From: Natrialbaceae archaeon AArc-T1-2
GTDB lineage: Archaea; Halobacteriota; Halobacteria; Halobacteriales; Natrialbaceae
Assembly (NCBI RefSeq): GCF_030273315.1
Contig: NZ_CP127174.1
Location: forward strand, 62,001-126,000
Direction: 5' to 3'
Length of the DNA stretch: 64,000 nt
Shown here: one piece after another, positions 1 to 64,000 of the stretch
Layout of the letters: every line of letters starts with the position of its first letter
Numbering within the stretch: position 1 is the stretch's first letter
Program-made: the position numbers and the translations under genes
The notes under the pieces: generated by a model
What the model saw: the letters and a program-made list of their open reading frames with translations, nothing else
What the model was told of the DNA's origin: nothing
The model's database searches: none

Positions 1-5
1 GCGAG

Positions 6-80
6 TGATACGGATTGCTGTAACTATGTACCGGGGCAACCGCGCCTCGTATTGCGATTGCCCCGGTACGGACGTACAGC
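6..80. repeat. TGATACGG-type intergenic repeat, copy A, with a long inverted repeat
   Basis: Perfect 12-bp arms at 28-39 (GTACCGGGGCAA) and 58-69 enclose an 18-nt loop. Outside them a second pair, GCTGTA and TACAGC, lies across 5-nt bulges. The left half begins TGATACGGATTGCTGTAA and resembles the sequences at 59771 and 62463. The Lhr gene ends just to the right on the minus strand, and the TGA at 6-8 could be the stop of a plus-strand gene lying outside the window. A role as a bidirectional 3' end or terminator is an inference. Confidence 0.6.
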
Positions 81-82
81 AG

Positions 83-2860
83 TCAGTATGACTCCTCGCC
101 GATCGCGTCTAAGACGTGTTCGTGAAACGCCTGCAAGGCGGCGCTTTCGTCCTCGGCGAGGACGACGTCGCTCGCCGACAGCGTCGCGAGACCGAACGCC
201 CGCGGCGTCGGCGAGTCGACGAGCTGGCGACACACCTCGAGGTCGCCACGATCGATCGCGGCGACGATTCCCTCGATCTCGTCGACGGCGAGTTTATCCG
301 CTACGATCTCCCGATACGTCTCCTCGAGGACGGCGAAGTTCTCGAGGTCCTCGGCGAAGCCGAGCAGCATCTCGCTTGCGACCTGCTGTTCGCTCGCCGA
401 TTTCTCGTAGCCCTTGTAGCGTTTGAGGATCATCAGCGATCGGGTGGCGTTGATCCGGAAGTATCGCTTCAGGAGGTCAGTGCCGTCGATCGCCCGCCGG
501 AGGTCCCTGCAGACGGCGTCGGGGTCGAGATCCGCGAGCACCCCTGCGAGGTCGACTTTCCGGTTCAACGGCAACGAGAGCACGAAGCCGTTGTCGGCGA
601 CGGCAACCCGGACGTTGGCGGTGGCCTCCTGGGCACAGTGATACGCCAGCAGCCGCGAGAGCCCGTCGTTTACCGTGCGGCCGTAGGTGGAGTGGACGTA
701 GTAGTGGCGGTCGTAGGCCTCACGGTCGCGTTCGACCTCGATCGCCAGCCGGCCGTCGGTACTGACACTCGCTTTCCCTGCGTAGCGCAGCTGGTAGTCG
801 AACAGCCGTGCGATCGCCCGGACGCTGTCGTCGTCGAGCGGGAACTCACGCAGCCACGCGCGGACGGCGGGTGGGCCACCCTCGTCGTATCGCTCGAGTA
901 CCTCGCGCTGGAAGGCGAGGATCTCACGGCCGAGGTCGTACGAGAGCGGCAGCCGTTCGGAGTACCACGACGGGACGGTCGGGCGGGCGCTCGTGCGATC
1001 GACGTACACCTTCGAGCCCCGGCGGTAGCGGTACTCGAAGTGATCGCCGCCGAGGACGAAGACGTCGCCTTTCTCTACGGTGTCGAGGTAATCCTCGTCG
1101 AGCTGGCCGACCCACTCGTCGCTCGCGCGGGTGAAGACGTCACACGCGAACGAATCCGGGATCGTTCCGATATTGGTCATGTATATCATCCTGGCGAGCC
1201 GTCCGCGCTTGCCGATCAGGGCCTCGCCGACGGGATACTCCTCGTGGTGGTGCTCGCCGTCGGGCGGGTCGTTCGCGTCGCGCCAGATCTTCGCGTAGAC
1301 GTTTTTCTCCTCGAGGCCGGTGTAGTCGGCGGTGAGATAGCGCGCGAGTGACTCCCACTCGTCGTCGGTGTAGTTGCGGTAGGGGTACGCCCGCCGCAGA
1401 ACGTCGAGTACCTCCCGCTCGGGACGGATCTCGGCGATGGCCATCCCGTAGACGTGCTGGGCGGCGACGTCCTGGGCGTTCTCGGGAATCGACACCGAGT
1501 CGACGAATCCCTCCTCGGCCTTTTTCAACATGACCGCACACTCGAGCAACTCGTCCCGGTCGAGCGCGATCACCCGCCCGGTGACGGTCTGGCCGACGCG
1601 ATGGCCCGCCCGCCCGACCCGCTGGAGCAAGGCGGCGACGCTTTTGGGCGAGCCGACCTGGACCACGAGGTCGACGTGGGGCATGTCGATGCCCAACTCG
1701 AGCGAGGTCGAGGACGTGACGACGTCGAGTTCCCCGTCTTTCAGCCGCTGCTCGATTCCCTGCCGAACGTCCTTCGAGAGGCTGCCGTGGTGACAGCCCG
1801 AGTTCTCCTCGTCGTAGGCCGAAAATCGCTCCCGGAGGTTGTGCAACACCCGTTCGGCTCCCGAACGCGTGTTCGTGAACACGAGCGTGTTGGTGTGGTC
1901 CTGGACGTGCTCGTGGAGCCGTCGATAAAACCGATCCTGGACGACATCTCGCGGCGTATTGATGAGGTCGTCGGTCGGACACTCGAGAGCGAGATCGAAC
2001 TCGCGGGCGAAGCGTGCGTCGACGATCTCGTACTCTCGCGGCGTGGCCGCTCGAGTCTCCGCAGGGTTCCGTTCACCGCTCGGCTCCGAGACGCGCGGCG
2101 TCTCGCAGCCGACGAGGTACTGTGCGACCTCCTCGAGCGGATCGATCGTCGCCGAACAGCCGATTCGCGTGAGCTCGTTGTCGGCAAGCGCCTCGAGTCG
2201 TTCCAGACTCACCGAGAGGTGCGTGCCGCGTTTCCCTGCTGCGAGTGAGTGAATCTCGTCGACGACGACGTACTCCACGGTCCGGAGCTTCTCGCGGAAC
2301 TTCGGCGCGTTGAGCAGGATGGCGAGCGTCTCCGGCGTCGTGTTCAGGATGTGAGGCGTCTCCTCGAGCATCTTCTGGCGCTCGCTCGAGTCAGTATCGC
2401 CGTGGCGGATCGCGTGGCGGATCTCGTCGGTCCCTTCGTCGCGTTCGTCGGCGATCGATTCGATTCCCTCGAGTGGCACCTCGAGGTTGCGGTGGATGTC
2501 GTTTGCGAGTGACTTCAGCGGCGAGACGTACAGACAGTAGACGGAGTTCTCGAGGCCGTCTTCGGAGTCTCGGCCGCGGCTAAAAATATTATTTATAATA
2601 GAAGTAAAGCTTGCGAGCGTTTTGCCACTCCCAGTCGGCGCACAGATCAACGTGTTCGTCCCCTCGTGAATCGTCGGGATCGCCTCCTCCTGTGGTGGCG
2701 TGAAAAAGCCCTCGTTTTCGGGGACGAACTCGCCGAACTCCGCGAGCCACCACTCCCTGACGGCGGGCTCGAGCAGTTCGAGGACGTCACCGTCGGTGAC
2801 CGTGACGTTGCCGGGATCGAACGGCAGCCGCTCGTCGTCGACAGACTCGAGGCCGTCCAT
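83..2860 (-). CDS. lhr: Lhr-type ATP-dependent helicase (DEAD/DEAH superfamily 2)
   Basis: Large superfamily 2 helicase of about 925 residues, the usual size of archaeal Lhr-core proteins, which act in nucleic-acid repair or remodelling. Visible motifs are APTGSGKT (Walker A, near residue 75), VVVDEIH (motif II), GCSAT (motif III), STSLELGIDMP and QRVGRAGHR (motif VI), followed by the long Lhr C-terminal region. I start at the ATG at 2858-2860. An upstream extension would add 49 residues without recognisable content and would run into the start of the divergent hydrolase gene. Codons near 2580-2610 are unusually AT-rich (around the peptide SIINNIF) although the peptide fits the helicase reading frame. 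Confidence 0.93.
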   Translation of the reverse strand: MDGLESVDDERLPFDPGNVTVTDGDVLELLEPAVREWWLAEFGEFVPENEGFFTPPQEEAIPTIHEGTNTLICAPTGSGKTLASFTSIINNIFSRGRDSEDGLENSVYCLYVSPLKSLANDIHRNLEVPLEGIESIADERDEGTDEIRHAIRHGDTDSSERQKMLEETPHILNTTPETLAILLNAPKFREKLRTVEYVVVDEIHSLAAGKRGTHLSVSLERLEALADNELTRIGCSATIDPLEEVAQYLVGCETPRVSEPSGERNPAETRAATPREYEIVDARFAREFDLALECPTDDLINTPRDVVQDRFYRRLHEHVQDHTNTLVFTNTRSGAERVLHNLRERFSAYDEENSGCHHGSLSKDVRQGIEQRLKDGELDVVTSSTSLELGIDMPHVDLVVQVGSPKSVAALLQRVGRAGHRVGQTVTGRVIALDRDELLECAVMLKKAEEGFVDSVSIPENAQDVAAQHVYGMAIAEIRPEREVLDVLRRAYPYRNYTDDEWESLARYLTADYTGLEEKNVYAKIWRDANDPPDGEHHHEEYPVGEALIGKRGRLARMIYMTNIGTIPDSFACDVFTRASDEWVGQLDEDYLDTVEKGDVFVLGGDHFEYRYRRGSKVYVDRTSARPTVPSWYSERLPLSYDLGREILAFQREVLERYDEGGPPAVRAWLREFPLDDDSVRAIARLFDYQLRYAGKASVSTDGRLAIEVERDREAYDRHYYVHSTYGRTVNDGLSRLLAYHCAQEATANVRVAVADNGFVLSLPLNRKVDLAGVLADLDPDAVCRDLRRAIDGTDLLKRYFRINATRSLMILKRYKGYEKSASEQQVASEMLLGFAEDLENFAVLEETYREIVADKLAVDEIEGIVAAIDRGDLEVCRQLVDSPTPRAFGLATLSASDVVLAEDESAALQAFHEHVLDAIGEESY

Positions 2861-3005
2861 CGTCGGTAGCTTGGGCCGGGACACAAAGAGGGTTTGGTCA
2901 CCGGGGTGAAAGTGAAAGCCGGGTCGGAACGCGAGGAGAGTCGTCGCCGCCGCAGATGTATCACTCGCCGAAACGGCTTTCCCTCGCGCAATCGCACGTG
3001 TGTTC

Positions 3006-3743
3006 ATGAAAGTGACCTTTCTCGGTACGGGGAGTGCGATGCCGACCGGGGAGCGATTCCAGACGGGTATCCTGGTCCAGGAAGACGGTCGGAGCGTCCT
3101 CGTCGACTGCGGCTCCGGCGTCCTCCATCGACTCCAGCAGTGTGGCGTCGGCTACGAGAACGTCTCGACCGTCCTCTTGACTCACCACCACCTCGATCAC
3201 GTCGCCGACTTGCTCCCGCTGATGAAAGCCCGCTGGCTCGCCGGCGAGGAACACCTCGAGGTCGTCGGCCCGCGGGGGACCAAGGCGTTGGTCGACGACT
3301 TACTCTCCGTTCACGACTACATGCAGGACCGACTCGAGTTGCAGCTCCGGGAGGTCGTCCCCGGCGAGTTCACCGTCGCCGGGTTCGAGGTCTCGGCCTA
3401 CGAGACGCGTCACTCCGTGCCGTGTCTGGCCTACCGATTCGACGATCGCCTTACGTTCAGCGGCGACAGCGAGGCCTTTTCCGGGCTGGCGAACTTCGCC
3501 GACGGCTCGGCCGTGCTCGCTCACGACTGTTCGTTTCCCGACGACGTCGACGTCTCGAACCACCCGACGCCGACGCGACTGGGAGCGACACTCGCCGACG
3601 TCGAGATCGGTCGGGTCTACCTCACTCACCTCTACCCACACACGGACGGCCGCCACGCCGAGATGCGCGAGGCGGTCGCCGACGGATTCGGCGGCGACGT
3701 CCGATTCGCGGAGGACCTCCAGACACTCTCGATCGAGCAGTAA
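3006..3743 (+). CDS. rnz: MBL-fold metallo-hydrolase, ribonuclease Z-like
   Basis: Metallo-beta-lactamase fold protein of 245 residues. It opens with MKVTFLGTGSAMP and carries the zinc motif THHHLDHV near residue 60. Later metal-site residues follow in FSGDSE, AHDCSF and LTHLYP. This pattern fits RNase Z (tRNA 3'-end processing) and close MBL relatives, and the protein is somewhat shorter than typical RNase Z of about 300 residues. A GTG sits two codons upstream, but the ATG at 3006 gives the conserved N terminus. It is divergent from the Lhr gene. The exact substrate (pre-tRNA or another phosphodiester) cannot be fixed from sequence alone. Confidence 0.85.
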   Translation: MKVTFLGTGSAMPTGERFQTGILVQEDGRSVLVDCGSGVLHRLQQCGVGYENVSTVLLTHHHLDHVADLLPLMKARWLAGEEHLEVVGPRGTKALVDDLLSVHDYMQDRLELQLREVVPGEFTVAGFEVSAYETRHSVPCLAYRFDDRLTFSGDSEAFSGLANFADGSAVLAHDCSFPDDVDVSNHPTPTRLGATLADVEIGRVYLTHLYPHTDGRHAEMREAVADGFGGDVRFAEDLQTLSIEQ

Positions 3744-3883
3744 CGACGGTTGTGAGTCGGTACGACGAGGCCACGCTCGGTCCGGCAGGTGTGAGAACAG
3801 GTATATGAGTCGTCGCTCGATACCGTCAGGGAAACGACCATGTATCGGGTGACAGCGCAGCCGACCGGAGCGAGGTGACGTCG

Positions 3884-6800
3884 ATGTCTCGCCGTCACCG
3901 GATCGCCGACGCGATCACGACACACGCTCGAGTCGTCGTCGTGGCGTTCCTGCTCGCGACGGCCGTCGTCGGCGTCGGCGTGACGGCCCTCGAGACGGAT
4001 CCCTCCCTCGAGCAGTTTCGGGCCGACTCACCGGAGGCGTCGGCGCTCGAGTACGCCGATCGGAACTTCGAGGCCGCGACGGCGAATACGACCACCGTCC
4101 AGCTGGTTCTCGAAGACCAGGATGGCGACGCCCTCGCGAGGGAATCACTGATCGCCGGCCTGCAGTTCCAGCAGTCGATCCGGAAAGCGGAGTCGGTCGA
4201 GGGAACGCTCGCTGCGGAGAACCCGACGGTCGGTGTCGAGAACGTCGTCGCGACGGCGGCCGTTCGCGAGCGAGAGGCTGCCGAACTCGAGGCCGAGGCG
4301 GCCGACCTCGAGGCCCGCGGCGAGGCGCTGACCGAGACGACGGTCCGTCTCGAGGCGACGCTCGATCAGGTTCGTGAGCTCCAGCGGGAGTACGAGTCGC
4401 TCAACGAGTCACGCGCAAACGGCACGATAGACGAGAAGAGCTACGAGCGACGGGCCGAGGCGATCGAAGACGACCTCGAGACGGCCGTCGAGAACGCGAC
4501 TGCCGACCTCGAGGACGACCAGACGACGCAGTTCGAAGGGGCTGTTGCACGCATCGTCGACGCCGAGGGCGAGCTCGCGGCCATCGAACGGGCGTACGCG
4601 GCCGGCGAGATCGACGCACGAACCTACGACCGCCGGACCGATCGTCTCGAGGAAGCGATCGAGACCGCCACCGCCGACGGCACCGTCGGGGTCCTCGACG
4701 ACGAGTACGCTGCTCTCCGGGAGACCGCCGAGCGCCTCGAGCAGCGTCGGGCCGACCTCGAATCGCTCGAGCAACCCCCGCTTGACGAGCAGATCGCCGC
4801 GCTCGAGTCGCTCTCGGAGACGGAGTACGAGACGATCCTCGAGCGGGCCCTCGACGGCGAGGGGCCGGGCAACGACGCCGCCGTCCAGTTCTTGCCCTCC
4901 TCGTACGAACCCGGCTCGACGACCGCCGACGCCCGAATGGTCGTCGTCACGCAGACGACCGACCCCGACGTCCAGGGACCGACGACGGCCCACGATCGCC
5001 TCGTCGAGAGCCAACTCGAGATACGGGAGCTGGCCGAGGACCGCGAGGAGGAGTACGCCGTCTTCGGCTTCGGCATCGTCGCCGACGAGATCGATCGCTC
5101 GATCGACGACAGCTTAGCGATCGTCGGCCCGCTCGCCGTCGCGTTCGTCGTCGTCGCGTTGCTGATCGCCTATCGAGATCCCATCGACGTCGCCCTCGGT
5201 ATCGCGGGCACGATCGCCGTTCTGGTGTGGACCTTCGGCGTCGCGGGCTGGGCCGGCATCGCGTTCAACCAGACGTTCGTGGCGATCCCGGTCCTGTTGG
5301 TCGGGCTGTCGATCGATTACGCGATTCACGTGTTCATGCGGTATCGGGAGCACCGCGAGGCGCTACGCGCCTCGGACCGAGCGAGCGGGCCCTCGGCCCG
5401 TGAGCACCGCGAGACGCCACGCGTCTCGGAGTTGCGAACGGGGAGCGGTGCGACCCGTGAGGACGAAAGCGGGGTACGGAACGCGATGACCGTCGCCCTC
5501 GCCGGCGTCGGCGTCGCGTTCGTCTGGGTTACGACGACGACGACGATCGGCTTTCTCGCGACGCTCACCAGCCCGGTCGCGCCGATCCGCGAGTTCGGCG
5601 TCGTCAGCGCCGTCGGCATTCTCTCTGCCCTGCTCGTCTTCGGCGTCGTCCTCCCCGCCGCTAAGGTCGAACTCGACGCCGCCCTCGAGCGTCACGGCAT
5701 CGATCGACACAAACGGGCGATCGGGACCGGCGACCGGGCGGCGACGCTCCTGTCGGCCGGCACGGTCGCCGCCAGACGGGTGCCACTCGTCGTGCTCGCC
5801 TGCGTCCTCCTGATCACGGCTGGTGCCGTCTACGCCGCGGCCGACGTCGACACGAGCGTCGAGGAAGACGAGTTGCTCGTCGAGCAGCCGCCGGCCTGGA
5901 CCGAGTCGATGCCCGGCCCGTTCGAGCCCGGCACCTACGGCGCGAGCGAGGATCTCGAGGTCCTCGAGTCGACGTTCCAGCGCGAGGACGCCACGGGACA
6001 GATCGTCGTCCGGGGGAACGTCACCGACGGGGAGACGCTCCAGCGGGTCGCCCGGGCCGAGACAGAAGCCGCTGAGGCGGACACGATCTATACCCTGCCG
6101 ACCGGGGAAGCCGACGTCCGGAGCCCGCTCTCGGCCGTCGACGAGACGGCACGCGAGGACGACTCGCTCGAGGCGACCGTCTCGCTCGCTGATCGGACCG
6201 ACGACGGCGTGCCGGATCAGAACCTCGAGGGCGTCTACGACCGGCTGTTCGCGGCCGACTCGGAGACCGCCAGCGACGTCGTCTACCGGACGGAGACGGG
6301 TGAGTACGAGGCGATCCGGCTCGTCGTGGCGGTACGCGGAGACGCCGACCCCGCCGAAGCGGCCACGGAGCTGCGCGCCATCGCGGCGACGATCGACGAC
6401 GACGATCGCTTGACCGCGGTCGCGACCGACGGACCCGTCCTCACGACCGTGGTCGAGGAAGACGTCCACGCGACGGTCCAGGGAAGTCTCGTGCTCTCCG
6501 TGCTCGTGGTCGTCGCCGTCCTCGCGGTCGCCTACCGGGCGACGGGCACGCGTGCGTCACTCGCCGCCGTGACGATTCTCCCCGTGGCACTCGCCGTCGC
6601 GTGGGTCGTCGGGACGATGGCGTTGCTGTCGATCCCGTTCAACGCGGTGACCGGGATGATCGCGAGTCTCACCGTCGGAATCGGCGTCGCCTACAGCATC
6701 CACGTCAGCAGCCGGTACGTCCTCGAGCTCGAGCGCCGGGAGACGGTTCGGGACGCCCTCGAGACGACGATCGCCGGCACCGGTGGCGCGGTGCTCGCCA

Positions 6801-7015
6801 GTGCGGTGACGACCGTCGGCGGCGTCGGCACGCTCGCAGTCGCCATCCTGCCGGTCCTCCGACAGTTCGGGGTCATTACGGCGCTGTCGATCGCCTACGC
6901 GTTCCTCGCGAGCGTGTTCGTCCTCCCGACGCTTTTGGTCCTCTGGACGCGGTATCTCGGCCCCGACGTTTCGCTCGAAGACGACGGCTCGAGCTGTCGA
7001 CGTGACGACCCGTAG
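3884..7015 (+). CDS. RND/MMPL-family membrane transporter (paralogue 1)
   Basis: Exporter of the RND superfamily (MMPL/SSD type) with two similar halves. An N-terminal membrane helix (about residues 15-38) is followed by a large extracytoplasmic domain with Glu-rich coiled coil, then five to six helices near residues 405-630. The second half repeats this layout, ending in helices near residues 865-1025. Substrate is unknown; lipids or hydrophobic compounds are typical of the family. I prefer the ATG at 3884 because GAGGTGA lies 6 nt upstream; GTG at 3875 is possible. Compared with paralogue 2 it has about 30 extra residues around 490-535, encoded by a palindromic stretch at 5350-5430. Confidence 0.9.
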   Translation: MSRRHRIADAITTHARVVVVAFLLATAVVGVGVTALETDPSLEQFRADSPEASALEYADRNFEAATANTTTVQLVLEDQDGDALARESLIAGLQFQQSIRKAESVEGTLAAENPTVGVENVVATAAVREREAAELEAEAADLEARGEALTETTVRLEATLDQVRELQREYESLNESRANGTIDEKSYERRAEAIEDDLETAVENATADLEDDQTTQFEGAVARIVDAEGELAAIERAYAAGEIDARTYDRRTDRLEEAIETATADGTVGVLDDEYAALRETAERLEQRRADLESLEQPPLDEQIAALESLSETEYETILERALDGEGPGNDAAVQFLPSSYEPGSTTADARMVVVTQTTDPDVQGPTTAHDRLVESQLEIRELAEDREEEYAVFGFGIVADEIDRSIDDSLAIVGPLAVAFVVVALLIAYRDPIDVALGIAGTIAVLVWTFGVAGWAGIAFNQTFVAIPVLLVGLSIDYAIHVFMRYREHREALRASDRASGPSAREHRETPRVSELRTGSGATREDESGVRNAMTVALAGVGVAFVWVTTTTTIGFLATLTSPVAPIREFGVVSAVGILSALLVFGVVLPAAKVELDAALERHGIDRHKRAIGTGDRAATLLSAGTVAARRVPLVVLACVLLITAGAVYAAADVDTSVEEDELLVEQPPAWTESMPGPFEPGTYGASEDLEVLESTFQREDATGQIVVRGNVTDGETLQRVARAETEAAEADTIYTLPTGEADVRSPLSAVDETAREDDSLEATVSLADRTDDGVPDQNLEGVYDRLFAADSETASDVVYRTETGEYEAIRLVVAVRGDADPAEAATELRAIAATIDDDDRLTAVATDGPVLTTVVEEDVHATVQGSLVLSVLVVVAVLAVAYRATGTRASLAAVTILPVALAVAWVVGTMALLSIPFNAVTGMIASLTVGIGVAYSIHVSSRYVLELERRETVRDALETTIAGTGGAVLASAVTTVGGVGTLAVAILPVLRQFGVITALSIAYAFLASVFVLPTLLVLWTRYLGPDVSLEDDGSSCRRDDP
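5350..5430. repeat. In-frame palindromic insertion (three hairpins) inside the RND gene
   Basis: Three successive perfect hairpins each have a 3-nt loop: 5356-5374 (CGAGGCGC/GCGCCTCG), 5386-5400 (CGGGCC/GGCCCG) and 5410-5428 (CGAGACGC/GCGTCTCG). The first and third sit in near-identical 29-bp direct repeats beginning GAGCACCGCGAG. The stretch stays open in frame. Paralogue 2 lacks it at the equivalent cytoplasmic loop. Confidence 0.8.
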
Positions 7016-7050
7016 CGCGGACGGAGTTCTAGCCGCACGTGACAGTACGT

Positions 7051-7083
7051 TTGTTAGTACGGAAGTAACAACACACCTATATG
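7051..7083. promoter_or_regulatory. Inverted repeat TTGTTA-N9-TAACAA abutting a TATA box, upstream of RND paralogue 2
   Basis: TTGTTA at 7051-7056 and TAACAA at 7066-7071 form a dyad ending just before the TATA-like CTATATG (7078-7083). A further TAACAA lies near 7104. The start codon is 71 nt past the TATA box, so a leader of about 45 nt is expected. The dyad covers the position of the BRE, where a regulator would block or assist TFB. TrmB at 10717 is a candidate binder (inference). Confidence 0.5.
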
Positions 7084-7153
7084 CACTCCCGTTTGTAGGA
7101 CCATAACAACAGATGCGTATACCGCTCTCGTCGACGACGGGAGGTGCCGTCGG

Positions 7154-10100
7154 GTGAGCGTCCCCGAACGACTCGCCGGCACGATAACGGGTCACAGCAA
7201 GCTCGTCCTCGTCGTCTTGCTCGTGGCGACCGCGCTGGTCGGAGCCGGCGCGACGGCGCTCGACGACGACTCCTCGCTCGAGCAGTTCGAGTCCGACTCG
7301 CCCGAGGTCGAAGCCGCCGAGTACGTCTCCGAGAACTTCACCGCCGACGACGACAACGATACGACGACGGTACAGCTGATCAAGCGGGGTGACAACGTTC
7401 TCACACAGGAGTCGCTGGTTTCGTCGCTCGAGTTCCAGCAGACGATGCGGAACAACGCGTCGATAAACGCGACGCTCTACGAGGACGACGCCGTCGTCGG
7501 CGTCGAGAACATCGTCGCCATCAGCGAGCTGCGCGGCGAGCAGTTCGAGGAACTCGAGGACGAACAGGAAGCGCTCGAAGACGAGTTCGAGCGACTGGAC
7601 GAGGCCGGCGACGACCTCGAGGCGGAGTTCGAAGAGTTCAACGAAACCGCCGAGGAGATCGAGTCCCGTGGCGACGCCCTCGAACGCGACGCCGAGCGCC
7701 TCGAGCGCGACGCCGAACGGCTCGAGGAGGACCGGACACAGCTCGAGGCCGACCAGGCCGAACTCGACGAGCGCGTCGGCGTTCTCGAGGCGGCGTTGAA
7801 CGAGACCGTCGAGTTACAGACGGCCTACGAGCAGGCTGACTCCGAGGCCGAACGGGAGGCGATCGATCAGCAGATCGACGACGAGTGGGACGATGCGATC
7901 GACGCTGCCGAGCTCGATGCCGAGGAGGCGGCGACGTTCGAGACCGCAGGCGAGCAGGTCAGAGAAGCTGTCGGTGCGGACGTCCGCCTCGAGGGTGCGA
8001 TCCAGACGGGAGCGGCCGTCGCCGACGACCCCGCCGACCAGGCCGTCCTCCAGGATGCGCTCGAGGAGACCGTCGAGTTACAGACGGCCTACGACGAGGC
8101 CGACTCCGAGGCCGAACGGGCGGCGATCGACGACGAGATCGAGGAAACGTGGACCGACGCGGCCGCCGAGGCCGACCTCGGTCCCCAAGAGACCGCCGAG
8201 TTCGAAGCCGTCGGCGCCGAGGTCCGCGAGCTGACGACCGAGGCAAACGCCGCGCCGACGGTCGAGGACGCCGTCGAACTCGGGACCGCCGGCGTCTTCG
8301 AGGCGGAGTTCGCCGAGCTCGAAGCACGCGGTCAGGAACTCGAGGAACGCGCCGACGAGCTCGAGGAACGGGAAACGGACCTGGAGGAACGCTCGGCGGA
8401 ACTCGAACGTGACAGCGAGGCACTCGAGGAGCGGGGCGACGACCTCGAAGAGCGTGCCGACGACCTCGAAGAGCGCGCCGACGACCTCGAGGAACGTGCC
8501 GACGACCTCGAAGCCGACGTCGAGGCGCTCGAGGAGGCGGACGATCCATCGCTCGAGCAGCAGATCGAGTACCTCGAGAGCCTAAACGAGAGCGAGTTCG
8601 AGGACGCGATCAGGGACGCGCTCGACGATGACGACGACGAAGAGTCGGGCGCGCTCGCGTTCATGTCGACGGACTACGAGCCCGGGACGACCCAGGCCGA
8701 CGCCCGGATGACGTTCGTCACCCAGTCGACCGCCGACGAGATGGACGACATGGGTGGGTTCGACGGCGACGCGAGCGAGGCCCAACTCGACGTGCGCGAA
8801 CTCGCCGATCAGCAAGACGAGGAGTACGTCGTCTTCGGCGTCGGCGTGATCAGCGACGAGATCGACCGCTCGATGGGCGACAGCCTGGCGATCGTCGGCC
8901 CGCTCGCGTTGTTGTTCGTCGTCGTCGCCCTGTTCGTCGCCTACCGCGACCCCCTCGACATCGTCCTCGGGGTCGCCGGCATCTTCGTCGTGTTGCTCTG
9001 GACGTTCGGCTTCATGGGCTGGGCGGGGATCGCGTTCAACCAGATGTTCGTCGCCGTCCCCGTGTTGTTGATCGGGCTCTCGATCGACTACGCGATCCAC
9101 GTCTTCATGCGCCACCGGGAGCGACGCGAGCTGTCGGATATCACCGACGACGTGGGCGGCTCGATGCTGCTCGCACTCGCCGGCGTCGGCGTCGCGCTCG
9201 TGTGGGTGACCGCGACGACGATGATCGGATTCCTCGCGAACCTCGTCAGCCCGATCGGTCCGGTCCGTGAGTTCGGCGTCGTCAGCGCCGTCGGCATCTT
9301 CTCGGCGCTTCTGGTCTTCGGCGCGCTCGTCCCCGCTGCCAAAGTCGAGCTCGACTCCCTGCTCGAGCGCTACGGCATCGACCGACGCAAGCGGGCGTTC
9401 GGGACGGGAGACAGTCGGTTCGGCGACGTCCTCTCGATCGGCTCGACTGCCGCACGCAAGGCACCGATCGTCGTCCTCGTCGCCGTCCTGTTGCTCACCG
9501 CAGGCGGCGTCTACGGGGCAAGCCAGGTCGATACGAGCTTCGACGAGGAGGACTTCCTCGCGGAGAGCCCACCCGCGTGGACCGACCACCTCGGGCCGTT
9601 GAGCCCCGGCGAGTACCAGGCGAAAGACGACCTCGAGTTCGTCAACGAGAACTTCCAGCGCGAGGACGCCCAGGCGCGGATCCTCGTCGGGGGAGACGTG
9701 ACGGATCCGGAGACGCTCGAACGAATCGACGCCGCCGAGTCGGCCGCGACGGAGACCGAGGTCGCCTACACCTTACCAAGCGGCGAGGCGGACGTCCGGA
9801 GTCCGCTGTCGGCGATGGAAGACGCCGCGCGCGACAACGAGTCGTTCAACGAGACGTTCACCGACGCCGATACCACCGGCGACGGCATCCCCGACGAGAA
9901 CGTCTCGACGGTGTACGACGAGTTCTTCGAGGTCGAAGACGACGCGGCCGAGGTCATCTACCGGACCGACGACGGCTCCTACGAGGCCGTCCAGCTCGTC
10001 GTCGCGATCCAGGGCGACGCCGAGCTCGGCGACGTCGCCGACGAGATGCGCGACGTCGCGGCAGTGATGGACGACCGCGGGCTCGAGGACCGGTGGGACG

Positions 10101-10720
10101 CCATCGCGACCGGCGATCCGATCGTGAACCACGTCGTTGAAGGTGATCTGCTCGAGACCGTCCTCCAGAGCCTCATGATCACGCTCGTCGCCGTCTTCGC
10201 CTTCCTCACGCTCGCGTACTGGCTGACCGGCAAGGGTGCGACCCTGGGTGCGGTGACGCTGTTGCCCGTGGCCGTCTCGGTCAGCTGGATCCTCGGCTCG
10301 ATGTACCTGCTCGAGATGCCCTTCAACGTGTTGACGGGGATGATCACGAGCCTGACGATCGGACTCGGCGTCGCCTACAGCATTCACGTTAGCTCCCGGT
10401 ACACCCTCGAACTCGAACGGCAGGGCAACGCCTGGGACGCGATCGAGACCACCGTCCAGGGGACCGGCGGCGCGTTGCTGGGCAGCGCCGCGACGACCGT
10501 CGGCGGCTTCGGGACGCTCGCACTCGCCATCCTGCCCGTTCTCCGACAGTTCGGTATCATCACCGGTCTGACGATCATCTACGCGTTCCTCGCGAGCGTG
10601 TTCGTCCTCCCGACGCTTTTGATCCTCTGGACGCGCTATCTCGGACCGGAGGTCTCCTTCGAGGTGCCGGAGGCGACGCCGGTCGCGAGCGACGGTGGTT
10701 CCGAGGAGGGAGAGCCATGA
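7154..10720 (+). CDS. RND/MMPL-family membrane transporter with long periplasmic coiled coil (paralogue 2)
   Basis: Paralogue of the upstream exporter, sharing the membrane halves almost colinearly (for example SIDYAIHVFMR and LAGVGVA.VWVT). The extra length lies in the first extracytoplasmic domain, about residues 120-480. It holds a strongly charged coiled coil, a duplicated block of about 90 residues beginning ETVELQTAY (near residues 216 and 306), and repeated heptads of the form ERADDLE near residue 430. GTG start with GGAGGTG about 8 nt upstream. Its stop overlaps the start of the TrmB gene by 4 bp, so the two are probably cotranscribed. Substrate unknown; the coiled coil may bridge to the S-layer or a partner (inference). 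Confidence 0.9.
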   Translation: MSVPERLAGTITGHSKLVLVVLLVATALVGAGATALDDDSSLEQFESDSPEVEAAEYVSENFTADDDNDTTTVQLIKRGDNVLTQESLVSSLEFQQTMRNNASINATLYEDDAVVGVENIVAISELRGEQFEELEDEQEALEDEFERLDEAGDDLEAEFEEFNETAEEIESRGDALERDAERLERDAERLEEDRTQLEADQAELDERVGVLEAALNETVELQTAYEQADSEAEREAIDQQIDDEWDDAIDAAELDAEEAATFETAGEQVREAVGADVRLEGAIQTGAAVADDPADQAVLQDALEETVELQTAYDEADSEAERAAIDDEIEETWTDAAAEADLGPQETAEFEAVGAEVRELTTEANAAPTVEDAVELGTAGVFEAEFAELEARGQELEERADELEERETDLEERSAELERDSEALEERGDDLEERADDLEERADDLEERADDLEADVEALEEADDPSLEQQIEYLESLNESEFEDAIRDALDDDDDEESGALAFMSTDYEPGTTQADARMTFVTQSTADEMDDMGGFDGDASEAQLDVRELADQQDEEYVVFGVGVISDEIDRSMGDSLAIVGPLALLFVVVALFVAYRDPLDIVLGVAGIFVVLLWTFGFMGWAGIAFNQMFVAVPVLLIGLSIDYAIHVFMRHRERRELSDITDDVGGSMLLALAGVGVALVWVTATTMIGFLANLVSPIGPVREFGVVSAVGIFSALLVFGALVPAAKVELDSLLERYGIDRRKRAFGTGDSRFGDVLSIGSTAARKAPIVVLVAVLLLTAGGVYGASQVDTSFDEEDFLAESPPAWTDHLGPLSPGEYQAKDDLEFVNENFQREDAQARILVGGDVTDPETLERIDAAESAATETEVAYTLPSGEADVRSPLSAMEDAARDNESFNETFTDADTTGDGIPDENVSTVYDEFFEVEDDAAEVIYRTDDGSYEAVQLVVAIQGDAELGDVADEMRDVAAVMDDRGLEDRWDAIATGDPIVNHVVEGDLLETVLQSLMITLVAVFAFLTLAYWLTGKGATLGAVTLLPVAVSVSWILGSMYLLEMPFNVLTGMITSLTIGLGVAYSIHVSSRYTLELERQGNAWDAIETTVQGTGGALLGSAATTVGGFGTLALAILPVLRQFGIITGLTIIYAFLASVFVLPTLLILWTRYLGPEVSFEVPEATPVASDGGSEEGEP
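8432..8516 (+). repeat. Tandem 21-bp coding repeat (heptad ERADDLE)
   Basis: About four imperfect 21-bp units of the type GACGACCTCGAAGAGCGTGCC encode successive LEERADD heptads of the coiled coil in RND paralogue 2. The unit differs from copy to copy only at synonymous positions, which argues for recent expansion under protein-level selection. It is not a CRISPR array. Confidence 0.75.
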
Positions 10721-11475
10721 CGACCGACGAAAGCGACGCGATCGAGGCCTTCGAACGGCTCGGGCTCACCAGCTACGAGGCGAAAGTATTCATCGCACTC
10801 CAGCAACTGGGCTCGGGTAGCGCACGTGAGATTGCCGACGTCGCCGACGTTCCCCGCTCGCAGGTCTACAGCGTCGCCGAGAGCCTCGAGGGGCGAGGGT
10901 TGCTCGAGGTCCAGCAGTCGAACCCGATCAGGTACCGGCCGGTCAGCGTCGACGAGGCACGCGAGACGCTTCGCGATCGCTTCGAGAACGAACAGGAGCG
11001 GGCCTTCGAGTACGTCGAGACCGTCCGCGAGGAGACCGCCGGCGAGGAAGCGCAGGAGGACATCTGGACCATCCGCGATCGCGACCGGGTCGACGACCGC
11101 GTCGTCGACGTGCTCTCGAGAGCCGACGACCGCATCGTCTTCGGGACGCGCCTGCCGGAACTGGTAACCGACGAGATCGAACGAACGCTCGAGGAGCGGG
11201 CGGCCGCGGGCGTCGAGGTGACGACGATCAGCAGATCGGCGACGGTCCGGGACCGATTCGAGAGTCTCGAGGACGTCCGGGCCTACTCGCCGCCACGACA
11301 CCGGACCGAGAACGGGGACGACCGGTCGGGTCGGATCGCGCTCGTCGACGACGACACCGTCCTCCTGAGCGTCGTCGACGACGACGGCAGCGAGACGGCG
11401 ATCTGGAGCGCGTCGTCGCTGTTTGCCTCCGTGCTGATCCAGTTGATCGAGGCGAGTACTGAGACGCCGCCCTGA
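10717..11475 (+). CDS. TrmB-family transcriptional regulator
   Basis: Regulator of 252 residues. The N-terminal winged helix reads LGLTSYEAKVFIALQQLGSG then REIADVADVPRSQVYSV, the classic TrmB start, followed by a C-terminal domain of the TrmB effector or phospholipase-D-like type (about residues 105-250). TrmB proteins bind DNA as repressors or activators in response to small ligands. The start overlaps the exporter stop (ATGA), so it is translationally coupled to RND paralogue 2 and is likely its regulator. The TTGTTA dyad at 7051 is the obvious candidate operator. Ligand unknown. Confidence 0.9.
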   Translation: MTTDESDAIEAFERLGLTSYEAKVFIALQQLGSGSAREIADVADVPRSQVYSVAESLEGRGLLEVQQSNPIRYRPVSVDEARETLRDRFENEQERAFEYVETVREETAGEEAQEDIWTIRDRDRVDDRVVDVLSRADDRIVFGTRLPELVTDEIERTLEERAAAGVEVTTISRSATVRDRFESLEDVRAYSPPRHRTENGDDRSGRIALVDDDTVLLSVVDDDGSETAIWSASSLFASVLIQLIEASTETPP

Positions 11476-11571
11476 AGTGGTTCGCTTTGCTCGTCATTTC
11501 GGAACCCGAGATGCCGTCGTGTCCCGAACACACATCCGTACTCCCCCTTCGAATAGAGTTAATTCCGGGAC

Positions 11572-12288
11572 TTACGTACGAGCCTCGAGTAACGCCGCGA
11601 CGCTGAGTACGACGCCAACCACTGCGATACCTACGCCGAAGCCGGACGTTGCGTCGTCTTCACCGGTACTATCGTCATCGTCCACATCAGTCGTTCGGTC
11701 CTCATCGTCGGCGAGCGAGACTGCGGTCTCGAATCCGGAGAGGTCAGTTCCCGCGTCCCAGGTCGCTCGCGTTTCGTCCACGGTCGCTGGCTTGGGAGTC
11801 GTCGATTCGATCGTCGCCCCGCCCGGAGCCGTCACTACGAGCGTTCGATCGGGCTCGAATCCGCTGGCGAACGGTTCGGTGACGACGAGCGTCTCTCCGT
11901 CTACGGATGCCAATCCGTTCCAGGCTACCGACAGGACCACGACCCCGCGATCGTCGTCGGTCCGGACGTCGACCGACTCTTCGGTGACGGACATCTCCTC
12001 GTCGACGTCGGTCGCGATCGAATCCGCCCTGTCGGCGAACCGTTCGAGCATCTCGTCTTGTACACGCTCGTCCTCGCGTAGCGACTCGAACGCGTCACGT
12101 TCGTTCGCGTCTGACAGATCGTAGACCGAGACCAGCGACACTGTCGCGTCGCCGTCCTCGGTGAGCGCTACGTGCAACGTCGGATCCTCGTATGTGACGT
12201 CATCTCCACTCGAGCCCGCGACCGGCACCGCGAGCGCGCTCGCGAGGACCAGGGCGACGACGCCGATGATGGTGAGTCTTCGATCCAT
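11572..12288 (-). CDS. Secreted/anchored protein with the extracytoplasmic domain of the adjacent membrane regulator
   Basis: 238 residues. Signal peptide or N-terminal helix 1-25, an ectodomain about 30-190, an Asp/Glu-rich linker, then SGFGVGIAVVGVVLSVAALL followed by a short tail. That ending resembles the PGF-CTERM sorting signal used by archaeosortase, but the canonical PGF is SGF here. The ectodomain matches that of the protein at 13143-14201: LHV.L..DG...., AFESL, FA.R, V..SV.WNGLA and a W..G.....F segment. I recall this domain as DUF7345, from memory. It lacks the HTH of its neighbour, so it may be a decoy or partner sensor (inference). Confidence 0.75.
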   Translation of the reverse strand: MDRRLTIIGVVALVLASALAVPVAGSSGDDVTYEDPTLHVALTEDGDATVSLVSVYDLSDANERDAFESLREDERVQDEMLERFADRADSIATDVDEEMSVTEESVDVRTDDDRGVVVLSVAWNGLASVDGETLVVTEPFASGFEPDRTLVVTAPGGATIESTTPKPATVDETRATWDAGTDLSGFETAVSLADDEDRTTDVDDDDSTGEDDATSGFGVGIAVVGVVLSVAALLEART

Positions 12289-12297
12289 CGTGAGTGA

Positions 12298-13023
12298 TCA
12301 CTCACTCGGCTGACCGTCAGGTGTCTCCTCGCGGTCACCGCCGTCATCGTCGTCGAGGACCTCTTCGCGGTCACCGTCACCACGGTCCTGACCCGAACTC
12401 TCGATCGGTGCGCCAGACTCACGATCGGCTGCGATCGACTGTCCGACCTCCTCACCGGCGATCGATTGTGCGATCTCCGAGACTTCGTCACCGCCGAGTT
12501 CGTTCGCGCGCTCTCGCAGTTCCCCGATCGTCTCGAGGTCGATCCCGCGTTCCTCGAGGACGTCCGCTGGCAGCTCCGTCGCAGTGGTCTCGGCTCCGTC
12601 AGCTAGCCGCTCTGTCGTTCGCTTTTCGGCGGCTACCTTCGCAACTTCCGCGCGGTATTGTCCCTCGGTGATCTCACCGCTCTCACGGGCTTCGTCTAGT
12701 TCCTCGAGACGGTCCTCGAGTTCTTCGGCCCGGTCTTCGACGTCCGCCAGAGTCTCGTTGACGACGTCGGCTTTCGCCTCGTCAGTCTGGGCGTTCGCGA
12801 TTTTCACGCCGTAGGCTCGTTCTGTCACCTCGCCGTCGACCTCGGATTGCTGGACGCCGACGACGCCACTGAGTCGTTCGCCGGGCTGGACCGGGACCGA
12901 CTCGTCGGCGTCTTCGTCCTGCGTCTGTGCCTGTACATCCGCGAAGCTCGCTGCACCCAGTGGCATCGCCGCCAGCGCGACGACGAGCGCGACCGCCATC
13001 GTAATCGTCGTAAGTCTGTTCAT
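12298..13023 (-). CDS. Secreted coiled-coil protein (DUF7096-like)
   Basis: 241 residues from the ATG at 13021-13023. A clean signal peptide (VALAAMPLGAASFA, residues 9-23) precedes a short globular part (VSGVVGV-like, 40-75), a coiled coil VEDRAEELEDRLEELDEAR (about 90-110) and a very acidic tail. A further helical part lies at about 115-190. The upstream ORF extension of 12 codons lacks signal-peptide character. A TATA element (GTATATC, near 13050) lies about 30 nt upstream of the start, so the transcript should be nearly leaderless. The start is preceded by ATGCA, giving the overlap ATGCAATGA. Function unknown; the name DUF7096 is from memory. Confidence 0.75.
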   Translation of the reverse strand: MNRLTTITMAVALVVALAAMPLGAASFADVQAQTQDEDADESVPVQPGERLSGVVGVQQSEVDGEVTERAYGVKIANAQTDEAKADVVNETLADVEDRAEELEDRLEELDEARESGEITEGQYRAEVAKVAAEKRTTERLADGAETTATELPADVLEERGIDLETIGELRERANELGGDEVSEIAQSIAGEEVGQSIAADRESGAPIESSGQDRGDGDREEVLDDDDGGDREETPDGQPSE

Positions 13024-13142
13024 TGCATCCGGTCGTACGTCCCAACCAGTGATATACACTCGAGACGATGACTCCGGTTCAACGACTGTTTACGCCGTTT
13101 AACTCGGTTTTCGACCCGGCGTCTGCTGTCGTTTTCGCCGAT

Positions 13143-14201
13143 TCAACTGCGTTGTTCATCTGCCTCCTCCGGAAGCGAGAGAACGTTCTCGCGGCCGAGG
13201 CGGAACGACTCGAGTTCGCCCTCCTCGCGTAACCCACTTATCACCTTGCTCGTCTTCGCGTCGGTCCAGCCGAGCTCCTCGACGACGTCCTGTTGTTTCA
13301 TCCGTCCACCACGTTCTTCGATGAGCCTGAGGACCTGTTCTTCGTTGCTCAACAGTTCCCGCGACGGGTCAGCCGACGAACTCGAAGTCGTCGGTTCAAC
13401 AGCCATCTCGGTACTCCCATCGGGCTGATCCTTCTCACGATCCCGCTTCTCCCCATCGACACGCGTTCGGTACCACCAGACGGCCAGCGCTCCGAGCGCA
13501 CCGACGACGGCGAGACCCCCGACCGCGGTCCCAACACCGAGTCCCGTTCCTGGCTGGGAGACGACGACCCGTGGTTCACCGGAGACGAAATCGGTCTGCC
13601 CCCCTCGCCAGATGACGGCCTGATCGCGCTGTTCGTCCGGGTCTGGTGTGACCGAGGTCAGTTCGTACTCTTCAGACCATCCGATCAGCAATCGCGTGTC
13701 GTCGTCGAGGTAGATCCCCTCGAGTGCGTCGCCAGCGTGCAGGTCGCCGTCTTCGGCCGCGGCGAACCCGTTCCAATGAAACGAGTACCTGACGACGCCG
13801 TACTCGCGAGCGAGTGACTGTCGTTCGGTACCGACGTCGAACCCCTCGGCACTCATCTCCCTGCCCGTCGCGTCACTCGCCGCCTCGACCGTCCCATCGA
13901 TCCGCTCGGCGAACTCCCGGGTGTGTGCTTCCGGATCGTCAGCGACGTCGGCCTCGAGTGACTCGAACGCCTCGGTGCTCTCGTCGTCGTCCAGTCGCAC
14001 CCAGAACTCGATGGTCCACTCGGCGGAACCATCGGCGTCTAACTCGACGTCGAGTCGGACCTCGTCCGGGTCGATGTCCTCCTGGCCAGTCATCATCGGG
14101 CCGACCTGTGACTGTCCTATCGTCACGCCGACGCCCGGGGCCACACCGACGACGGCCGCGATTACCAGGACGAGAACCAACCAACCGACACGAACGTTCA
14201 T
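13143..14201 (-). CDS. Membrane-anchored one-component regulator: ectodomain, one helix, C-terminal winged helix
   Basis: 352 residues from the ATG at 14199-14201. Signal/anchor helix 5-25, ectodomain about 38-220, a transmembrane helix about 228-247 (GTAVGGLAVVGALGALAVWW), a basic stop-transfer, a polar linker, and a winged helix at about 285-345 (EEQVLRLIEERGGRMKQQDV, TDAKTSKVISGLREEGELES). This layout puts the sensor outside and the DNA-binding domain inside. I recall the two parts as DUF7345 and DUF7343, from memory. The ectodomain is shared with the secreted protein at 11572. A TTTTAAA element sits about 32 nt upstream of the start. Target genes and signal are unknown; the neighbours are natural candidates. 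Confidence 0.8.
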   Translation of the reverse strand: MNVRVGWLVLVLVIAAVVGVAPGVGVTIGQSQVGPMMTGQEDIDPDEVRLDVELDADGSAEWTIEFWVRLDDDESTEAFESLEADVADDPEAHTREFAERIDGTVEAASDATGREMSAEGFDVGTERQSLAREYGVVRYSFHWNGFAAAEDGDLHAGDALEGIYLDDDTRLLIGWSEEYELTSVTPDPDEQRDQAVIWRGGQTDFVSGEPRVVVSQPGTGLGVGTAVGGLAVVGALGALAVWWYRTRVDGEKRDREKDQPDGSTEMAVEPTTSSSSADPSRELLSNEEQVLRLIEERGGRMKQQDVVEELGWTDAKTSKVISGLREEGELESFRLGRENVLSLPEEADEQRS

Positions 14202-14345
14202 ACACGGACTCTGTTCAGGGATGTCGTTTAAAACGTACGAAAACTCTGGGTTACCCGACCGAAACCAAGGATAAAAAGAACTGTTGGGAAGAAATATCAA
14301 AGAAAGAGGGGTTCGTCTCGTAAGGATATCGAACCGAAAGGTGAG

Positions 14346-14597
14346 CTACGCGTCCGGAGTCGATACCGTCCCCGCTTCGTCGCCACCGGGTGTGACGGTA
14401 CGGACGATCTCTCCGAGCGAGTCGGTCGCGCCACCGACGAAATCGCCGACCGCTCCGAGCACGTCCGTCACGAAGTCGGGTACGTGACTCGGCAGTTCCT
14501 CTGGTGGACCTTCAGCGGGCTGTGCAGCTGTACCCCCCGTTGCTCCGACGAGCAGCGCGAGCGTAACCGCGAGAGCGAGCATTGCCTGTCGTCTCAT
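14346..14597 (-). CDS. Small secreted protein
   Basis: 83 residues: basic start MRRQAM, hydrophobic stretch LALAVTLALLVGATGGTAA (7-25) as a signal peptide with an AxA-like cleavage site, then a 55-residue Pro/Asp-rich mature part with no Cys. I do not recognise it. It lies upstream of, and on the same strand as, the membrane regulator, and its start context (CGGATGCAATGA) is identical to that of the gene at 12298, suggesting a shared expression mode. Confidence 0.6.
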   Translation of the reverse strand: MRRQAMLALAVTLALLVGATGGTAAQPAEGPPEELPSHVPDFVTDVLGAVGDFVGGATDSLGEIVRTVTPGGDEAGTVSTPDA

Positions 14598-14692
14598 TGC
14601 ATCCGTTTACTGGACTGTCGTCGACTTCAACGGGTCAGTCGTTCATCCCCAGTTGGGCTCGCTTACGCCCGTTTTCTTCCGTTTTCGGGCGT

Positions 14693-15760
14693 TCACTCGA
14701 GTCGGTACCGAAGCAAGGCGGCGATCCCGCCGAGGTTCGCCAGTTGCTGACCGGGCGGGAACTCACTGGAGAACACCGTCACCTCGCCACCTTTCTGCTC
14801 GGTCGTGCGGACGATCTCGTCGACGTCGACGTCCCACTCGCCGTCGGGGCCGCGTTCCTGTCGCAGGCGGTCGTCGAGGATCAACAGCCGTTCGATCGCG
14901 CCGTACTCTGCGGCCTTCTTCACCTCCTCGGGGCCGTAGGCGGCCTTCGCCCCCTGGGCGATGCGTTGGGTGAGTTCGTCGATGTCCTCGGCCTCGCTCT
15001 CGATGCGGGTCTCCTGCTGGACGTCCGCGACCGCCCCGCGCTTGAGCACCTCGTGGACGCCCCGGTCGCCCACGCTCGCGGTGTCGACCATCGTCACCTG
15101 TTCGGCGACCTCGGGAGCCTCGTCCTCGAGATACTTCAGCGCGTCCTGTTTCGTGAAGCCGGGTCCCGCGAGGATGATCGCGTCGACGTCGAGCCGTTGC
15201 AGGACGCTCGCCAGTTCGGCGAACAGCTCAGAGCGCTCGCGAGCGAACTCGCCTTTCCCCGTGGGGCCGGAGATCGTCGCCCGCTCTTCGGTGCCGTACT
15301 GGGCGACTGTGTGGACGTGGGCTCGGCCCTCCTCGACGGTGACGATCGCCACGTCGGGGGCCTCGGTCGCCTCCTCGGCCTCCTCGAGGCGGGCCTCCTG
15401 ATCGGGTTTCCACCACTTCTCGATCGTGATCTCGTCGCGCTCCTCGACGTTCAACGTGTGATGAAAGCCGAGCTGGTCCTCTCGAGAGCAGGCGACGATC
15501 TCGCCGCCGACCCGCAGCCGGTTGGCGAACTTGTGGAACTCGACGGTCTCGACGGCGATCGCGACCCACATGTGCTCGCGCTCTCCGCCCGTATCGCGCA
15601 TCTTGTCGTCGTCGCGTTGAATCCGCCGGGTGGTGTCGCCGGCGACGCGATCGCCGGGCTCTAAGACGTACTGCAGGTGCCAGAGGTCGTCCAGGCTCTC
15701 GGGGACGACCGTCACACGCTCGCGGCCGCCCTCGACCTGCTCCCGGCTTTTGATCTGCAT
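14693..15760 (-). CDS. pelA: mRNA surveillance protein Pelota
   Basis: 355 residues, full length for archaeal Pelota/Dom34, a paralogue of release factor aRF1. Together with aEF1-alpha or ABCE1 it rescues stalled ribosomes. The N-terminal Sm-like domain contains [19 protein letters not shown], the central domain begins [16 protein letters not shown], and the C-terminal eL30-like domain has LLILDDRLR. The GGQ motif of release factors is absent, as expected for Pelota. It stands alone on the minus strand between small genes, and the start is the first ATG, immediately before the conserved MQIKSREQ-type N terminus. Confidence 0.95.
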
Positions 15761-15837
15761 GGGCGAGTGTTCTCGGGGAGCGATAAGTGCGTGACGAAAC
15801 GACGGGCTCGAGGGCCCGTGGTCGCCACGGATACGGA

Positions 15838-16119
15838 TCAGCCGTCCCCAGTCGCCTCGGCGTCGACGTTTGCCTCCGTCGAGTCGGTCTCGTCAGCCGA
15901 CTCGCTGGCAGTCGTCTCGACCTCGTCGTCGGCTCGATCGGTATCTTCGGGCTCGCGCTCTGGCTGCCACCCGATGACGCCGGGTGAGAACGCGACGTAC
16001 AACAGGAATACGGTCGCCACGATCAACGTGACGACGGCGACGATTGCGATTCCAGCCGTCGGATCGGTCTGTAACGGCTCGCGTGTGACGTGACGACCGT
16101 AGTGCGCGAGTTCGAGCAT
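15838..16119 (-). CDS. Small single-pass membrane protein
   Basis: 93 residues. One hydrophobic segment, [22 protein letters not shown] (about residues 23-44), is followed by a 45-residue very acidic Glu/Asp/Ser/Thr tail. The start at 16117-16119 (MLELAHYG) is preferred over an ATG 7 codons upstream. No catalytic motif is visible and I do not recognise the family. It sits between pelA and the sugar-epimerase pair without overlap. Confidence 0.55.
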
Positions 16120-16146
16120 CGTCAGACGGTAGCACGGCATCCCTAA

Positions 16147-16220
16147 TCAGGGTTGGTACGGCGTCGTCAGCCCGGCGGTGTTGCCAGCGAGACACTCGTC
16201 CGCGACGTACTCGTAGTTCA
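16147..16220 (-). CDS. Micro-ORF translationally coupled to the epimerase gene
   Basis: A 24-codon ORF begins at the ATGA overlapping the stop of the UDP-GlcNAc 2-epimerase-like gene and reads MNYEYVADECLAGNTAGLTT then PYQP. The 4-bp overlap is the coupling arrangement used throughout this window. It is too short for domain assignment; it could be a real micropeptide, the decayed start of a lost gene, or chance. Confidence 0.25.
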
Positions 16221-17309
16221 TTCGTACTTCCGTCCCAGCCGGTCGACGATCCGTTCGGCGGCGCTGCCGTTGCCGTAGAGCTCCGGTTTCGGCGGCGGGT
16301 CGGCGGCCTCTGTGAGCCCGGTAACGATTCGATCGGCGTCTGTGCCCACGAGGCGGTTCCAGCCCGCATCGACCGTTTCGGTCCACTCCGTATGCTCTCG
16401 GAGCGTGATACAGGGCGTGTCGAGGTAGAACGCCTCCTTCTGGATCCCTCCGGAGTCGGTGGCGACGCAGTCGGCCCCGGCGACGAGCCGGACGAACGTC
16501 AGGTAGCCGACGGGGTCGACGACGTCGATTCCGTCTGTCGCACGCTCCCAGAGTCCGTACTCGTGTAACGCGTCGACGGTACGGGGATGCGCCGGGAAGA
16601 CGACGGGTTCGGGAATCCGGCGAAGTCCGTCGACGATTCCGCGAAGCCGGTCCGGGTCGTCCGTGTTGCTCGCCCGGTGGACGGTCGCGAGGACGTAGTT
16701 CCGAGGGACCTCGACGGAGCCGAGGCCGGCGTCGTCGGACGTCTCGAGCGGACCGGGATCGGTAGATTCGATCCGATCACGGACCTGCAAGAGGGTATCG
16801 TACATCACGTCGCCGGGGACGAACACGTCTTCCGTGATCCCCTCACGCTCGAGGTTTCGTTCGGCGCTTCGACTCGGCGCGAAGAGGACGTCCGAGCAGT
16901 GATCGGTGAGGATTCGGTTTACTTCCTCGGGCATCGTCCGGTCGCGTGACCGGAGGCCGGCCTCGACGTGTGCAAGCGCGGAAGACGTCTTCGCCGCCAC
17001 GAGCGCGCCCGCAAGCGTCGAGTTCGTATCGCCGTAGACGAGGACGACGTCCGGCCGTTCCGCCTCCAGGACGTCCTCGAGTCGGGTCATCACTGCGGCG
17101 GTCTGGCTGGCGTGTGAACCGGAACCGACGCCGAGGTTGTACTCCGGACGGGGGAGGGAAAGTTCCTCGAAGAATACCTCAGAGAGCTCTCGGTCGTAGT
17201 GTTGGCCGGTGTGAACGAGCGTCTCCTCGTGGTGTCGACGCAGCCGGTGAGACACCGCAGCCGCCTTGACGAACTGCGGTCGCGCCCCGACGATCGAGAG
17301 GACGTTCAT
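16218..17309 (-). CDS. wecB: UDP-N-acetylglucosamine 2-epimerase (non-hydrolysing)
   Basis: 363 residues, the normal size for WecB/MnaA, which interconverts UDP-GlcNAc and UDP-ManNAc in the cytoplasm for surface glycans or protein glycosylation. Signature parts are SIVGARPQFVKAAAV at the N terminus, VYGDTNSTLAG, HVEAGLRS, ATVHRASNTDD and TDSGGIQKEAFYL. I start at the ATG at 17307-17309, which overlaps the upstream glycosyltransferase stop by 4 bp; the long extension in the same frame only mirrors that gene. The pair is an operon. UDP-ManNAc dehydrogenase, often nearby, is not in view. Confidence 0.93.
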   Translation of the reverse strand: MNVLSIVGARPQFVKAAAVSHRLRRHHEETLVHTGQHYDRELSEVFFEELSLPRPEYNLGVGSGSHASQTAAVMTRLEDVLEAERPDVVLVYGDTNSTLAGALVAAKTSSALAHVEAGLRSRDRTMPEEVNRILTDHCSDVLFAPSRSAERNLEREGITEDVFVPGDVMYDTLLQVRDRIESTDPGPLETSDDAGLGSVEVPRNYVLATVHRASNTDDPDRLRGIVDGLRRIPEPVVFPAHPRTVDALHEYGLWERATDGIDVVDPVGYLTFVRLVAGADCVATDSGGIQKEAFYLDTPCITLREHTEWTETVDAGWNRLVGTDADRIVTGLTEAADPPPKPELYGNGSAAERIVDRLGRKYE

Positions 17310-18337
17310 TCGTTGCCCTCCCTGACCCGTTGCTCGACGTGGCGTTCGAGTTCTGCGCTTTCGGTCCGGTCGAAGATCATCGCGAGGACGACGAACAGTC
17401 CGCCGAGCATCACCACGATGACCGAGAGCAACCCGGTGATGACCCCCATCCCCGCCGAGACGAGCGCCCAGCCAAGCGCCGTCACGCCGACGCCAGCACC
17501 GACGAACCCGAGCAGGTACAGGAACACGAGCGGGTGAAAGTCCGCGACGACGTACTTCGTTTTCCACCGCCAGAGCGCTCGTTTGAGCAACAGCCACGAC
17601 AGTTTCGGCACGAAACTCGAGTAGGCGATGTGGCTCGTTTCGTCGCGGTACTTCGATTCCATTTCGACGTCTGCGATACGCATGTCGTGGACGTTCAGGT
17701 GCACGAGCAGGTCGTTACAGAACCCGAAGTCGTCGTACAGCCGATCGATATCGATCGTCTCTAACGCGTGCGCGGAGATGGCCGTGTAGCCGTTCTGGGG
17801 GTCGGTCATCCGCCAGTAGCCGCTGACGGTTTTCGTCAGAAACGTCAGTACCGTGTTGCCGAACAGCCGCCACGTCGACATCTCTTCGCGAAGCGTCCGA
17901 CGGGACAGTCGATCGCCTTTCGCGTAATCCGCCCAGCCGTCGACGACGGGATCGACGATCCGATCGAGGATCGCCGGATCCATCTGTCCGTCGCCGTTCA
18001 CGACGGCGACGACGTCGAGGTCGTCGTCGCGCGCTTGCCGGTATCCGGTCTTGATCGCTCCGCCGACGCCCAGGTTTTCGCTGTGACGCGTCGTCACGAC
18101 CGTCGGATCGTACCGTCGTCCACCGTCCGCGTACGCTTTCTGCTGTGAGTGGTCGCTCACTCGTCCGTTGACGGCTGCCGCTGCCGTCCGGATCTCTGCC
18201 CACGTCCCGTCGGTCGAACAGTCGTCGATCACGTACACCCGATCGACGAACGACGGAAGCGACTCGATGACGTCACCGACCAGCCCCACCTCGTTGTACG
18301 CCGGAATCACGACGCCGATGGTCTTCTCCCGATACAT
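17306..18337 (-). CDS. Family 2 glycosyltransferase, membrane-anchored
   Basis: 343 residues. GT-A fold motifs: VVIPAYNEVG (residues 9-18), DDCSTDGTW, the insert SENLGVGGAIKTGY and NGDGQMDP. The C terminus carries two hydrophobic helices (about 265-325) that would tether it to the cytoplasmic membrane face. The overall pattern matches dolichyl-phosphate sugar synthases and related GT2 enzymes of archaeal N-glycosylation; donor and acceptor cannot be read from sequence. Stop overlaps wecB (ATGA). Its upstream region contains the 83-bp palindrome at 18396-18478. Confidence 0.88.
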   Translation of the reverse strand: MYREKTIGVVIPAYNEVGLVGDVIESLPSFVDRVYVIDDCSTDGTWAEIRTAAAAVNGRVSDHSQQKAYADGGRRYDPTVVTTRHSENLGVGGAIKTGYRQARDDDLDVVAVVNGDGQMDPAILDRIVDPVVDGWADYAKGDRLSRRTLREEMSTWRLFGNTVLTFLTKTVSGYWRMTDPQNGYTAISAHALETIDIDRLYDDFGFCNDLLVHLNVHDMRIADVEMESKYRDETSHIAYSSFVPKLSWLLLKRALWRWKTKYVVADFHPLVFLYLLGFVGAGVGVTALGWALVSAGMGVITGLLSVIVVMLGGLFVVLAMIFDRTESAELERHVEQRVREGNE

Positions 18338-18845
18338 GATACCATCAACCAGGCCTCCCGGGCGAGTCGACTCGAGCGTGACCGTCTCGCGGTGCTATAC
18401 CGTCGGACAGATGCTTTGATACAGTATCACCGGGAACGTCCTCCGGTGAATGTATCAGCCGTTCTGTCCGGCGGTATACCGCCGGGGACGGAACGAGCCG
18501 TCGACCGGGGTCTCCAGTAGACATGTTCGAACGTCGTGTAACCGAACGAGACGCTTAGTAAATAGCGAAGTTCCGGATCGAAACAGGTTCGAAACGACAC
18601 ACTCAGGATCGGGATGCACACCATACTCGTCCGGCAGACCGCTTGCAGTCGAACCCCCACGCTCCCGACCGATCCTCGCGTGTGCGCTCCAGCGAGACGG
18701 TGGGACGCCCTCGCGCAGGCGGCTACCGACCGATTACGATCCGGCTACGAACGGCAGGGATCGATTTCCGAACGTCCTCCGCTCGACCGCCGTAACGCCA
18801 CGCGACGCTCGAAGCCCGGAGACCGCGGACTGGTCCGTATTGGGA
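18338..18845. other. Intergenic region, about 500 bp, no convincing gene
   Basis: ORFs here have arginine-rich mirror-frame composition and no recognisable protein. The main structure is the palindrome at 18396-18478. The rest (18480-18845) shows somewhat lower GC and no tRNA-like fold that I can confirm. Confidence 0.5.
18396..18478. repeat. 83-bp near-palindrome bounded by TATACYGYCGGACAG arms
   Basis: Outer arms TATACCGTCGGACAG (18396-18410) and its complement at 18464-18478 differ at one base. Inner TGATACA and CACCGG segments also pair, leaving a short centre (GAACGTC). The outer arm closely matches the ends of the element at 39312-39480. It lies about 60 bp upstream of the glycosyltransferase start. 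It may be a small mobile-element relic or an operator. Confidence 0.65.
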
Positions 18846-19139
18846 CTACAACCGGCTGGTGTCGACATCGACGCCCGGCGGCGTGACGATCAGGAAGCCA
18901 CGGAAGTGAATGAGACTCCCGCCGAGTTCTCTGACGTCGCGAGCAAAGCCCGCAGCCAGCCGATTGACGTCGCCCACGACGTCGAGTACCAGGACGTTAC
19001 CGTCGCCAACCGTCTCGAGCCACTCCTCGGGCGGCGTCGTCCCGTCGAGAATGCCGAGTACGATCCCACCCTCGAACGCCGAGTCGCCGTCGTCGATGTG
19101 TTCCTCGACCGCCCGGAGGTCGAGGTCGAACTCGCTCAT
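18846..19139 (-). CDS. DUF5779-like haloarchaeal protein
   Basis: 97 residues, acidic, no signal peptide or membrane helix. It starts MSEFDLDLRAVEEHIDDGDS and has a regular alternation of hydrophobic strands (GGIVLGILDGTTPPEEWL, NVLVLDVVGDV, LIHFRGFLIVTPPGVDVD), suggesting a small alpha/beta fold. I recall this as the haloarchaeal DUF5779 family, from memory. It has no assigned function. It stands alone between an intergenic repeat region and the leuA promoter region, transcribed away from leuA. Confidence 0.75.
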   Translation of the reverse strand: MSEFDLDLRAVEEHIDDGDSAFEGGIVLGILDGTTPPEEWLETVGDGNVLVLDVVGDVNRLAAGFARDVRELGGSLIHFRGFLIVTPPGVDVDTSRL

Positions 19140-19481
19140 GTGCCGTGGCTGGAAGCGAGACGAGAAAAACGTTCGCCTCTCGAGACCGGTCGACTCGAGC
19201 GACGGTGGCGTGGGTCGTCGACGAGACGAACGTCCAACTGCGCCCGCGCGCCAGCGCTCGAGACCTTTTTTATCCCAATATTGGATTTGGAATTTACAGC
19301 GACTCCTCCAAACGGCACCCCGTCACGGTCCCCCGTGGCGTACGGCATATAATTCAATATTACGCAACATAGGGCGTTTACGTCCCTCGGTTTCCTGGCC
19401 ACGCGAGACGCGATCGCGTCGTATCCGTGATCGCCACAGCGCCAGTTTTATATACTCATGACGACCTCGGATTCGAACACA
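19140..19481. other. Divergent intergenic region between the DUF5779-like gene and leuA
   Basis: AT-rich islands stand out: TTTTTTATCCC then the perfect palindrome CCAATATTGG (19275-19284), and CATATAATTCAATATTACG near 19350. CCAATATTGG has the size of a half-operator for an Lrp- or ArsR-type dimer, but the regulator is unknown. No protein-coding gene is convincing. Confidence 0.4.
19446..19453 (+). promoter_or_regulatory. leuA TATA box
   Basis: TTTTATATA at about 19446-19453. Adding the usual 25-27 nt puts the transcription start near 19475-19480, just before the ATG at 19482, as expected for a leaderless haloarchaeal mRNA. The ATG at 19458 would then lie upstream of the transcript. Confidence 0.6.
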
Positions 19482-20706
19482 ATGTCTACACCAGACAACG
19501 GCTCTGACACCAGTCAGGGCGGTCGAGTTCTTCCAGGGCACGTTAGATTCCACTAAGGAGATCGAGTCGGCTCGAGTCTTCGACACCACGTTGCGTGACG
19601 GGGAACAGTCCCCCGGCACCTCGTTTTCCTACGACGACAAACGCCAGATTGCCGCGATCTTAGACGAGATGGGGACCCACGTCATCGAGGCCGGGTTCCC
19701 CGTCAACTCCGACGCGGAGTTCGAGGCGGTGCGTGACATCGCCGAGAGTACGTCCGCGACGACCTGTGGACTGGCACGCGTCGTCGACGAGGATATCGAG
19801 GCCGCGCTGGATTCGGGCGTCGAGATGGTGCACACGTTCGTCAGCACCAGCGACGTCCAGATCGAAGATTCGATGCACGCGACTCGAGAAGACGTGTTGC
19901 AGCGTGCGGTCGAGTCGGTCGAACGGATCGTGGAGGCGGGAGCGACCTGTATGTTCTCGCCGATGGACGCGACCCGGACCGACGAGGCGTTCCTGATCGA
20001 GGTGATCGACGCGGTCACCGAGGCCGGAACCGACTGGATCAACATTCCGGACACCACAGGCGTCGCGACGCCGCGGCGGTACTACGACCTGATCGACAAG
20101 GTCACGGACCACACCGACGCGTACATCGACGTCCACACCCACGACGACTTCGGGCTGGCAACTGCGAACGCGCTCGCCGGGATCGAAGCCGGTGCCGACC
20201 AGGCGCAGGTTTCGGTCAACTCGATCGGCGAGCGCGCGGGCAACGCCGCCTACGAGGAGTTCGTGATGGCCGTCGAGTCGCTGTACCAGGGCGACACCGG
20301 AATCGACACGACCCGGATCAGCGAGCTATCGGCGATCGTCGAGGGGAAAAGCGGGATGGACGTCCCCGGCAACAAACCCGTCGTGGGCGAGAACGCCTTC
20401 TCCCACGAGAGCGGCATCCACGCTGCAGGCGTCATCGAGAACTCCGATACGTTCGAACCCGGCGTGATGACTCCCGAGATGATCGGCGCCGAGCGCCGAC
20501 TCGTGCTCGGCAAACACACCGGGACCCACTCGGTCCGCGAGCGGCTGGTAGAACGCGGATTCGATCCCACGGACGAACAGGTCCGTGCGGTTACCCGACG
20601 GGTCAAAGACTTCGGAGCCGAGAAACGCGACGTAACGGTCGCCGATCTCGAGCGATTCGCCGAGGAGGAAGGCGTCGAACGCGAGCGCGAGGAGGTGCGC
20701 GTTTGA
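19482..20706 (+). CDS. leuA: 2-isopropylmalate synthase (homocitrate/isopropylmalate synthase family), apparent 5' frameshift
   Basis: First committed step of leucine synthesis: 2-oxoisovalerate plus acetyl-CoA. The TIM-barrel motifs DTTLRDGEQSPG, HTHDDFGLATAN, VSVNSIGERAGNA and HESGIHAAGV are intact. The start predicted from the TATA box (ATG 19482, MSTPDNGSDTSQGG) is in a different frame from the rest. The conserved VEFFQGTLDSTKEIESARVF, which leads directly into DTTLRDGEQ, begins at 19522 in the main frame. The uninterrupted frame has no ATG before the DTTLRDGEQ motif, only TTG at 19591, which would remove a metal-binding residue. Frame must therefore change near 19517-19522. Sequencing error, real mutation or recoding are all possible. 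It heads the branched-chain block. Confidence 0.85.
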
Positions 20707-20790
20707 CCGTGTCTCCCTCGGTTGTTCCAGCCGGACAGCGCCGGCTGTCGAGAACGGTCGACGTCAGCGACGCCGGCCGATGCCGCAAGG

Positions 20791-20796
20791 ATTATA
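20791..20796 (+). promoter_or_regulatory. TATA box of the ilv-leu leader transcript
   Basis: ATTATA at 20791-20796 in a GC-rich context. A start 25-27 nt downstream falls near 20818-20822, just before the ATG at 20824, so the leader ORF would be nearly leaderless. This implies a promoter for ilvB separate from leuA. Confidence 0.45.
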
Positions 20797-20823
20797 GTTG
20801 TCGGGTGCCGTATGACACTGATA

Positions 20824-20913
20824 ATGACGCGACGCCGACCGACCGTGGCTCACACGGCCGCAAGCGGCGCGTTCGCGTCCCTCCTTATCGTCGGTATTGT
20901 AGGGGCTCGATAG
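20824..20913 (+). CDS. Candidate branched-chain amino-acid leader peptide upstream of ilvB
   Basis: A 29-codon ORF starts at ATG 20824 (an in-frame ATG at 20812 would add four residues). It begins MTRRRPT and ends ASLLIVGIVGAR. Six of the seven residues in LLIVGIV, apart from one Gly, are Leu, Ile or Val. The codons are CTC CTT ATC GTC GGT ATT GTA; CTT, ATT and GTA are clearly less used in the neighbouring genes. The last codons GTC GGT ATT GTA GGG GCT form the 5' arm of a strong hairpin and the stop codon lies at its loop. The layout parallels bacterial ilv attenuator peptides, and the downstream genes make Val, Ile and Leu. Expression is unproven; chance and selection for the hairpin are the alternatives. 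Confidence 0.5.
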   Translation: MTRRRPTVAHTAASGAFASLLIVGIVGAR

Positions 20914-20928
20914 CCCCTCTATACCGAC
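20890..20928 (+). promoter_or_regulatory. Leader hairpin overlapping the end of the leader ORF
   Basis: GTCGGTAT (20890-20897) pairs with ATACCGAC (20921-20928), and AGGGGCT (20901-20907) pairs with AGCCCCT (20912-20918), leaving a 4-nt loop CGAT and a small internal bulge. That gives 15 base pairs. No T-run follows, so it is not a classic intrinsic terminator; it could act as an attenuator, processing site or regulator platform. Confidence 0.6.
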
Positions 20929-20999
20929 AGTTCCGTTCCGGATTCGCACCGTTTTCGAAGCGACACCCTCACCCACAAGGGCAGCTGACACGACTCGAG

Positions 21000-21029
21000 A
21001 TGGCACACACAACAGGAGGTCAGGAATGA
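21000..21029 (+). CDS. Nine-codon upstream ORF overlapping the ilvB start
   Basis: ATG 21000 opens MAHTTGGQE and stops at TGA 21027-21029, overlapping the ilvB ATG by 4 bp (ATGA). The ORF contains the Shine-Dalgarno sequence GGAGGT, so its translation could reposition ribosomes on ilvB. It may be only a by-product of the SD and start sequences. Confidence 0.25.
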   Translation: MAHTTGGQE

Positions 21030-22813
21030 GCGAACGCGTTGCACCGATCTCACGACACGAAGAACAGGATCGAAAGCAGGAGGCGACGGACGACCGACGA
21101 GCCGACGCAGACGGCGACGCCGAACCCGTCACGACGGGTGCCGAAGCGGTCGTCCGCGCGCTCGAGAACGCAGGCGTCGAGTACGCCTTCGGCGTCCAGG
21201 GCGGGGCGATCATGCCTGTCTACGACGCCCTGTACGATTCGGACATCTACCACGTGACGATGGCCCACGAACAGGGTGCGGCCCACGCCGCCGACGCCTA
21301 CGGCATCGTCTCTGGCGAGCCGGGGCTTTGCCTGGCGACATCCGGTCCAGGGGCGACGAACCTCGTCACCGGCATCGCAGACGCCGACATGGACTCGGAT
21401 CCGATGCTCGCGTTGACGGGACAGGTTCCGACGAACTTCGTCGGCAACGACGCCTTCCAGGAAACCGACACGACGGGCGTCACCGCGCCGATCACGAAGA
21501 ACAACACGTTCTCGACCGACGCCGATCGCGTCGGCACCGACGTCAGCGAGGCGTTCGCCCTCGCTCGCGACGGCCGTCCCGGGCCGACGCTGGTCGATCT
21601 GCCCAAAGACGTCACGAAAGGCGAGACCGACCGCGAGCCGGTCGAACCGACGACGCCCGAGACCTACGAGGTCCAGGAGGAGGCCGACTCCGAGATCGTC
21701 GAGGCGGCGGCTCGCCGGATCGAGAACGCGGAACGGCCCGTCATGCTGCTGGGCGGCGGCGTCATCAAAGGCGACGCCAGCGAGCAGTGCCGGGCGTTCG
21801 CGATCGAACACGAGATCCCGGTCATCACGACGATGCCCGGACTCGGCGCGTTCCCCGAAGATCACGAACTGTCACTCGAGATGGCCGGCATGCACGGCAC
21901 CGGCTACGCCAACATGGCGATCTCGATGTGTGACACGCTGATCGGGGTCGGCACCCGGTTCGACGATCGACTGACCGGCGGCATCGAGACGTTCGCGCCC
22001 GACGCCGAACTCATCCACGTCGACATCGACCCCGCCGAGATCTCGAAGAACATCCACGCGGAGTACCCGCTGGTTGGCGACGCCGCGACAGTGATAGAAC
22101 AGCTCGACGAGGCCGTCGAATCCTCACCGGAAGCGACGAAGTGGCGTGCCCAGTGCCAGCAGTGGAAATCGGAGTATCCGATGGAATATGAGGCACCGGA
22201 AGACGATCCGGTCAAACCGCAGTTCGTCGTCGAGGCCCTAGACGAGGCCACCGGCGACGACGCGATCGTCACCACGGGCGTCGGCCAGCACCAGATGTGG
22301 GCCTGCCAGTACTGGACGTACACCGAACCGCGCACCTGGGTCTCGAGTCACGGCCTGGGTGCGATGGGCTACGGCGTCCCGGCTGCGATCGGGGCCCGGC
22401 TCGCGGCCGACGACGACCAGGACGTGATCTGTGTCGACGGCGACGGCTCGTTCCTGATGACGATGCAGGAGCTGTCGGTCGCCGTTCGCGAGAACATGGA
22501 CATCACGTTCGTCGTGCTCAACAACGAGTACATCGGGATGGTTCGTCAGTGGCAAGATGCCTTCTTCGAGGGCCGACACGCCGCTTCGGACTACGGCTGG
22601 ATGCCGGAGTTCGACAAGCTCGCCGAGGCCTTCGGCGCGGAGGGGTACCGCATCGACGACTACGACGAGGTCGCAGACACCATCGAGGCCGCACTCGCCT
22701 ACGACGGCCCCGCAGTGATCGACGCACACATCGACCCCCGCGAGAACGTCTACCCGATGGTGCCAAGCGGCGGCGACAACGCACAGTTCGCACTGACGGA
22801 GGAGCAACTATGA
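21026..22813 (+). CDS. ilvB: Acetolactate synthase, large (catalytic) subunit
   Basis: ThDP enzyme of 595 residues, normal length, catalysing the first common step to Val and Leu (acetolactate) and to Ile (acetohydroxybutyrate). After a polar N-terminal extension of about 35 residues come the ThDP Pyr domain with the catalytic Glu in MAHEQGAAHAADAYG, the central FAD/Rossmann-like domain (PVMLLGGGVIKGD, IGVGTRFDDRLTGG) and the PP domain with VDGDGSFLMTMQEL...NNEYIGMVRQWQ. A GGAGGT Shine-Dalgarno lies 7 nt upstream. Stop overlaps ilvN (ATGA). Its long leader carries the leader ORF and hairpin described above. Confidence 0.96.
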   Translation: MSERVAPISRHEEQDRKQEATDDRRADADGDAEPVTTGAEAVVRALENAGVEYAFGVQGGAIMPVYDALYDSDIYHVTMAHEQGAAHAADAYGIVSGEPGLCLATSGPGATNLVTGIADADMDSDPMLALTGQVPTNFVGNDAFQETDTTGVTAPITKNNTFSTDADRVGTDVSEAFALARDGRPGPTLVDLPKDVTKGETDREPVEPTTPETYEVQEEADSEIVEAAARRIENAERPVMLLGGGVIKGDASEQCRAFAIEHEIPVITTMPGLGAFPEDHELSLEMAGMHGTGYANMAISMCDTLIGVGTRFDDRLTGGIETFAPDAELIHVDIDPAEISKNIHAEYPLVGDAATVIEQLDEAVESSPEATKWRAQCQQWKSEYPMEYEAPEDDPVKPQFVVEALDEATGDDAIVTTGVGQHQMWACQYWTYTEPRTWVSSHGLGAMGYGVPAAIGARLAADDDQDVICVDGDGSFLMTMQELSVAVRENMDITFVVLNNEYIGMVRQWQDAFFEGRHAASDYGWMPEFDKLAEAFGAEGYRIDDYDEVADTIEAALAYDGPAVIDAHIDPRENVYPMVPSGGDNAQFALTEEQL

Positions 22814-23464
22814 CAGGCGAACTCGAGGGACCCGCACCGGAGGAACGGAAACAGCCCGCGGGGAGACGTAACTCCCAGGGTATCCGCGTCGACCCGGACG
22901 TCGAGGCCGAACACGAGCCACGACGGACGGTCATCTCGGCGCTCGTCAAACACGAACCCGGTGTGCTCGCCGAGGCCTCTGGGCTGTTTTCGAGGCGGCA
23001 GTTCAACATCGAGAGTCTCTCGGTCGGCCCGACCGAGGACGAAGAGCGCGCCCGGATCACGATCGTCGTCGAAGAGCCCGATCCGGGAATCGATCAAGTC
23101 AAAAAGCAACTCCGCAAACTCGTCTCTGTGATCTCGGTGACCGAGCTTCCGGACGATGCGATGCGTCGGGAACTTGCGCTCATCAAGGTGAACGCGACGC
23201 GACCGGACCAGGTCGCTGCTGTCGCGGAGATGTACGACGGAACGACCGTCGATGCGAGCACCGAAACCGCGACCGTCGAGATCACCGGGAGTCGACAGAA
23301 GATCGACGCCGCCGTCGACACGTTCGAGCAGTTCGGCATTCGGGAAGTCTCCCGGACCGGGCTAACGGCGCTCGCTCGCGACACCGCAGACACCGCGGCG
23401 GAGACGCCGGCAGAAGCACAGTTCGACGAACCACAGACGACACCTCCAGAGACGACATCTGACG

Positions 23465-23472
<8 letters not shown>
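22810..23472 (+). CDS. ilvN: Acetolactate synthase, small (regulatory) subunit
   Basis: 220 residues. The ACT domain starts [33 protein letters not shown] (about residues 38-70), the hallmark of IlvN/IlvH, which confers valine feedback inhibition on IlvB. A second ALS-ss C-terminal domain follows (LALIKVNAT to about residue 190), then an acidic low-complexity tail. The start is the ATG overlapping the ilvB stop; the frame extension upstream is only mirror sequence of ilvB. Its end overlaps ilvC by 8 bp, indicating tight coupling. Confidence 0.95.
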
Positions 23473-24493
<1,021 letters not shown>

Positions 24494-24498
24494 GAGAC

Positions 24499-24807
24499 AT
24501 GACCGGAAACGACGCGACAGATCCGACGGCACGAACGACAGCGGATACGGCGGAATCGGACCGACAGCCGATGAGAGAGATCAGCCACACCAACCCTTAC
24601 ACAGGCGAAACGCTGGGCCAGATGTTCAGCCGCGGTCCGACCGTCGCTGCCGACGGCGGACGCGCAGACGCGAACGCGAATGCGGCCCCTGCCGACGAGC
24701 AGACGATGAGCGACGTCAGCCACACGCCGCCGAACGATTCCGAGGGCGCAAATCGCGTCTTCGAGCGTGGCCGAAACGTACCCGTAGACGTAGAGGACGA
24801 GGAATGA
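24499..24807 (+). CDS. Small protein with two 45-residue-spaced SHT-F.RG repeats, between ilvC and leuC
   Basis: 102 residues, no signal peptide. The protein is an internal duplication: M25, S29-H30-T31, P33, F43, R45-G46 recur exactly 45 residues later at M70, S74-H75-T76, P78, F88, R90-G91. Repeat 1 reads MREISHTNP and then QMFSRGPTV; repeat 2 reads MSDVSHTPP and then [10 protein letters not shown] flexible Ala/Asp linker joins them. ATG follows the ilvC stop by 5 nt, and the stop overlaps the leuC start (ATGA), so it is made with the pathway enzymes. I do not know a function. Its fixed position suggests a role tied to LeuCD or IlvC assembly or regulation (inference). Confidence 0.8.
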
Positions 24808-26225
24808 GCGAGCGGACACTGTACGACAAGGTCTGGGATCGACACACGGTGACCACGCTGCCGACCGGACAGGATCAACTGTTCGTCGGCCTCCATCTCA
24901 TCCACGAGGTCACGAGCCCGCAGGCGTTCGGAATGCTCCAGGAACGCGACCTCGAGGTCGCCTACCCCGAACTCACCCACGCGACGGTCGATCACATCGT
25001 GCCGACCTCGAGCAAGGAACGGCCCTACAGCGACGACGCCGCAGAGGAGATGATGGCCGAACTCGAGGAGAACGTCACCGAGGCGGGCATCGACTTCTCG
25101 CACCCTGAGACGGGCGATCAGGGCATCGTCCACGTCATCGGACCCGAACAGGGGCTGACCCAGCCGGGGATGACGATCGTCTGTGGGGACTCCCACACCT
25201 CGACCCACGGTGCCTTCGGTGCGCTCGCCTTCGGCATCGGCACCTCCCAGATCCGGGACGTGCTCGCGACCGGCACCGTCGCGATGGAAAAACAGCAGGT
25301 CCGCAAGATCCAGGTCGACGGCGAACTGCCGGAGGCCGTCGAAGCCAAAGACGTCATCCTCGAGGTCATCCGCCGTCTCGGTACCGAAGGTGGCGTCGGC
25401 TACGTCTACGAGTACGCCGGCTCCGCCATCGAGAACCTGGACATGGAAGGGCGGATGTCGATCTGTAACATGTCGATCGAGGGTGGCGCTCGCGCGGGCT
25501 ACGTCAACCCCGACGAGACCACCTACGGGTGGCTGAAAGAGACCGATTACTTCCAGGAAAACCCCGAGAAATTCGAGGAGCTCAAACCCTACTGGGAGTC
25601 GATCGCGAGCGACGAGACGGCAGAATACGACGACGTCGTCACCATCGACGCGAACGAACTCGAGCCCGTCGTCACCTGGGGGACGACCCCGGGCCAGGGC
25701 GTCGGCGTCACCGAACCGATCCCGGCACCCGAGGCGCTGCCCGCGGACAAGCAGGCGACGGCCGAACGTGCCCAAGAACACATGGGCGTCGAGCCCGGCG
25801 AGACGATGGCGGGCTATCCCATCGACGTCGCCTTCCTGGGTTCGTGTACGAACGCACGCCTGCCCGACCTCCGGCGGGCCGCCCGAATCGTCAAGGGTCG
25901 GGAGGTCGACCCCGACGTTCGCGCGATGGTCGTCCCCGGCAGCCAGCGCGTCAAAGCCGCCGCTGAAGAGGAAGGCTTAGACGAGGTCTTCACAGAAGCC
26001 GGCTTCGAGTGGCGCGGTGCGGGCTGTTCGATGTGTCTGGGCATGAACGAGGATCAGCTCGAGGGCGACGAGGCCTCGGCGTCGTCCTCGAACCGGAACT
26101 TCGTCGGCCGCCAGGGGAGCAAGGACGGCCGTACCGTCCTGATGAACCCGCGGATGGTCGCCGCGGCGGCGGTCAACGGCGAGGTCACTGACGTCCGCGA
26201 GATGAAAGAGGTGAGCCTGCAATGA
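24804..26225 (+). CDS. leuC: 3-isopropylmalate dehydratase, large subunit
   Basis: Aconitase-family subunit of 473 residues that, with LeuD, isomerises 2- to 3-isopropylmalate. It starts with [11 protein letters not shown], and has the active-site parts [21 protein letters not shown] and, for the 4Fe-4S cluster, [11 protein letters not shown] plus CSMCLGMN. The N terminus, length and motifs match the single-cluster LeuC2/HacA-type fold. Starts overlapping the small repeat protein and ends overlapping leuD, both by 4 bp. Confidence 0.96.
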
Positions 26226-26857
26226 GCGACGAGGTCGAGATTCCAAGCGTCGAGGAGGTATCGGGCACGGGCGTCGCGATCCGTGGCAACGACATCGACA
26301 CGGACCAGATCATCCCGGCCCGGTTCATGAAGGTCGTCACTTTCGACGGCCTCGGGCAGTTTGCCTTCTTCGACCAGCGCTTTACCGACGACGACGAGCA
26401 AAAAGACCACCCGATGAACGAGCCCGAGCATCAGGACGCCTCGGTGATGGTGGTCAACGCCAACTTCGGCTGTGGCTCCTCCCGTGAGCACGCACCCCAG
26501 GCGCTGATGCGCTGGGGAATCGACGCCCTGATCGGCGAGAGTTTCGCCGAGATCTTCGCGGGCAACTGTCTCGCACTCGGCATCCCGACCGTCGAGGCAG
26601 ACGAGGAGACGATCACCGACCTGCAAGCGTGGGTCGAGGACAACCCCGACGGCGAGATCGAGATCGACGTCGAGGCCGAGACGGTCACCTACGGCGATAC
26701 GGCCGTCGACGTCACCGTCGACGACGCCCAGCGTAAGGCCTTGGTCGAGGGCGTCTGGGATACGACCGCGCTGATGAAGGCAAATGCCAGCGAGGTCCGC
26801 AAAAAGGCCGAGGAGTTGCCCTACGTCGACGACGACGCGATTCCCGAGGCCGAGTAA
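26222..26857 (+). CDS. leuD: 3-isopropylmalate dehydratase, small subunit
   Basis: 211 residues. The swivel domain contains [17 protein letters not shown], and [13 protein letters not shown] is the conserved substrate-recognition loop. It forms the heterodimer with LeuC. Last gene of the ilv-leu run; a T-rich stretch 45 nt downstream probably ends the transcript. The C terminus has a short Asp/Glu extension typical of haloarchaeal proteins. Confidence 0.95.
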
Positions 26858-26901
26858 CGACCCGTTCCCGGTTTCGTTCCGAGCGAGACACACTCGAGTG
26901 C

Positions 26902-26914
26902 ATTTTATTTTTTG
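26902..26914 (+). terminator. T-rich terminator after leuD
   Basis: TTTTATTTTTT directly follows GC-rich sequence 45 nt after the leuD stop. Short T-runs are the archaeal intrinsic termination signal; no strong hairpin is needed or seen. Confidence 0.5.
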
Positions 26915-27061
26915 GACGAATGTCGTGACCGCGCCGGGAATGGCTTTTGTCTACGAATAGTGTTCGTTTCGACAGCTACACCTTGCCGACCGGAGGGCAA
27001 AGAGCAGTGCCGAACTGGCTCGTCAAAATAAGCCTTGCCTACCGTCTCGAGCAGGTATCGT

Positions 27062-29356
27062 ATGGGGGGTGAACGGTCACTGCCGAAGGAGCTCGGGTTG
27101 CCCGGTGCGCTCACGATCGGAATCGGGACGATGATCGGTGCGGGCATCTTCGTCCTTCCCGCACCGGCGCTTGCGACCGCCGGACCAGCCGCGGCCGTGG
27201 CGTTCGTCGTCGGTGGGGTCGTGGCGCTGTTTACCGCGCTGTCGATCAGCGAACTCGGGACTGCCATGCCGAAGGCGGGCGGTGCCTACTACTACATCGA
27301 CGACGCCCTCGGGCCGCTGTTCGGAACGGTCGCGGGACTCGGGAACTGGGTCGGGCTCGCGGCGGCGACCGCGTTCTATCTCATCGGGTTCGGTAGCTAC
27401 ACGGCGCTCGCGCTTCCGGTCCCGGCAGTCGACCTCGTGGTGTATGTGCTGGAACCGAGACAGGTATCGGCACTGCTGGCCGGCGCGGCGTTCGTCGGGG
27501 TGAATTATTACGGTACGAAAGAGACGGGGGTTCTCCAGACTGCGATCGTGAGCGTGCTCGTCGGCATTCTGCTCGTCTTCGTCGCGGTCGGTATCGGTCG
27601 GGTCGACGTTGAAACGCTTCGACCGTTCGCCCCACCGGAAACCGGCGGCTGGAGCGCCGTTCTCCCCGCTGCAGGGCTCATCTTCGTCACGTATCTCGGG
27701 TTCGCCGAGATCAACACCGCCGCCGAGGAGTTGGTGAACCCCGACCGGAACCTGCCACTCGCGGTCCTCGGCAGTCTCCTCGTCGTCACCGCGTTGTACG
27801 CTGTCGTCATGATCGTCGTGGCCGGGGTCGTCGACTACCGCGTCGCCGTCGACTTCGGCGACGTGGCCGTCGCGAGGGTAGCACAGCTCATGCTCGGCTG
27901 GCCGGGGCTCGCGTTACTCACGTTCGCCGGCCTGCTCGCGACCGCGTCGTCGGCGAACGCGTCGATCCTTGCCTCCTCTCGGATCAACTACGCGATGGGA
28001 CGGGACCGCATCGTCAGCGACCGACTCCAGGACGTCCACCCGACGTTCGACACGCCGTACCGATCGATCGCGCTCACCGGCGCGCTCATTTTCGGGTTCG
28101 TTCTCGTCGGCGACGTCGAGGTGCTGGCGAAGGCCGGGAGCATCCTCCATCTCATCGTGTACGGGCTGTTGAACGTCGCGTTGATCGTCTACCGCGAGAC
28201 GGACCACCCCGACTACGACCCCGGCTTCACGACGCCGCTGTATCCCTACGTTCCGGTACTTGGGGCCGTGTGCTCGTTCGGGCTGATCGGGTTCATGGCC
28301 GTGACCGAGATCGCACTCAGCGTGCTCTTCGTCGCGGTCGGCGTCGCGTGGTACTTCCTGTACGCCAAACAGCACACGAGAAAGGAGGGCGTCTTCGAGG
28401 AGTACGCCGTCGAACACGAGGAGGAGCTGCCCGACGCGCTCGTCTCGACGATCAAGGCCGTCGAGCCCAACCTCCCGGAGTACCGCGTGCTGGTCCCGTT
28501 CTCGGACCTCGAGGATCGACGCGCGGTCCTCGAGTTCGCGGCGACCAGGGCCAGCCGCCACGACGGCGTCGTTATCGCGGTTCACGTCCAGCAGGTGCCC
28601 GACCAGCTGCCGATCACCGCCGACCTGCGGGAACTGGACCGGATCGAGTCCGCCGACGAGGCGACGTTCGATCCGGTCCGCGAGATCACCGACGCCCACG
28701 GCGTTCGCCTCGAGACGCATACGCTCCTGACTCGACAGGGGTTCGACAGCATCTTCAGGGCCGCCGAGACGTACGACGCCGACGCCGCCGTCGTCGGCTG
28801 GGAGGACGACACGCAGTGGTCGACGAGCCGAACGCGACGGGGATTGCGCCGGCTGACTCGCGACTTCCCCTGTGACTTCGTCGTGGTCGCGGGCAAGGAG
28901 TTCGATCCGTCACGAATCCTCCTGCCGACGGGCGGCGAATCCGACGCGGCGGTCGGTGCCAAACTCGCCAGGGAGCTTCGGGACGCGTACGGATCGGAGC
29001 TCCACCTCCTCCACGTCGCCGACGATCGGTCGACGGGCGGGCAGTTCCTCTCGGAGTGGGCACTCGAGCACGGCCTCGAGGACGCGACCCAGGAGGTGGT
29101 CGTCTCCGAGGATCCGCCGTCGGCCATCGAACGCCGGAGCCGGGACGCGACGCTCGTGATACTGGGCGCGACGGGCGAGGGCGTGCTGTGGCGAGCGGTG
29201 AGGCGGTCGACGGTGTGGGGACTCGTCGACGATGTCGACGCGACGGTCGTGCTCGTCGAACGAGAACGCGATCGGTCGATACCCGAGATGGTGACGAGCT
29301 GGCTTCGGACGGTGACTGGATCGTCCGGGTCCGTCCCGGACGGCCGTCGAGACTGA
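27062..29356 (+). CDS. APC-family amino-acid permease with C-terminal universal-stress-protein domains
   Basis: 764 residues. The N-terminal about 420 residues are an APC transporter with about 12 helices; the start GLPGALTIGIGTMIGAGIFVLPAPAL carries the GxG(I/A) loop that binds the substrate backbone. The cytoplasmic C-terminal part contains two USP-like domains, about 480-610 (YRVLVPFSDLEDRRAVLEFA, HDGVVIAVHVQQVP) and about 615-740 (FDPSRILLPTGGESDAAVGA, LVILGATGEG). This fusion is common in haloarchaea and may let nucleotides or stress control uptake. I use ATG 27062, not the TTG upstream. Its place directly after leuCD hints at branched-chain amino-acid transport (inference). Confidence 0.9.
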   Translation: MGGERSLPKELGLPGALTIGIGTMIGAGIFVLPAPALATAGPAAAVAFVVGGVVALFTALSISELGTAMPKAGGAYYYIDDALGPLFGTVAGLGNWVGLAAATAFYLIGFGSYTALALPVPAVDLVVYVLEPRQVSALLAGAAFVGVNYYGTKETGVLQTAIVSVLVGILLVFVAVGIGRVDVETLRPFAPPETGGWSAVLPAAGLIFVTYLGFAEINTAAEELVNPDRNLPLAVLGSLLVVTALYAVVMIVVAGVVDYRVAVDFGDVAVARVAQLMLGWPGLALLTFAGLLATASSANASILASSRINYAMGRDRIVSDRLQDVHPTFDTPYRSIALTGALIFGFVLVGDVEVLAKAGSILHLIVYGLLNVALIVYRETDHPDYDPGFTTPLYPYVPVLGAVCSFGLIGFMAVTEIALSVLFVAVGVAWYFLYAKQHTRKEGVFEEYAVEHEEELPDALVSTIKAVEPNLPEYRVLVPFSDLEDRRAVLEFAATRASRHDGVVIAVHVQQVPDQLPITADLRELDRIESADEATFDPVREITDAHGVRLETHTLLTRQGFDSIFRAAETYDADAAVVGWEDDTQWSTSRTRRGLRRLTRDFPCDFVVVAGKEFDPSRILLPTGGESDAAVGAKLARELRDAYGSELHLLHVADDRSTGGQFLSEWALEHGLEDATQEVVVSEDPPSAIERRSRDATLVILGATGEGVLWRAVRRSTVWGLVDDVDATVVLVERERDRSIPEMVTSWLRTVTGSSGSVPDGRRD

Positions 29357-29453
29357 ACCGGTCACTGACGGCAGGACGATTTCGAGGACCGATCGACTTC
29401 GGAGAGCCGTCTTCGTCGACGACGAGCCGATTCGATTTCGGACACCGAAGACG

Positions 29454-29921
29454 CTACGTTTTGACCTCGATCGTCTCGCCATCGAGTTCGCCCGGCTCGG
29501 TCTTGGGCAAGGTAATCGTCAGGACGCCGTTCTTGCACGTCGCTTCGGCGGCGTCCTCGTCGACCGGCTCCGGGAGGTCGATCGAGCGCTGCATGCTCCG
29601 TCGGGCGCGCTCGGTCTTGAGGTAGAGTTCGTCGCGCTCTTCGTGCTCTTTCTCTTCCTCCCGTGTCGCGACGATGTGTAACGTGTCGTCCGCGAGGCGA
29701 AGCTCGATGTCGTCTTTCTCGAATCCCGGAACGTCGGCCGTCAGGACGAACTCGTCGCCACGATCGGCCAGGTCGATCCCCATCCTCATCTCCGACATCG
29801 AGGTGATTCGTGGCATCTCGAACTGTTCGCCGTTCCACATTCGTATCGCTTCCTCGAACTGGCGTTGGATCTGTTCGAACTGTTCTTCGAGGTTCTTGAA
29901 CGGATTTCGCTCCATGCTCAT
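29454..29921 (-). CDS. Hsp20/alpha-crystallin family small heat-shock protein
   Basis: 155 residues. The helical N terminus (NLEEQFEQIQRQFEEAIRMW) is followed by an alpha-crystallin domain (about 45-140) with DVPGFEKDDIELRLADDTLHIVA and the closing motif KNGVLTITLPK. A holdase that binds unfolding proteins. A second in-frame Met lies at residue 3. On the minus strand a TTTATA element lies about 50 nt upstream of the start (around 29969-29975). It interrupts the run between leuD and leuB. Confidence 0.93.
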   Translation of the reverse strand: MSMERNPFKNLEEQFEQIQRQFEEAIRMWNGEQFEMPRITSMSEMRMGIDLADRGDEFVLTADVPGFEKDDIELRLADDTLHIVATREEEKEHEERDELYLKTERARRSMQRSIDLPEPVDEDAAEATCKNGVLTITLPKTEPGELDGETIEVKT

Positions 29922-30036
29922 CGGAAACCGGGGACAGTACCCCAGGCACGGACTCCACCGACGTCGGGTATAAACCTTTCACGGGATCGAAACAGGTATC
30001 GATACCCTCTTTTCGGCCCGACGGAGATGTTGTGGC

Positions 30037-31017
30037 ATGACTCACGAGATCACCGTCATTCCGGGCGACGGCATCGGACGGGAAGTAACGCCTGCGGCGA
30101 TCGACGTTCTCGAGTCCCTCGAGATCGAGTTCGAGTTCGTCGAGGCCGAGGCCGGCGACGCCGTGAAAGCGGAGACGGGCGAGCCGCTTCCCGAGGAGAC
30201 CTACGAACTCGCGGCCTCGAGCGACGCCACCCTGTTCGGTGCGGTCGGCGAGACGGCGGCGGACGTCATCCTCCCGCTGCGGGAGGCCGTCGACTCGTTC
30301 GTCAACGTCCGTCCCGCGAAAGCCTACCCAGGCGTCGAGGCCTTACGTCCCGAGACCGACCTCGTCTTTCTCCGGGAGAACACCGAGGGCGTCTACGCGG
30401 GCCACGAGGACCGGCTCACCGACGACGTCGCGACGCTGACTCGCGTCGTCACCGAGTCGGCCTCGAGAGAACTCGCGGAGTTTGCCTGCGAGTACGTCGA
30501 GGACAACGGCCACGACGGGTTCACGACCGTCCACAAGGCAAACGTCATGCAGGAGACCGACGGCCTCTTCCGGGACACCGTCGCGGAAGTCGCCGACGAG
30601 AACGGCGTCGAGACCGACGAGGTGCTGATGGACGCCTTCGCGACCCACGTCTGTCTCGACCCCGAGCAGTTCGACGTCGTCGTCTGTCCGAACCTCGCGG
30701 GCGACGTGCTCTCGGATCTCGCCGCAGGGCTTGTCGGCGGCCTCGGCCTGCTGCCCAGCGCCAACGTCGGCCACGACCGCGCGCTGTTCGAACCCGTCCA
30801 CGGCACCGCACCCGATATCGCCGGCGAGGGCGTCGCCAACCCGGCCGCGACGATCATCTCGGCGGCCATGCTCGTCGAGTACCTCGGCTACCACGAGGAG
30901 GGCGCGGCCATCCGCAAGGCCGTCGAGGCCACCCTCGAGGAGGGGCCACGCACGCCCGACCTGGGTGGCGACGCCTCGACCGAGGACGTGACGGAAGCGA
31001 TCGTCGACCGCCTGTAG
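30037..31017 (+). CDS. leuB: 3-isopropylmalate dehydrogenase
   Basis: 326 residues, NAD-dependent beta-decarboxylating dehydrogenase, third step of leucine synthesis. Motifs: [15 protein letters not shown], the substrate loop [16 protein letters not shown], the catalytic Lys in VHKANVM, metal Asp residues in [21 protein letters not shown], and [17 protein letters not shown] for the nucleotide. The family also contains isocitrate and homoisocitrate dehydrogenases, but the leu neighbourhood favours LeuB. It is split from leuCD by about 3.2 kb holding the permease and Hsp20, so it must have its own promoter. Confidence 0.93.
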
Positions 31018-31066
31018 GGGTTCCGGCGGGCCGAACGTTATCACGGGTGCCGTGGTATCGCCGGCC

Positions 31067-32139
31067 ATGCCTCGAGCCGACACCCTCGCCGGCGTCGATC
31101 GCGCACGATCGAGACCGGTCGCCTCGAGACCCACCTCCTCGAGTCGGGCGATCCCGACGCCGACGGCGACCCGATCGTCTTCCTCCACAGCAACGTCTCT
31201 TCCTCTCGATTCTTCGAAGACGTGATGGCCGACCTGCCGGCGAGCCAGTACGCGGTCGCACCAGACTTTCGCGGATACGGCGACAGCGAGACGAAGCCCG
31301 TCGACGCGACGAACAGACTGGGTGACTTTACTGCCGACCTCGAGGCCCTGCTGGCCGAACTCGACCTCGAGACGCCGCTGACGCTGGTCGGCTGGTCGAA
31401 CGGTGGCGGGGTCGCGATGCAGTACACGCTCGATGGTCCCGAACTCGTCGCGTCGCTCGTGCTCGTCAACCCGCTCTCGCCGTACGGCTTCGGCGGGACG
31501 AAAGACCTCGAGGGGACGCCGTGTTTCGACGACTACGCCGGCTCCGGCGGCGGGGTCGGCAACGACGAGTTCGTGACGGCACTCGCCGAACGCGACCGTA
31601 GCGAGGGTGGAGAGGCCGGCCCACGGAAGATCCTCCGGACCTACTACGTCGATCCGACCCACACCTTCGACGAGGAACGCGAGGAGTCGTACCTGACGGG
31701 GATGCTCGATACGGCCACCGGCCAGGAGAACTATCCCGGATCGGCCCAGAAGAGCGAGAACTGGCCGGGCGTCGCCCCCGGCGAGACGGGCGTGAACAAC
31801 GCCATCTCGCCGAAGTACTGCGATCTCTCGGGAATCGTCGAGATCGATCCAGCGGAGAAACCGCCCGTGCTATGGATCCGCGGCGACTCCGACCAGCTCG
31901 TCTCCAACGAGTCGCTGTTCGACCTCGAGGCGCTCGGTCGACTGGGACAGATTCCCGACTGGCCCGGCGAGGACGTCTTCCCGCCACAGCCGATGGTCGA
32001 CCAGACCCGCGCCGTCCTCGAGGCCTACGCAGACGCCGGTGGCGAGTTCGCGGAGGTCGTCTTCAGCAAGGTCGGACACACGCCCCACCTCGAGATGCCG
32101 GGCGAGTTTCTGGGGGAACTCGAGGGCGTGCTCGAGTGA
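31067..32139 (+). CDS. Alpha/beta hydrolase, apparent 5' frameshift
   Basis: Alpha/beta-hydrolase fold. Visible active site: nucleophile GWSNGGG, acid RGDSDQLV, histidine VGHTPHLEMP, and the oxyanion-region strand IVFLHSN. Translation from ATG 31067 gives MPRADTLAGVDRA, but the continuation TIETGRLETHLLESGDPDAD and IVFLHSNVSSSRFFEDV is in the next frame. The uninterrupted frame offers only GTG 31222 or ATG 31225, downstream of the first strand. A single missing base near 31103-31106 would explain this. A cap domain with long inserts (residues about 120-200) suggests an esterase or dehalogenase-type lipase. Substrate unknown. Confidence 0.75.
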
Positions 32140-32186
32140 GCGGATGAACGGACGGTTTTATTTCCTGGTGGCTGCAGTACTGAGTC

Positions 32187-33440
32187 GTGACGAACGCAGC
32201 GGTAGAGCGTGTACAGACGACAACCAACGAGTCCCAACAGGCACCTCCCGACGGTTCGGCTAATGCTGGACCGACCGCACCGGACGAGCGGATCGTTAGT
32301 TTGGATATCCTCCGTGGCGTTGCCATCTTTGGGATCCTTGTTATCAACATACAGTCATTTTCGATGCCGAGTCCCGTGCGGATAAATCCGACGCAGTATG
32401 GTGAATTTGCAGGTGTCGAACTACTCATCTGGCTTGCCAGCCACGTTCTCGTCGAGCAGAAATTTATCGCGCTGTTTTCGATTATGTTCGGCGCTGGTAT
32501 CGTCCTCTTTCTCGAATCGAAAGAGGACCAGCCGTACTCGGGATACCTGCTGTATTACCGCCGAATACTGGTGTTATTACTTATCGGGCTCGCGCATGCC
32601 TACCTGCTCTGGGATGGCGACATACTGGTCATCTACGCGCTGTGTGGGCTCTGGGTTGTCTTCTTCTGGCGAGCGCCACCGCGGCGACTGTTCACTCTCG
32701 GGACCGTATTGATTGCTATCCCGACCACACTGACGCTCATTCATGCGTTCAGTATCGGGCTCTCTGGGACGCCCGACGGCTGGGTCGCCTCCGAGGCCGC
32801 TATCCAGGCGGAACTCGATGCCTACCGCGGCAGTTGGAGCGACGGATTTTCCGAGCGTGCCGAGGCCGCATGGAATGCCCACACGACCGAGTTTATCGCA
32901 GGCTCGGGCTGGCGATACGGCGGCTTCATTCTCTGGGGGATGGCCTTTTACAAATCGGGGCTGTTGACCAACGACTGGTCGAACAGATCCTACTGGACAG
33001 TGATTCTCGGGGGGTGGGCCGTCGGCTTTCTGATCGTTCTCGCCGGCGTCTGGACAGCCTTTGCCTACGACTGGAGCGGCGGGGCGGGCATCCTCTCGTG
33101 GGGGTTGAACAACATCGCCGCACTGTTCGTTGCACCTGCATATGCCAGTCTCGTGGTGGTGCTGTGTGCACGCGGCACTGGCGGTATCGTCCAGTCGGCC
33201 TGCGCCGCAGTCGGACGGACGGCACTCAGCAACTACCTCTTTCAGACGGTCGTTGCCACGACCATCTTTTATGGCTACGGACTCGGCCTCTTTGGCCACG
33301 TTACGCGCGTCGAACAGCTTGCTATCGTTTTCGGCATCTGGGTACTGCAAGCGATACTTTCGGTACTCTGGCTCAAACGGTTCGAGTACGGTCCCGTCGA
33401 GTGGCTCTGGCGGCGGGCCACCTACGGTAACTGGTCGTAA
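32187..33440 (+). CDS. DUF418-type membrane protein (YeiB-like)
   Basis: 417 residues, about 10 hydrophobic helices. It begins after a polar leader with SLDILRGVAIFGILVINIQ, the conserved opening of the DUF418/YeiB family and related acyltransferase-3-like proteins, and ends with a DUF418 domain containing VGRTALSNYLFQT. The biochemical role of the family is unknown. Start GTG at 32187 lies about 28 nt after a TTTTATTT box (32155-32163), giving a leaderless transcript. Codon use is visibly less GC-biased than in flanking genes (many ATA, TTA, TTT codons), hinting at recent acquisition. Confidence 0.85.
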   Translation: MTNAAVERVQTTTNESQQAPPDGSANAGPTAPDERIVSLDILRGVAIFGILVINIQSFSMPSPVRINPTQYGEFAGVELLIWLASHVLVEQKFIALFSIMFGAGIVLFLESKEDQPYSGYLLYYRRILVLLLIGLAHAYLLWDGDILVIYALCGLWVVFFWRAPPRRLFTLGTVLIAIPTTLTLIHAFSIGLSGTPDGWVASEAAIQAELDAYRGSWSDGFSERAEAAWNAHTTEFIAGSGWRYGGFILWGMAFYKSGLLTNDWSNRSYWTVILGGWAVGFLIVLAGVWTAFAYDWSGGAGILSWGLNNIAALFVAPAYASLVVVLCARGTGGIVQSACAAVGRTALSNYLFQTVVATTIFYGYGLGLFGHVTRVEQLAIVFGIWVLQAILSVLWLKRFEYGPVEWLWRRATYGNWS

Positions 33441-33479
33441 ATACGCTCGAGGGATAGTCAGATCCCGAAACCAGCCGTT

Positions 33480-34319
33480 TCAGGCGATATCGAGCGCGCC
33501 CCGATCCGCACCCGCGAGTTCGACGAGCGCGTCGGCCTCTAAGAGGTGACATTCCCCGGGGACGACGAGCAGGTGCAGCGGATCGCCGAACTCCCGCTCG
33601 GCCAGCTCGGTCATCGGCGCAGCCTCGACCACCGGCTCGGGGCTGCCCGCGCGGGCGACGACGACGCCGACGAGGTCGGGGTAGGCCTCGGCGAGTAGCT
33701 CTGCACCGACGTCGGCAGTCATGTACTCGTCCTCGTCGGTGCGCTCGTGACCCACTTTGTCGTCAGAACGCGACGCGTTCTGACTGCTGGTTGGATCGTA
33801 TCCAACCTTGATGTCGAGGTAGACGACCGTGTGCAGACCCCGCTCGCGGTTGTCGTCGATCGTCTCGGTGACGCTCGCCGGCAGGCCGTCAGCGCCGTGG
33901 GCGTAGGGAAAGGGGAGGGTCGTCGCCGTGCCGAAGCGGTAGTTCTGGAGGCCGGTCAGCGAACTCGCGGCCGTCTGGGCCGTGACGCCGTGGATCACCC
34001 GCGTCTCGATGCCCCGGTCGTGCGCTCGCAGGCGCAGGTCGACGTGGGTCGTCGAGATCATGGTGTCGCCCGCGGTGAGGAATGCGACGTCTTCGGTTTC
34101 GGCTGCCTCGAGCATCTCGTCGGGTTCCTGTTCGACGCCGGCACGGTCCCGAACCTCGATCTCGAGGTCGTGGTGGGACTCGAGGTCCTCGAGCGTCGCA
34201 CCGACGAGTTTGCTGGTGTAGAACTCGGCGAAGACCCGGTCGGCGTCCCGGAGTGCCTCCTGGCCCTCGACGGTGATCGACCGCTCGTCGTAGAGTCCGA
34301 GGCCGATGAAGGTGAGCAT
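33480..34319 (-). CDS. dphB: Diphthine synthase
   Basis: About 279 residues, SAM-dependent methyltransferase that builds diphthamide on elongation factor 2. Motifs: MLTFIGLGLYDERSITVEG, FLTAGDTMISTTHVDLRLRA and GVTAQTAASSLTGLQNYRFG. The ATG at 34317-34319 gives the conserved N terminus; the 14-residue upstream extension is rejected. Residues about 173-195 (rich in Ser, Asp, Lys) appear inserted compared with the usual YLDIKV...EYMT spacing, and the DNA encoding them consists of two perfect hairpins (33762-33807). Confidence 0.93.
   Translation of the reverse strand: MLTFIGLGLYDERSITVEGQEALRDADRVFAEFYTSKLVGATLEDLESHHDLEIEVRDRAGVEQEPDEMLEAAETEDVAFLTAGDTMISTTHVDLRLRAHDRGIETRVIHGVTAQTAASSLTGLQNYRFGTATTLPFPYAHGADGLPASVTETIDDNRERGLHTVVYLDIKVGYDPTSSQNASRSDDKVGHERTDEDEYMTADVGAELLAEAYPDLVGVVVARAGSPEPVVEAAPMTELAEREFGDPLHLLVVPGECHLLEADALVELAGADRGALDIA
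33762..33807. repeat. Hairpin pair inserted in frame in dphB
   Basis: GTCAGAACGCG (33762-33772) and its exact complement at 33774-33784 flank a single A. Four bases later GGTTGGAT (33789-33796) and ATCCAACC (33800-33807) flank the loop CGT. Both hairpins are perfect and the gene stays open across them. Confidence 0.8.
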
Positions 34320-34357
34320 AGCGGCCCTAGTGGGAGTGTGTGTTATAACGTTTCGAG

Positions 34358-35125
34358 TCACCGCGAGTCGACGTCCGGGACGAGAAACCGCCGGCCCTCG
34401 TGCTCGACCACCGTGACGTCAGCGCCGTAGACGGTTCGGACCGTCTCGGGCGTCAACACGTCCGGCCGGCCGACGGCGTGGATCTCGCCGTCGTGGAGCA
34501 ACGCGACCCGGTCACAGTACTGGCTCGCGAGATTCAGGTCGTGCAAGGCCGCGATGACGGCGACGTCCCGCTCGCGGACCTGGGTCGCGACGAGATCCAT
34601 CACCTCGAGCTGGTGGTTCAGATCGAGTGCGCTCGTGGGCTCGTCGAGCACCATCACCGACGGATCGCCGACCAGCGCACGGCCAAATCGGACTTTCTGC
34701 TGTTGGCCACCGCTCAAATCGCTCATCCGCCGGGTGGCGAACTGCTCGAGCTCGAGGCGCTCGAGGACGTCGGCAACCGCCCGCCGATCCCGCTCGCCGG
34801 GCGACCAGCCGGCGTGTGGCCGTCGGCCCTGCAAGACCGTCTCGAAGACGGTCGCCGGAAACGCGCCGTCGTCGTGCTGGGGGACGTAGCTTGCTTCCCG
34901 TGCCAGTTCCGTCCGGCTGTACGCTCTCGTGTCCCGTCCGTCGATGGCGATCGTGCCGCGGTCGGGCTCGTGGATCCGGTGGATCGATTTGAGCAGCGTA
35001 CTCTTGCCCGAGCCGTTCGCGCCGAGCAACCCGACGACTTCTCCCGCGTTCACCGTCAGGTCGATCCCCTCGAGGACGGAGACGTCGCCGTAGCTGAACG
35101 AGAGGTCGCTGATCTCGAGTGTCAT
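34358..35125 (-). CDS. btuD: ABC transporter ATP-binding protein, BtuD/FecE-like
   Basis: 255 residues, ATPase of a metal-chelate importer. Walker A GANGSGKST, Q-loop YVPQHDD, signature LSGGQQQKVRFGRAL, Walker B VMVLDEPTSALD and switch His LHDLN. Starts with an overlap of 4 bp with the permease gene stop. Sequence resembles haem, corrinoid and siderophore ATPases; the substrate is not determinable. Gene order on the minus strand: binding protein, permease, ATPase. Confidence 0.88.
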   Translation of the reverse strand: MTLEISDLSFSYGDVSVLEGIDLTVNAGEVVGLLGANGSGKSTLLKSIHRIHEPDRGTIAIDGRDTRAYSRTELAREASYVPQHDDGAFPATVFETVLQGRRPHAGWSPGERDRRAVADVLERLELEQFATRRMSDLSGGQQQKVRFGRALVGDPSVMVLDEPTSALDLNHQLEVMDLVATQVRERDVAVIAALHDLNLASQYCDRVALLHDGEIHAVGRPDVLTPETVRTVYGADVTVVEHEGRRFLVPDVDSR

Positions 35126-36192
35126 GACCAGTGTTGTTTCCCCTTGACGGTCAGATACAGGAACAGCGGTGCGCCCAGAAACGAGGTGACGATACCGACG
35201 GGCAGGACGATCGGCGAGATGATCGTCCGGGCGAAGGCGTCGGCGGCGACGAGCAACGCCGCTCCGACGAGGGCGGATGCGGGGAGCAGGAACCGCTCGG
35301 TGCCGCCGATCGTCATCCGGACGATGTGGGGGGCGACGAGGCCGACGAAGCCGATGATGCCGACGAACGAGATCATCACCGCCGTCAGGAGCGACGCGAC
35401 GATCATCCCCCGGATGCGCAACGATTCGACGTCGACGCCGAGGCTCAGGGCGGTTTCGGTGCCGGCGTCGAGGACGTCGTAGTTCCAGCCGTTGTAGACG
35501 AAGTACGCAAGTCCCAGCACGAAGACGACGATCATGACGGCGATCTCGTCCCAGGCCGCCCGGCTCACGTCGCCGAAGGTCCAGTAGACGATCTCGGCGA
35601 CCTGAGCGTCGGTCGCGAAGTACTGGATCGTCGCCAGCCCGGCGTTGAACAGCGAGCCGATCGCGACGCCCGTGAGAATCAGCGTCTCGGGGGTCGCATC
35701 CCGGTAGGTGACCAGCAGGAGGATCGCGGCGGTCGCGGTCATCGCGCCGACGAACGCGCCGATCGTCTGGACCGAGACCGTGAGCACGCTTCCCTCGAGG
35801 CCGGCCGTCCCGACGGCGATCGTGATCGCCGCCCCAAAGGCCGCCGCGTGTGAGATCCCGAGGGTGAAGGGGGCTCCGAGCGGGTTTCGCAGCACCGACT
35901 GCATCGCTGCGCCCGCGACCCCGAGGCCGCCGCCGGCGACCGTCGCGGCGAGCACGCGAGGAATCCGGACGTGCCAGATCGCCAGTTGCTGTGTCTCGGG
36001 GCCACGTTGAGTGAGTGCGGCCACCACCTCCCGGATCGGGTAGGTCACGGAGCCGACGGCGACGCCGACCACCCAGAGCACGGCCAGCAGAGCCGTCGTC
36101 CCGACGAGAAAGGCGATCTTCCGGCGCGTCGACTCCCGATGGGCTCGAACGCTTGCAGCCGTCGAGAGCTCAGAAGAGCGGTCGGTAGACAT
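35122..36192 (-). CDS. btuC: FecCD/BtuC-family ABC permease
   Basis: 356 residues, about 10 helices. Motifs typical of FecCD permeases: RIPRVLAATVAGGGLGVAGAAMQ near residue 80, NPLGAPFTLGISHAAAFGAA, and the C-terminal GFVGLVAPHIVR near the coupling region, then a final LPVGIVTSFLGAPLFLYL. The N-terminal about 25 residues are polar and may be cytoplasmic. Its 5' end overlaps the binding-protein gene by 23 bp, so a later start codon cannot be ruled out. Confidence 0.9.
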   Translation of the reverse strand: MSTDRSSELSTAASVRAHRESTRRKIAFLVGTTALLAVLWVVGVAVGSVTYPIREVVAALTQRGPETQQLAIWHVRIPRVLAATVAGGGLGVAGAAMQSVLRNPLGAPFTLGISHAAAFGAAITIAVGTAGLEGSVLTVSVQTIGAFVGAMTATAAILLLVTYRDATPETLILTGVAIGSLFNAGLATIQYFATDAQVAEIVYWTFGDVSRAAWDEIAVMIVVFVLGLAYFVYNGWNYDVLDAGTETALSLGVDVESLRIRGMIVASLLTAVMISFVGIIGFVGLVAPHIVRMTIGGTERFLLPASALVGAALLVAADAFARTIISPIVLPVGIVTSFLGAPLFLYLTVKGKQHWS

Positions 36193-37318
36193 CGGGGTAC
36201 TGCTCGTTCAGATCGCCGTAAATTCGCTCGCCGAACAGCGCCTCGAAGACGTCGTCGACCTGGCTCTCGAGGTCGATGTCCTCGAACCGGTCGGGGTAGG
36301 AGGTCTTCCCGACGAAGTAGGCGTTGGCGATCATCGGCCCAAAGTTTCGCATGTCACGGTAGACCTGCAAGACGGGGTAGACCTCGCCGTCCTGGACTGC
36401 CGAAAGGGCCTCGAGTTCCGGATTCTCGTCGACCTCCTCGCGCACCCGGTCGACGCTCGCGACGTCGATGAAGATCCGGTCGGGATCGGCCTCGAGCAGT
36501 CGCTCGTGGCTGAGATCGACGGAGTTCTGGTGGGGCTCGACGTCTTCGATGGCGTTCTCGACGTTCGGGTAGTGAAACATCGTCGTATCACCACGGGTCG
36601 TCGACAGCCCGTGTGCACCCCGGAACCGAAACGCCGCGGCATAGCCTTCCGCGCGCTCGTTGTCCGGAATGTCGCCAGTGCGCTCCTCGAAGTCGGCGAC
36701 GGTGTCCTCGAGGAACGTCTCGAGTTCCTCGGCACGGGCTTCCGTCTCGAGTGTCTCGCCGATGGTCTGCCACGTCTCAGAGAGCACCTCGCGGCCGTCG
36801 TCGTGCATGACGTTCGCGGTGTCGACGAGCACGACCGGCGTGTTCGTCTGCTCGCTCAGTTCGTCCGCACGCGAGGGGTCCCCGTTGAGGAAGATCACGT
36901 CCGGCTCGACCTCAAGGATCTGCTCGGCGTCGCCGTCTCTGTCTGCACCGCGGTCGCCGAAGGTGGGTAACTCGCCCAGGTCGGGGTTGGCGACGAGGTA
37001 GGGCAGTTCCTTCAGTGACTCCTCGCGGATGCTTCCGACGCCGACCACGCGATCGGTCGCGCCCATGAACGCGAGTTGTCTGAGCGTCCCCGCCCCGATA
37101 CCGAGGATCCGTTCCGGATCGTCCGGAACGTCGACGTCCCTGCCGGCCACGTCGATCACGACCCGGTCTCCCGCCGCCTCGGCCTCGGGCAACAGGCCCG
37201 TACATCCCGCGAGCCCCGCCACGGCGGTCGCCCCGAGACCCGACAGGACGGTTCGCCGTCGAAGTCGACGTCCGTTTTCGTTCCCGGTATCCGATCCCAG
37301 TCGGTCGTTTTTCGTCAT
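36170..37318 (-). CDS. btuF: ABC transporter substrate-binding lipoprotein for a metal chelate
   Basis: 382 residues. The N terminus has a twin-arginine signal (GRRLRRRTVLSGLGATAVAG) with lipobox LAGC, so the protein is Tat-exported and lipid-anchored outside. The mature part is a two-lobed helical-backbone binding protein: IVDVAGRDVDVPDDPERILGI-like start, EQILEVEPDVIFLNG, and a C terminus with ANAYFVGKTSYPDRFEDID, a pattern seen in archaeal iron/corrinoid binding proteins. The start at 37316-37318 places the Arg pair about residue 17; an upstream ATG is rejected. Upstream AT-rich dyad at 37340-37362. Confidence 0.88.
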   Translation of the reverse strand: MTKNDRLGSDTGNENGRRLRRRTVLSGLGATAVAGLAGCTGLLPEAEAAGDRVVIDVAGRDVDVPDDPERILGIGAGTLRQLAFMGATDRVVGVGSIREESLKELPYLVANPDLGELPTFGDRGADRDGDAEQILEVEPDVIFLNGDPSRADELSEQTNTPVVLVDTANVMHDDGREVLSETWQTIGETLETEARAEELETFLEDTVADFEERTGDIPDNERAEGYAAAFRFRGAHGLSTTRGDTTMFHYPNVENAIEDVEPHQNSVDLSHERLLEADPDRIFIDVASVDRVREEVDENPELEALSAVQDGEVYPVLQVYRDMRNFGPMIANAYFVGKTSYPDRFEDIDLESQVDDVFEALFGERIYGDLNEQYPDVYRPLF

Positions 37319-37339
37319 CGTATAGTCCAATAGATGCAC

Positions 37340-37362
37340 CTAATAAAAATATTCTGTATTAG
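37340..37362. promoter_or_regulatory. CTAATA-N11-TATTAG dyad over the btuF promoter
   Basis: CTAATA (37340-37345) and TATTAG (37357-37362) flank an AT-rich centre about 22-45 nt upstream of the importer start, overlapping the likely TATA region. On the minus strand the sequence reads TTATTAGGTGCATC, where TTAGG resembles a half-site for DtxR/IdeR-type iron regulators. The match is partial. Confidence 0.35.
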
Positions 37363-37505
37363 ATCAACCTGACTTGTTTACTCCTCATCGGGGGTCCTAC
37401 GTACGCAGAGCTCGCCGTGTGACCAGCTGCTGAAACGGTTCCTGGTGCATCCGGTCATCGGAAACTGGCGGTGCAAAGCCCGCCGAAAAGGGCGACGAAG
37501 CGCAG

Positions 37506-38171
37506 TCAGGCGCTGTCGTTGAACCGCCGGTTCGTCGACAGCGGCGCGTCGCCTGGTTCTCCCCTGACGAAGTGGCCGGCCGGGTTAATCTCGCCGTCGC
37601 GTTCCATCGAGAGCAGTTCGACGAACCACGCCTCGTGTTCGATCTCTTCCTGTAAGATGCGCGAAGCCATGTCGTAGGTCCGCGGGTCCTTCCCGTCTGC
37701 GGTCATGTCACAGATCTCAGACCAGGTCCGGATCGCACATCGTTCGGCCTCGAGCAACACCTCGAGGATGTCTTCGGCGTTCATCTCGCCGGTGGCGAAA
37801 CCGCCCGCGTCGTCCATCGGTGTCGGTACCTCCGCATCCGGACACGAGGCCCGGTCGGCGAAGTCCCGGATGTCGTTCGGAAGTGCACCACCCAGTTCGT
37901 ACACCCGCGGGACGACGAGTTCGAAGTGGGCACGGTCCTCGAGGCGGGCGTCCTCGGTGATCTCCTTGTAGTCCTCGTTGCCCGCCATGTGCATGCGGAG
38001 GTTCGTGTAGTAGTAGTACGTGGTGAACTCGGCACCGATCGCGTCGATGAGCTTCTCGCGGAGTTCCTCGGGTTCGATGCCTCGTTCTCGGAGGACTTCC
38101 ATGCCAACTCGCTCGCTCGTGTCACCCGGCGAGATGCTACCACTTGCGTGGGGTTTGTCACTGTCGGACAT
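37506..38171 (-). CDS. Ferritin-like protein, Dps-like (DPSL/thioferritin type)
   Basis: 221 residues. Four-helix ferritin-like core with carboxylate/His motifs: [44 protein letters not shown] and [13 protein letters not shown]. The paired cysteines in [10 protein letters not shown] are characteristic, as I recall, of archaeal DPSL thioferritins, which consume H2O2 while oxidising iron. The start at 38169-38171 (MSDSDKP) lies about 28 nt from TATTATAG on the minus strand. It lies upstream of the metal-chelate importer on the same strand, consistent with linked iron uptake and storage. Confidence 0.8.
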
Positions 38172-38327
38172 TGCACCGAGTCCCACACCACATTCCCCTA
38201 TAATACTTTCAGACAAACAAATTATAGTTATCTCTTACTTGCCTGTTTTTCCCGGTTCGTGCATACTCCTGGCAGGGGCCGGGCACGGAAGCGTCAGCGT
38301 TACGGCCGGCTGGTCGTGAACTCCGGT

Positions 38328-39308
38328 ATGGAAGTTCCGTGTGTCCGCGTGCCACCCGAAGAGGGTGAAGCCACGCGGCAGGTCCTCGCGGAGGCGGACC
38401 TGATCGCCGACGACTTCGAGATCACCGTCGCCGAGGACTGGCTGTACGTTCCCGTCACCGACCCCGAAGCGGTACCCGACGACCTCGAGGTCGTCTCCAA
38501 GGACGTTCCGGAACGCGAGACCCAGACGACGCCGGCGGATCTACTCGAGTTCGAACCATCCTACGAACGGCTGGGAGACGTGGTATTACTTGACGAGGAC
38601 GACCCCGAGCGCGCTCGCGAGCTCGCCGACGCCGTCGTCGCGTCGGACCTGCCCGTCGAGACGGTCCTGAACAAGGCCTCGAAGGTCAAAGGCGAGACCC
38701 GGGTGCGTGAGTGGGAGCTGCTCGCGGGCGAGGACACCGAGACGGTCCACCGCGAGTACGGCTGTGAGTTCGCGCTCGACCTCGCCGAGGTGTACTTCTC
38801 GCCGCGGCTGGCGACCGAGCGCAACCGCGTCGCCGAACAGGTCGCAGACGGCGAACGCGCCTTCGACATGTTCGCCGGCGTCGGACCGTTCGTGATCCCC
38901 TTCGCCACACGCGGTGCCGACTGCGTCGGCGTCGACGTCAACGAGACAGCGATCACGTACCTCCGGGAGAACGCCCGGCGAAACGGCGTCACCGACCGGG
39001 TGACCGCGATCAACGACGACGTCCGTGCCGTCGCCCCCGACTACGCCGACTGGGCCGACCGCATCGTGATGAACCTCCCCCACAGCGCCGACGACTTTCT
39101 CGAGTCCGCCGTGACGATTGCCGGCGACGACTGTATCCTGCATTACTACGACATCCAGCACGAGGACGATCCCTTCGGCCCCGGCGAGGACGCGATCCGG
39201 TCGGTGGCCGAACCCGAGTACGAGGTCACCGTCGCGACCCGCCGGACGGTCCGGTCGTACGCACCTCACGAACTGAACGTGTGTCTGGACGTCTGTCTCG
39301 AGCGCTGA
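38328..39308 (+). CDS. trm5: tRNA (guanine37-N1)-methyltransferase, Trm5 family
   Basis: 326 residues, SAM-dependent class I methyltransferase that makes m1G37 in tRNA and prevents frameshifting. N-terminal substrate-recruiting domains are followed by VYFSPRLATERNRVAEQV, the SAM motif DMFAGVGPFVIPFA, VGVDVNETAITYLREN and the catalytic NLPHSADDFL. The ATG at 38328 gives MEVPCVRVPPEEGEATRQ, the usual start; a long upstream extension is only mirror sequence of the ferritin-like gene. Related TYW2/Trm5b enzymes cannot be fully excluded. Confidence 0.93.
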   Translation: MEVPCVRVPPEEGEATRQVLAEADLIADDFEITVAEDWLYVPVTDPEAVPDDLEVVSKDVPERETQTTPADLLEFEPSYERLGDVVLLDEDDPERARELADAVVASDLPVETVLNKASKVKGETRVREWELLAGEDTETVHREYGCEFALDLAEVYFSPRLATERNRVAEQVADGERAFDMFAGVGPFVIPFATRGADCVGVDVNETAITYLRENARRNGVTDRVTAINDDVRAVAPDYADWADRIVMNLPHSADDFLESAVTIAGDDCILHYYDIQHEDDPFGPGEDAIRSVAEPEYEVTVATRRTVRSYAPHELNVCLDVCLER

Positions 39309-39311
39309 CTG

Positions 39312-39480
39312 ATACTGTCGGACAGAAGTACGTAAACGACAGAAGACGGCAATCGGGACAGCCGACGAAACAGCGGGCGCGAAGAACGGGACTGCTATCC
39401 CGTGATGAGCGCCCGGACACTGAAACACCGTGTTCGATACTGGCGGGCGAAAATCCGCCAGGATTTTCGTCCGACAGTAT
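39312..39480. repeat. 169-bp element with perfect 12-bp terminal inverted repeats
   Basis: ATACTGTCGGAC at 39312-39323 and its exact complement at 39469-39480 bound a stretch with no coding gene, between trm5 and tRNA-Thr. The outer motif is the same as in the palindrome at 18396-18478. Inner hairpins are weak. The size and termini suggest a miniature mobile element, but no target duplication is evident. Confidence 0.55.
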
Positions 39481-39567
39481 GAGAACCGACGCGGCGCGAG
39501 CATGGCTCTCACGCCCGACTCGATTCGCAATCCTTATGATGCGTTTCGGACCTACGTGTGAGTGAGC

Positions 39568-39641
39568 GCCGGTGTAGCTCAGACTGGCAGAGCGAATCCT
39601 TCGTAAGGATTAGGTCGAGGGTTCAAATCCCTCCACCGGCT
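39568..39641 (+). tRNA. tRNA-Thr (anticodon CGT)
   Basis: Complete cloverleaf: acceptor GCCGGTG/CACCGGC, D-stem GCTC/GAGC, anticodon stem AATCC/GGATT with loop TTCGTAA (anticodon CGT reading ACG), T-arm GAGGG-TTCAAAT-CCCTC, discriminator T. CCA is not encoded. No intron. Confidence 0.95.
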
Positions 39642-39682
39642 TGCCTTCTGCGACGAACGTCACGTGAGGAGCGAAGCAAGCC

Positions 39683-39745
39683 GTGGAGGATTTGAATCAG
39701 GGAGCAGCTTCGCTGCGACCGTGGTTCACAATCCCTCCACCGGCT
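39683..39745. repeat. Imperfect hairpin containing a partial copy of the tRNA-Thr 3' end
   Basis: 39723-39745 repeats the tRNA 3' segment GGTTCAAATCCCTCCACCGGCT with one extra C. An inverted, slightly altered copy (GTGGAGGATTTGAA) lies at 39683-39696. Between them is a small hairpin GCAGC-TTC-GCTGC. This may be an att-site scar of an integrated element or a palindromic extension of the tRNA tail. No integrase gene is visible. Confidence 0.6.
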
Positions 39746-39980
39746 CCTACTACATCCCGTACAACCCCATAGCCAAGGGTCAGGATACTCCGACGACCGT
39801 TGTGGCTTTGGCCATTTTCCGAATACTTTCAATACCGTCAATCTCGCAGTAGCCAACGGGAGGACGGTGCCATGATGGGTCGTCGGTCCTACTCTGGCAG
39901 CGCGATCGATACCACGGAGCAGTACATCACCGAGCGACCCGACGTCGACGTTTCCGAGCACGGGGAGATGGTCGCGGCCG

Positions 39981-40234
39981 ATGACTGGCGATGGTCGCGA
40001 TCTCGTCGCCGAACTCGAGGCCGCGGCTGCTGGCTATCGCGGACTGCCCGTTGTACCGGCTGTCGCGAGGTCCGCCTGAAACGTGTGCCACTGGAGGACG
40101 TCAGCCAGCATCCCCAGATCGATCCGGCTATCCTCGAGGTGAGCGACCTCACCGCGTTCGAACACGTCTGCCATCGGTGTCAAACTGCAACCTGGTGGGA
40201 CGCACAGGTAGCCCTCTCGGGACTGGTTACGTGA
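39981..40234 (+). pseudogene. Small zinc-ribbon protein, apparently frameshifted
   Basis: From ATG 39981 the reading DLVAELEAAAAGYRGLPV looks like a normal haloarchaeal protein but then runs to a stop. In the next frame CTGCREVRLKRVPLEDVSQH and HVCHRCQTATWWD follow to 40234. Joined, they give an 84-residue protein with two CxxC knuckles, a zinc ribbon. One missing base near 40053-40055 would restore it. A different ORF start at 39893 in the second frame adds a plausible N-terminal part (SAIDTTEQYITERPDVDV), so the gene may be longer with more than one break. Function unknown. Confidence 0.45.
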
Positions 40235-40312
40235 CGGGTCGTAACCGAGTACCGCCGATTCTGGAGCCGGAAAGACCGGTAATCTGTTACGGCACGTCTA
40301 TCCCTTTCGAGA

Positions 40313-42800
<2,488 letters not shown>

Positions 42801-43964
42801 ATGCACCTACTCGTCTCGATCCCCCTGCAAGTCGGCGACGTCACACTGACCGTCGGAGCGCTCGTGCTCGTCGTCGCGATCGTCACCGTCTGGTCGATGG
42901 TCGAGATCGTCGACGCTTACGACAGGGGCGCGCTCACCGTCCTCGGCGAGTATCGGAAACTGCTCGAGCCGGGGCTGAACATCGTCCCGCCGTTCGTCTC
43001 GCGCGTCTACACGTTCGACATGCGGACTCAGACGATCGACGTCCCCTCACAGGAGGCGATCACGCGGGACAACTCACCGGTGACCGCCGACGCCGTCGTC
43101 TACATCAGGGTCATGGACGCCAAACGGGCGTTTCTCGAGGTCGACGACTACAAACGTGCCGTCTCGAACCTCGCCCAGACGACGCTGCGTGCCGTAATCG
43201 GCGACATGGAACTCGACGACACCTTGAGCAAACGCGAGTCGATCAACGAACGCATCCGGACGGAGCTCGACGAACCCACAGACGAGTGGGGGATCCGCGT
43301 CGAGTCGGTCGAGGTTCGGGAGGTGACGCCGTCCCAGGACGTCAAGGGGGCGATGGAGCAACAGACCGCCGCCGAACGTCGCCGTCGGGCGATGATCCTC
43401 GAGGCCCAGGGTGAACGACGCAGCGAAATCGAGAAAGCCGAGGGTGACAAACAGTCGAACATTATCCGCGCCCAAGGTGAAAAGCAAAGCCAGATCTTAG
43501 AAGCGCAGGGTGATTCGATCTCGACCGTCCTCAAGGCCCGGTCGGCCGAGTCGATGGGCGAACGCGCCGTCATCGACAAGGGAATGGAGACGCTCGAGGG
43601 GATCGGTAAAGGCGAGTCGACGACGTTCGTCCTGCCCCAGGAGCTGTCGTCGATGCTCGGACGCTACGGCAAACACCTCACCGGCAGCGACGTCGAAGAA
43701 GACGGCGCACAACTCGAGAGTCTCGAGTTCGACGAGGAGACCCGCGAGTTGATCGGTCTGGACGACATCGCCGAGATCATCGGCGAGATCGACGAAGAGG
43801 CGACCCTCGACGTCGAAGCGATGGAACAGGAAGCACAGGCGATCAAAGAAGGCGAAGACGCGAGAACGCAGCCGGACGACATCGACAGCGTCTCGGGGAC
43901 TTCGACCGGACCCCGACCGGATCGAGACGGCGAACCCGACGACGCCGGACAGGAGCAACGCTAG
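42801..43964 (+). CDS. SPFH/stomatin-like membrane protein
   Basis: 387 residues. One N-terminal helix ([20 protein letters not shown], about 13-32), the SPFH domain (about 40-210: [38 protein letters not shown]), a coiled coil with repeated QGE/QGD motifs ([20 protein letters not shown], about 200-235), and a long acidic C-terminal tail. Family members organise membrane microdomains and control membrane proteases; a NfeD partner is not next to it. GTG 42798 immediately precedes ATG 42801. Its stop overlaps the convergent acyl-CoA dehydrogenase stop within CTAG. Confidence 0.92.
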
Positions 43965-45160
43965 AATCCCTTTCCGAGCAGTTCGCGGGCGATGATGTTC
44001 TTCTGGATCTCGGTCGTTCCCTCGTAGATCTGGGTGATCTTCGCGTCGCGATAGAGTCGCTCGACGGGGAAGTCATTGACGTAGCCGGCCCCGCCGTGGA
44101 TCTGGACGGCCTCGTCGGCGACGTCGGTCGCGACCCGGGAGGCGAACTCCTTCGCCATCGAGGCGAGTTTCGTGATGTCCTCGCCCTGGTCGACCTTCCA
44201 GGAGGCTTTGTACGTCAGCGTACGGGCGGCTTCGGTCCGGGTGTGCATGTCCGCGAGCTTGTGCTGGATCGCCTGGAACTCGGAGATGGGCTGGCCGAAC
44301 TGTTCGCGCTCTGTGGCGTACTCCAGTGCGGCCTCACAGGCCCCTTTCGCGATGCCGACGCCCTGTGCGGCGACGGCGACGCGGGTCTGATCGAAAAAGT
44401 GCATCTGTTGCATGAACGCGGCGTCTTTCGTCCCGACGAGGTTGTCCTCGGGGACGCGGACGTCGTCGAAGACGAGTTCGGCAGTGTCGGAGGCGCGAAT
44501 CCCGAGCTTGCCGGTGATCTTCTCGGCCGAGAATCCCTCCCGGTCTGCCTCGACGACGAACTGGGAGAATCCGTTGTACCGCCCAGGGGCGTCGGGATCG
44601 GTCTCACAGAGGACGACGAAGAAGTCCCCGACGGTACCGTTGGTGATCCACATCTTGGTGCCGTTTATCACCCACTCGTCGCCGTCTTGCTCCGCGGCTG
44701 CGCCGCTTCGCTCCGAGGCACTCTGTGCCTCGGGTTTCTCCGCCCGGGTCGAGACCGAGGAGACGTCAGAGCCGGTGTCGGGTTCACTGATTGCCGCACC
44801 CGAGATCTTCTCGCCGCGGGCAACGGGCTCTAAGAATCGCTCTTTCTGTTCTTCGGTGCCGAACTCGAGGATCGCCTCACAGCCGAAGGAGGCGGCGACG
44901 ATCGACAGCGCGATGCCGGGATCGACGGCAAACAGTTCCTCGACGACGATCGAGGTATCGAGGATCGAGTAGCCCGCTCCACCGTACTCCATCGGGATGT
45001 ACGGTCCCGTAAGCCCCATCTCGGCCGCCGCCTCGACGATCTCCTCGGGATACTCCTCTGTGACGTCGTACTCCCGGGCGTGGGGTTCGATCTCGTTTTC
45101 CGCGAACCGGCGTACCTCCTCGCGGATCTGACGTTGTTCGTCGGTCAGTTCGAAGTCCAT
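43961..45160 (-). CDS. Acyl-CoA dehydrogenase
   Basis: 399 residues, FAD enzyme for the first step of beta-oxidation. Start [24 protein letters not shown]; middle domain [20 protein letters not shown] and [14 protein letters not shown]-terminal helical domain with [23 protein letters not shown] containing the usual tail, where the catalytic Glu region YEGTTEIQ lies. Residues about 142-158 (Ala, Ser, Glu-rich) interrupt the otherwise standard [13 protein letters not shown] spacing and are encoded by hairpins at 44694-44732. Divergent from the beta-oxidation fusion gene. Confidence 0.94.
44694..44732. repeat. Hairpin pair inserted in frame in the acyl-CoA dehydrogenase gene
   Basis: GCGGC-TGC-GCCGC (44694-44706) and CGAGGCAC-TCT-GTGCCTCG (44714-44732), the second extendable to nine pairs per arm. 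Arms, 3-nt loops and the linking AGCGAAGCGG-type spacer resemble the insertion in the RND gene. Confidence 0.8.
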
Positions 45161-45274
45161 AGTCGACGTTCGTCAGTGTGCGATAAAGGCGTTCGTAACC
45201 GGACATGAACTCAAACGGAGTTTCTTTTTCGTCCGAGGGAAACGTTCAAACGCGTCCCCATAGCATACCCCCGC

Positions 45275-47263
45275 ATGGATATCGAGGATATCAACGTCAT
45301 CGCAGTTCTGGGCGCAGGGAACATGGGACACGGTATTACGGAGGTCGCCGCACTTTCCGGATACGAGGTGACCATGCGAGACATCGACGAGAATCTCGTT
45401 CAGGACGGCTACGAGCAGATCGAGTGGTCACTCGACAAGCTGGTCGAGAACGGCCGAATCGCAGACGGCGAGGCGACCGCCGCCCGCGAGCGGATCTCGC
45501 CGGTCGTCGACCTCGAGACCGGGGTCGAAAACGCAGACGTCGTCATCGAGGCGGTCCCGGAGACCGTCGAGATCAAACGCAACGTCTGGGAGGACGTCTC
45601 CGAGTACGCCCCCGAGGAGGCGATCTTCGCGACGAACACCTCGAGTCTCTCGATCACCGACCTCGCGGCGTTCACCGATCGACCCGAGCGATTCTGTGGA
45701 ATGCACTTTTTCAACCCGCCAGTGCGGATGGATCTCGTCGAGGTTATCACGGGCGACGAGACCGACGAGGCGGTCGTAGAGACCGTCGCAGCACTCGCCG
45801 AGTCGATGGACAAGACGCCGGTCCGGGTTCACGAGGACGAACCCGGGTTCATCGTCAACCGGATTCTCGTCCCGCTGATGAACGAGGCGGCCTGGCTCGT
45901 TCACGAGGAGGCGGCGACGGTCGAGGCGGTCGATTCTACGACGAAGTTCGACATCGGGCTGCCGATGGGCTCGTTCGAACTCGCCGACCAGGTCGGCATC
46001 GACGTCGGCTACCACGTCCTCGAGTACATGCACGAAGAACTCGGACCGGCCTACGAGCCCTGTCCACTGCTCGAGACGAAAGTCGAGGCCGAGGAACTGG
46101 GAAAGAAGACTGGCAGAGGAATCTACGACTACGAGGACGGCCCCGGCGCAGAGATTCCCACCGACGCGGGCTCGGAACTCGTTCGCGACCGGTTGCTGGC
46201 GACGATGGCAAACGAGGCCGCGAAACTTATCGGCGGCGACGTCGCGACGCCGGATGCGATCGACGAGGCGACCCAGCTCGGTGCCGGCTTCCCCGACGGC
46301 CCCGTGGCGATGGCCGACGACTACGGTCTCGAGAACGCACTCGGGACGCTCGAGGACGCCGCCGAGGAGACCGGCCACGAGCGATACGAACCCGCCGACT
46401 ACTTGCGAGAGCGAGCCGAGGCGGGCGGGTTCCGGACCGAACGCGAGAGCGATAGAAAGAACGAGGGCGCGGCTGTCGACTTCGAGACGCTTCGAATCGA
46501 GTACCCCGGCGACATGGTCGGTCACGTCGTGCTCGACCGACCCCACCGGATGAACACCATCAGTACGACGCTGCTCGAGGAACTCCCCGAGGCGGTCGAC
46601 CGCCTCGAGGACGACGAGGAGGTGCGTGCGATCCTGGTGACTGGCGCGGGCGACAGGGCGTTTTCGGCGGGTGCGGACGTCCAGAGCATGGCCGCAGGCG
46701 GTGCCGACCCGCTCGAGGGCGTCGAACTCTCCCGGACCGGCCAGCGGGCGCTTGGCACGCTCGAGTCAGCCGACCTCCCGGTCGTCGCGGGTATCGACGG
46801 CTACTGTCTCGGCGGCGGGATGGAACTGGCGACCTGTGCGGACCTGCGGATCGCGAGCGACCGCTCCGAGTTCGGCCAGCCGGAACTCGAACTCGGGCTC
46901 GTTCCTGGCTGGGGCGGTACCCAGCGGCTGAAACACGTCGTCGGCGAGGGCCGTGCGAAAGAGATCATCCTCACCGCCGACCGCTACGACGCCGAGACGA
47001 TGGCCGAGTACGGCTTCGTCAACGAGGTCGTCGAGAGCGGGGAACTCGAGGCGGCCGCACTCGAACTCGCCCGCGAACTCGCGGCCGGTCCGCCGCTCGC
47101 ACATCGGTTTACCAAACGGGCGATGCGTGCCGGTCGCGACGACACCGACGCCGGGCTCGAACTCGAGGCGACGGCCTTTGGCCACCTGATGGCGACCGAC
47201 GACCTCATGGAGGGGATCACCGCGTTCATGGGCGACGGAGAGCCGAACTTCCAGGGGGAGTGA
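45275..47263 (+). CDS. 3-hydroxyacyl-CoA dehydrogenase / enoyl-CoA hydratase fusion
   Basis: 662 residues. Residues 1-385 are the NAD-dependent 3-hydroxyacyl-CoA dehydrogenase: VLGAGNMGHGITEVAA, catalytic His in CGMHFFNPPVRMDLVEV, and two C-terminal helical domains (EDEPGFIVNRIL). After a charged linker (about 390-405) comes an enoyl-CoA hydratase domain (about 408-655) with ITGAGDRAFSAGADV-like oxyanion hole sequence and GIDGYCLGGGMELATCADLRIA. It catalyses two consecutive beta-oxidation steps. Order dehydrogenase-then-hydratase is the reverse of bacterial FadB and is common in archaea. Divergent from the acyl-CoA dehydrogenase gene. Confidence 0.95.
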   Translation: MDIEDINVIAVLGAGNMGHGITEVAALSGYEVTMRDIDENLVQDGYEQIEWSLDKLVENGRIADGEATAARERISPVVDLETGVENADVVIEAVPETVEIKRNVWEDVSEYAPEEAIFATNTSSLSITDLAAFTDRPERFCGMHFFNPPVRMDLVEVITGDETDEAVVETVAALAESMDKTPVRVHEDEPGFIVNRILVPLMNEAAWLVHEEAATVEAVDSTTKFDIGLPMGSFELADQVGIDVGYHVLEYMHEELGPAYEPCPLLETKVEAEELGKKTGRGIYDYEDGPGAEIPTDAGSELVRDRLLATMANEAAKLIGGDVATPDAIDEATQLGAGFPDGPVAMADDYGLENALGTLEDAAEETGHERYEPADYLRERAEAGGFRTERESDRKNEGAAVDFETLRIEYPGDMVGHVVLDRPHRMNTISTTLLEELPEAVDRLEDDEEVRAILVTGAGDRAFSAGADVQSMAAGGADPLEGVELSRTGQRALGTLESADLPVVAGIDGYCLGGGMELATCADLRIASDRSEFGQPELELGLVPGWGGTQRLKHVVGEGRAKEIILTADRYDAETMAEYGFVNEVVESGELEAAALELARELAAGPPLAHRFTKRAMRAGRDDTDAGLELEATAFGHLMATDDLMEGITAFMGDGEPNFQGE

Positions 47264-47463
47264 CGACCACCGAAAGACTCCTGTGCTCGTCCGTCGGAAG
47301 CGAGTCCACGTTCGAAGTGAGAATGTGACGAACGGTTTTCGAATGGAAATGGACAGTGACAAGTATCCGATGGTCGTTTCCGATCGTCACCATATTTATC
47401 ACATAGTACGACAAACCCGTCGGCCGTGGAGTCAATGGATGCAGAGACCGGAGGGGATATTCT

Positions 47464-48030
47464 ATGAGTGAACGTCCGGAGGTGCTCGTCGTCGACGACG
47501 AGTCCCGTCTCGCAGACCTGTTCGTGACGTGGATCGGGACGGAGTGGTCCGCGGCGGCCGCTTACGACGGCGAGCAGGCACTCGAGAAGCTGTCCGACTC
47601 GGTCGAAGTCGTCCTGCTCGATCGGCGGATGCCGGGGCTGTCCGGCGACGAGGTCCTCGAACGAATCCGCGAGACGGGATACGACTGTCGCGTCGTCATG
47701 GTGACGGCGGTCGATCCCGACTTCGACATCATCGAGATGGGGTTCGACGACTACGTCGTCAAGCCGGTTTCGAAGGACGATCTCCTTGAGGTGACCGCGA
47801 GAGCCCTCGAGCGATCGGCGTACGAGTCCGACATCCAGGAGTACTACTCGCTCGTCTCGAAGAAAGCCGTCCTGGAGGCAGAAAAGTCGGATCGGGAACT
47901 CGCGGACAACGAGGAGTACGAGCGACTGTGTGAACGAGTCGACAGACTCGAGAAGCGAGTCGACGCCACCGTCTCGAGTCTGTCCGGTCACGACGACTTC
48001 GTCGGCGCGTTCAAAGACGTAGACAGGTGA
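47464..48030 (+). CDS. HalX-domain response regulator
   Basis: 188 residues. Receiver domain 1-120 with acidic pair D11/D12, phosphoacceptor D53 in VVLLDRRMPG, and the Lys in DYVVKPVSK. The C-terminal HalX domain (about 125-180) contains the coiled ERLCERVDRLEKRVDATVS. HalX regulators have no DNA-binding domain and work in haloarchaeal phosphorelays. No sensor kinase is adjacent. A GGAGGGG ribosome site lies 8 nt upstream, and a TATTTATC box about 70 nt upstream. Confidence 0.92.
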   Translation: MSERPEVLVVDDESRLADLFVTWIGTEWSAAAAYDGEQALEKLSDSVEVVLLDRRMPGLSGDEVLERIRETGYDCRVVMVTAVDPDFDIIEMGFDDYVVKPVSKDDLLEVTARALERSAYESDIQEYYSLVSKKAVLEAEKSDRELADNEEYERLCERVDRLEKRVDATVSSLSGHDDFVGAFKDVDR

Positions 48031-48167
48031 GCGTCGCCTGGGATGCCGACGACCGGGACCGACGCGGTTCGAGAGATTCGCCCGTCACCTCGAGCGACCA
48101 CGCGCGCGCGATGTTGCGGAACATCGTCCCCGTTTTGATAGCAGTATCCGGCGTCGGAAACGTCACT

Positions 48168-48542
48168 CTAGCCGGTGAGCCCGGTAAACGGCCAGTCACC
48201 TTCGAGATCGTCGTTTCCGATACTCGGCGCACTAACCAGGACGAACGCGCTCTCGCGGTCGCCGTTTTTGATCTGTCGCGTCGACTCCGGGGAGATCCAC
48301 ACCGCGTCGCCGGTCTTCATTTCGACGTCCTCGCCGTCGACGACGACCGTCGCCTGGCCTTCGATGAGGACGTAGACTTCCTCGTGGTCGTTGTCGGTGT
48401 GGTCGTGTGGCCGGCTGTTCCAGCCCGGGTCACAGCGAGCGATCGTCACGCCGACCTGTTCGGTCTCGAGTGGCTCGCCCAGAAAGTGCATCGCGTTGCC
48501 GACCTGTTCAACGTCTTCGTAGTTGACCTTCGTGTACGACAT
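48168..48542 (-). CDS. Cupin-domain protein
   Basis: 124 residues forming one cupin barrel. Motif 1 RPHDHTDNDHEEVYVLIEG supplies the His/His/Glu metal ligands; motif 2 is GDAVWISPESTRQIKNG, where the usual second His is replaced. A single-domain cupin of this kind may be a dioxygenase or an isomerase, or only a binding protein; substrate unknown. Located tail to tail with the HalX gene and divergent from the hydrolase at 48669. Confidence 0.85.
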   Translation of the reverse strand: MSYTKVNYEDVEQVGNAMHFLGEPLETEQVGVTIARCDPGWNSRPHDHTDNDHEEVYVLIEGQATVVVDGEDVEMKTGDAVWISPESTRQIKNGDRESAFVLVSAPSIGNDDLEGDWPFTGLTG

Positions 48543-48668
48543 CCTGTCCGGACCTTCGGGCGGAAAATAGTAAAACTACGCCCTCGTTTACCCGGGACGA
48601 GAACGACGGGTACGACGTGGAGCCTCTCGAGCCGACTCCCGGAGACGACCCGTCGCCGAACGGTATCC

Positions 48669-49499
48669 ATGCGACCGATCCCACGATCACGACCGGACCG
48701 AGGCTGGCTGTGCGAGACGTTTCCGTACGTCCGGGTCGGAGACGGCCCACGAACGATGCTCGTCGTCCCCGGCATTGGCGACGCGATGTTCGACGGCGAG
48801 TACAGCCGGTCGGTCGCCTGGGCGTTCCGGACCTCCCTCGCTGCGTTCCGTGACGAGTTTACGATCTACATGGTAAGCCGACCACGCGGACTCGACGAGG
48901 GGACGTCGGTCCGGGAGCTCGCCTGCGAGTACGGCCGCGTCCTCGAGGAGGTCGGTCCTGCATCGGTCGTCGGTGTCTCGATGGGCGGGTTAATCGCTCA
49001 AGAGCTCGCACGCGAGCGTTCCGACTCCGTCTCGCGTCTCGCCGTCGTCGTCGCCGGCAGCCGACTCGCGCCCGACTGTCGCCCGCGAATTCGCCGTCAC
49101 CGTGAGCTCGCACTCGAGGGCAAGCTCGCGGCGATACAGACCGACCTCGTCCGCGAGACGTTCACCGGCTGGCGGCGGGCGATCGCCCCCTGGCTCTCGC
49201 GAGCGGTCGGGACGGTTCGCCCGCCGTATCCCGCCGACCGGCGGGATCTCGTCGTCTCGATCGACGCCGTCCTCGCGTTCGACGGCCGCGATCGACTCGG
49301 TGACGTCGACGTCCCGACGCTCGTCGTCGGCGGGACCGACGACCTCTTCTTTCCCGAGTCGATCCTCCGGGAGACCCACGCCGCGATCCCGGACGCCCGG
49401 CTGGCGCTGTTCCACGGTGCTCGACACGGCCCCTTCCTCGAGTACAAAGCGGCGTTCGATCGGCTGATGGGGCGTTTTCTCGACGGCAAGCTCGACTGA
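48669..49499 (+). CDS. Alpha/beta hydrolase
   Basis: 276 residues. Complete triad: nucleophile GVSMGGLIAQELA, acid VGGTDDLFFPES, His GARHGPFLEY, with the oxyanion strand TMLVVPGIGDAMF. The ATG at 48669 follows closely on a GC-rich stretch; the upstream frame extension mirrors the cupin gene and is rejected. The fold belongs to the epoxide-hydrolase/esterase class; no cap motif points to a particular substrate. Confidence 0.88.
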   Translation: MRPIPRSRPDRGWLCETFPYVRVGDGPRTMLVVPGIGDAMFDGEYSRSVAWAFRTSLAAFRDEFTIYMVSRPRGLDEGTSVRELACEYGRVLEEVGPASVVGVSMGGLIAQELARERSDSVSRLAVVVAGSRLAPDCRPRIRRHRELALEGKLAAIQTDLVRETFTGWRRAIAPWLSRAVGTVRPPYPADRRDLVVSIDAVLAFDGRDRLGDVDVPTLVVGGTDDLFFPESILRETHAAIPDARLALFHGARHGPFLEYKAAFDRLMGRFLDGKLD

Positions 49500-49505
49500 G
49501 CGGCG

Positions 49506-49934
49506 TTACTCGCCCTGGGAGATCGGATCGAAGCTGTCGACGGGGTTTACCGAGTAGTCGACGGTCAACACGTCCTGGGTCGCTCTGATCTTCCCGACGA
49601 ACGTCGAGATGTCCTCGAGATCGCCCTCGAGGACGAAAAGCTCCATGCAGTAGTGGTCGCCGACGTGGCTGTGGAAATTCGAGGCGACGAGTTCGTCGTG
49701 TTCGTGACGCAGGTGCATCATCCGCTCTTCGACGCTCGTGGTCTCGTAGTCGAACAGGACGGTGACGATCCCCATCAGCTCGCGGTCCTCGAGGCGGGTG
49801 TCCTCGAACTCGCCGAGCAGGTTCCGGGACGCTTCCCTGACGACTTCGCTCCGGCCGGTGTAGCCGTGGTCGTCGGCGAACTGGTCGAGTCGTTCGAGAA
49901 GCTCGTCCGGCATCGAGACGCTGACAACTGCCAT
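49506..49934 (-). CDS. nikR: NikR nickel-responsive regulator
   Basis: 142 residues. Ribbon-helix-helix N terminus ([33 protein letters not shown]) and a C-terminal ACT-like metal domain. His77, His88, His90 and Cys96 match the spacing of the four nickel ligands in Escherichia coli NikR (76, 87, 89, 95). NikR with nickel represses nickel uptake genes. None are adjacent; the BtuCDF-like importer at 34-37 kb is the only metal-type importer in view. A weak TATA (ATATTAAGG-like on the minus strand, near 49960) precedes the start. Confidence 0.93.
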
Positions 49935-50016
49935 GTAATAACTCGATGCCGTTTAGATATTAAGGCTTATCATAGCCGGTGGATGTGAGATCCCCGTCCG
50001 GGCGTTGCGCGACCGG

Positions 50017-51324
50017 TCACCGATCCTCGGCGAGGCGATCGGCGATCCGTCGCGCCTGCCGGAGCCGTCCCGGGATTCCGATTCGGTCGGTGTAGTTGCT
50101 CGCGATCGTGACCCCCTCGGGTAGGGAGACGTCCTCGAGAGCCGCCCACGAGGTGTCGAACGCGGGGATCACGTCGGGCAGCGTCGTCACCTCGAGGACG
50201 TCGGCGTCGACGCCGGTTACCGTTCGAAACTCCCGGCGAGCCACCGTCGCGAGTTCGTCGTCGGACCGGTCGACGGCACCGGGATCGGACATCCCACCCA
50301 TGAAGGCGGTGTAGACGCCGTCTCGCCCGAACAGGCTCTCGTTGAAGGTGACGCCACGGGTCGTGAGCGCTTCGTCGCGTCGCACCTGATAGCCGAACCC
50401 CTCGAGGCTGGCCTCGGCCTCGAGGAAGACGAGCACGAGCGAGTTGTACGTAAGCTCCCGCAGTGACGCGACGGAGGCTCCCTCGAGGCCCTCGAGGATC
50501 GTCGCCGCCGCCGGTGCGGGGGCTGTCACGACGACGTCGTCGACGGTCGTGGTTCGTCCGCCCGCAGCGAGGACGTAGCCGTCGTCGGCGTGTTCGATCG
50601 AGGTGACCGGAGAACGCAGGTGAACGTACGGTCGATGGGCCTCGTACAGCGCGTTCGGGAGCGTCTGCATGCCGGAGACGAACGAGACGGGTGGAGGCGT
50701 CTCGTCGCCACGGACGAGTCGATCGATAGCTGCCCGCAGGAGCGATCCCGTTCGACTCTCGAGTTCGAGCAGCCGCGACAGGGAGTGTTCGGCGGGCATC
50801 TCCGCCGGGTCGGAGCCGTAGAGCCCGCCAAACAGCGGCTCGATCACGTTCCGATAGGCCTCGAGGCCGAACTTGCGGGCGAACAGGCAGGCGGCCCGTT
50901 CGTCCGGCCGACCGGCCGCGGTGAGCGGCTCGGCGAGAATGCGACACTTTCCGCGCCAGGAGAGCAAGTCCGTCCGGAGAAACGTCGCGAGGGATCGAGG
51001 CACCCGCCGGAGCCGGCCGTCGGCGTAGACGTAAAGCGGGAGGTCGTCGTTCGCCACGAGCAGTTCGGATCGGAGTCCGAACCGCTCGACCAGCTCCTCG
51101 ACGGCCGGGACGAGCCGCGTTCGCTGTGGGCCGTACTCGAGGAGTCGGCCGTCGACCTCCCTCGAGCGGACGACCCCGCCGGGTTCGGACCCGGACTCGA
51201 AGGTCACGACGTCGACGCCGCGATCGGCGAGGTAGTGCGTGAGCGCGAGGCCGGTGACCCCGGCACCGACGACGCCGACGCGTCTCGTTCGATCGTCGGA
51301 CGCCGGCGGTGCAGCGTGAGACAT
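50017..51324 (-). CDS. hemG: Protoporphyrinogen oxidase-like FAD amine oxidase
   Basis: 435 residues. FAD-binding GxGxxG at VGVVGAGVTGLALTHYLADRG, ESGSEPGGVVRSREVDG, and C-terminal YTDRIGIPGRLRQARRIADRL. Pattern and length fit the HemY/HemG-type (oxygen-dependent) protoporphyrinogen or coproporphyrinogen oxidase group. Haloarchaea make haem through the siroheme (Ahb) route, so an alternative role as a flavin amine oxidase must stay open. Divergent from the creatininase gene. Gene symbol is tentative. Confidence 0.8.
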   Translation of the reverse strand: MSHAAPPASDDRTRRVGVVGAGVTGLALTHYLADRGVDVVTFESGSEPGGVVRSREVDGRLLEYGPQRTRLVPAVEELVERFGLRSELLVANDDLPLYVYADGRLRRVPRSLATFLRTDLLSWRGKCRILAEPLTAAGRPDERAACLFARKFGLEAYRNVIEPLFGGLYGSDPAEMPAEHSLSRLLELESRTGSLLRAAIDRLVRGDETPPPVSFVSGMQTLPNALYEAHRPYVHLRSPVTSIEHADDGYVLAAGGRTTTVDDVVVTAPAPAAATILEGLEGASVASLRELTYNSLVLVFLEAEASLEGFGYQVRRDEALTTRGVTFNESLFGRDGVYTAFMGGMSDPGAVDRSDDELATVARREFRTVTGVDADVLEVTTLPDVIPAFDTSWAALEDVSLPEGVTIASNYTDRIGIPGRLRQARRIADRLAEDR

Positions 51325-51452
51325 GGGAATATCTCGAGTCTGTCACCCCGACTACGTACCCGTTTCGATGCCGGACGCCGACGCCGCTCGACGGTTCCGG
51401 TCGAACGCCGTCGTGAGCCAACGTTTTGGTCTCCGCGTCGAATCAGTGTGTC

Positions 51453-52247
51453 ATGTACCTTCCTCACGAGACGTGGCCGGATCTCGGCGAGTACACCGCC
51501 GAGGAGTCACTCGCAGTCGTGCCGCTTGGCTCGACCGAACAGCACGGTCCACACCTGCCGGAGGGAACGGACTACATGATCGCCCGGGAACTCGCGCGCG
51601 CTGCGACCGAGCGGACGGGTCATCTCTGTACCCCGCCGGTGACCGTCGGCGTCAGCCCTCATCATCGACAGTTTCACGGGACGATGTGGGTCGACGCGCC
51701 GGTCTTCAGAGACTACGTCGAGAGCCTCTCGCGCAACCTCACCTACCACGGAATCGACCGCATCGTCTACGTCAACGCCCACGGCGGCAACGTCTCTCAC
51801 CTTCGGGAGGTCGGTCGGCGGCTGCACAGCGACGAGGTCGCCTTCGCCTGCGAGTGGATGTGGAACGAGTCGATCCCCGAACTGATCGAGGAGGTCTTCG
51901 AGACGCCGGGTCCCCACGGCGGCCCGAAGGAGACGGCGATGATCATGCACATCGCTCGCGAACTCGTCCGCGAGGATCGCCTCGAGGAGGCCCGAAGCGG
52001 CGGAATCACGGCGATGGAAGAGGCGGAAGCGAGCGTCGCTGGCGCGCGGGTGTTTTACGACGCCGCCGACATCAACGACAACGGCGTCCTCGGTGATCAG
52101 ACCGACGCGACGCCCGAGATCGGCGAGCGGCTGTTCGAGGCCGCGACCGACGGACTCGTGACCTTACTCGAGTGGCTCGACGCCCAGCCGTTCGACGAAC
52201 TCATGCCCGAACCGCACGTCGAACCGCGTCCCGACAGCGGTCGGTAG
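51453..52247 (+). CDS. Creatininase/formamide hydrolase family protein
   Basis: 264 residues. Metal-binding and catalytic motifs of the creatininase fold: GSTEQHGPHLPEGTD, VYVNAHGGNVSHLRE and GPHGGPKETAMIMHIA. Family members include creatinine amidohydrolase, and enzymes of pterin and riboflavin (ArfB) pathways in archaea; substrate undetermined. I use the ATG at 51453 (MYLPHETWPDL); the ATG nine codons upstream adds a nonconserved extension. It stands next to the divergent flavoprotein gene. Confidence 0.9.
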   Translation: MYLPHETWPDLGEYTAEESLAVVPLGSTEQHGPHLPEGTDYMIARELARAATERTGHLCTPPVTVGVSPHHRQFHGTMWVDAPVFRDYVESLSRNLTYHGIDRIVYVNAHGGNVSHLREVGRRLHSDEVAFACEWMWNESIPELIEEVFETPGPHGGPKETAMIMHIARELVREDRLEEARSGGITAMEEAEASVAGARVFYDAADINDNGVLGDQTDATPEIGERLFEAATDGLVTLLEWLDAQPFDELMPEPHVEPRPDSGR

Positions 52248-52306
52248 CATCGGCGCGAACCAGTACTTTTAGCGTCCAACGGGAACGACTCCAAAACGAA
52301 CACGTC

Positions 52307-52555
52307 ATGAGTCGGAGTTCAGCGGATCGATCGGACGTGCGATGGTTCGTCGCGATAGTGAGCGTCGTCTGGCTCGTACTCACCGCGGTCGTCATCGTCG
52401 GGCTGCCGTCGATCATACCCGATACCGACGCGGTCAACGTCGCCTACCTCGTGAGCATGATCGTCTTCGGTCTGGCAGTGGTTGCAACCGCTGTCATCAT
52501 CGCCCGGCTGGGCCAGCGCGCGACGCCGAGCACGCAAGGTCCGAACCGGGTGTGA
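52307..52555 (+). CDS. Small two-helix membrane protein
   Basis: 82 residues. Two hydrophobic segments, WFVAIVSVVWLVLTAVVIVG (about 13-32) and VAYLVSMIVFGLAVVATAVII (about 45-65), with short polar ends. No recognisable motif. It lies 59 nt after the creatininase gene and may be cotranscribed. Start chosen at the first ATG with a plausible signal-anchor. Confidence 0.65.
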   Translation: MSRSSADRSDVRWFVAIVSVVWLVLTAVVIVGLPSIIPDTDAVNVAYLVSMIVFGLAVVATAVIIARLGQRATPSTQGPNRV

Positions 52556-52566
52556 GCGGAGGGTCG

Positions 52567-52920
52567 TCAGGGCTCGTCAACGTCGCCGTCTCCCCCTACC
52601 CCAACCGTTCCGCTCGTGGTGATCGCTGTAAGAAGCAATACGGCGATGAGAAAGTCGAGTCCGTGCTCGATCAAGTGATGTGCACCCATGGGAACGACGC
52701 CCATGACAGTGCCGAATCCGACGATCGAACGCGCCGCCAGCGCCCCCATCGAGACCGCGATGAGGAGATACGACAGCGACCGTCGCCGGTAGTACGCGAC
52801 GGCACCGAGCAGGAACAGAATCGTCGTTCCGAGTCCGGCCAGTGCGATCGTCCCGATGAGCACCGGCGAGTACCGGACCTCGGACCACCCCATCGCGACG
52901 GAGCAAACCGTTTCGATCAT
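52567..52920 (-). CDS. Small membrane protein (DUF7471-like)
   Basis: 117 residues, three to four helices (VLIGTIALAGLGTTILFLLG, SLSYLLIAVSMGALAARSIV, HHLIEHGLDFLIAVLLL) with conserved-looking His and Glu residues in HHLIEHGLD. I recall it as DUF7471, from memory. The ATG at 52918-52920 follows the pattern; the much longer frame extension is not supported. It is divergent from the winged-helix regulator at 53217 with a 296-bp gap, a pairing that suggests the regulator controls it. Confidence 0.7.
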   Translation of the reverse strand: MIETVCSVAMGWSEVRYSPVLIGTIALAGLGTTILFLLGAVAYYRRRSLSYLLIAVSMGALAARSIVGFGTVMGVVPMGAHHLIEHGLDFLIAVLLLTAITTSGTVGVGGDGDVDEP

Positions 52921-53216
52921 AGTCGTTCTACCGGTCGTGTTGTGGTGTGTATTGTGGTTCTCGAGTCGAAGTCTCCGCCCGAGCCCGTCACAGCCTGGCT
53001 GACGTCGACCGGAAGCGATATCACCTCCGTAGCCGTTGGCGCGTGATAAATCGATGGGTCGTTCCCGGTGGGCAGTAATGGCCAACACACACATTGAAGA
53101 GGAGACCTCTACCACGTAGTAACGAGAACACTCCGGACCCGGACCGCCGACATCGCCGACCCCTGCAGCCGGATCGCATTCCACTCGAGAGGACACGACA
53201 CGAAGATTACGAACAC

Positions 53217-53756
53217 ATGACCGACGTACGACACCGTATCCGACAGCGCGTCCGTGCCGACCCCGGCATTCACTTCAACGAACTCGTCCGCGAACTCGAC
53301 CTCGCGGCGGGTCAGACGCAGTATCACGTCCGACGACTGTTACGTTCCGAGGAGATCGTCTCCGAGGAGCTCTACGGTCGGACACACTACTACACCGACG
53401 AGTACGACGTCTGGGATCGTCGGGCACTCGCATTGCTTCGCCGGGAAACGTCACGCGACGTCCTCATCTACCTGATCGAACACGAGTCCGCACGGCCGAG
53501 CGAGGTCGCCGACGCGCTCGAGATCGCTCGTAGCACTCTCGAGTGGCACCTCTCACACCTCGTCGAACAAGACCTCGTCGAGAAACACTACGACGACCGC
53601 AACCGGGTGACGCTTCACCTCGCGAACCCCGAACGGACTGGCAAGCTCCTCGCCCGGGTGCGGCCGTCGGTCGCCGATCTGCTCCTCGACCGGTTCACCC
53701 GGCTCGTCGACAAACTGCTCGAGGACGCGGGTGCCGAACCGGGCGATCCGCGATAA
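53217..53756 (+). CDS. Double winged-helix transcriptional regulator
   Basis: 179 residues with two winged helices. The first (about 1-60) has HFNELVRELDLAAGQTQYHVRRLLR; the second (about 75-140) has RPSEVADALEIARSTLEWHLSHLVEQDLV. Both resemble ArsR/GntR-type haloarchaeal regulators that pair with small membrane proteins. ATG 53217 is chosen; the upstream frame extension is not supported. Divergent from the DUF7471-like gene. No effector domain is visible, so it may sense through the membrane protein partner (inference). Confidence 0.82.
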   Translation: MTDVRHRIRQRVRADPGIHFNELVRELDLAAGQTQYHVRRLLRSEEIVSEELYGRTHYYTDEYDVWDRRALALLRRETSRDVLIYLIEHESARPSEVADALEIARSTLEWHLSHLVEQDLVEKHYDDRNRVTLHLANPERTGKLLARVRPSVADLLLDRFTRLVDKLLEDAGAEPGDPR

Positions 53757-53835
53757 CGCGGTACCGACGATCGACCCGCTGGTCGAGTTCGGCCGGTCCG
53801 TCACACTTTTGCCCGGAGACGGTCCCCTGTCGTGT

Positions 53836-54135
53836 ATGAACATGAACGTCGATCTCACTGAACTCGAGTACACGGCCGGCTTCGATCAGCTCGAGGACGT
53901 CGACGAACTCGCGATCGAGGAGGTCGTCAACGACGGGTTCATGTACAAGTACACGGCGGCTCCCTCGCTTGCCGCGTTCTTCGAGGAGAGTCCCTGGACC
54001 GTCGAAGAGACCGAGGACCTCGAGGCGATCGACGACGAGGAACTCGACGAGTTCGTAGCCGAACACACGGAGTTCGAGACGTTCGCGGACCTTCTTCGGC
54101 GAGCGGTGGTCGACTGGGACGCGATCCAGTTCTGA
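53836..54135 (+). CDS. Small acidic protein of unknown function
   Basis: 99 residues. Very acidic, with a long EETEDLEAIDDEELDEFVAE stretch and aromatic positions FEESPWTVEE. No signal peptide, no Cys, no helix-turn-helix. It lies between the regulator and the nos genes, with its own likely promoter (CACACTTTTGCCC, near 53801). I do not recognise it. Confidence 0.55.
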   Translation: MNMNVDLTELEYTAGFDQLEDVDELAIEEVVNDGFMYKYTAAPSLAAFFEESPWTVEETEDLEAIDDEELDEFVAEHTEFETFADLLRRAVVDWDAIQF

Positions 54136-54173
54136 CGTCGACGTCACACTGCAGAGAGCACGTTCGATCGTCG

Positions 54174-54188
54174 AACCAGTTCGTATAT
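54174..54188 (+). promoter_or_regulatory. nosD1 promoter: AACCAG-N3-GTATAT
   Basis: AACCAG (54174-54179), three bases, then GTATAT (54183-54188), 31 nt before the GTG start. The same arrangement occurs at 56171-56185 before the second nosD, 30 nt before its GTG. The distance puts the transcript start at or next to the GTG. Confidence 0.6.
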
Positions 54189-54213
54189 TGTGGCCGTCGA
54201 TCCTAGACCGCCT

Positions 54214-56136
54214 GTGCCCGAGATCTCCGTTCGGATCGCCATCGCGATCGTCGTCTGTCTGCTCGGCGTCGTCGGCCTGTTCGTCGTCGACGTCGGCTCG
54301 AGCGAGCCGGAGCCCGCTCGCTTCGACAACACCGTGACGATGGGGCTCACCCTCGAAGACGAGATCGCGATAGAGGAAGACGTCGAACTCCCGCGCGTAC
54401 AGGCGTTTTACTCCCAGTACGAGTACGTCGTCGGCTACTACGGCGTCGAGCGATTCGTCGCGGACCTCGAGAGCGAGGGTCACGAACAACGGTTCGGCTA
54501 CCCACTCGGCGTCCAGGTCACCGACTACAGTGAGAGCGACGGCGACGTCGAACTCACCGACGACGGCTACCCGACGACCGACGGCGAGGTCGGCTGGACC
54601 GACGCGACGGAGGCCTCCTACGTGCTCGACAGCGATGCCCGGACGCCGGCCGGCGAGACGATCGTTCCGTTCGCCGAGCGTGACGACGCCAAGGCGTTCG
54701 CCGAGCGTTACGACGGCACCGTCGTCGACTGGGAGACGGTACTGGAGCACCCGCTCGAGGTCGACGACGCCGAGACGGTCCGCGAGCGGGTCGACGACCA
54801 GCGACGGGCAGCGGACGATCGGGTCGCGGCCACGCGGCCGTTGCTCGAGCGTCCTGAGTCGGCCGTCGTCGGCGAGGACGCCGAGACGGTCCAGGAGAGC
54901 ATCGAGACGGCTCCGCCGAACACGACCGTCGTCGTCCCGGAGGGAACGTACGAGGAGCACGTCCACGTCGACCGGCCGATCACGCTCCGGGGCGAGGGCA
55001 ACGTCACGCTTCGTGGAGACGGAAACGACACCGTGGTGACCGTAACCGAAGACGAAGCGGCGGTCGTCGGTCTCGAAGTCGAGGGCGTCGGCGGCTCGAC
55101 GCGGCCGGCCGGCGCACGGGTCGACCACCACATCGAGGGTGACGTCGACGCCGAGGAGTACGAAGAAGGCGTTCGGGAAGCCTACGGCGAGAGCGACGCC
55201 GGTATCGCGGTGCTCGAGGCAAGCGACGTCCTCGTCGAAGACGTGACGATCAAAACGCCGGCGACGGGAGTGTTTCTGAGCGAGAGCCCAGACTCGGTCG
55301 TCCGCGACGTCACCGTCTACGGCACCGACTCCTGGCGAGATGGCTACATGGGCGTGCTGGCAATGTACTCGCCGGCGGTCGTCGAGGGATCGACGTTCGA
55401 CGGCGGCCGAGACGGCGTCTACACCCATCGTGCCGACGGGATCGTCGTGAGAGACAACGTGATGCGAGACGGCCGGATGGGCGTTCACTTCATGCACACC
55501 TCCGATTCGCTGATCGCCGACAACGAGGTCTCGGGCCAGGAAAACGTCGGGGTCTACGTCATGACCGGCCCGCAGCGAAACGCCGTCGTCGGCAACGAGA
55601 TCACCGAGAACCCGGTCGCGCTCCGACCCGACGGGAGCGATTCGTACGTCGCCGACAACGTCCTCGTCGGAAACCGGATCGGCATGCGGACCGACGCGAG
55701 CACCACGATCTACGAGCGCAACGTCATCGCCGGCAACCGGATCGGCATCGAGCCCCGGACGGTGTTGCCCTCGAACCGGGTCGTTGGAAACGACTTCGTG
55801 GCGAACGTCGAACACGCGGCCAGCAGACACGGCCCGCTCCGTGTCTGGACTCACGAGGGCGAGGGCAACTACTGGGAGGGTGCCATCGGCGAGGTCGACG
55901 GCGACCGGCTCGACCGGCCGTACTCCCCGACCCACCCCGTCGACGAACGACTCCACCGAGTCGACGGTACGCCGACGCTCGCTCGTGCGCCCGCACTCGA
56001 TGGACTCTCCGGCCTCGAGGGAACGGTGCCGGGGATGCGCTCGGGCAGCGTCGTGGATACGGCACCGCGCTGTGAACCGGTGAACGCCGAGTGGATCGAG
56101 GAGACGGACTGGATCGAGGCCGACCACGACTGCTGA
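54214..56136 (+). CDS. nosD: NosD-like protein with N-terminal NosL-like domain (copy 1)
   Basis: 640 residues. Signal-anchor helix about 1-25, then a domain (about 40-190) that aligns with the NosL in this window: DATEASYVLDSD, GETIVPFAERDDAKAFAERYDG. It lacks the NosL Cys ligands. A right-handed parallel beta-helix of NosD type follows (about 215-560: EDAETVQESIETAPPNTTVVVPEGTYEE, DGVYTHRADGIVVRDNVM, GVHFMHTSDSLIADNEVSG). NosD works with NosF and NosY in loading sulphur for the CuZ centre of nitrous oxide reductase. I prefer the GTG at 54214 from the promoter spacing; 54190 is also open. Confidence 0.88.
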   Translation: MPEISVRIAIAIVVCLLGVVGLFVVDVGSSEPEPARFDNTVTMGLTLEDEIAIEEDVELPRVQAFYSQYEYVVGYYGVERFVADLESEGHEQRFGYPLGVQVTDYSESDGDVELTDDGYPTTDGEVGWTDATEASYVLDSDARTPAGETIVPFAERDDAKAFAERYDGTVVDWETVLEHPLEVDDAETVRERVDDQRRAADDRVAATRPLLERPESAVVGEDAETVQESIETAPPNTTVVVPEGTYEEHVHVDRPITLRGEGNVTLRGDGNDTVVTVTEDEAAVVGLEVEGVGGSTRPAGARVDHHIEGDVDAEEYEEGVREAYGESDAGIAVLEASDVLVEDVTIKTPATGVFLSESPDSVVRDVTVYGTDSWRDGYMGVLAMYSPAVVEGSTFDGGRDGVYTHRADGIVVRDNVMRDGRMGVHFMHTSDSLIADNEVSGQENVGVYVMTGPQRNAVVGNEITENPVALRPDGSDSYVADNVLVGNRIGMRTDASTTIYERNVIAGNRIGIEPRTVLPSNRVVGNDFVANVEHAASRHGPLRVWTHEGEGNYWEGAIGEVDGDRLDRPYSPTHPVDERLHRVDGTPTLARAPALDGLSGLEGTVPGMRSGSVVDTAPRCEPVNAEWIEETDWIEADHDC

Positions 56137-56170
56137 CGGTGACGGATACCAAATCGTCGTTCGATAACCA

Positions 56171-56185
56171 AACCAGATGGTATAT
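56171..56185 (+). promoter_or_regulatory. nosD2 promoter: AACCAG-N3-GTATAT
   Basis: AACCAG (56171-56176), three bases, GTATAT (56180-56185), then GTG 25 nt after the box ends. Element and spacing match the promoter of copy 1. Confidence 0.6.
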
Positions 56186-56209
56186 CTCGCCGCCGCCATA
56201 ACGTCCGGT

Positions 56210-58138
56210 GTGAGCGGAAAGACGACTTACGTCGTGTTCGCGGTCGGCCTCGTCGTTCTCGGTGCGGCCGGGCTGTTTGTCGTCGATGCGGAGTCGAGTC
56301 CCCCTGAACCGGCACACTTCGACGATACGGTGACGATGGGACTTTCGATCGAGGACGAACACGAACTCGAGCACGAACGCGACGTCGAACTCCCTCGCGT
56401 GCAGGTGTTCTACTCGCAGTACCGCTACGTCGTCGGCTACCACGGCGTCGAGCGGTTCGCCGCCGAGCTCGATCGGGACGGCCACGAGGAACGTTTTGGC
56501 TATCCGCTCGCAGTCTACGTCTCCGATTACAGCGCAACGGAACTGACGGTGACCGAAGAGGGGTATCCCGAAGTCCAGGACGGCTGGACCAGATGGACCG
56601 ACGCGACGGCGGCCTACTACGTCGTCGATAGTGAGGCACAATCACCGGCAGGCGAGACGGCGATCCCGTTCTCCGAGTCCGACAGTGCGGTGGCGTTTGC
56701 CGAGGAACACGACGGAGTGGTCGTGACCTGGGAAGAGGTGATCGAACAGTCCTTCGAGATCGACGATGCCGGAACCGTTCGCGAACGCGTCGAGAGCCAA
56801 CACGACGACGCCAACGAGACAGTCGCCGACACGCGACCGCTACTCGAGCGACCCGAGTCGGTCGTCGTCGGCGAGGACGCCGAAACGATCCAGGAGGCGA
56901 TCGATCGGGCACCCGCGGAGACGACAGTCGTCGTTCCCGAGGGGACCTACGAGGAGACCGTCGAGATCAACCGGTCGATGACCCTCCGTGGCGAAGGCGA
57001 CGCGACGATCCGCGGAGACGGCAACAGTTCGGTCATCAGAGTCGAAGCCGACCGGGCGGCGGTCACCGGTCTCGAGCTCACCGGCGTCGGCGATACCCAC
57101 CAGCCCTCACCCGACGAAGTCGGCACCGACGAGGAAGCCTGGGACGAGGACATCGAACTCGCGTACGGCTACGGTGACGCTGGCGTCAAGTTCGTCGACT
57201 CGACCGGTGCGCTGGTCGAGGACGTGACCGTCGAGACGCCGGCAAACGGCGTGTTGCTCCGGGACAGTCCCGACACCGTCGTTCGAAACGTCTCCGTCTC
57301 AGGCACCGACTCCTGGCGTGACGGCTTCATGGGCGTGATGACGATGCGGTCTGCGGCCGTCATCGAGGAGTCGACGTTCGAGGCCGGTCGCGACGGCGTC
57401 TACTCCCATCGGTCGAACGGGCTCGTCATCCGAGACAACGTTATGACCGACGGCCGCTTCGGCGTCCACTACATGCATACCTCGGACTCGCTCGTCGCCG
57501 ACAACGAGGTTCGAGACCAGGCATTCGCCGGGATCATCGTGATGACCGGTCCCGAACGAAACGCGATCGTCGGCAACGACGTCCGAGAGAGTACGGACGG
57601 TATCCGGATGGGTGGTAGCGACTCCTACGTCGCCGACAACGTCGTGGTCGACAACGACCTCGGCTTTACCACCGGTGCGAGTACCTCGATCTACGAGGGC
57701 AACGTCGCGGCCGGCAACGAGATCGGCGTCCACGCGAGTTCGGTGCTGCCGTCGAATCACGTGATGGACAACGCGTTCATCGCCAACGATCGGCCCGCGA
57801 CCGCAAGTTCCGGCCCGCTCGTGATCTGGGCCGAGGACGGCTCCGGAAACTACTGGGATGGTGCCATCGGCGAGGTCGACGGCGACGTCCTCGATCGATC
57901 GTACTCGCCGACCGATCCCGTCGACAGGCGGCTTCACTACGCCGACGGGTCGCCGACGATCGCCCAGTCTCCCGCGCTCGATGCGATCAGAGGGCTCGAG
58001 GGCACCGTCTCAGGCCTGCGCGCCGGCAGCATCGTCGACCCGGCACCGCTGTGTGACCCCCCGCACCCGGACCGGGTGCCGGAGCAATGGAGCCACGACG
58101 ACGAGACTATCTGTCCCCCCGAGGATACACATGACTGA
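56210..58138 (+). CDS. nosD: NosD-like protein with N-terminal NosL-like domain (copy 2)
   Basis: 642 residues, colinear with copy 1: signal helix, NosL-like domain (TDATAAYYVVDSEAQSPAGE, VAFAEEHDGVVVTWEEVIEQ) and the parallel beta-helix (EDAETIQEAIDRAPAETTVV, DGVYSHRSNGLVIRDNVM, GVHYMHTSDSLVADNEV). It is a tandem duplicate, separated from copy 1 by 73 nt and carrying its own promoter. Its stop overlaps nosF by 8 bp, so it is probably the copy dedicated to the NosDFY transporter. GTG 56210 is chosen from the promoter spacing; ATG 56177 in the same frame lies upstream of the TATA box and is unlikely. Confidence 0.88.
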   Translation: MSGKTTYVVFAVGLVVLGAAGLFVVDAESSPPEPAHFDDTVTMGLSIEDEHELEHERDVELPRVQVFYSQYRYVVGYHGVERFAAELDRDGHEERFGYPLAVYVSDYSATELTVTEEGYPEVQDGWTRWTDATAAYYVVDSEAQSPAGETAIPFSESDSAVAFAEEHDGVVVTWEEVIEQSFEIDDAGTVRERVESQHDDANETVADTRPLLERPESVVVGEDAETIQEAIDRAPAETTVVVPEGTYEETVEINRSMTLRGEGDATIRGDGNSSVIRVEADRAAVTGLELTGVGDTHQPSPDEVGTDEEAWDEDIELAYGYGDAGVKFVDSTGALVEDVTVETPANGVLLRDSPDTVVRNVSVSGTDSWRDGFMGVMTMRSAAVIEESTFEAGRDGVYSHRSNGLVIRDNVMTDGRFGVHYMHTSDSLVADNEVRDQAFAGIIVMTGPERNAIVGNDVRESTDGIRMGGSDSYVADNVVVDNDLGFTTGASTSIYEGNVAAGNEIGVHASSVLPSNHVMDNAFIANDRPATASSGPLVIWAEDGSGNYWDGAIGEVDGDVLDRSYSPTDPVDRRLHYADGSPTIAQSPALDAIRGLEGTVSGLRAGSIVDPAPLCDPPHPDRVPEQWSHDDETICPPEDTHD

Positions 58139-58868
58139 CAACGTACCGATGCTCGAGGCAGCGAACGTAGCGAAGTCCTATGGCGACGTCCCCGTGCTCG
58201 AGGACGTCTCGCTCGAGATACCCGAAGGGCAGGTGACCGCACTGATCGGGCCCAACGGCTCGGGCAAGTCGACGCTGATCCGAACGCTCATCGGCATCCA
58301 CGAGCCGACCGACGGCAAGGTGGTGTACCACGGCCCGGAGACGACCCGGCCAATCGGCTATCTGCCACAGCGACCGTCGTTTCGACCCGGCTTCACCGTC
58401 CGGGAGACGCTGTCGTTTTACGCCGAACTGGTCGGTGACGACGAGGCCGTCGCGATGGACCACCTCCGGCGAATCGGCATGGAGGCTGCCGCCGAACGTC
58501 CCGTCGAGGCGCTGTCGGGCGGGATGACCCGCCTGCTCGGCATCGCCCAGGCGACGATCGGCGACCCGCCGGTGATCGTCCTCGACGAGCCCGCAAGCGG
58601 TCTCGACCCGGGGATGTCCGTTCACGTCTTCGACGTCGTCGCCGACCTCGCGACCGACGGCACCGCCGTCCTGTTGAGCTCGCACGACCTCGCGCTCGTC
58701 GAACGCACCGTCGACCGGGTCGCGTTGCTCGACGAGGGGAAGATCGTCGAACGGGGCGACCCGGCCGACATTCGCGATCGGCTCGAGGTCGACTCGCTAC
58801 TCGATGTCTACGAGACGTCGGTCGCCGGCGAGGCAGGGACGGTCCGCGTGCGAGGTGAGTCGGCATGA
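58131..58868 (+). CDS. nosF: NosF-type ABC transporter ATPase
   Basis: 245 residues. Walker A GPNGSGKST, Q-loop YLPQRPSF, signature LSGGM (short of the usual LSGGQ), Walker B VIVLDEPASGLDPG, switch SSHDL. The LSGGM variant is typical of NosF-like ATPases. Starts at ATG 58131 within the end of nosD2 (8-bp overlap) and ends overlapping nosY (4 bp). Works with NosY as the export engine for the CuZ-assembly sulphur. Confidence 0.88.
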   Translation: MTDNVPMLEAANVAKSYGDVPVLEDVSLEIPEGQVTALIGPNGSGKSTLIRTLIGIHEPTDGKVVYHGPETTRPIGYLPQRPSFRPGFTVRETLSFYAELVGDDEAVAMDHLRRIGMEAAAERPVEALSGGMTRLLGIAQATIGDPPVIVLDEPASGLDPGMSVHVFDVVADLATDGTAVLLSSHDLALVERTVDRVALLDEGKIVERGDPADIRDRLEVDSLLDVYETSVAGEAGTVRVRGESA

Positions 58869-59773
58869 GCGGCGAACACGGCACCGGCGACGACGTGGCA
58901 AGCGAGGCCGTCGGCGGGGAGACCGTCGTCGGCGAGGAGACCGCCGAGCGAACGACGCCCGGGACGGGACAACTGCTCGGAACGATCGTCAAACGCGAGC
59001 TCCAGACCGTGGTCCGGACCCGGACGTTTCTCCTGCTCGCGTTCGCGCTGACTATCGTGTTACTCGGCATCGCCTGGGTCGGCGGCGGCGTCACGGCCGG
59101 CTACGTGCCGACGACGGTCGATCTCCTCACCCCGCTCGAGTTGCTCGTGCCGGTCGTCGCCGTCGCCTTCGGCTACCGGGCGGTGCTCGCGGACAAACGC
59201 CGGGGCGAACTCGACGTCTTCGAAACCTATCCGGTCAAGCCCTGGCAGATCGTCGGCGGCGTTTACCTCGGTCGGGCGGCAGGACTGATCGCCGCCGTCG
59301 GGATTCCGCTGGCGCTCGTCGGGCTCGCGGTTGCGCTGACCGGAACCCAGGAGATCCGGATCTTCGCGACCCACACGGGAGCCGACTCGCCGGTGCTTTT
59401 CGCCCGGCTGATCGTCCTGACGATCCTGTTTGCCCTCGTGGTACTCGCCGTTGCGATCGCGATCTCGGCGATCGCGAGTACGACCAGAAGCGCGCTCGCC
59501 CTCGGCGTCGTCGCGCTCATCGTCTTGCTCGTCGGGGCCGACCTGGCGATCGTCTACGGACTCGGCGCCGGCTTCGTCGGCGACTCGAGTCTCTTACACG
59601 CGCTCGCGTTGAGCCCGATCAGCGCCTTCCGGGGGCTGGTCCTCGAGACCGCCGTCATCGTCGCCGCCGGCACCGGCCCACAGACGGCAGCGCCGCTTGC
59701 GAGCGTCCTCGGACTCGTCGCGTGGGGCGTCGTCTCGCTGGTCGCTGCGACGCTTGCGGTTCGCCGGGCCTGA
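58865..59773 (+). CDS. nosY: NosY-type ABC permease
   Basis: 302 residues, six hydrophobic helices (about 58-80, 88-105, 138-165, 178-205, 212-240, 275-300), following an Asp/Thr/Glu-rich cytoplasmic N terminus. Motif VAFGYRAVLADKRRGELDVFETYPVKPWQIV is typical of the ABC-2/NosY family. The stop TGA is also the first base group of repeat copy B. Cotranscribed with nosD2 and nosF. Confidence 0.88.
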   Translation: MSGEHGTGDDVASEAVGGETVVGEETAERTTPGTGQLLGTIVKRELQTVVRTRTFLLLAFALTIVLLGIAWVGGGVTAGYVPTTVDLLTPLELLVPVVAVAFGYRAVLADKRRGELDVFETYPVKPWQIVGGVYLGRAAGLIAAVGIPLALVGLAVALTGTQEIRIFATHTGADSPVLFARLIVLTILFALVVLAVAIAISAIASTTRSALALGVVALIVLLVGADLAIVYGLGAGFVGDSSLLHALALSPISAFRGLVLETAVIVAAGTGPQTAAPLASVLGLVAWGVVSLVAATLAVRRA

Positions 59774-59812
59774 TACGGACGCTGTAGTCATTGCCGGTGA
59801 AACCGCGACCCG
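59771..59812. repeat. TGATACGG-type intergenic repeat, copy B
   Basis: The nosY stop TGA begins TGATACGGACGCTGTA, followed by CCGGTGAAACCGCGACCCGT. Compared with copy A, long stretches (CCGG.G.AACCGCG.C.CGT) agree. The segment lies only on the 3' side of the gene. Confidence 0.6.
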
Positions 59813-59864
59813 TCTGTGGGTTCCCGTATATCGCTACAACAGATCGTATGACAGCTTCCGGTCG

Positions 59865-60140
59865 TTACGCTTGCGAGACGATTCGATACCGATTCGCTCC
59901 GACCTCCTCGAGAACCGACCGTTCGCGCATGCTGACGACTCGTCCGGTCGGCGTCGAGTCGATCTCCGCGCTCGCGTCGACCGTCTCGAGCGTTCCGAGA
60001 AGCTGTGCCGACGGCGGTTTCTGTGCAACGCCACAGTCGTAGATCGTGAGCAACCCGCCATCGTCGCGCTCGTAGACGACGATGTGGGCGTGTTTCGGCA
60101 AGTTCCAGTGCTGGTCGCCGGCGGGTGCGAGGTGGTTCAT
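59865..60140 (-). CDS. Small unrecognised protein between nosY and nosL
   Basis: 91 residues, no signal peptide or helix. It begins MNHLAPAGDQHWNLPKHAHIVVYERDDGG (start chosen at the internal ATG; another ATG is four codons upstream), has one Cys in LLTIYDCGV, and ends in a basic RYRIVSQA. GC-rich third positions support coding. It is placed on the minus strand with nosL, opposite nosY, so it may be coexpressed with nosL. Family unknown. Confidence 0.55.
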   Translation of the reverse strand: MNHLAPAGDQHWNLPKHAHIVVYERDDGGLLTIYDCGVAQKPPSAQLLGTLETVDASAEIDSTPTGRVVSMRERSVLEEVGANRYRIVSQA

Positions 60141-60221
60141 ACCAGGATACACACAATCATTCGTGATGAATCTATCTTTCTTCGAGGAGAGAATCCCGCT
60201 CCGTTTACGGCGAGGAGGAGG

Positions 60222-60833
60222 TCACACAGCCCCGAGACCGTCGATTAACTCCCGGGAGACATCACCGTGTCCGATCACCTCGCCGCCGTACTCGTCGGCG
60301 AACGAGTCGGCGTCGTCCGCGTCGCTGAAGCCGACCAGATCCTCGCCCATCGCACCCACGATGTCACTGTTGACGACGAACGAGAGGTCCGTGACGTCGG
60401 CGTACGCCTCCGCCTCGAGGTGAGCGGAGATTTCGGGTCCGACACCGTCCTCTTCGACCTCCCAGTCGACGCTCGAGTAGTCGGTCGCGTACTGGACGAT
60501 CGGCTCGTGACCGAAGTCCTCCTGGTCGAAGTCGTACGTGTACAGACACGGGAGCGAACAGAACCACGCGGGACCGTGTTCGCCGTCGACCATCTCGTCA
60601 CGACCTTCCGGAACGTCATCCTCGTAGAAGGACTGTCCAGTCGGTCCGGGGTAGTCTTCGATCACCATGCCACACTGGTCACACTCCTTGTCGCCGTCGA
60701 GCGCGATCGGCTCCGGGTGGTCTTCGTCGTCGCCGAGACAGCCGGCGAGGGCGACGGTGCCGACCGTCCCGACCGCGACGACGAACGCCCGTCGCGTGGG
60801 GACGCTCTCCGTCGAACTGTCGTCTCGGTGCAT
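60222..60833 (-). CDS. nosL: NosL-type copper chaperone lipoprotein
   Basis: 203 residues. Tat-type N terminus (TRRAFVVAVGTVGTVALAGC) with lipobox Cys32, then a Cys-rich head KECDQCGMVIEDY and a second pair WFCSLPCLYTYD, followed by the NosL fold (FSDADDADSFADEYGGEVIGHGDV). NosL binds Cu(I) for nitrous oxide reductase or related copper enzymes. The start at 60831-60833 keeps the Arg pair near residue 14. Divergent from the SCO-like gene. Confidence 0.9.
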   Translation of the reverse strand: MHRDDSSTESVPTRRAFVVAVGTVGTVALAGCLGDDEDHPEPIALDGDKECDQCGMVIEDYPGPTGQSFYEDDVPEGRDEMVDGEHGPAWFCSLPCLYTYDFDQEDFGHEPIVQYATDYSSVDWEVEEDGVGPEISAHLEAEAYADVTDLSFVVNSDIVGAMGEDLVGFSDADDADSFADEYGGEVIGHGDVSRELIDGLGAV

Positions 60834-60957
60834 CGGTCCACATTCGGGTCCAGAGGATAAAGGATTCCCTGGTCCGTCCGTCGAACGGCGATCGGCGTTC
60901 GACGATTCGAGAGCCGGACCAGATCGTTCATGGGATGACGGTTCGTAGGCGCGACCG

Positions 60958-61650
60958 ATGCAACGACGTTCGTTCCTTCGGACCGCCGGAGCCGGAACCG
61001 TCGTCGCTACCGCCGGCTGTCTGACCTCGGTCGTCGGCGACGACGACGGACACACCGTCCTCGAGCCGCCGAAGGATCCGCTTCGTCCCGATTCGCCCCA
61101 CCCTGCCCCGGAATCGGCGCTTCTCTCTCACGGCGAGTCGTTCCCGCACTTCTCGCTTCCGGACCCGATCGCGGATACGACCGTCGAGACGAACGCACTC
61201 GAGGGGTTTCTCGTCTGGACGGCGTTTTACGACTTCTGTACGGCCGAGTGTGCACCGCTCATCAGCGACCTCGCTCGCGTCCAGTACCGGATGGACGAAC
61301 TCGGATACAGCGACGACGTGACCTTCCTCGCGGTGACGTTCGACCCCGAACGTGACACCCTCGAAGTGCTCCAGGAGAACGCCGCCCAGCGCGGCGTCGA
61401 CCTCGAGGCCGGCAACTGGCACTACCTGCGACCAGACGACGAGGCCGAAGCGGAGTCGATCGTCGCCGACGACTTCGGCGTCGTCTTCGAACGAGTCGGC
61501 GAGGGCGGGGGGTACGATTTCAAGCACGCCGCCGTCTCGGTGATCGCCAACCCGGCCGGCTACGTCGAGCGAGCGTACCGGAGCGAAGTCCCCGAACGCG
61601 AGGGGCTCGCAGAGGACCTCGAGACCGCACTCGAACGCTGGGAGGAATGA
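60958..61650 (+). CDS. SCO1/SenC-like thioredoxin-fold copper protein
   Basis: 230 residues. Tat lipoprotein signal (QRRSFLRTAGAGTVVATAGC), SCO fold with the metal/redox pair C94-x3-C98 in YDFCTAECAP and the conserved His in GGYDFKHAAVSV. SCO proteins deliver copper to cytochrome oxidase or act as thiol reductants. Stop overlaps the next gene by 4 bp. Divergent from nosL across 124 bp, so copper-responsive co-regulation is likely (inference). Confidence 0.9.
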   Translation: MQRRSFLRTAGAGTVVATAGCLTSVVGDDDGHTVLEPPKDPLRPDSPHPAPESALLSHGESFPHFSLPDPIADTTVETNALEGFLVWTAFYDFCTAECAPLISDLARVQYRMDELGYSDDVTFLAVTFDPERDTLEVLQENAAQRGVDLEAGNWHYLRPDDEAEAESIVADDFGVVFERVGEGGGYDFKHAAVSVIANPAGYVERAYRSEVPEREGLAEDLETALERWEE

Positions 61651-62465
61651 CCGCCATCGTCCCGCTCGAGACCTGTCTCACGCCCGGCGTCGATCCGGCA
61701 ATCGGCGCGGAGTCGCTTGGACTCGCCGTCTTCTTTCTGGTCGGACTGCTCGGCGGTGCACACTGTCTGGGGATGTGTGGACCGCTGGTGACGACGTACG
61801 CCGATCGGTTGCGCGAAGATTCGAGACGCGAGACCGTGACAGTCCGAGCGGTGCGCCAGCACGCCCTGTTCAACCTCGGTCGAACGGCGAGCTACGCCCT
61901 CGTCGGCGGGCTGTTCGGATTCGCCGGCTCGGTCGTGTTCGTCACCGGAACCGGCCTCGTCGCCGTCATGGCCGAGATTCACGCGGCGCTCGGGCTATTC
62001 GTCGGTGCGATCATCGTCGCGATGGGGGTTCACTACCTCGCAGGACGCGGCGTGCTCGGTGGTTCGGTCGGAATCCCGGTTGTCGGATCGGCCGTCGGAC
62101 GACTGCAGAGCTGGTTGCTCGCCCGGGTCGACGGCTGGGTCGGCGGCCCCCGGATCGCCGGACTCGGTGCGGCCCACGGTCTGCTTCCCTGCCCCCTGCT
62201 GTATCCGGCCTTCCTCTATGCGTTCGTTCAGGGCTCTGCGGTCGGTGGCGCGCTCTCGCTTGCCGCCCTCGGCGTCGGGACGATCCCGTCGCTGTTTCTG
62301 TACGGCACGCTGTTTCAGTCGGTCAGCGTCGAGACGCGCCTGCGGCTCCATCGCGTACTCGGTGTCGCCTTCATCGCGCTTGGCTACATCCCGCTGCAAC
62401 ACGGGCTCGCGGTTATGGGGATCACGCTTCCGCACCCGCCGATTCCGTACTACCAGCCGATCTGA
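61647..62465 (+). CDS. TauE/SafE-like (UreH-type) membrane protein with HCxxMC motif
   Basis: 272 residues, six to seven helices. Near residue 35 lies GGAHCLGMCGPLVTTYADR, the metal-binding motif of the SafE/UreH_2 group, often found beside copper oxidase assembly genes. Later HGLLPCPLLYPAFLYAF. Starts overlapping the SCO gene. Its stop begins repeat copy C. Probably helps copper export or insertion; transport direction is unknown. Confidence 0.88.
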   Translation: MTAIVPLETCLTPGVDPAIGAESLGLAVFFLVGLLGGAHCLGMCGPLVTTYADRLREDSRRETVTVRAVRQHALFNLGRTASYALVGGLFGFAGSVVFVTGTGLVAVMAEIHAALGLFVGAIIVAMGVHYLAGRGVLGGSVGIPVVGSAVGRLQSWLLARVDGWVGGPRIAGLGAAHGLLPCPLLYPAFLYAFVQGSAVGGALSLAALGVGTIPSLFLYGTLFQSVSVETRLRLHRVLGVAFIALGYIPLQHGLAVMGITLPHPPIPYYQPI

Positions 62466-62506
62466 TACGGATCGTTGTAACGTGGTACCGGTGATCGCTG
62501 CCCCGT
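62463..62506. repeat. TGATACGG-type intergenic repeat, copy C
   Basis: The stop TGA begins TGATACGGATCGTTGTAA then GTACCGGTGATCGC and CCCCGT, matching copies A and B at the same positions. No downstream inverted arm is obvious here. Confidence 0.6.
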
Positions 62507-62584
62507 TCGAGCGATACTGGAGTGAGGCTCGGCGGATGCGCGAACGACACGATCCCGACGACGCCGTGTGAGTCCGGTAGCCGC

Positions 62585-63691
62585 CTACAGTGCCTCGAGG
62601 ACGGCGTCGACGTCCTCGGGGGTGTTGAACGCGTGAACCGACACGCGGACCGCCTCCGGAAACGGCAGCGATCTGACGACGATCCCCTCCTCGGCGAGCC
62701 GGGAAACGGTCGCCTCGGGATCGTCGGCGGCGATCGTCACGAGCCCCGACTCGTACTCTCTGGGGCTCAGGAGCCGGTCGTCGTCGAGGCCGGCTTTGAG
62801 CCGGTCGGTGAGCGTCGCGATCCGCTCTTCGACCGTCTCGACCCCGACGTCGCCGAACAGCTCGATCGCAGCCTCGAGGCCGGCGGCGAGAGCGGGGCTG
62901 GTCGTGCCGGCCTCGAATCGACCCGCACCCGGACTGTACTCGTATGGGTCGGCGTAGGGGTCTTCGACGCTTCGGTAGCCAATCGCGCTCGGGGCGAGGT
63001 CCCGTTCGACACCGTCGCGGACGTAGAGAAAGCCGGCTCCGAACGGGCCGAGCAGCCACTTGTGGCCGGCGGCGGCGACGAAGTCCGCACCCCACTCGTG
63101 GACGTCTATGGCGGTCTGACCGACGGACTGGACGGCGTCGACCAGCACGTACGCGCCCGCCTCGTGGGCGGTCTCGACCACCTCGGAGACCGGAAGCTGC
63201 GTCCCGTGACTCCAGGTGAGCGAACTCAGACAGAACAGCGTCGCCTCGCCAGCGACCGCTTTCGTCGCCTCGAGGTCGAGCCGGCCGCCTTCGGTCTCGA
63301 GGACGCGGACGTCGACGCCGCGTTCGCGCTCGAGTCGACGCCACGGGAGGATACCCGCGGCGTGTTCGAGGTCAGTCCGGACGACGACGTCTGTCTCGTC
63401 CCAGTCGATCGCACCCGCGACGCGGTTGATGCCGTCGGTCGTACTCTGGGTCAGCGCGATCTCGGTCGGCGAGGCCCCGAGCAGAGCTGCGACGGACGTC
63501 CGAGCCGTGTCGTCCGCGTCGGCGGTCGCCTCGTACGGTCCTTTCCCGGCGTGAGCGTCGTACTCGTGGTACTCGAGGGTCGACCCGATCGCGTCGACGA
63601 CGCGACGCGGGCTGGGACCGCTTGCCCCCGTATTGAGATAGATCGCCTCCTCGAGAGCAGGGATGTCAGCACGAAGCTCGGTCGGGTTCAT
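62585..63691 (-). CDS. Class V aminotransferase (SufS/isopenicillin-N-epimerase-like)
   Basis: 368 residues, PLP fold I. YLNTGASGPSP start, LTQSTTDGINRV phosphate region, the Asp in VDAVQSVGQT and the Schiff-base lysine in AAAGHKWLLGPFG. No reactive Cys is visible at the cysteine-desulfurase position, so a C-S lyase or epimerase-like role is possible. C-terminal domain ends with HAFNTPEDVDAVLEAL. On the same strand as the adjacent thioredoxin. Confidence 0.88.
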   Translation of the reverse strand: MNPTELRADIPALEEAIYLNTGASGPSPRRVVDAIGSTLEYHEYDAHAGKGPYEATADADDTARTSVAALLGASPTEIALTQSTTDGINRVAGAIDWDETDVVVRTDLEHAAGILPWRRLERERGVDVRVLETEGGRLDLEATKAVAGEATLFCLSSLTWSHGTQLPVSEVVETAHEAGAYVLVDAVQSVGQTAIDVHEWGADFVAAAGHKWLLGPFGAGFLYVRDGVERDLAPSAIGYRSVEDPYADPYEYSPGAGRFEAGTTSPALAAGLEAAIELFGDVGVETVEERIATLTDRLKAGLDDDRLLSPREYESGLVTIAADDPEATVSRLAEEGIVVRSLPFPEAVRVSVHAFNTPEDVDAVLEAL

Positions 63692-63778
63692 GGGATCACT
63701 GTTGCCGACCAGTCAGTAGAGACTACCGGTCGAGAAGCACCGATCGAACGCGCCGACTCGATCGCGGCGTCGACGACG

Positions 63779-64000
63779 TTACGTGTAGTTCTCGATCATA
63801 CTGCGGAGCTGGTCGGCCGGCTTCGCGCCGACGTGCTGTTCGGCCTGCTCGCCGTCTGCGAACAGTACGAGCGTCGGGACGCCCCGGACGCCGTAGGTGG
63901 CAGCGAGCCCCTGGAGTCGGTCGACGTCGACTTTCGCGACGGCGGCGTCGGTCTCGCTCGCGAGTGCCTCGACGACGGGCTCGAGCATCTGACACGGGCC
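63779..64000 (-). CDS. Thioredoxin (partial, runs off the window end)
   Basis: Visible 73 residues beginning GPCQMLEPVV, the second half of the WCGPC active site, then VAKVDVDRLQGLAATYGVRGVPTLVLFADGE with the cis-Pro. The N-terminal part lies beyond base 64000. A thiol-disulphide reductase; length compatible with ordinary thioredoxin. Confidence 0.9.
   Translation of the reverse strand, partial: GPCQMLEPVVEALASETDAAVAKVDVDRLQGLAATYGVRGVPTLVLFADGEQAEQHVGAKPADQLRSMIENYT

Follow-up and report, generated by a model that had tools for sequence, protein, structure and literature searches.

The ilvB operon of the haloarchaeon studied here is likely preceded by a ribosome-mediated attenuator that senses charged tRNA through a short leader ORF, a proposal resting on comparative sequence evidence, without expression, transcript-end or ribosome data. 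Comparison between genomes shows the leader ORF and its frame, its branched-chain codons, a stop codon placed in the loop of a hairpin, the hairpin itself and a second ORF that overlaps with the start of ilvB. To simplify the presentation we will refer to the leader ORF as uORF1 and to the second ORF as uORF2; the window is the whole stretch of DNA analysed (64,000 nucleotides), and the window genome is G000, whose family as sampled here comprises 125 genomes in 29 genera. TATA box, uORF1 and hairpin all lie within the spacer between the end of leuA (20706) and the start of ilvB (Table 1). The peptide of uORF1 ends in SLLIVGIVGAR, and the fold of the 200-nt leader has z = -4.5, none of 200 dinucleotide shuffles being as stable.

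Table 1. Features of the ilvB operon leader and its surroundings; positions are those of the window, except for pheS, which is placed on G000 C1.
Feature	Position	Strand	Remarks
TATA box of the ilvB operon promoter, ATTATAG	20791-20797	+	read from sequence
uORF1 (leader ORF), 29 codons, MTRRRPTVAHTAASGAFASLLIVGIVGAR	20824-20913	+	stop codon TAG; predicted leaderless
Control codons CTC CTT ATC GTC GGT ATT GTA (LLIVGIV)	20881-20901	+	
Entire hairpin of the window genome, with private lower stem GUCGGUAU/AUACCGAC	20890-20928	+	sequence, fold
Conserved hairpin, upper stem AGGGGCU/AGCCCCU, loop CGAU	20901-20918	+	fold
Stop codon of uORF1, at loop and 3' arm	20911-20913	+	
Tract behind the hairpin	20918-20940	+	G-poor and C/U-rich in relatives; TTC weak in the window genome
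uORF2, MAHTTGGQE	21000-21029	+	TGA overlaps the ilvB ATG as ATGA
Shine-Dalgarno-like GGAGG 5' of ilvB	21015-21019	+	within uORF2; sequence
ilvB, acetohydroxyacid synthase large subunit	21026-22813	+	
ilvN	after ilvB, read through in the 22297-23472 frame	+	name from sequence, no family search
ilvC	23465-24493	+	name from sequence, no family search
leuC	24804-26225	+	name from sequence, no family search
leuD	26222-26857	+	name from sequence, no family search
pheS (G000 C1, locus L330)	1286374-1287306	-	leader MAPEPHSRCLARQPATRPGFGFFFAR, then stop

A preliminary description of this locus had claimed a TATA box at 20791 and a tiny ORF ending in the control run LLIVGIV; coordinates and codons were read directly and held. 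It had put the start at ATG 20824 or possibly 20812, and both are in frame, with 20824 favoured by its spacing from the TATA box and by the sequence AATGACG, which is conserved in relatives. Its statement that CTT, ATT and GTA are used sparingly by the neighbouring genes is borne out by codon counts in ilvB. The 15-bp hairpin that it described does fold, its full length being private to the window genome, and the position of the stop codon at the loop held in a refined form: U 20911 lies in the loop, and the A and G that follow are paired and begin the 3' arm. The absence of a T-run after the hairpin held for the window genome, weak TTC/TTTC being enriched in relatives. Non-conservation in close relatives, which would have refuted the idea, was not found, as ORF, frame, codons, stop in the loop and hairpin are all conserved, and the conserved leader reaches the other main haloarchaeal families, far wider than had been claimed.

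The distribution of the leader was established at loci chosen independently of its motif. ilvB is present in all 125 genomes of the window's family, and the order leuA-spacer-ilvB is kept in all 110 family loci compared. Each of the 110 leuA-ilvB spacers examined in this family carries the leader, an upstream ATG (in a few cases GTG) opening the frame that runs through GTAGGGG to a stop shortly after; typical family peptides are MTVRAPLSARVRTVDTSALAPIRIVGAF and MTRRVASPARTADSDAVATLIIVGAA, each ending at the stop. In other haloarchaeal families the leader was found at 47 of 47 loci picked through the position of ilvB and not through the motif, 15 of them from genomes without an exact-pattern match, which makes 157 motif-independent loci (110 + 47) across the main haloarchaeal families, all with the leader 5' of ilvB. 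The architecture common to them is a TATA box followed by a leaderless ORF of 13-40 codons ending in (I)IVG[A/V](x) and a stop, in which GTA GGG G serves as the 5' arm of the hairpin (GGGGC/GCCCC) and the loop contains the stop codon.

Pattern searches give the same picture. The exact pattern (ATYGTAGGGGYN{1,14}GCCCC) occurs in 293 of the 391 genomes sampled from the class, usually as a single copy, and the reversed pattern used as a control has almost no matches in the same sample; overall there is about one copy per genome, nearly always 5' of ilvB. A scan of bacteria and archaea with one genome per species returned at least 120 matches, among them Haloferax, Haloarcula, Halococcus, Natronomonas, Haloquadratum, Natrinema and others, with ilvB nearly always directly 3' and with the leader present in several Haloferax species. 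The few stray bacterial matches have neither ilvB nor the leader architecture, and in genomes of the phylum outside the order we see only a few chance-like matches, mostly with loops lacking an in-frame stop. Families f5 and f11, which are deep lineages, have no leader, and in them ilvB abuts leuA. It was observed separately that at loci L391-L394 of these two families the sequence directly 5' of ilvB reads as the LeuA C-terminal regulatory domain; gain of the leader and loss of that domain are perhaps linked.

That uORF1 is a reading frame and not merely an open stretch is indicated by the phase of its start codon. A TATA-like site is situated 22-35 nt 5' of an ATG in 231 of 253 leaders, a spacing that implies leaderless transcripts, and in 224 of these 231 the ATG is in frame with GTA, where chance would predict one third; the 231 leaders are related and hence are not independent trials. 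The in-frame starts are spread over 20 ORF lengths, which implies many insertions and deletions, all of them frame-keeping. We relied on this test because the open-frame statistic is weak evidence, frame +2 being likewise free of stops. At the other end, the stop codon (TAG, TAA and TGA are all used) follows GCN/GTN by 0-1 codons and lies in the loop in 168 of 184 leaders; the GGGG-to-CCCC loop ranges from 5 to 9 bases and the position of the stop is nonetheless kept in frame, whilst in 16 leaders the stop lies just beyond the hairpin, four residues further on. Upstream of the control codons, substitutions number 213, 221 and 214 at codon positions 1, 2 and 3 respectively (79 independent pairs), and from this equality it follows that the peptide sequence is not under selection, whereas the frame and the end are. 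Such neutral drift of the N-terminal part is what a leader ORF would be expected to show and fits the importance of translating uORF1 rather than that of its peptide. Translation itself is inferred, the support being indirect only (the conserved frame in 224/231 and the in-frame stop in the loop).

The codons at the end of uORF1 match the products of the operon. Of the last eight residues 55% are Ile, Leu or Val, as compared with 13% elsewhere in the ORF. In the set of 253 distinct leaders, which was partly gathered by motif and with which the 157 motif-independent loci agree, GTA is present in all 253 and is preceded by an Ile or Val codon in all 253 (ATT 219, ATC 31, GTA/GTC 3), so that both synonymous ATT/ATC and Ile/Val exchanges are seen. 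ATT thus makes up 88% of the codons before GTA as against 8.3% of the Ile codons in the ilvB genes of these loci, and GTA, at 100% in the leaders, is 0.9% of the Val codons there; CTT is 2.7% of the Leu codons. Pairing cannot account for the choice of GTA, since in 184 of 253 leaders neither the U nor the G of GUA is paired. Some points weigh against a sensor: the minimum control stretch is two codons only, the Val-Gly-Ala end results at least partly from the stem bases, and in two f12 genomes Phe or Ser precedes GTA, contrary to the Ile/Val rule; in one g31 genome the preceding codon is Leu (CTC). A separate and unexplained observation is that codon -2 (GGT at 20893-20895 in the window) has T as its third base in 223 of 253 leaders, against a background of 5%, and does so regardless of the amino acid (CGT, ATT, GGT). 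Slow decoding or a sequence element are possible causes.

The hairpin is predicted consistently, with GGGG paired to CCCC in 242 of 253 local folds; in 89% of transcript contexts the stem has a probability above 0.9. Conservation is limited to the upper stem, (A)GGGGC/GCCCC(U), and the lower stem of the window genome is absent from relatives. Compensatory changes, which the preliminary description had suggested looking for, are few within the main clade, whose nearly invariant stem leaves little room for covariation. The strongest support for the stem comes from altered stem bases in divergent lineages: the GTA codon and a hairpin persist in two f12 genomes and one g34 genome, with changed stems (GGUGC/GCGCC, GGCG/CGCC and GGGCC/GGCCC). 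Among 78 non-redundant family leaders we found no covarying alternative helix that might act as an antiterminator, and antiparallel helix candidates were no commoner in them than in a parallel control. One candidate alternative, pairing of the start-codon region with UAUUGU, was rejected as weak, AU-rich and not general. Neither the ilvB leader nor the pheS leader described below is matched by Rfam covariance models, and Pfam and NCBIfam, searched for a known small-protein or leader-peptide family, gave no match at E up to 10.

The sequence behind the hairpin is distinctive in composition. Its first 17 nt contain 5% G as compared with 24% further on, and TTC is found there in 69% of leaders as against 20% in the shuffled spacer, weak TTC/TTTC lying at about +12 to +16 in relatives. 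There is no real U-run after the hairpin, the longest T run within 40 nt being mostly 2-4, and none in the window genome. Terminators in Hfx. volcanii are made up of a T stretch and a C after it, and in a Haloferax reporter a hairpin brought 59% of transcripts to an end (PMC7237163); the tract resembles both of these types of terminator. The termination factor FttA prefers U-rich RNA, and it has been proposed that a coupled ribosome excludes it (PMC11616081). The G-poor TTC tract taken together with this literature makes termination plausible, if unproven. Pairing of the tract in the manner of an anti-Shine-Dalgarno sequence was also considered and rejected, as 4.4 bases against 4.2 in shuffles is not above chance. 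We also observed a conserved box, CGCAYCGTTTTCRGAGCGA, in the window (20945-20965) and in relatives, approximately 35-50 nt behind the hairpin and 27 nt before uORF2.

Of 184 leaders, 160 have a uORF2 of 8-40 codons that shares an ATGA with ilvB, its TGA running into the ATG of the latter; as a rule it starts 60-87 nt after the hairpin. In divergent lineages (L383, L388) the overlap is kept by means of TAG or TAA. uORF2 codes mainly for Thr, Arg, Pro, Ala and His, with Ile, Leu and Val together at about 2%. A Shine-Dalgarno-like motif is present in 163 of 253 leaders. The ATGA overlap, from which alone coupling is inferred, suggests that translation of uORF2 and ilvB is coupled, and a translational output of the leader remains conceivable.

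Independent backing for the sensor logic comes from an amino-acid-matched leader at another gene. At 20 of 30 loci from 12 families (the window genome, L327, L332, L333, L344-L350 and others), pheS is preceded by a leaderless ORF of some 25-29 codons that ends in GFGFFFA(x) and a stop. Behind its stop is a conserved helix with an internal loop, for which compensatory changes were noted by eye in 12 sequences, the alignment being restricted to plus-strand loci and the changes having no statistical test. Judging from sequence, this is probably a Phe-matched attenuator of Phe-tRNA synthetase. At trpC, trpS, ileS and hisG (19-30 loci each) there was no convincing same-amino-acid leader, which argues that the matched leaders are not an artefact of the scan, and leuA had no convincing matched leader either. 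Conservation and the pheS leader support the earlier suggestion that a ribosome controls whether the hairpin forms; a response of transcript ends or of ilvB expression to branched-chain supply has not been shown. An observation of a different kind concerns the start of leuA (19482-19560 in the window), where a +1 frameshift is apparently needed to make LeuA: in each of the 78 family genomes checked, a promoter-proximal ATG ORF (for example MSSQDNPSSDTSQGGRVLPGHVRFH, then stop) differs by one frame from LeuA (VEFFQGTLDST), and the frame junction TCAGGGNGGTCGAGTTCTTC is almost frozen at the nucleotide level. It is possible that this is a conserved programmed frameshift and not a sequencing error.

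In the model that we favour, whose translation, stalling, sign and output steps are all inferred, a leaderless mRNA would begin at about 20820 and uORF1 would be translated while the RNA is being made. When Ile-tRNA or Val-tRNA is scarce, the ribosome would stall at ATT/GTA and at the nearby Leu, Ile and Val codons, and with its A site at these control codons its leading edge would cover GGGGC and prevent the hairpin. With charged tRNA plentiful, the ribosome would reach the stop in the loop and leave, and the GGGGC/GCCCC hairpin would form before the G-poor C/U tract, lowering ilvB expression; we take the hairpin to be the repressing state because this is the usual logic of biosynthetic operons. 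The output would most likely be the end of transcription, brought about by the hairpin with its weak T-C signal or by RNA cleared for FttA, and less likely translation through uORF2, coupled to ilvB by ATGA.

Translation is the main rival to termination as the output, and it is a possible variant that overlaps with the attenuator reading: ribosomes finishing uORF1, or the hairpin, would set translation of uORF2 and through it of ilvB. It is favoured by the overlap of the uORF2 stop with the ilvB start (160/184, and kept with other stops in outliers), by the Shine-Dalgarno-like motif (163/253) and by the lack of a U-run. However, the hairpin lies 63-409 nt from ilvB, and as a rule 60-87 nt before uORF2, too distant to mask a start; pairing of the tract with a Shine-Dalgarno sequence does not go beyond shuffles, and the conserved G-poor, TTC-bearing tract would have no obvious role. 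We therefore consider termination the more likely output.

An arrest peptide, in which the nascent IVG[A/V] end would stall the ribosome in response to a free metabolite and not to tRNA charging, is unlikely. In its favour, these C-terminal residues are almost invariant and adjoin the stop. However, the residues upstream drift neutrally, with equal substitution at codon positions 1, 2 and 3, unlike arrest peptides, which need many conserved residues in the exit tunnel; Val-Gly-Ala is set by stem bases, and 16 leaders run four residues longer. Outlier ends differ (IRVRAAMAH, VSVGA, VLVGAL), and the pheS end is different again and matched to Phe.

It is very unlikely that GTAGGGGC-N-GCCCC is a DNA operator or the site of an RNA-binding protein with the ORF incidental to it, as might be suggested by a near-invariant inverted repeat present once per genome and by the T at codon -2 (223/253). 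Against this are a start and a stop that stay in frame although the ORF occurs in 20 lengths and the loop in several, the synonymous and Ile/Val exchanges at codon -1, the other stem bases in f12 and g34 and the Phe-matched pheS leader. A chance ORF and hairpin is all but excluded, being refuted by all of the conservation results with no point left in its favour.

Returning to the attenuator, a bolder reading, which we consider as apt to be wrong as right, is that haloarchaea evolved such attenuators (Ile/Val at ilvB, Phe at pheS) on their own stem with leaderless uORFs, and that the ilvB hairpin overlaps the control and stop codons and acts through FttA without a bacterial terminator/antiterminator switch. 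If true, this would give Archaea their first leader-peptide attenuation system and a case of regulatory transcription-translation coupling. Leader-peptide attenuation is a textbook bacterial mechanism, and to our knowledge there is no archaeal case; the preliminary description had said the same, and consistent with this no earlier report was found in the literature searched, which did not cover the Haloferax ribosome profiling and small-proteome papers. A lineage-wide, genetically tractable case would allow a direct test of whether RNA polymerase or its termination factor is under the control of archaeal ribosomes, a matter left open in a recent FttA structure paper (PMC11616081). The leader, if it acts as proposed, would explain haloarchaeal regulation of branched-chain synthesis, and the analysis adds two short ORFs per genome that are unknown to protein-family libraries.

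Among known systems, the E. coli pheST attenuator has a Phe-rich leader peptide, PheM, that precedes Phe-tRNA synthetase. The haloarchaeal pheS leader is alike in its Phe-rich end, GFGFFFA, whereas the RNA past its stop folds into another kind of helix, conserved and interrupted by an internal loop, that has no Rfam match. It also fits the transcript start and 26-aa uORF mapped before pheS (HVO_2948) in Hfx. volcanii (Babski et al. 2016, PMC4983044), a study in whose table ilvB is absent and which proposed no regulatory role or attenuation. uORF2 meets the criterion of a coupled upstream ORF in so far as its stop overlaps the start of the next gene, which shows overlap and not coupling itself. 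The closest comparison is with the bacterial ilv attenuators (E. coli ivbL-ilvBN and ilvL-ilvGMEDA; Corynebacterium ilvBNC, PMC11857589). These likewise have a short leader ORF ending with Ile/Val(/Leu) codons, directly 5' of acetohydroxyacid synthase genes, and a GC hairpin beside the control codons. The haloarchaeal leader differs in being leaderless, in having the control codons and stop inside the hairpin itself, and in having one hairpin with no antiterminator found, no U-run and a second ORF that overlaps with the start of ilvB. Clustering of product codons in a short ORF 5' of the operon is a feature of bacterial attenuators that the ilvB leader meets, and a U-run terminator and an exclusive antiterminator are features that it does not. 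Because it lacks these last two we do not class the ilvB leader as a bacterial-type attenuator, though we propose that it works alike.
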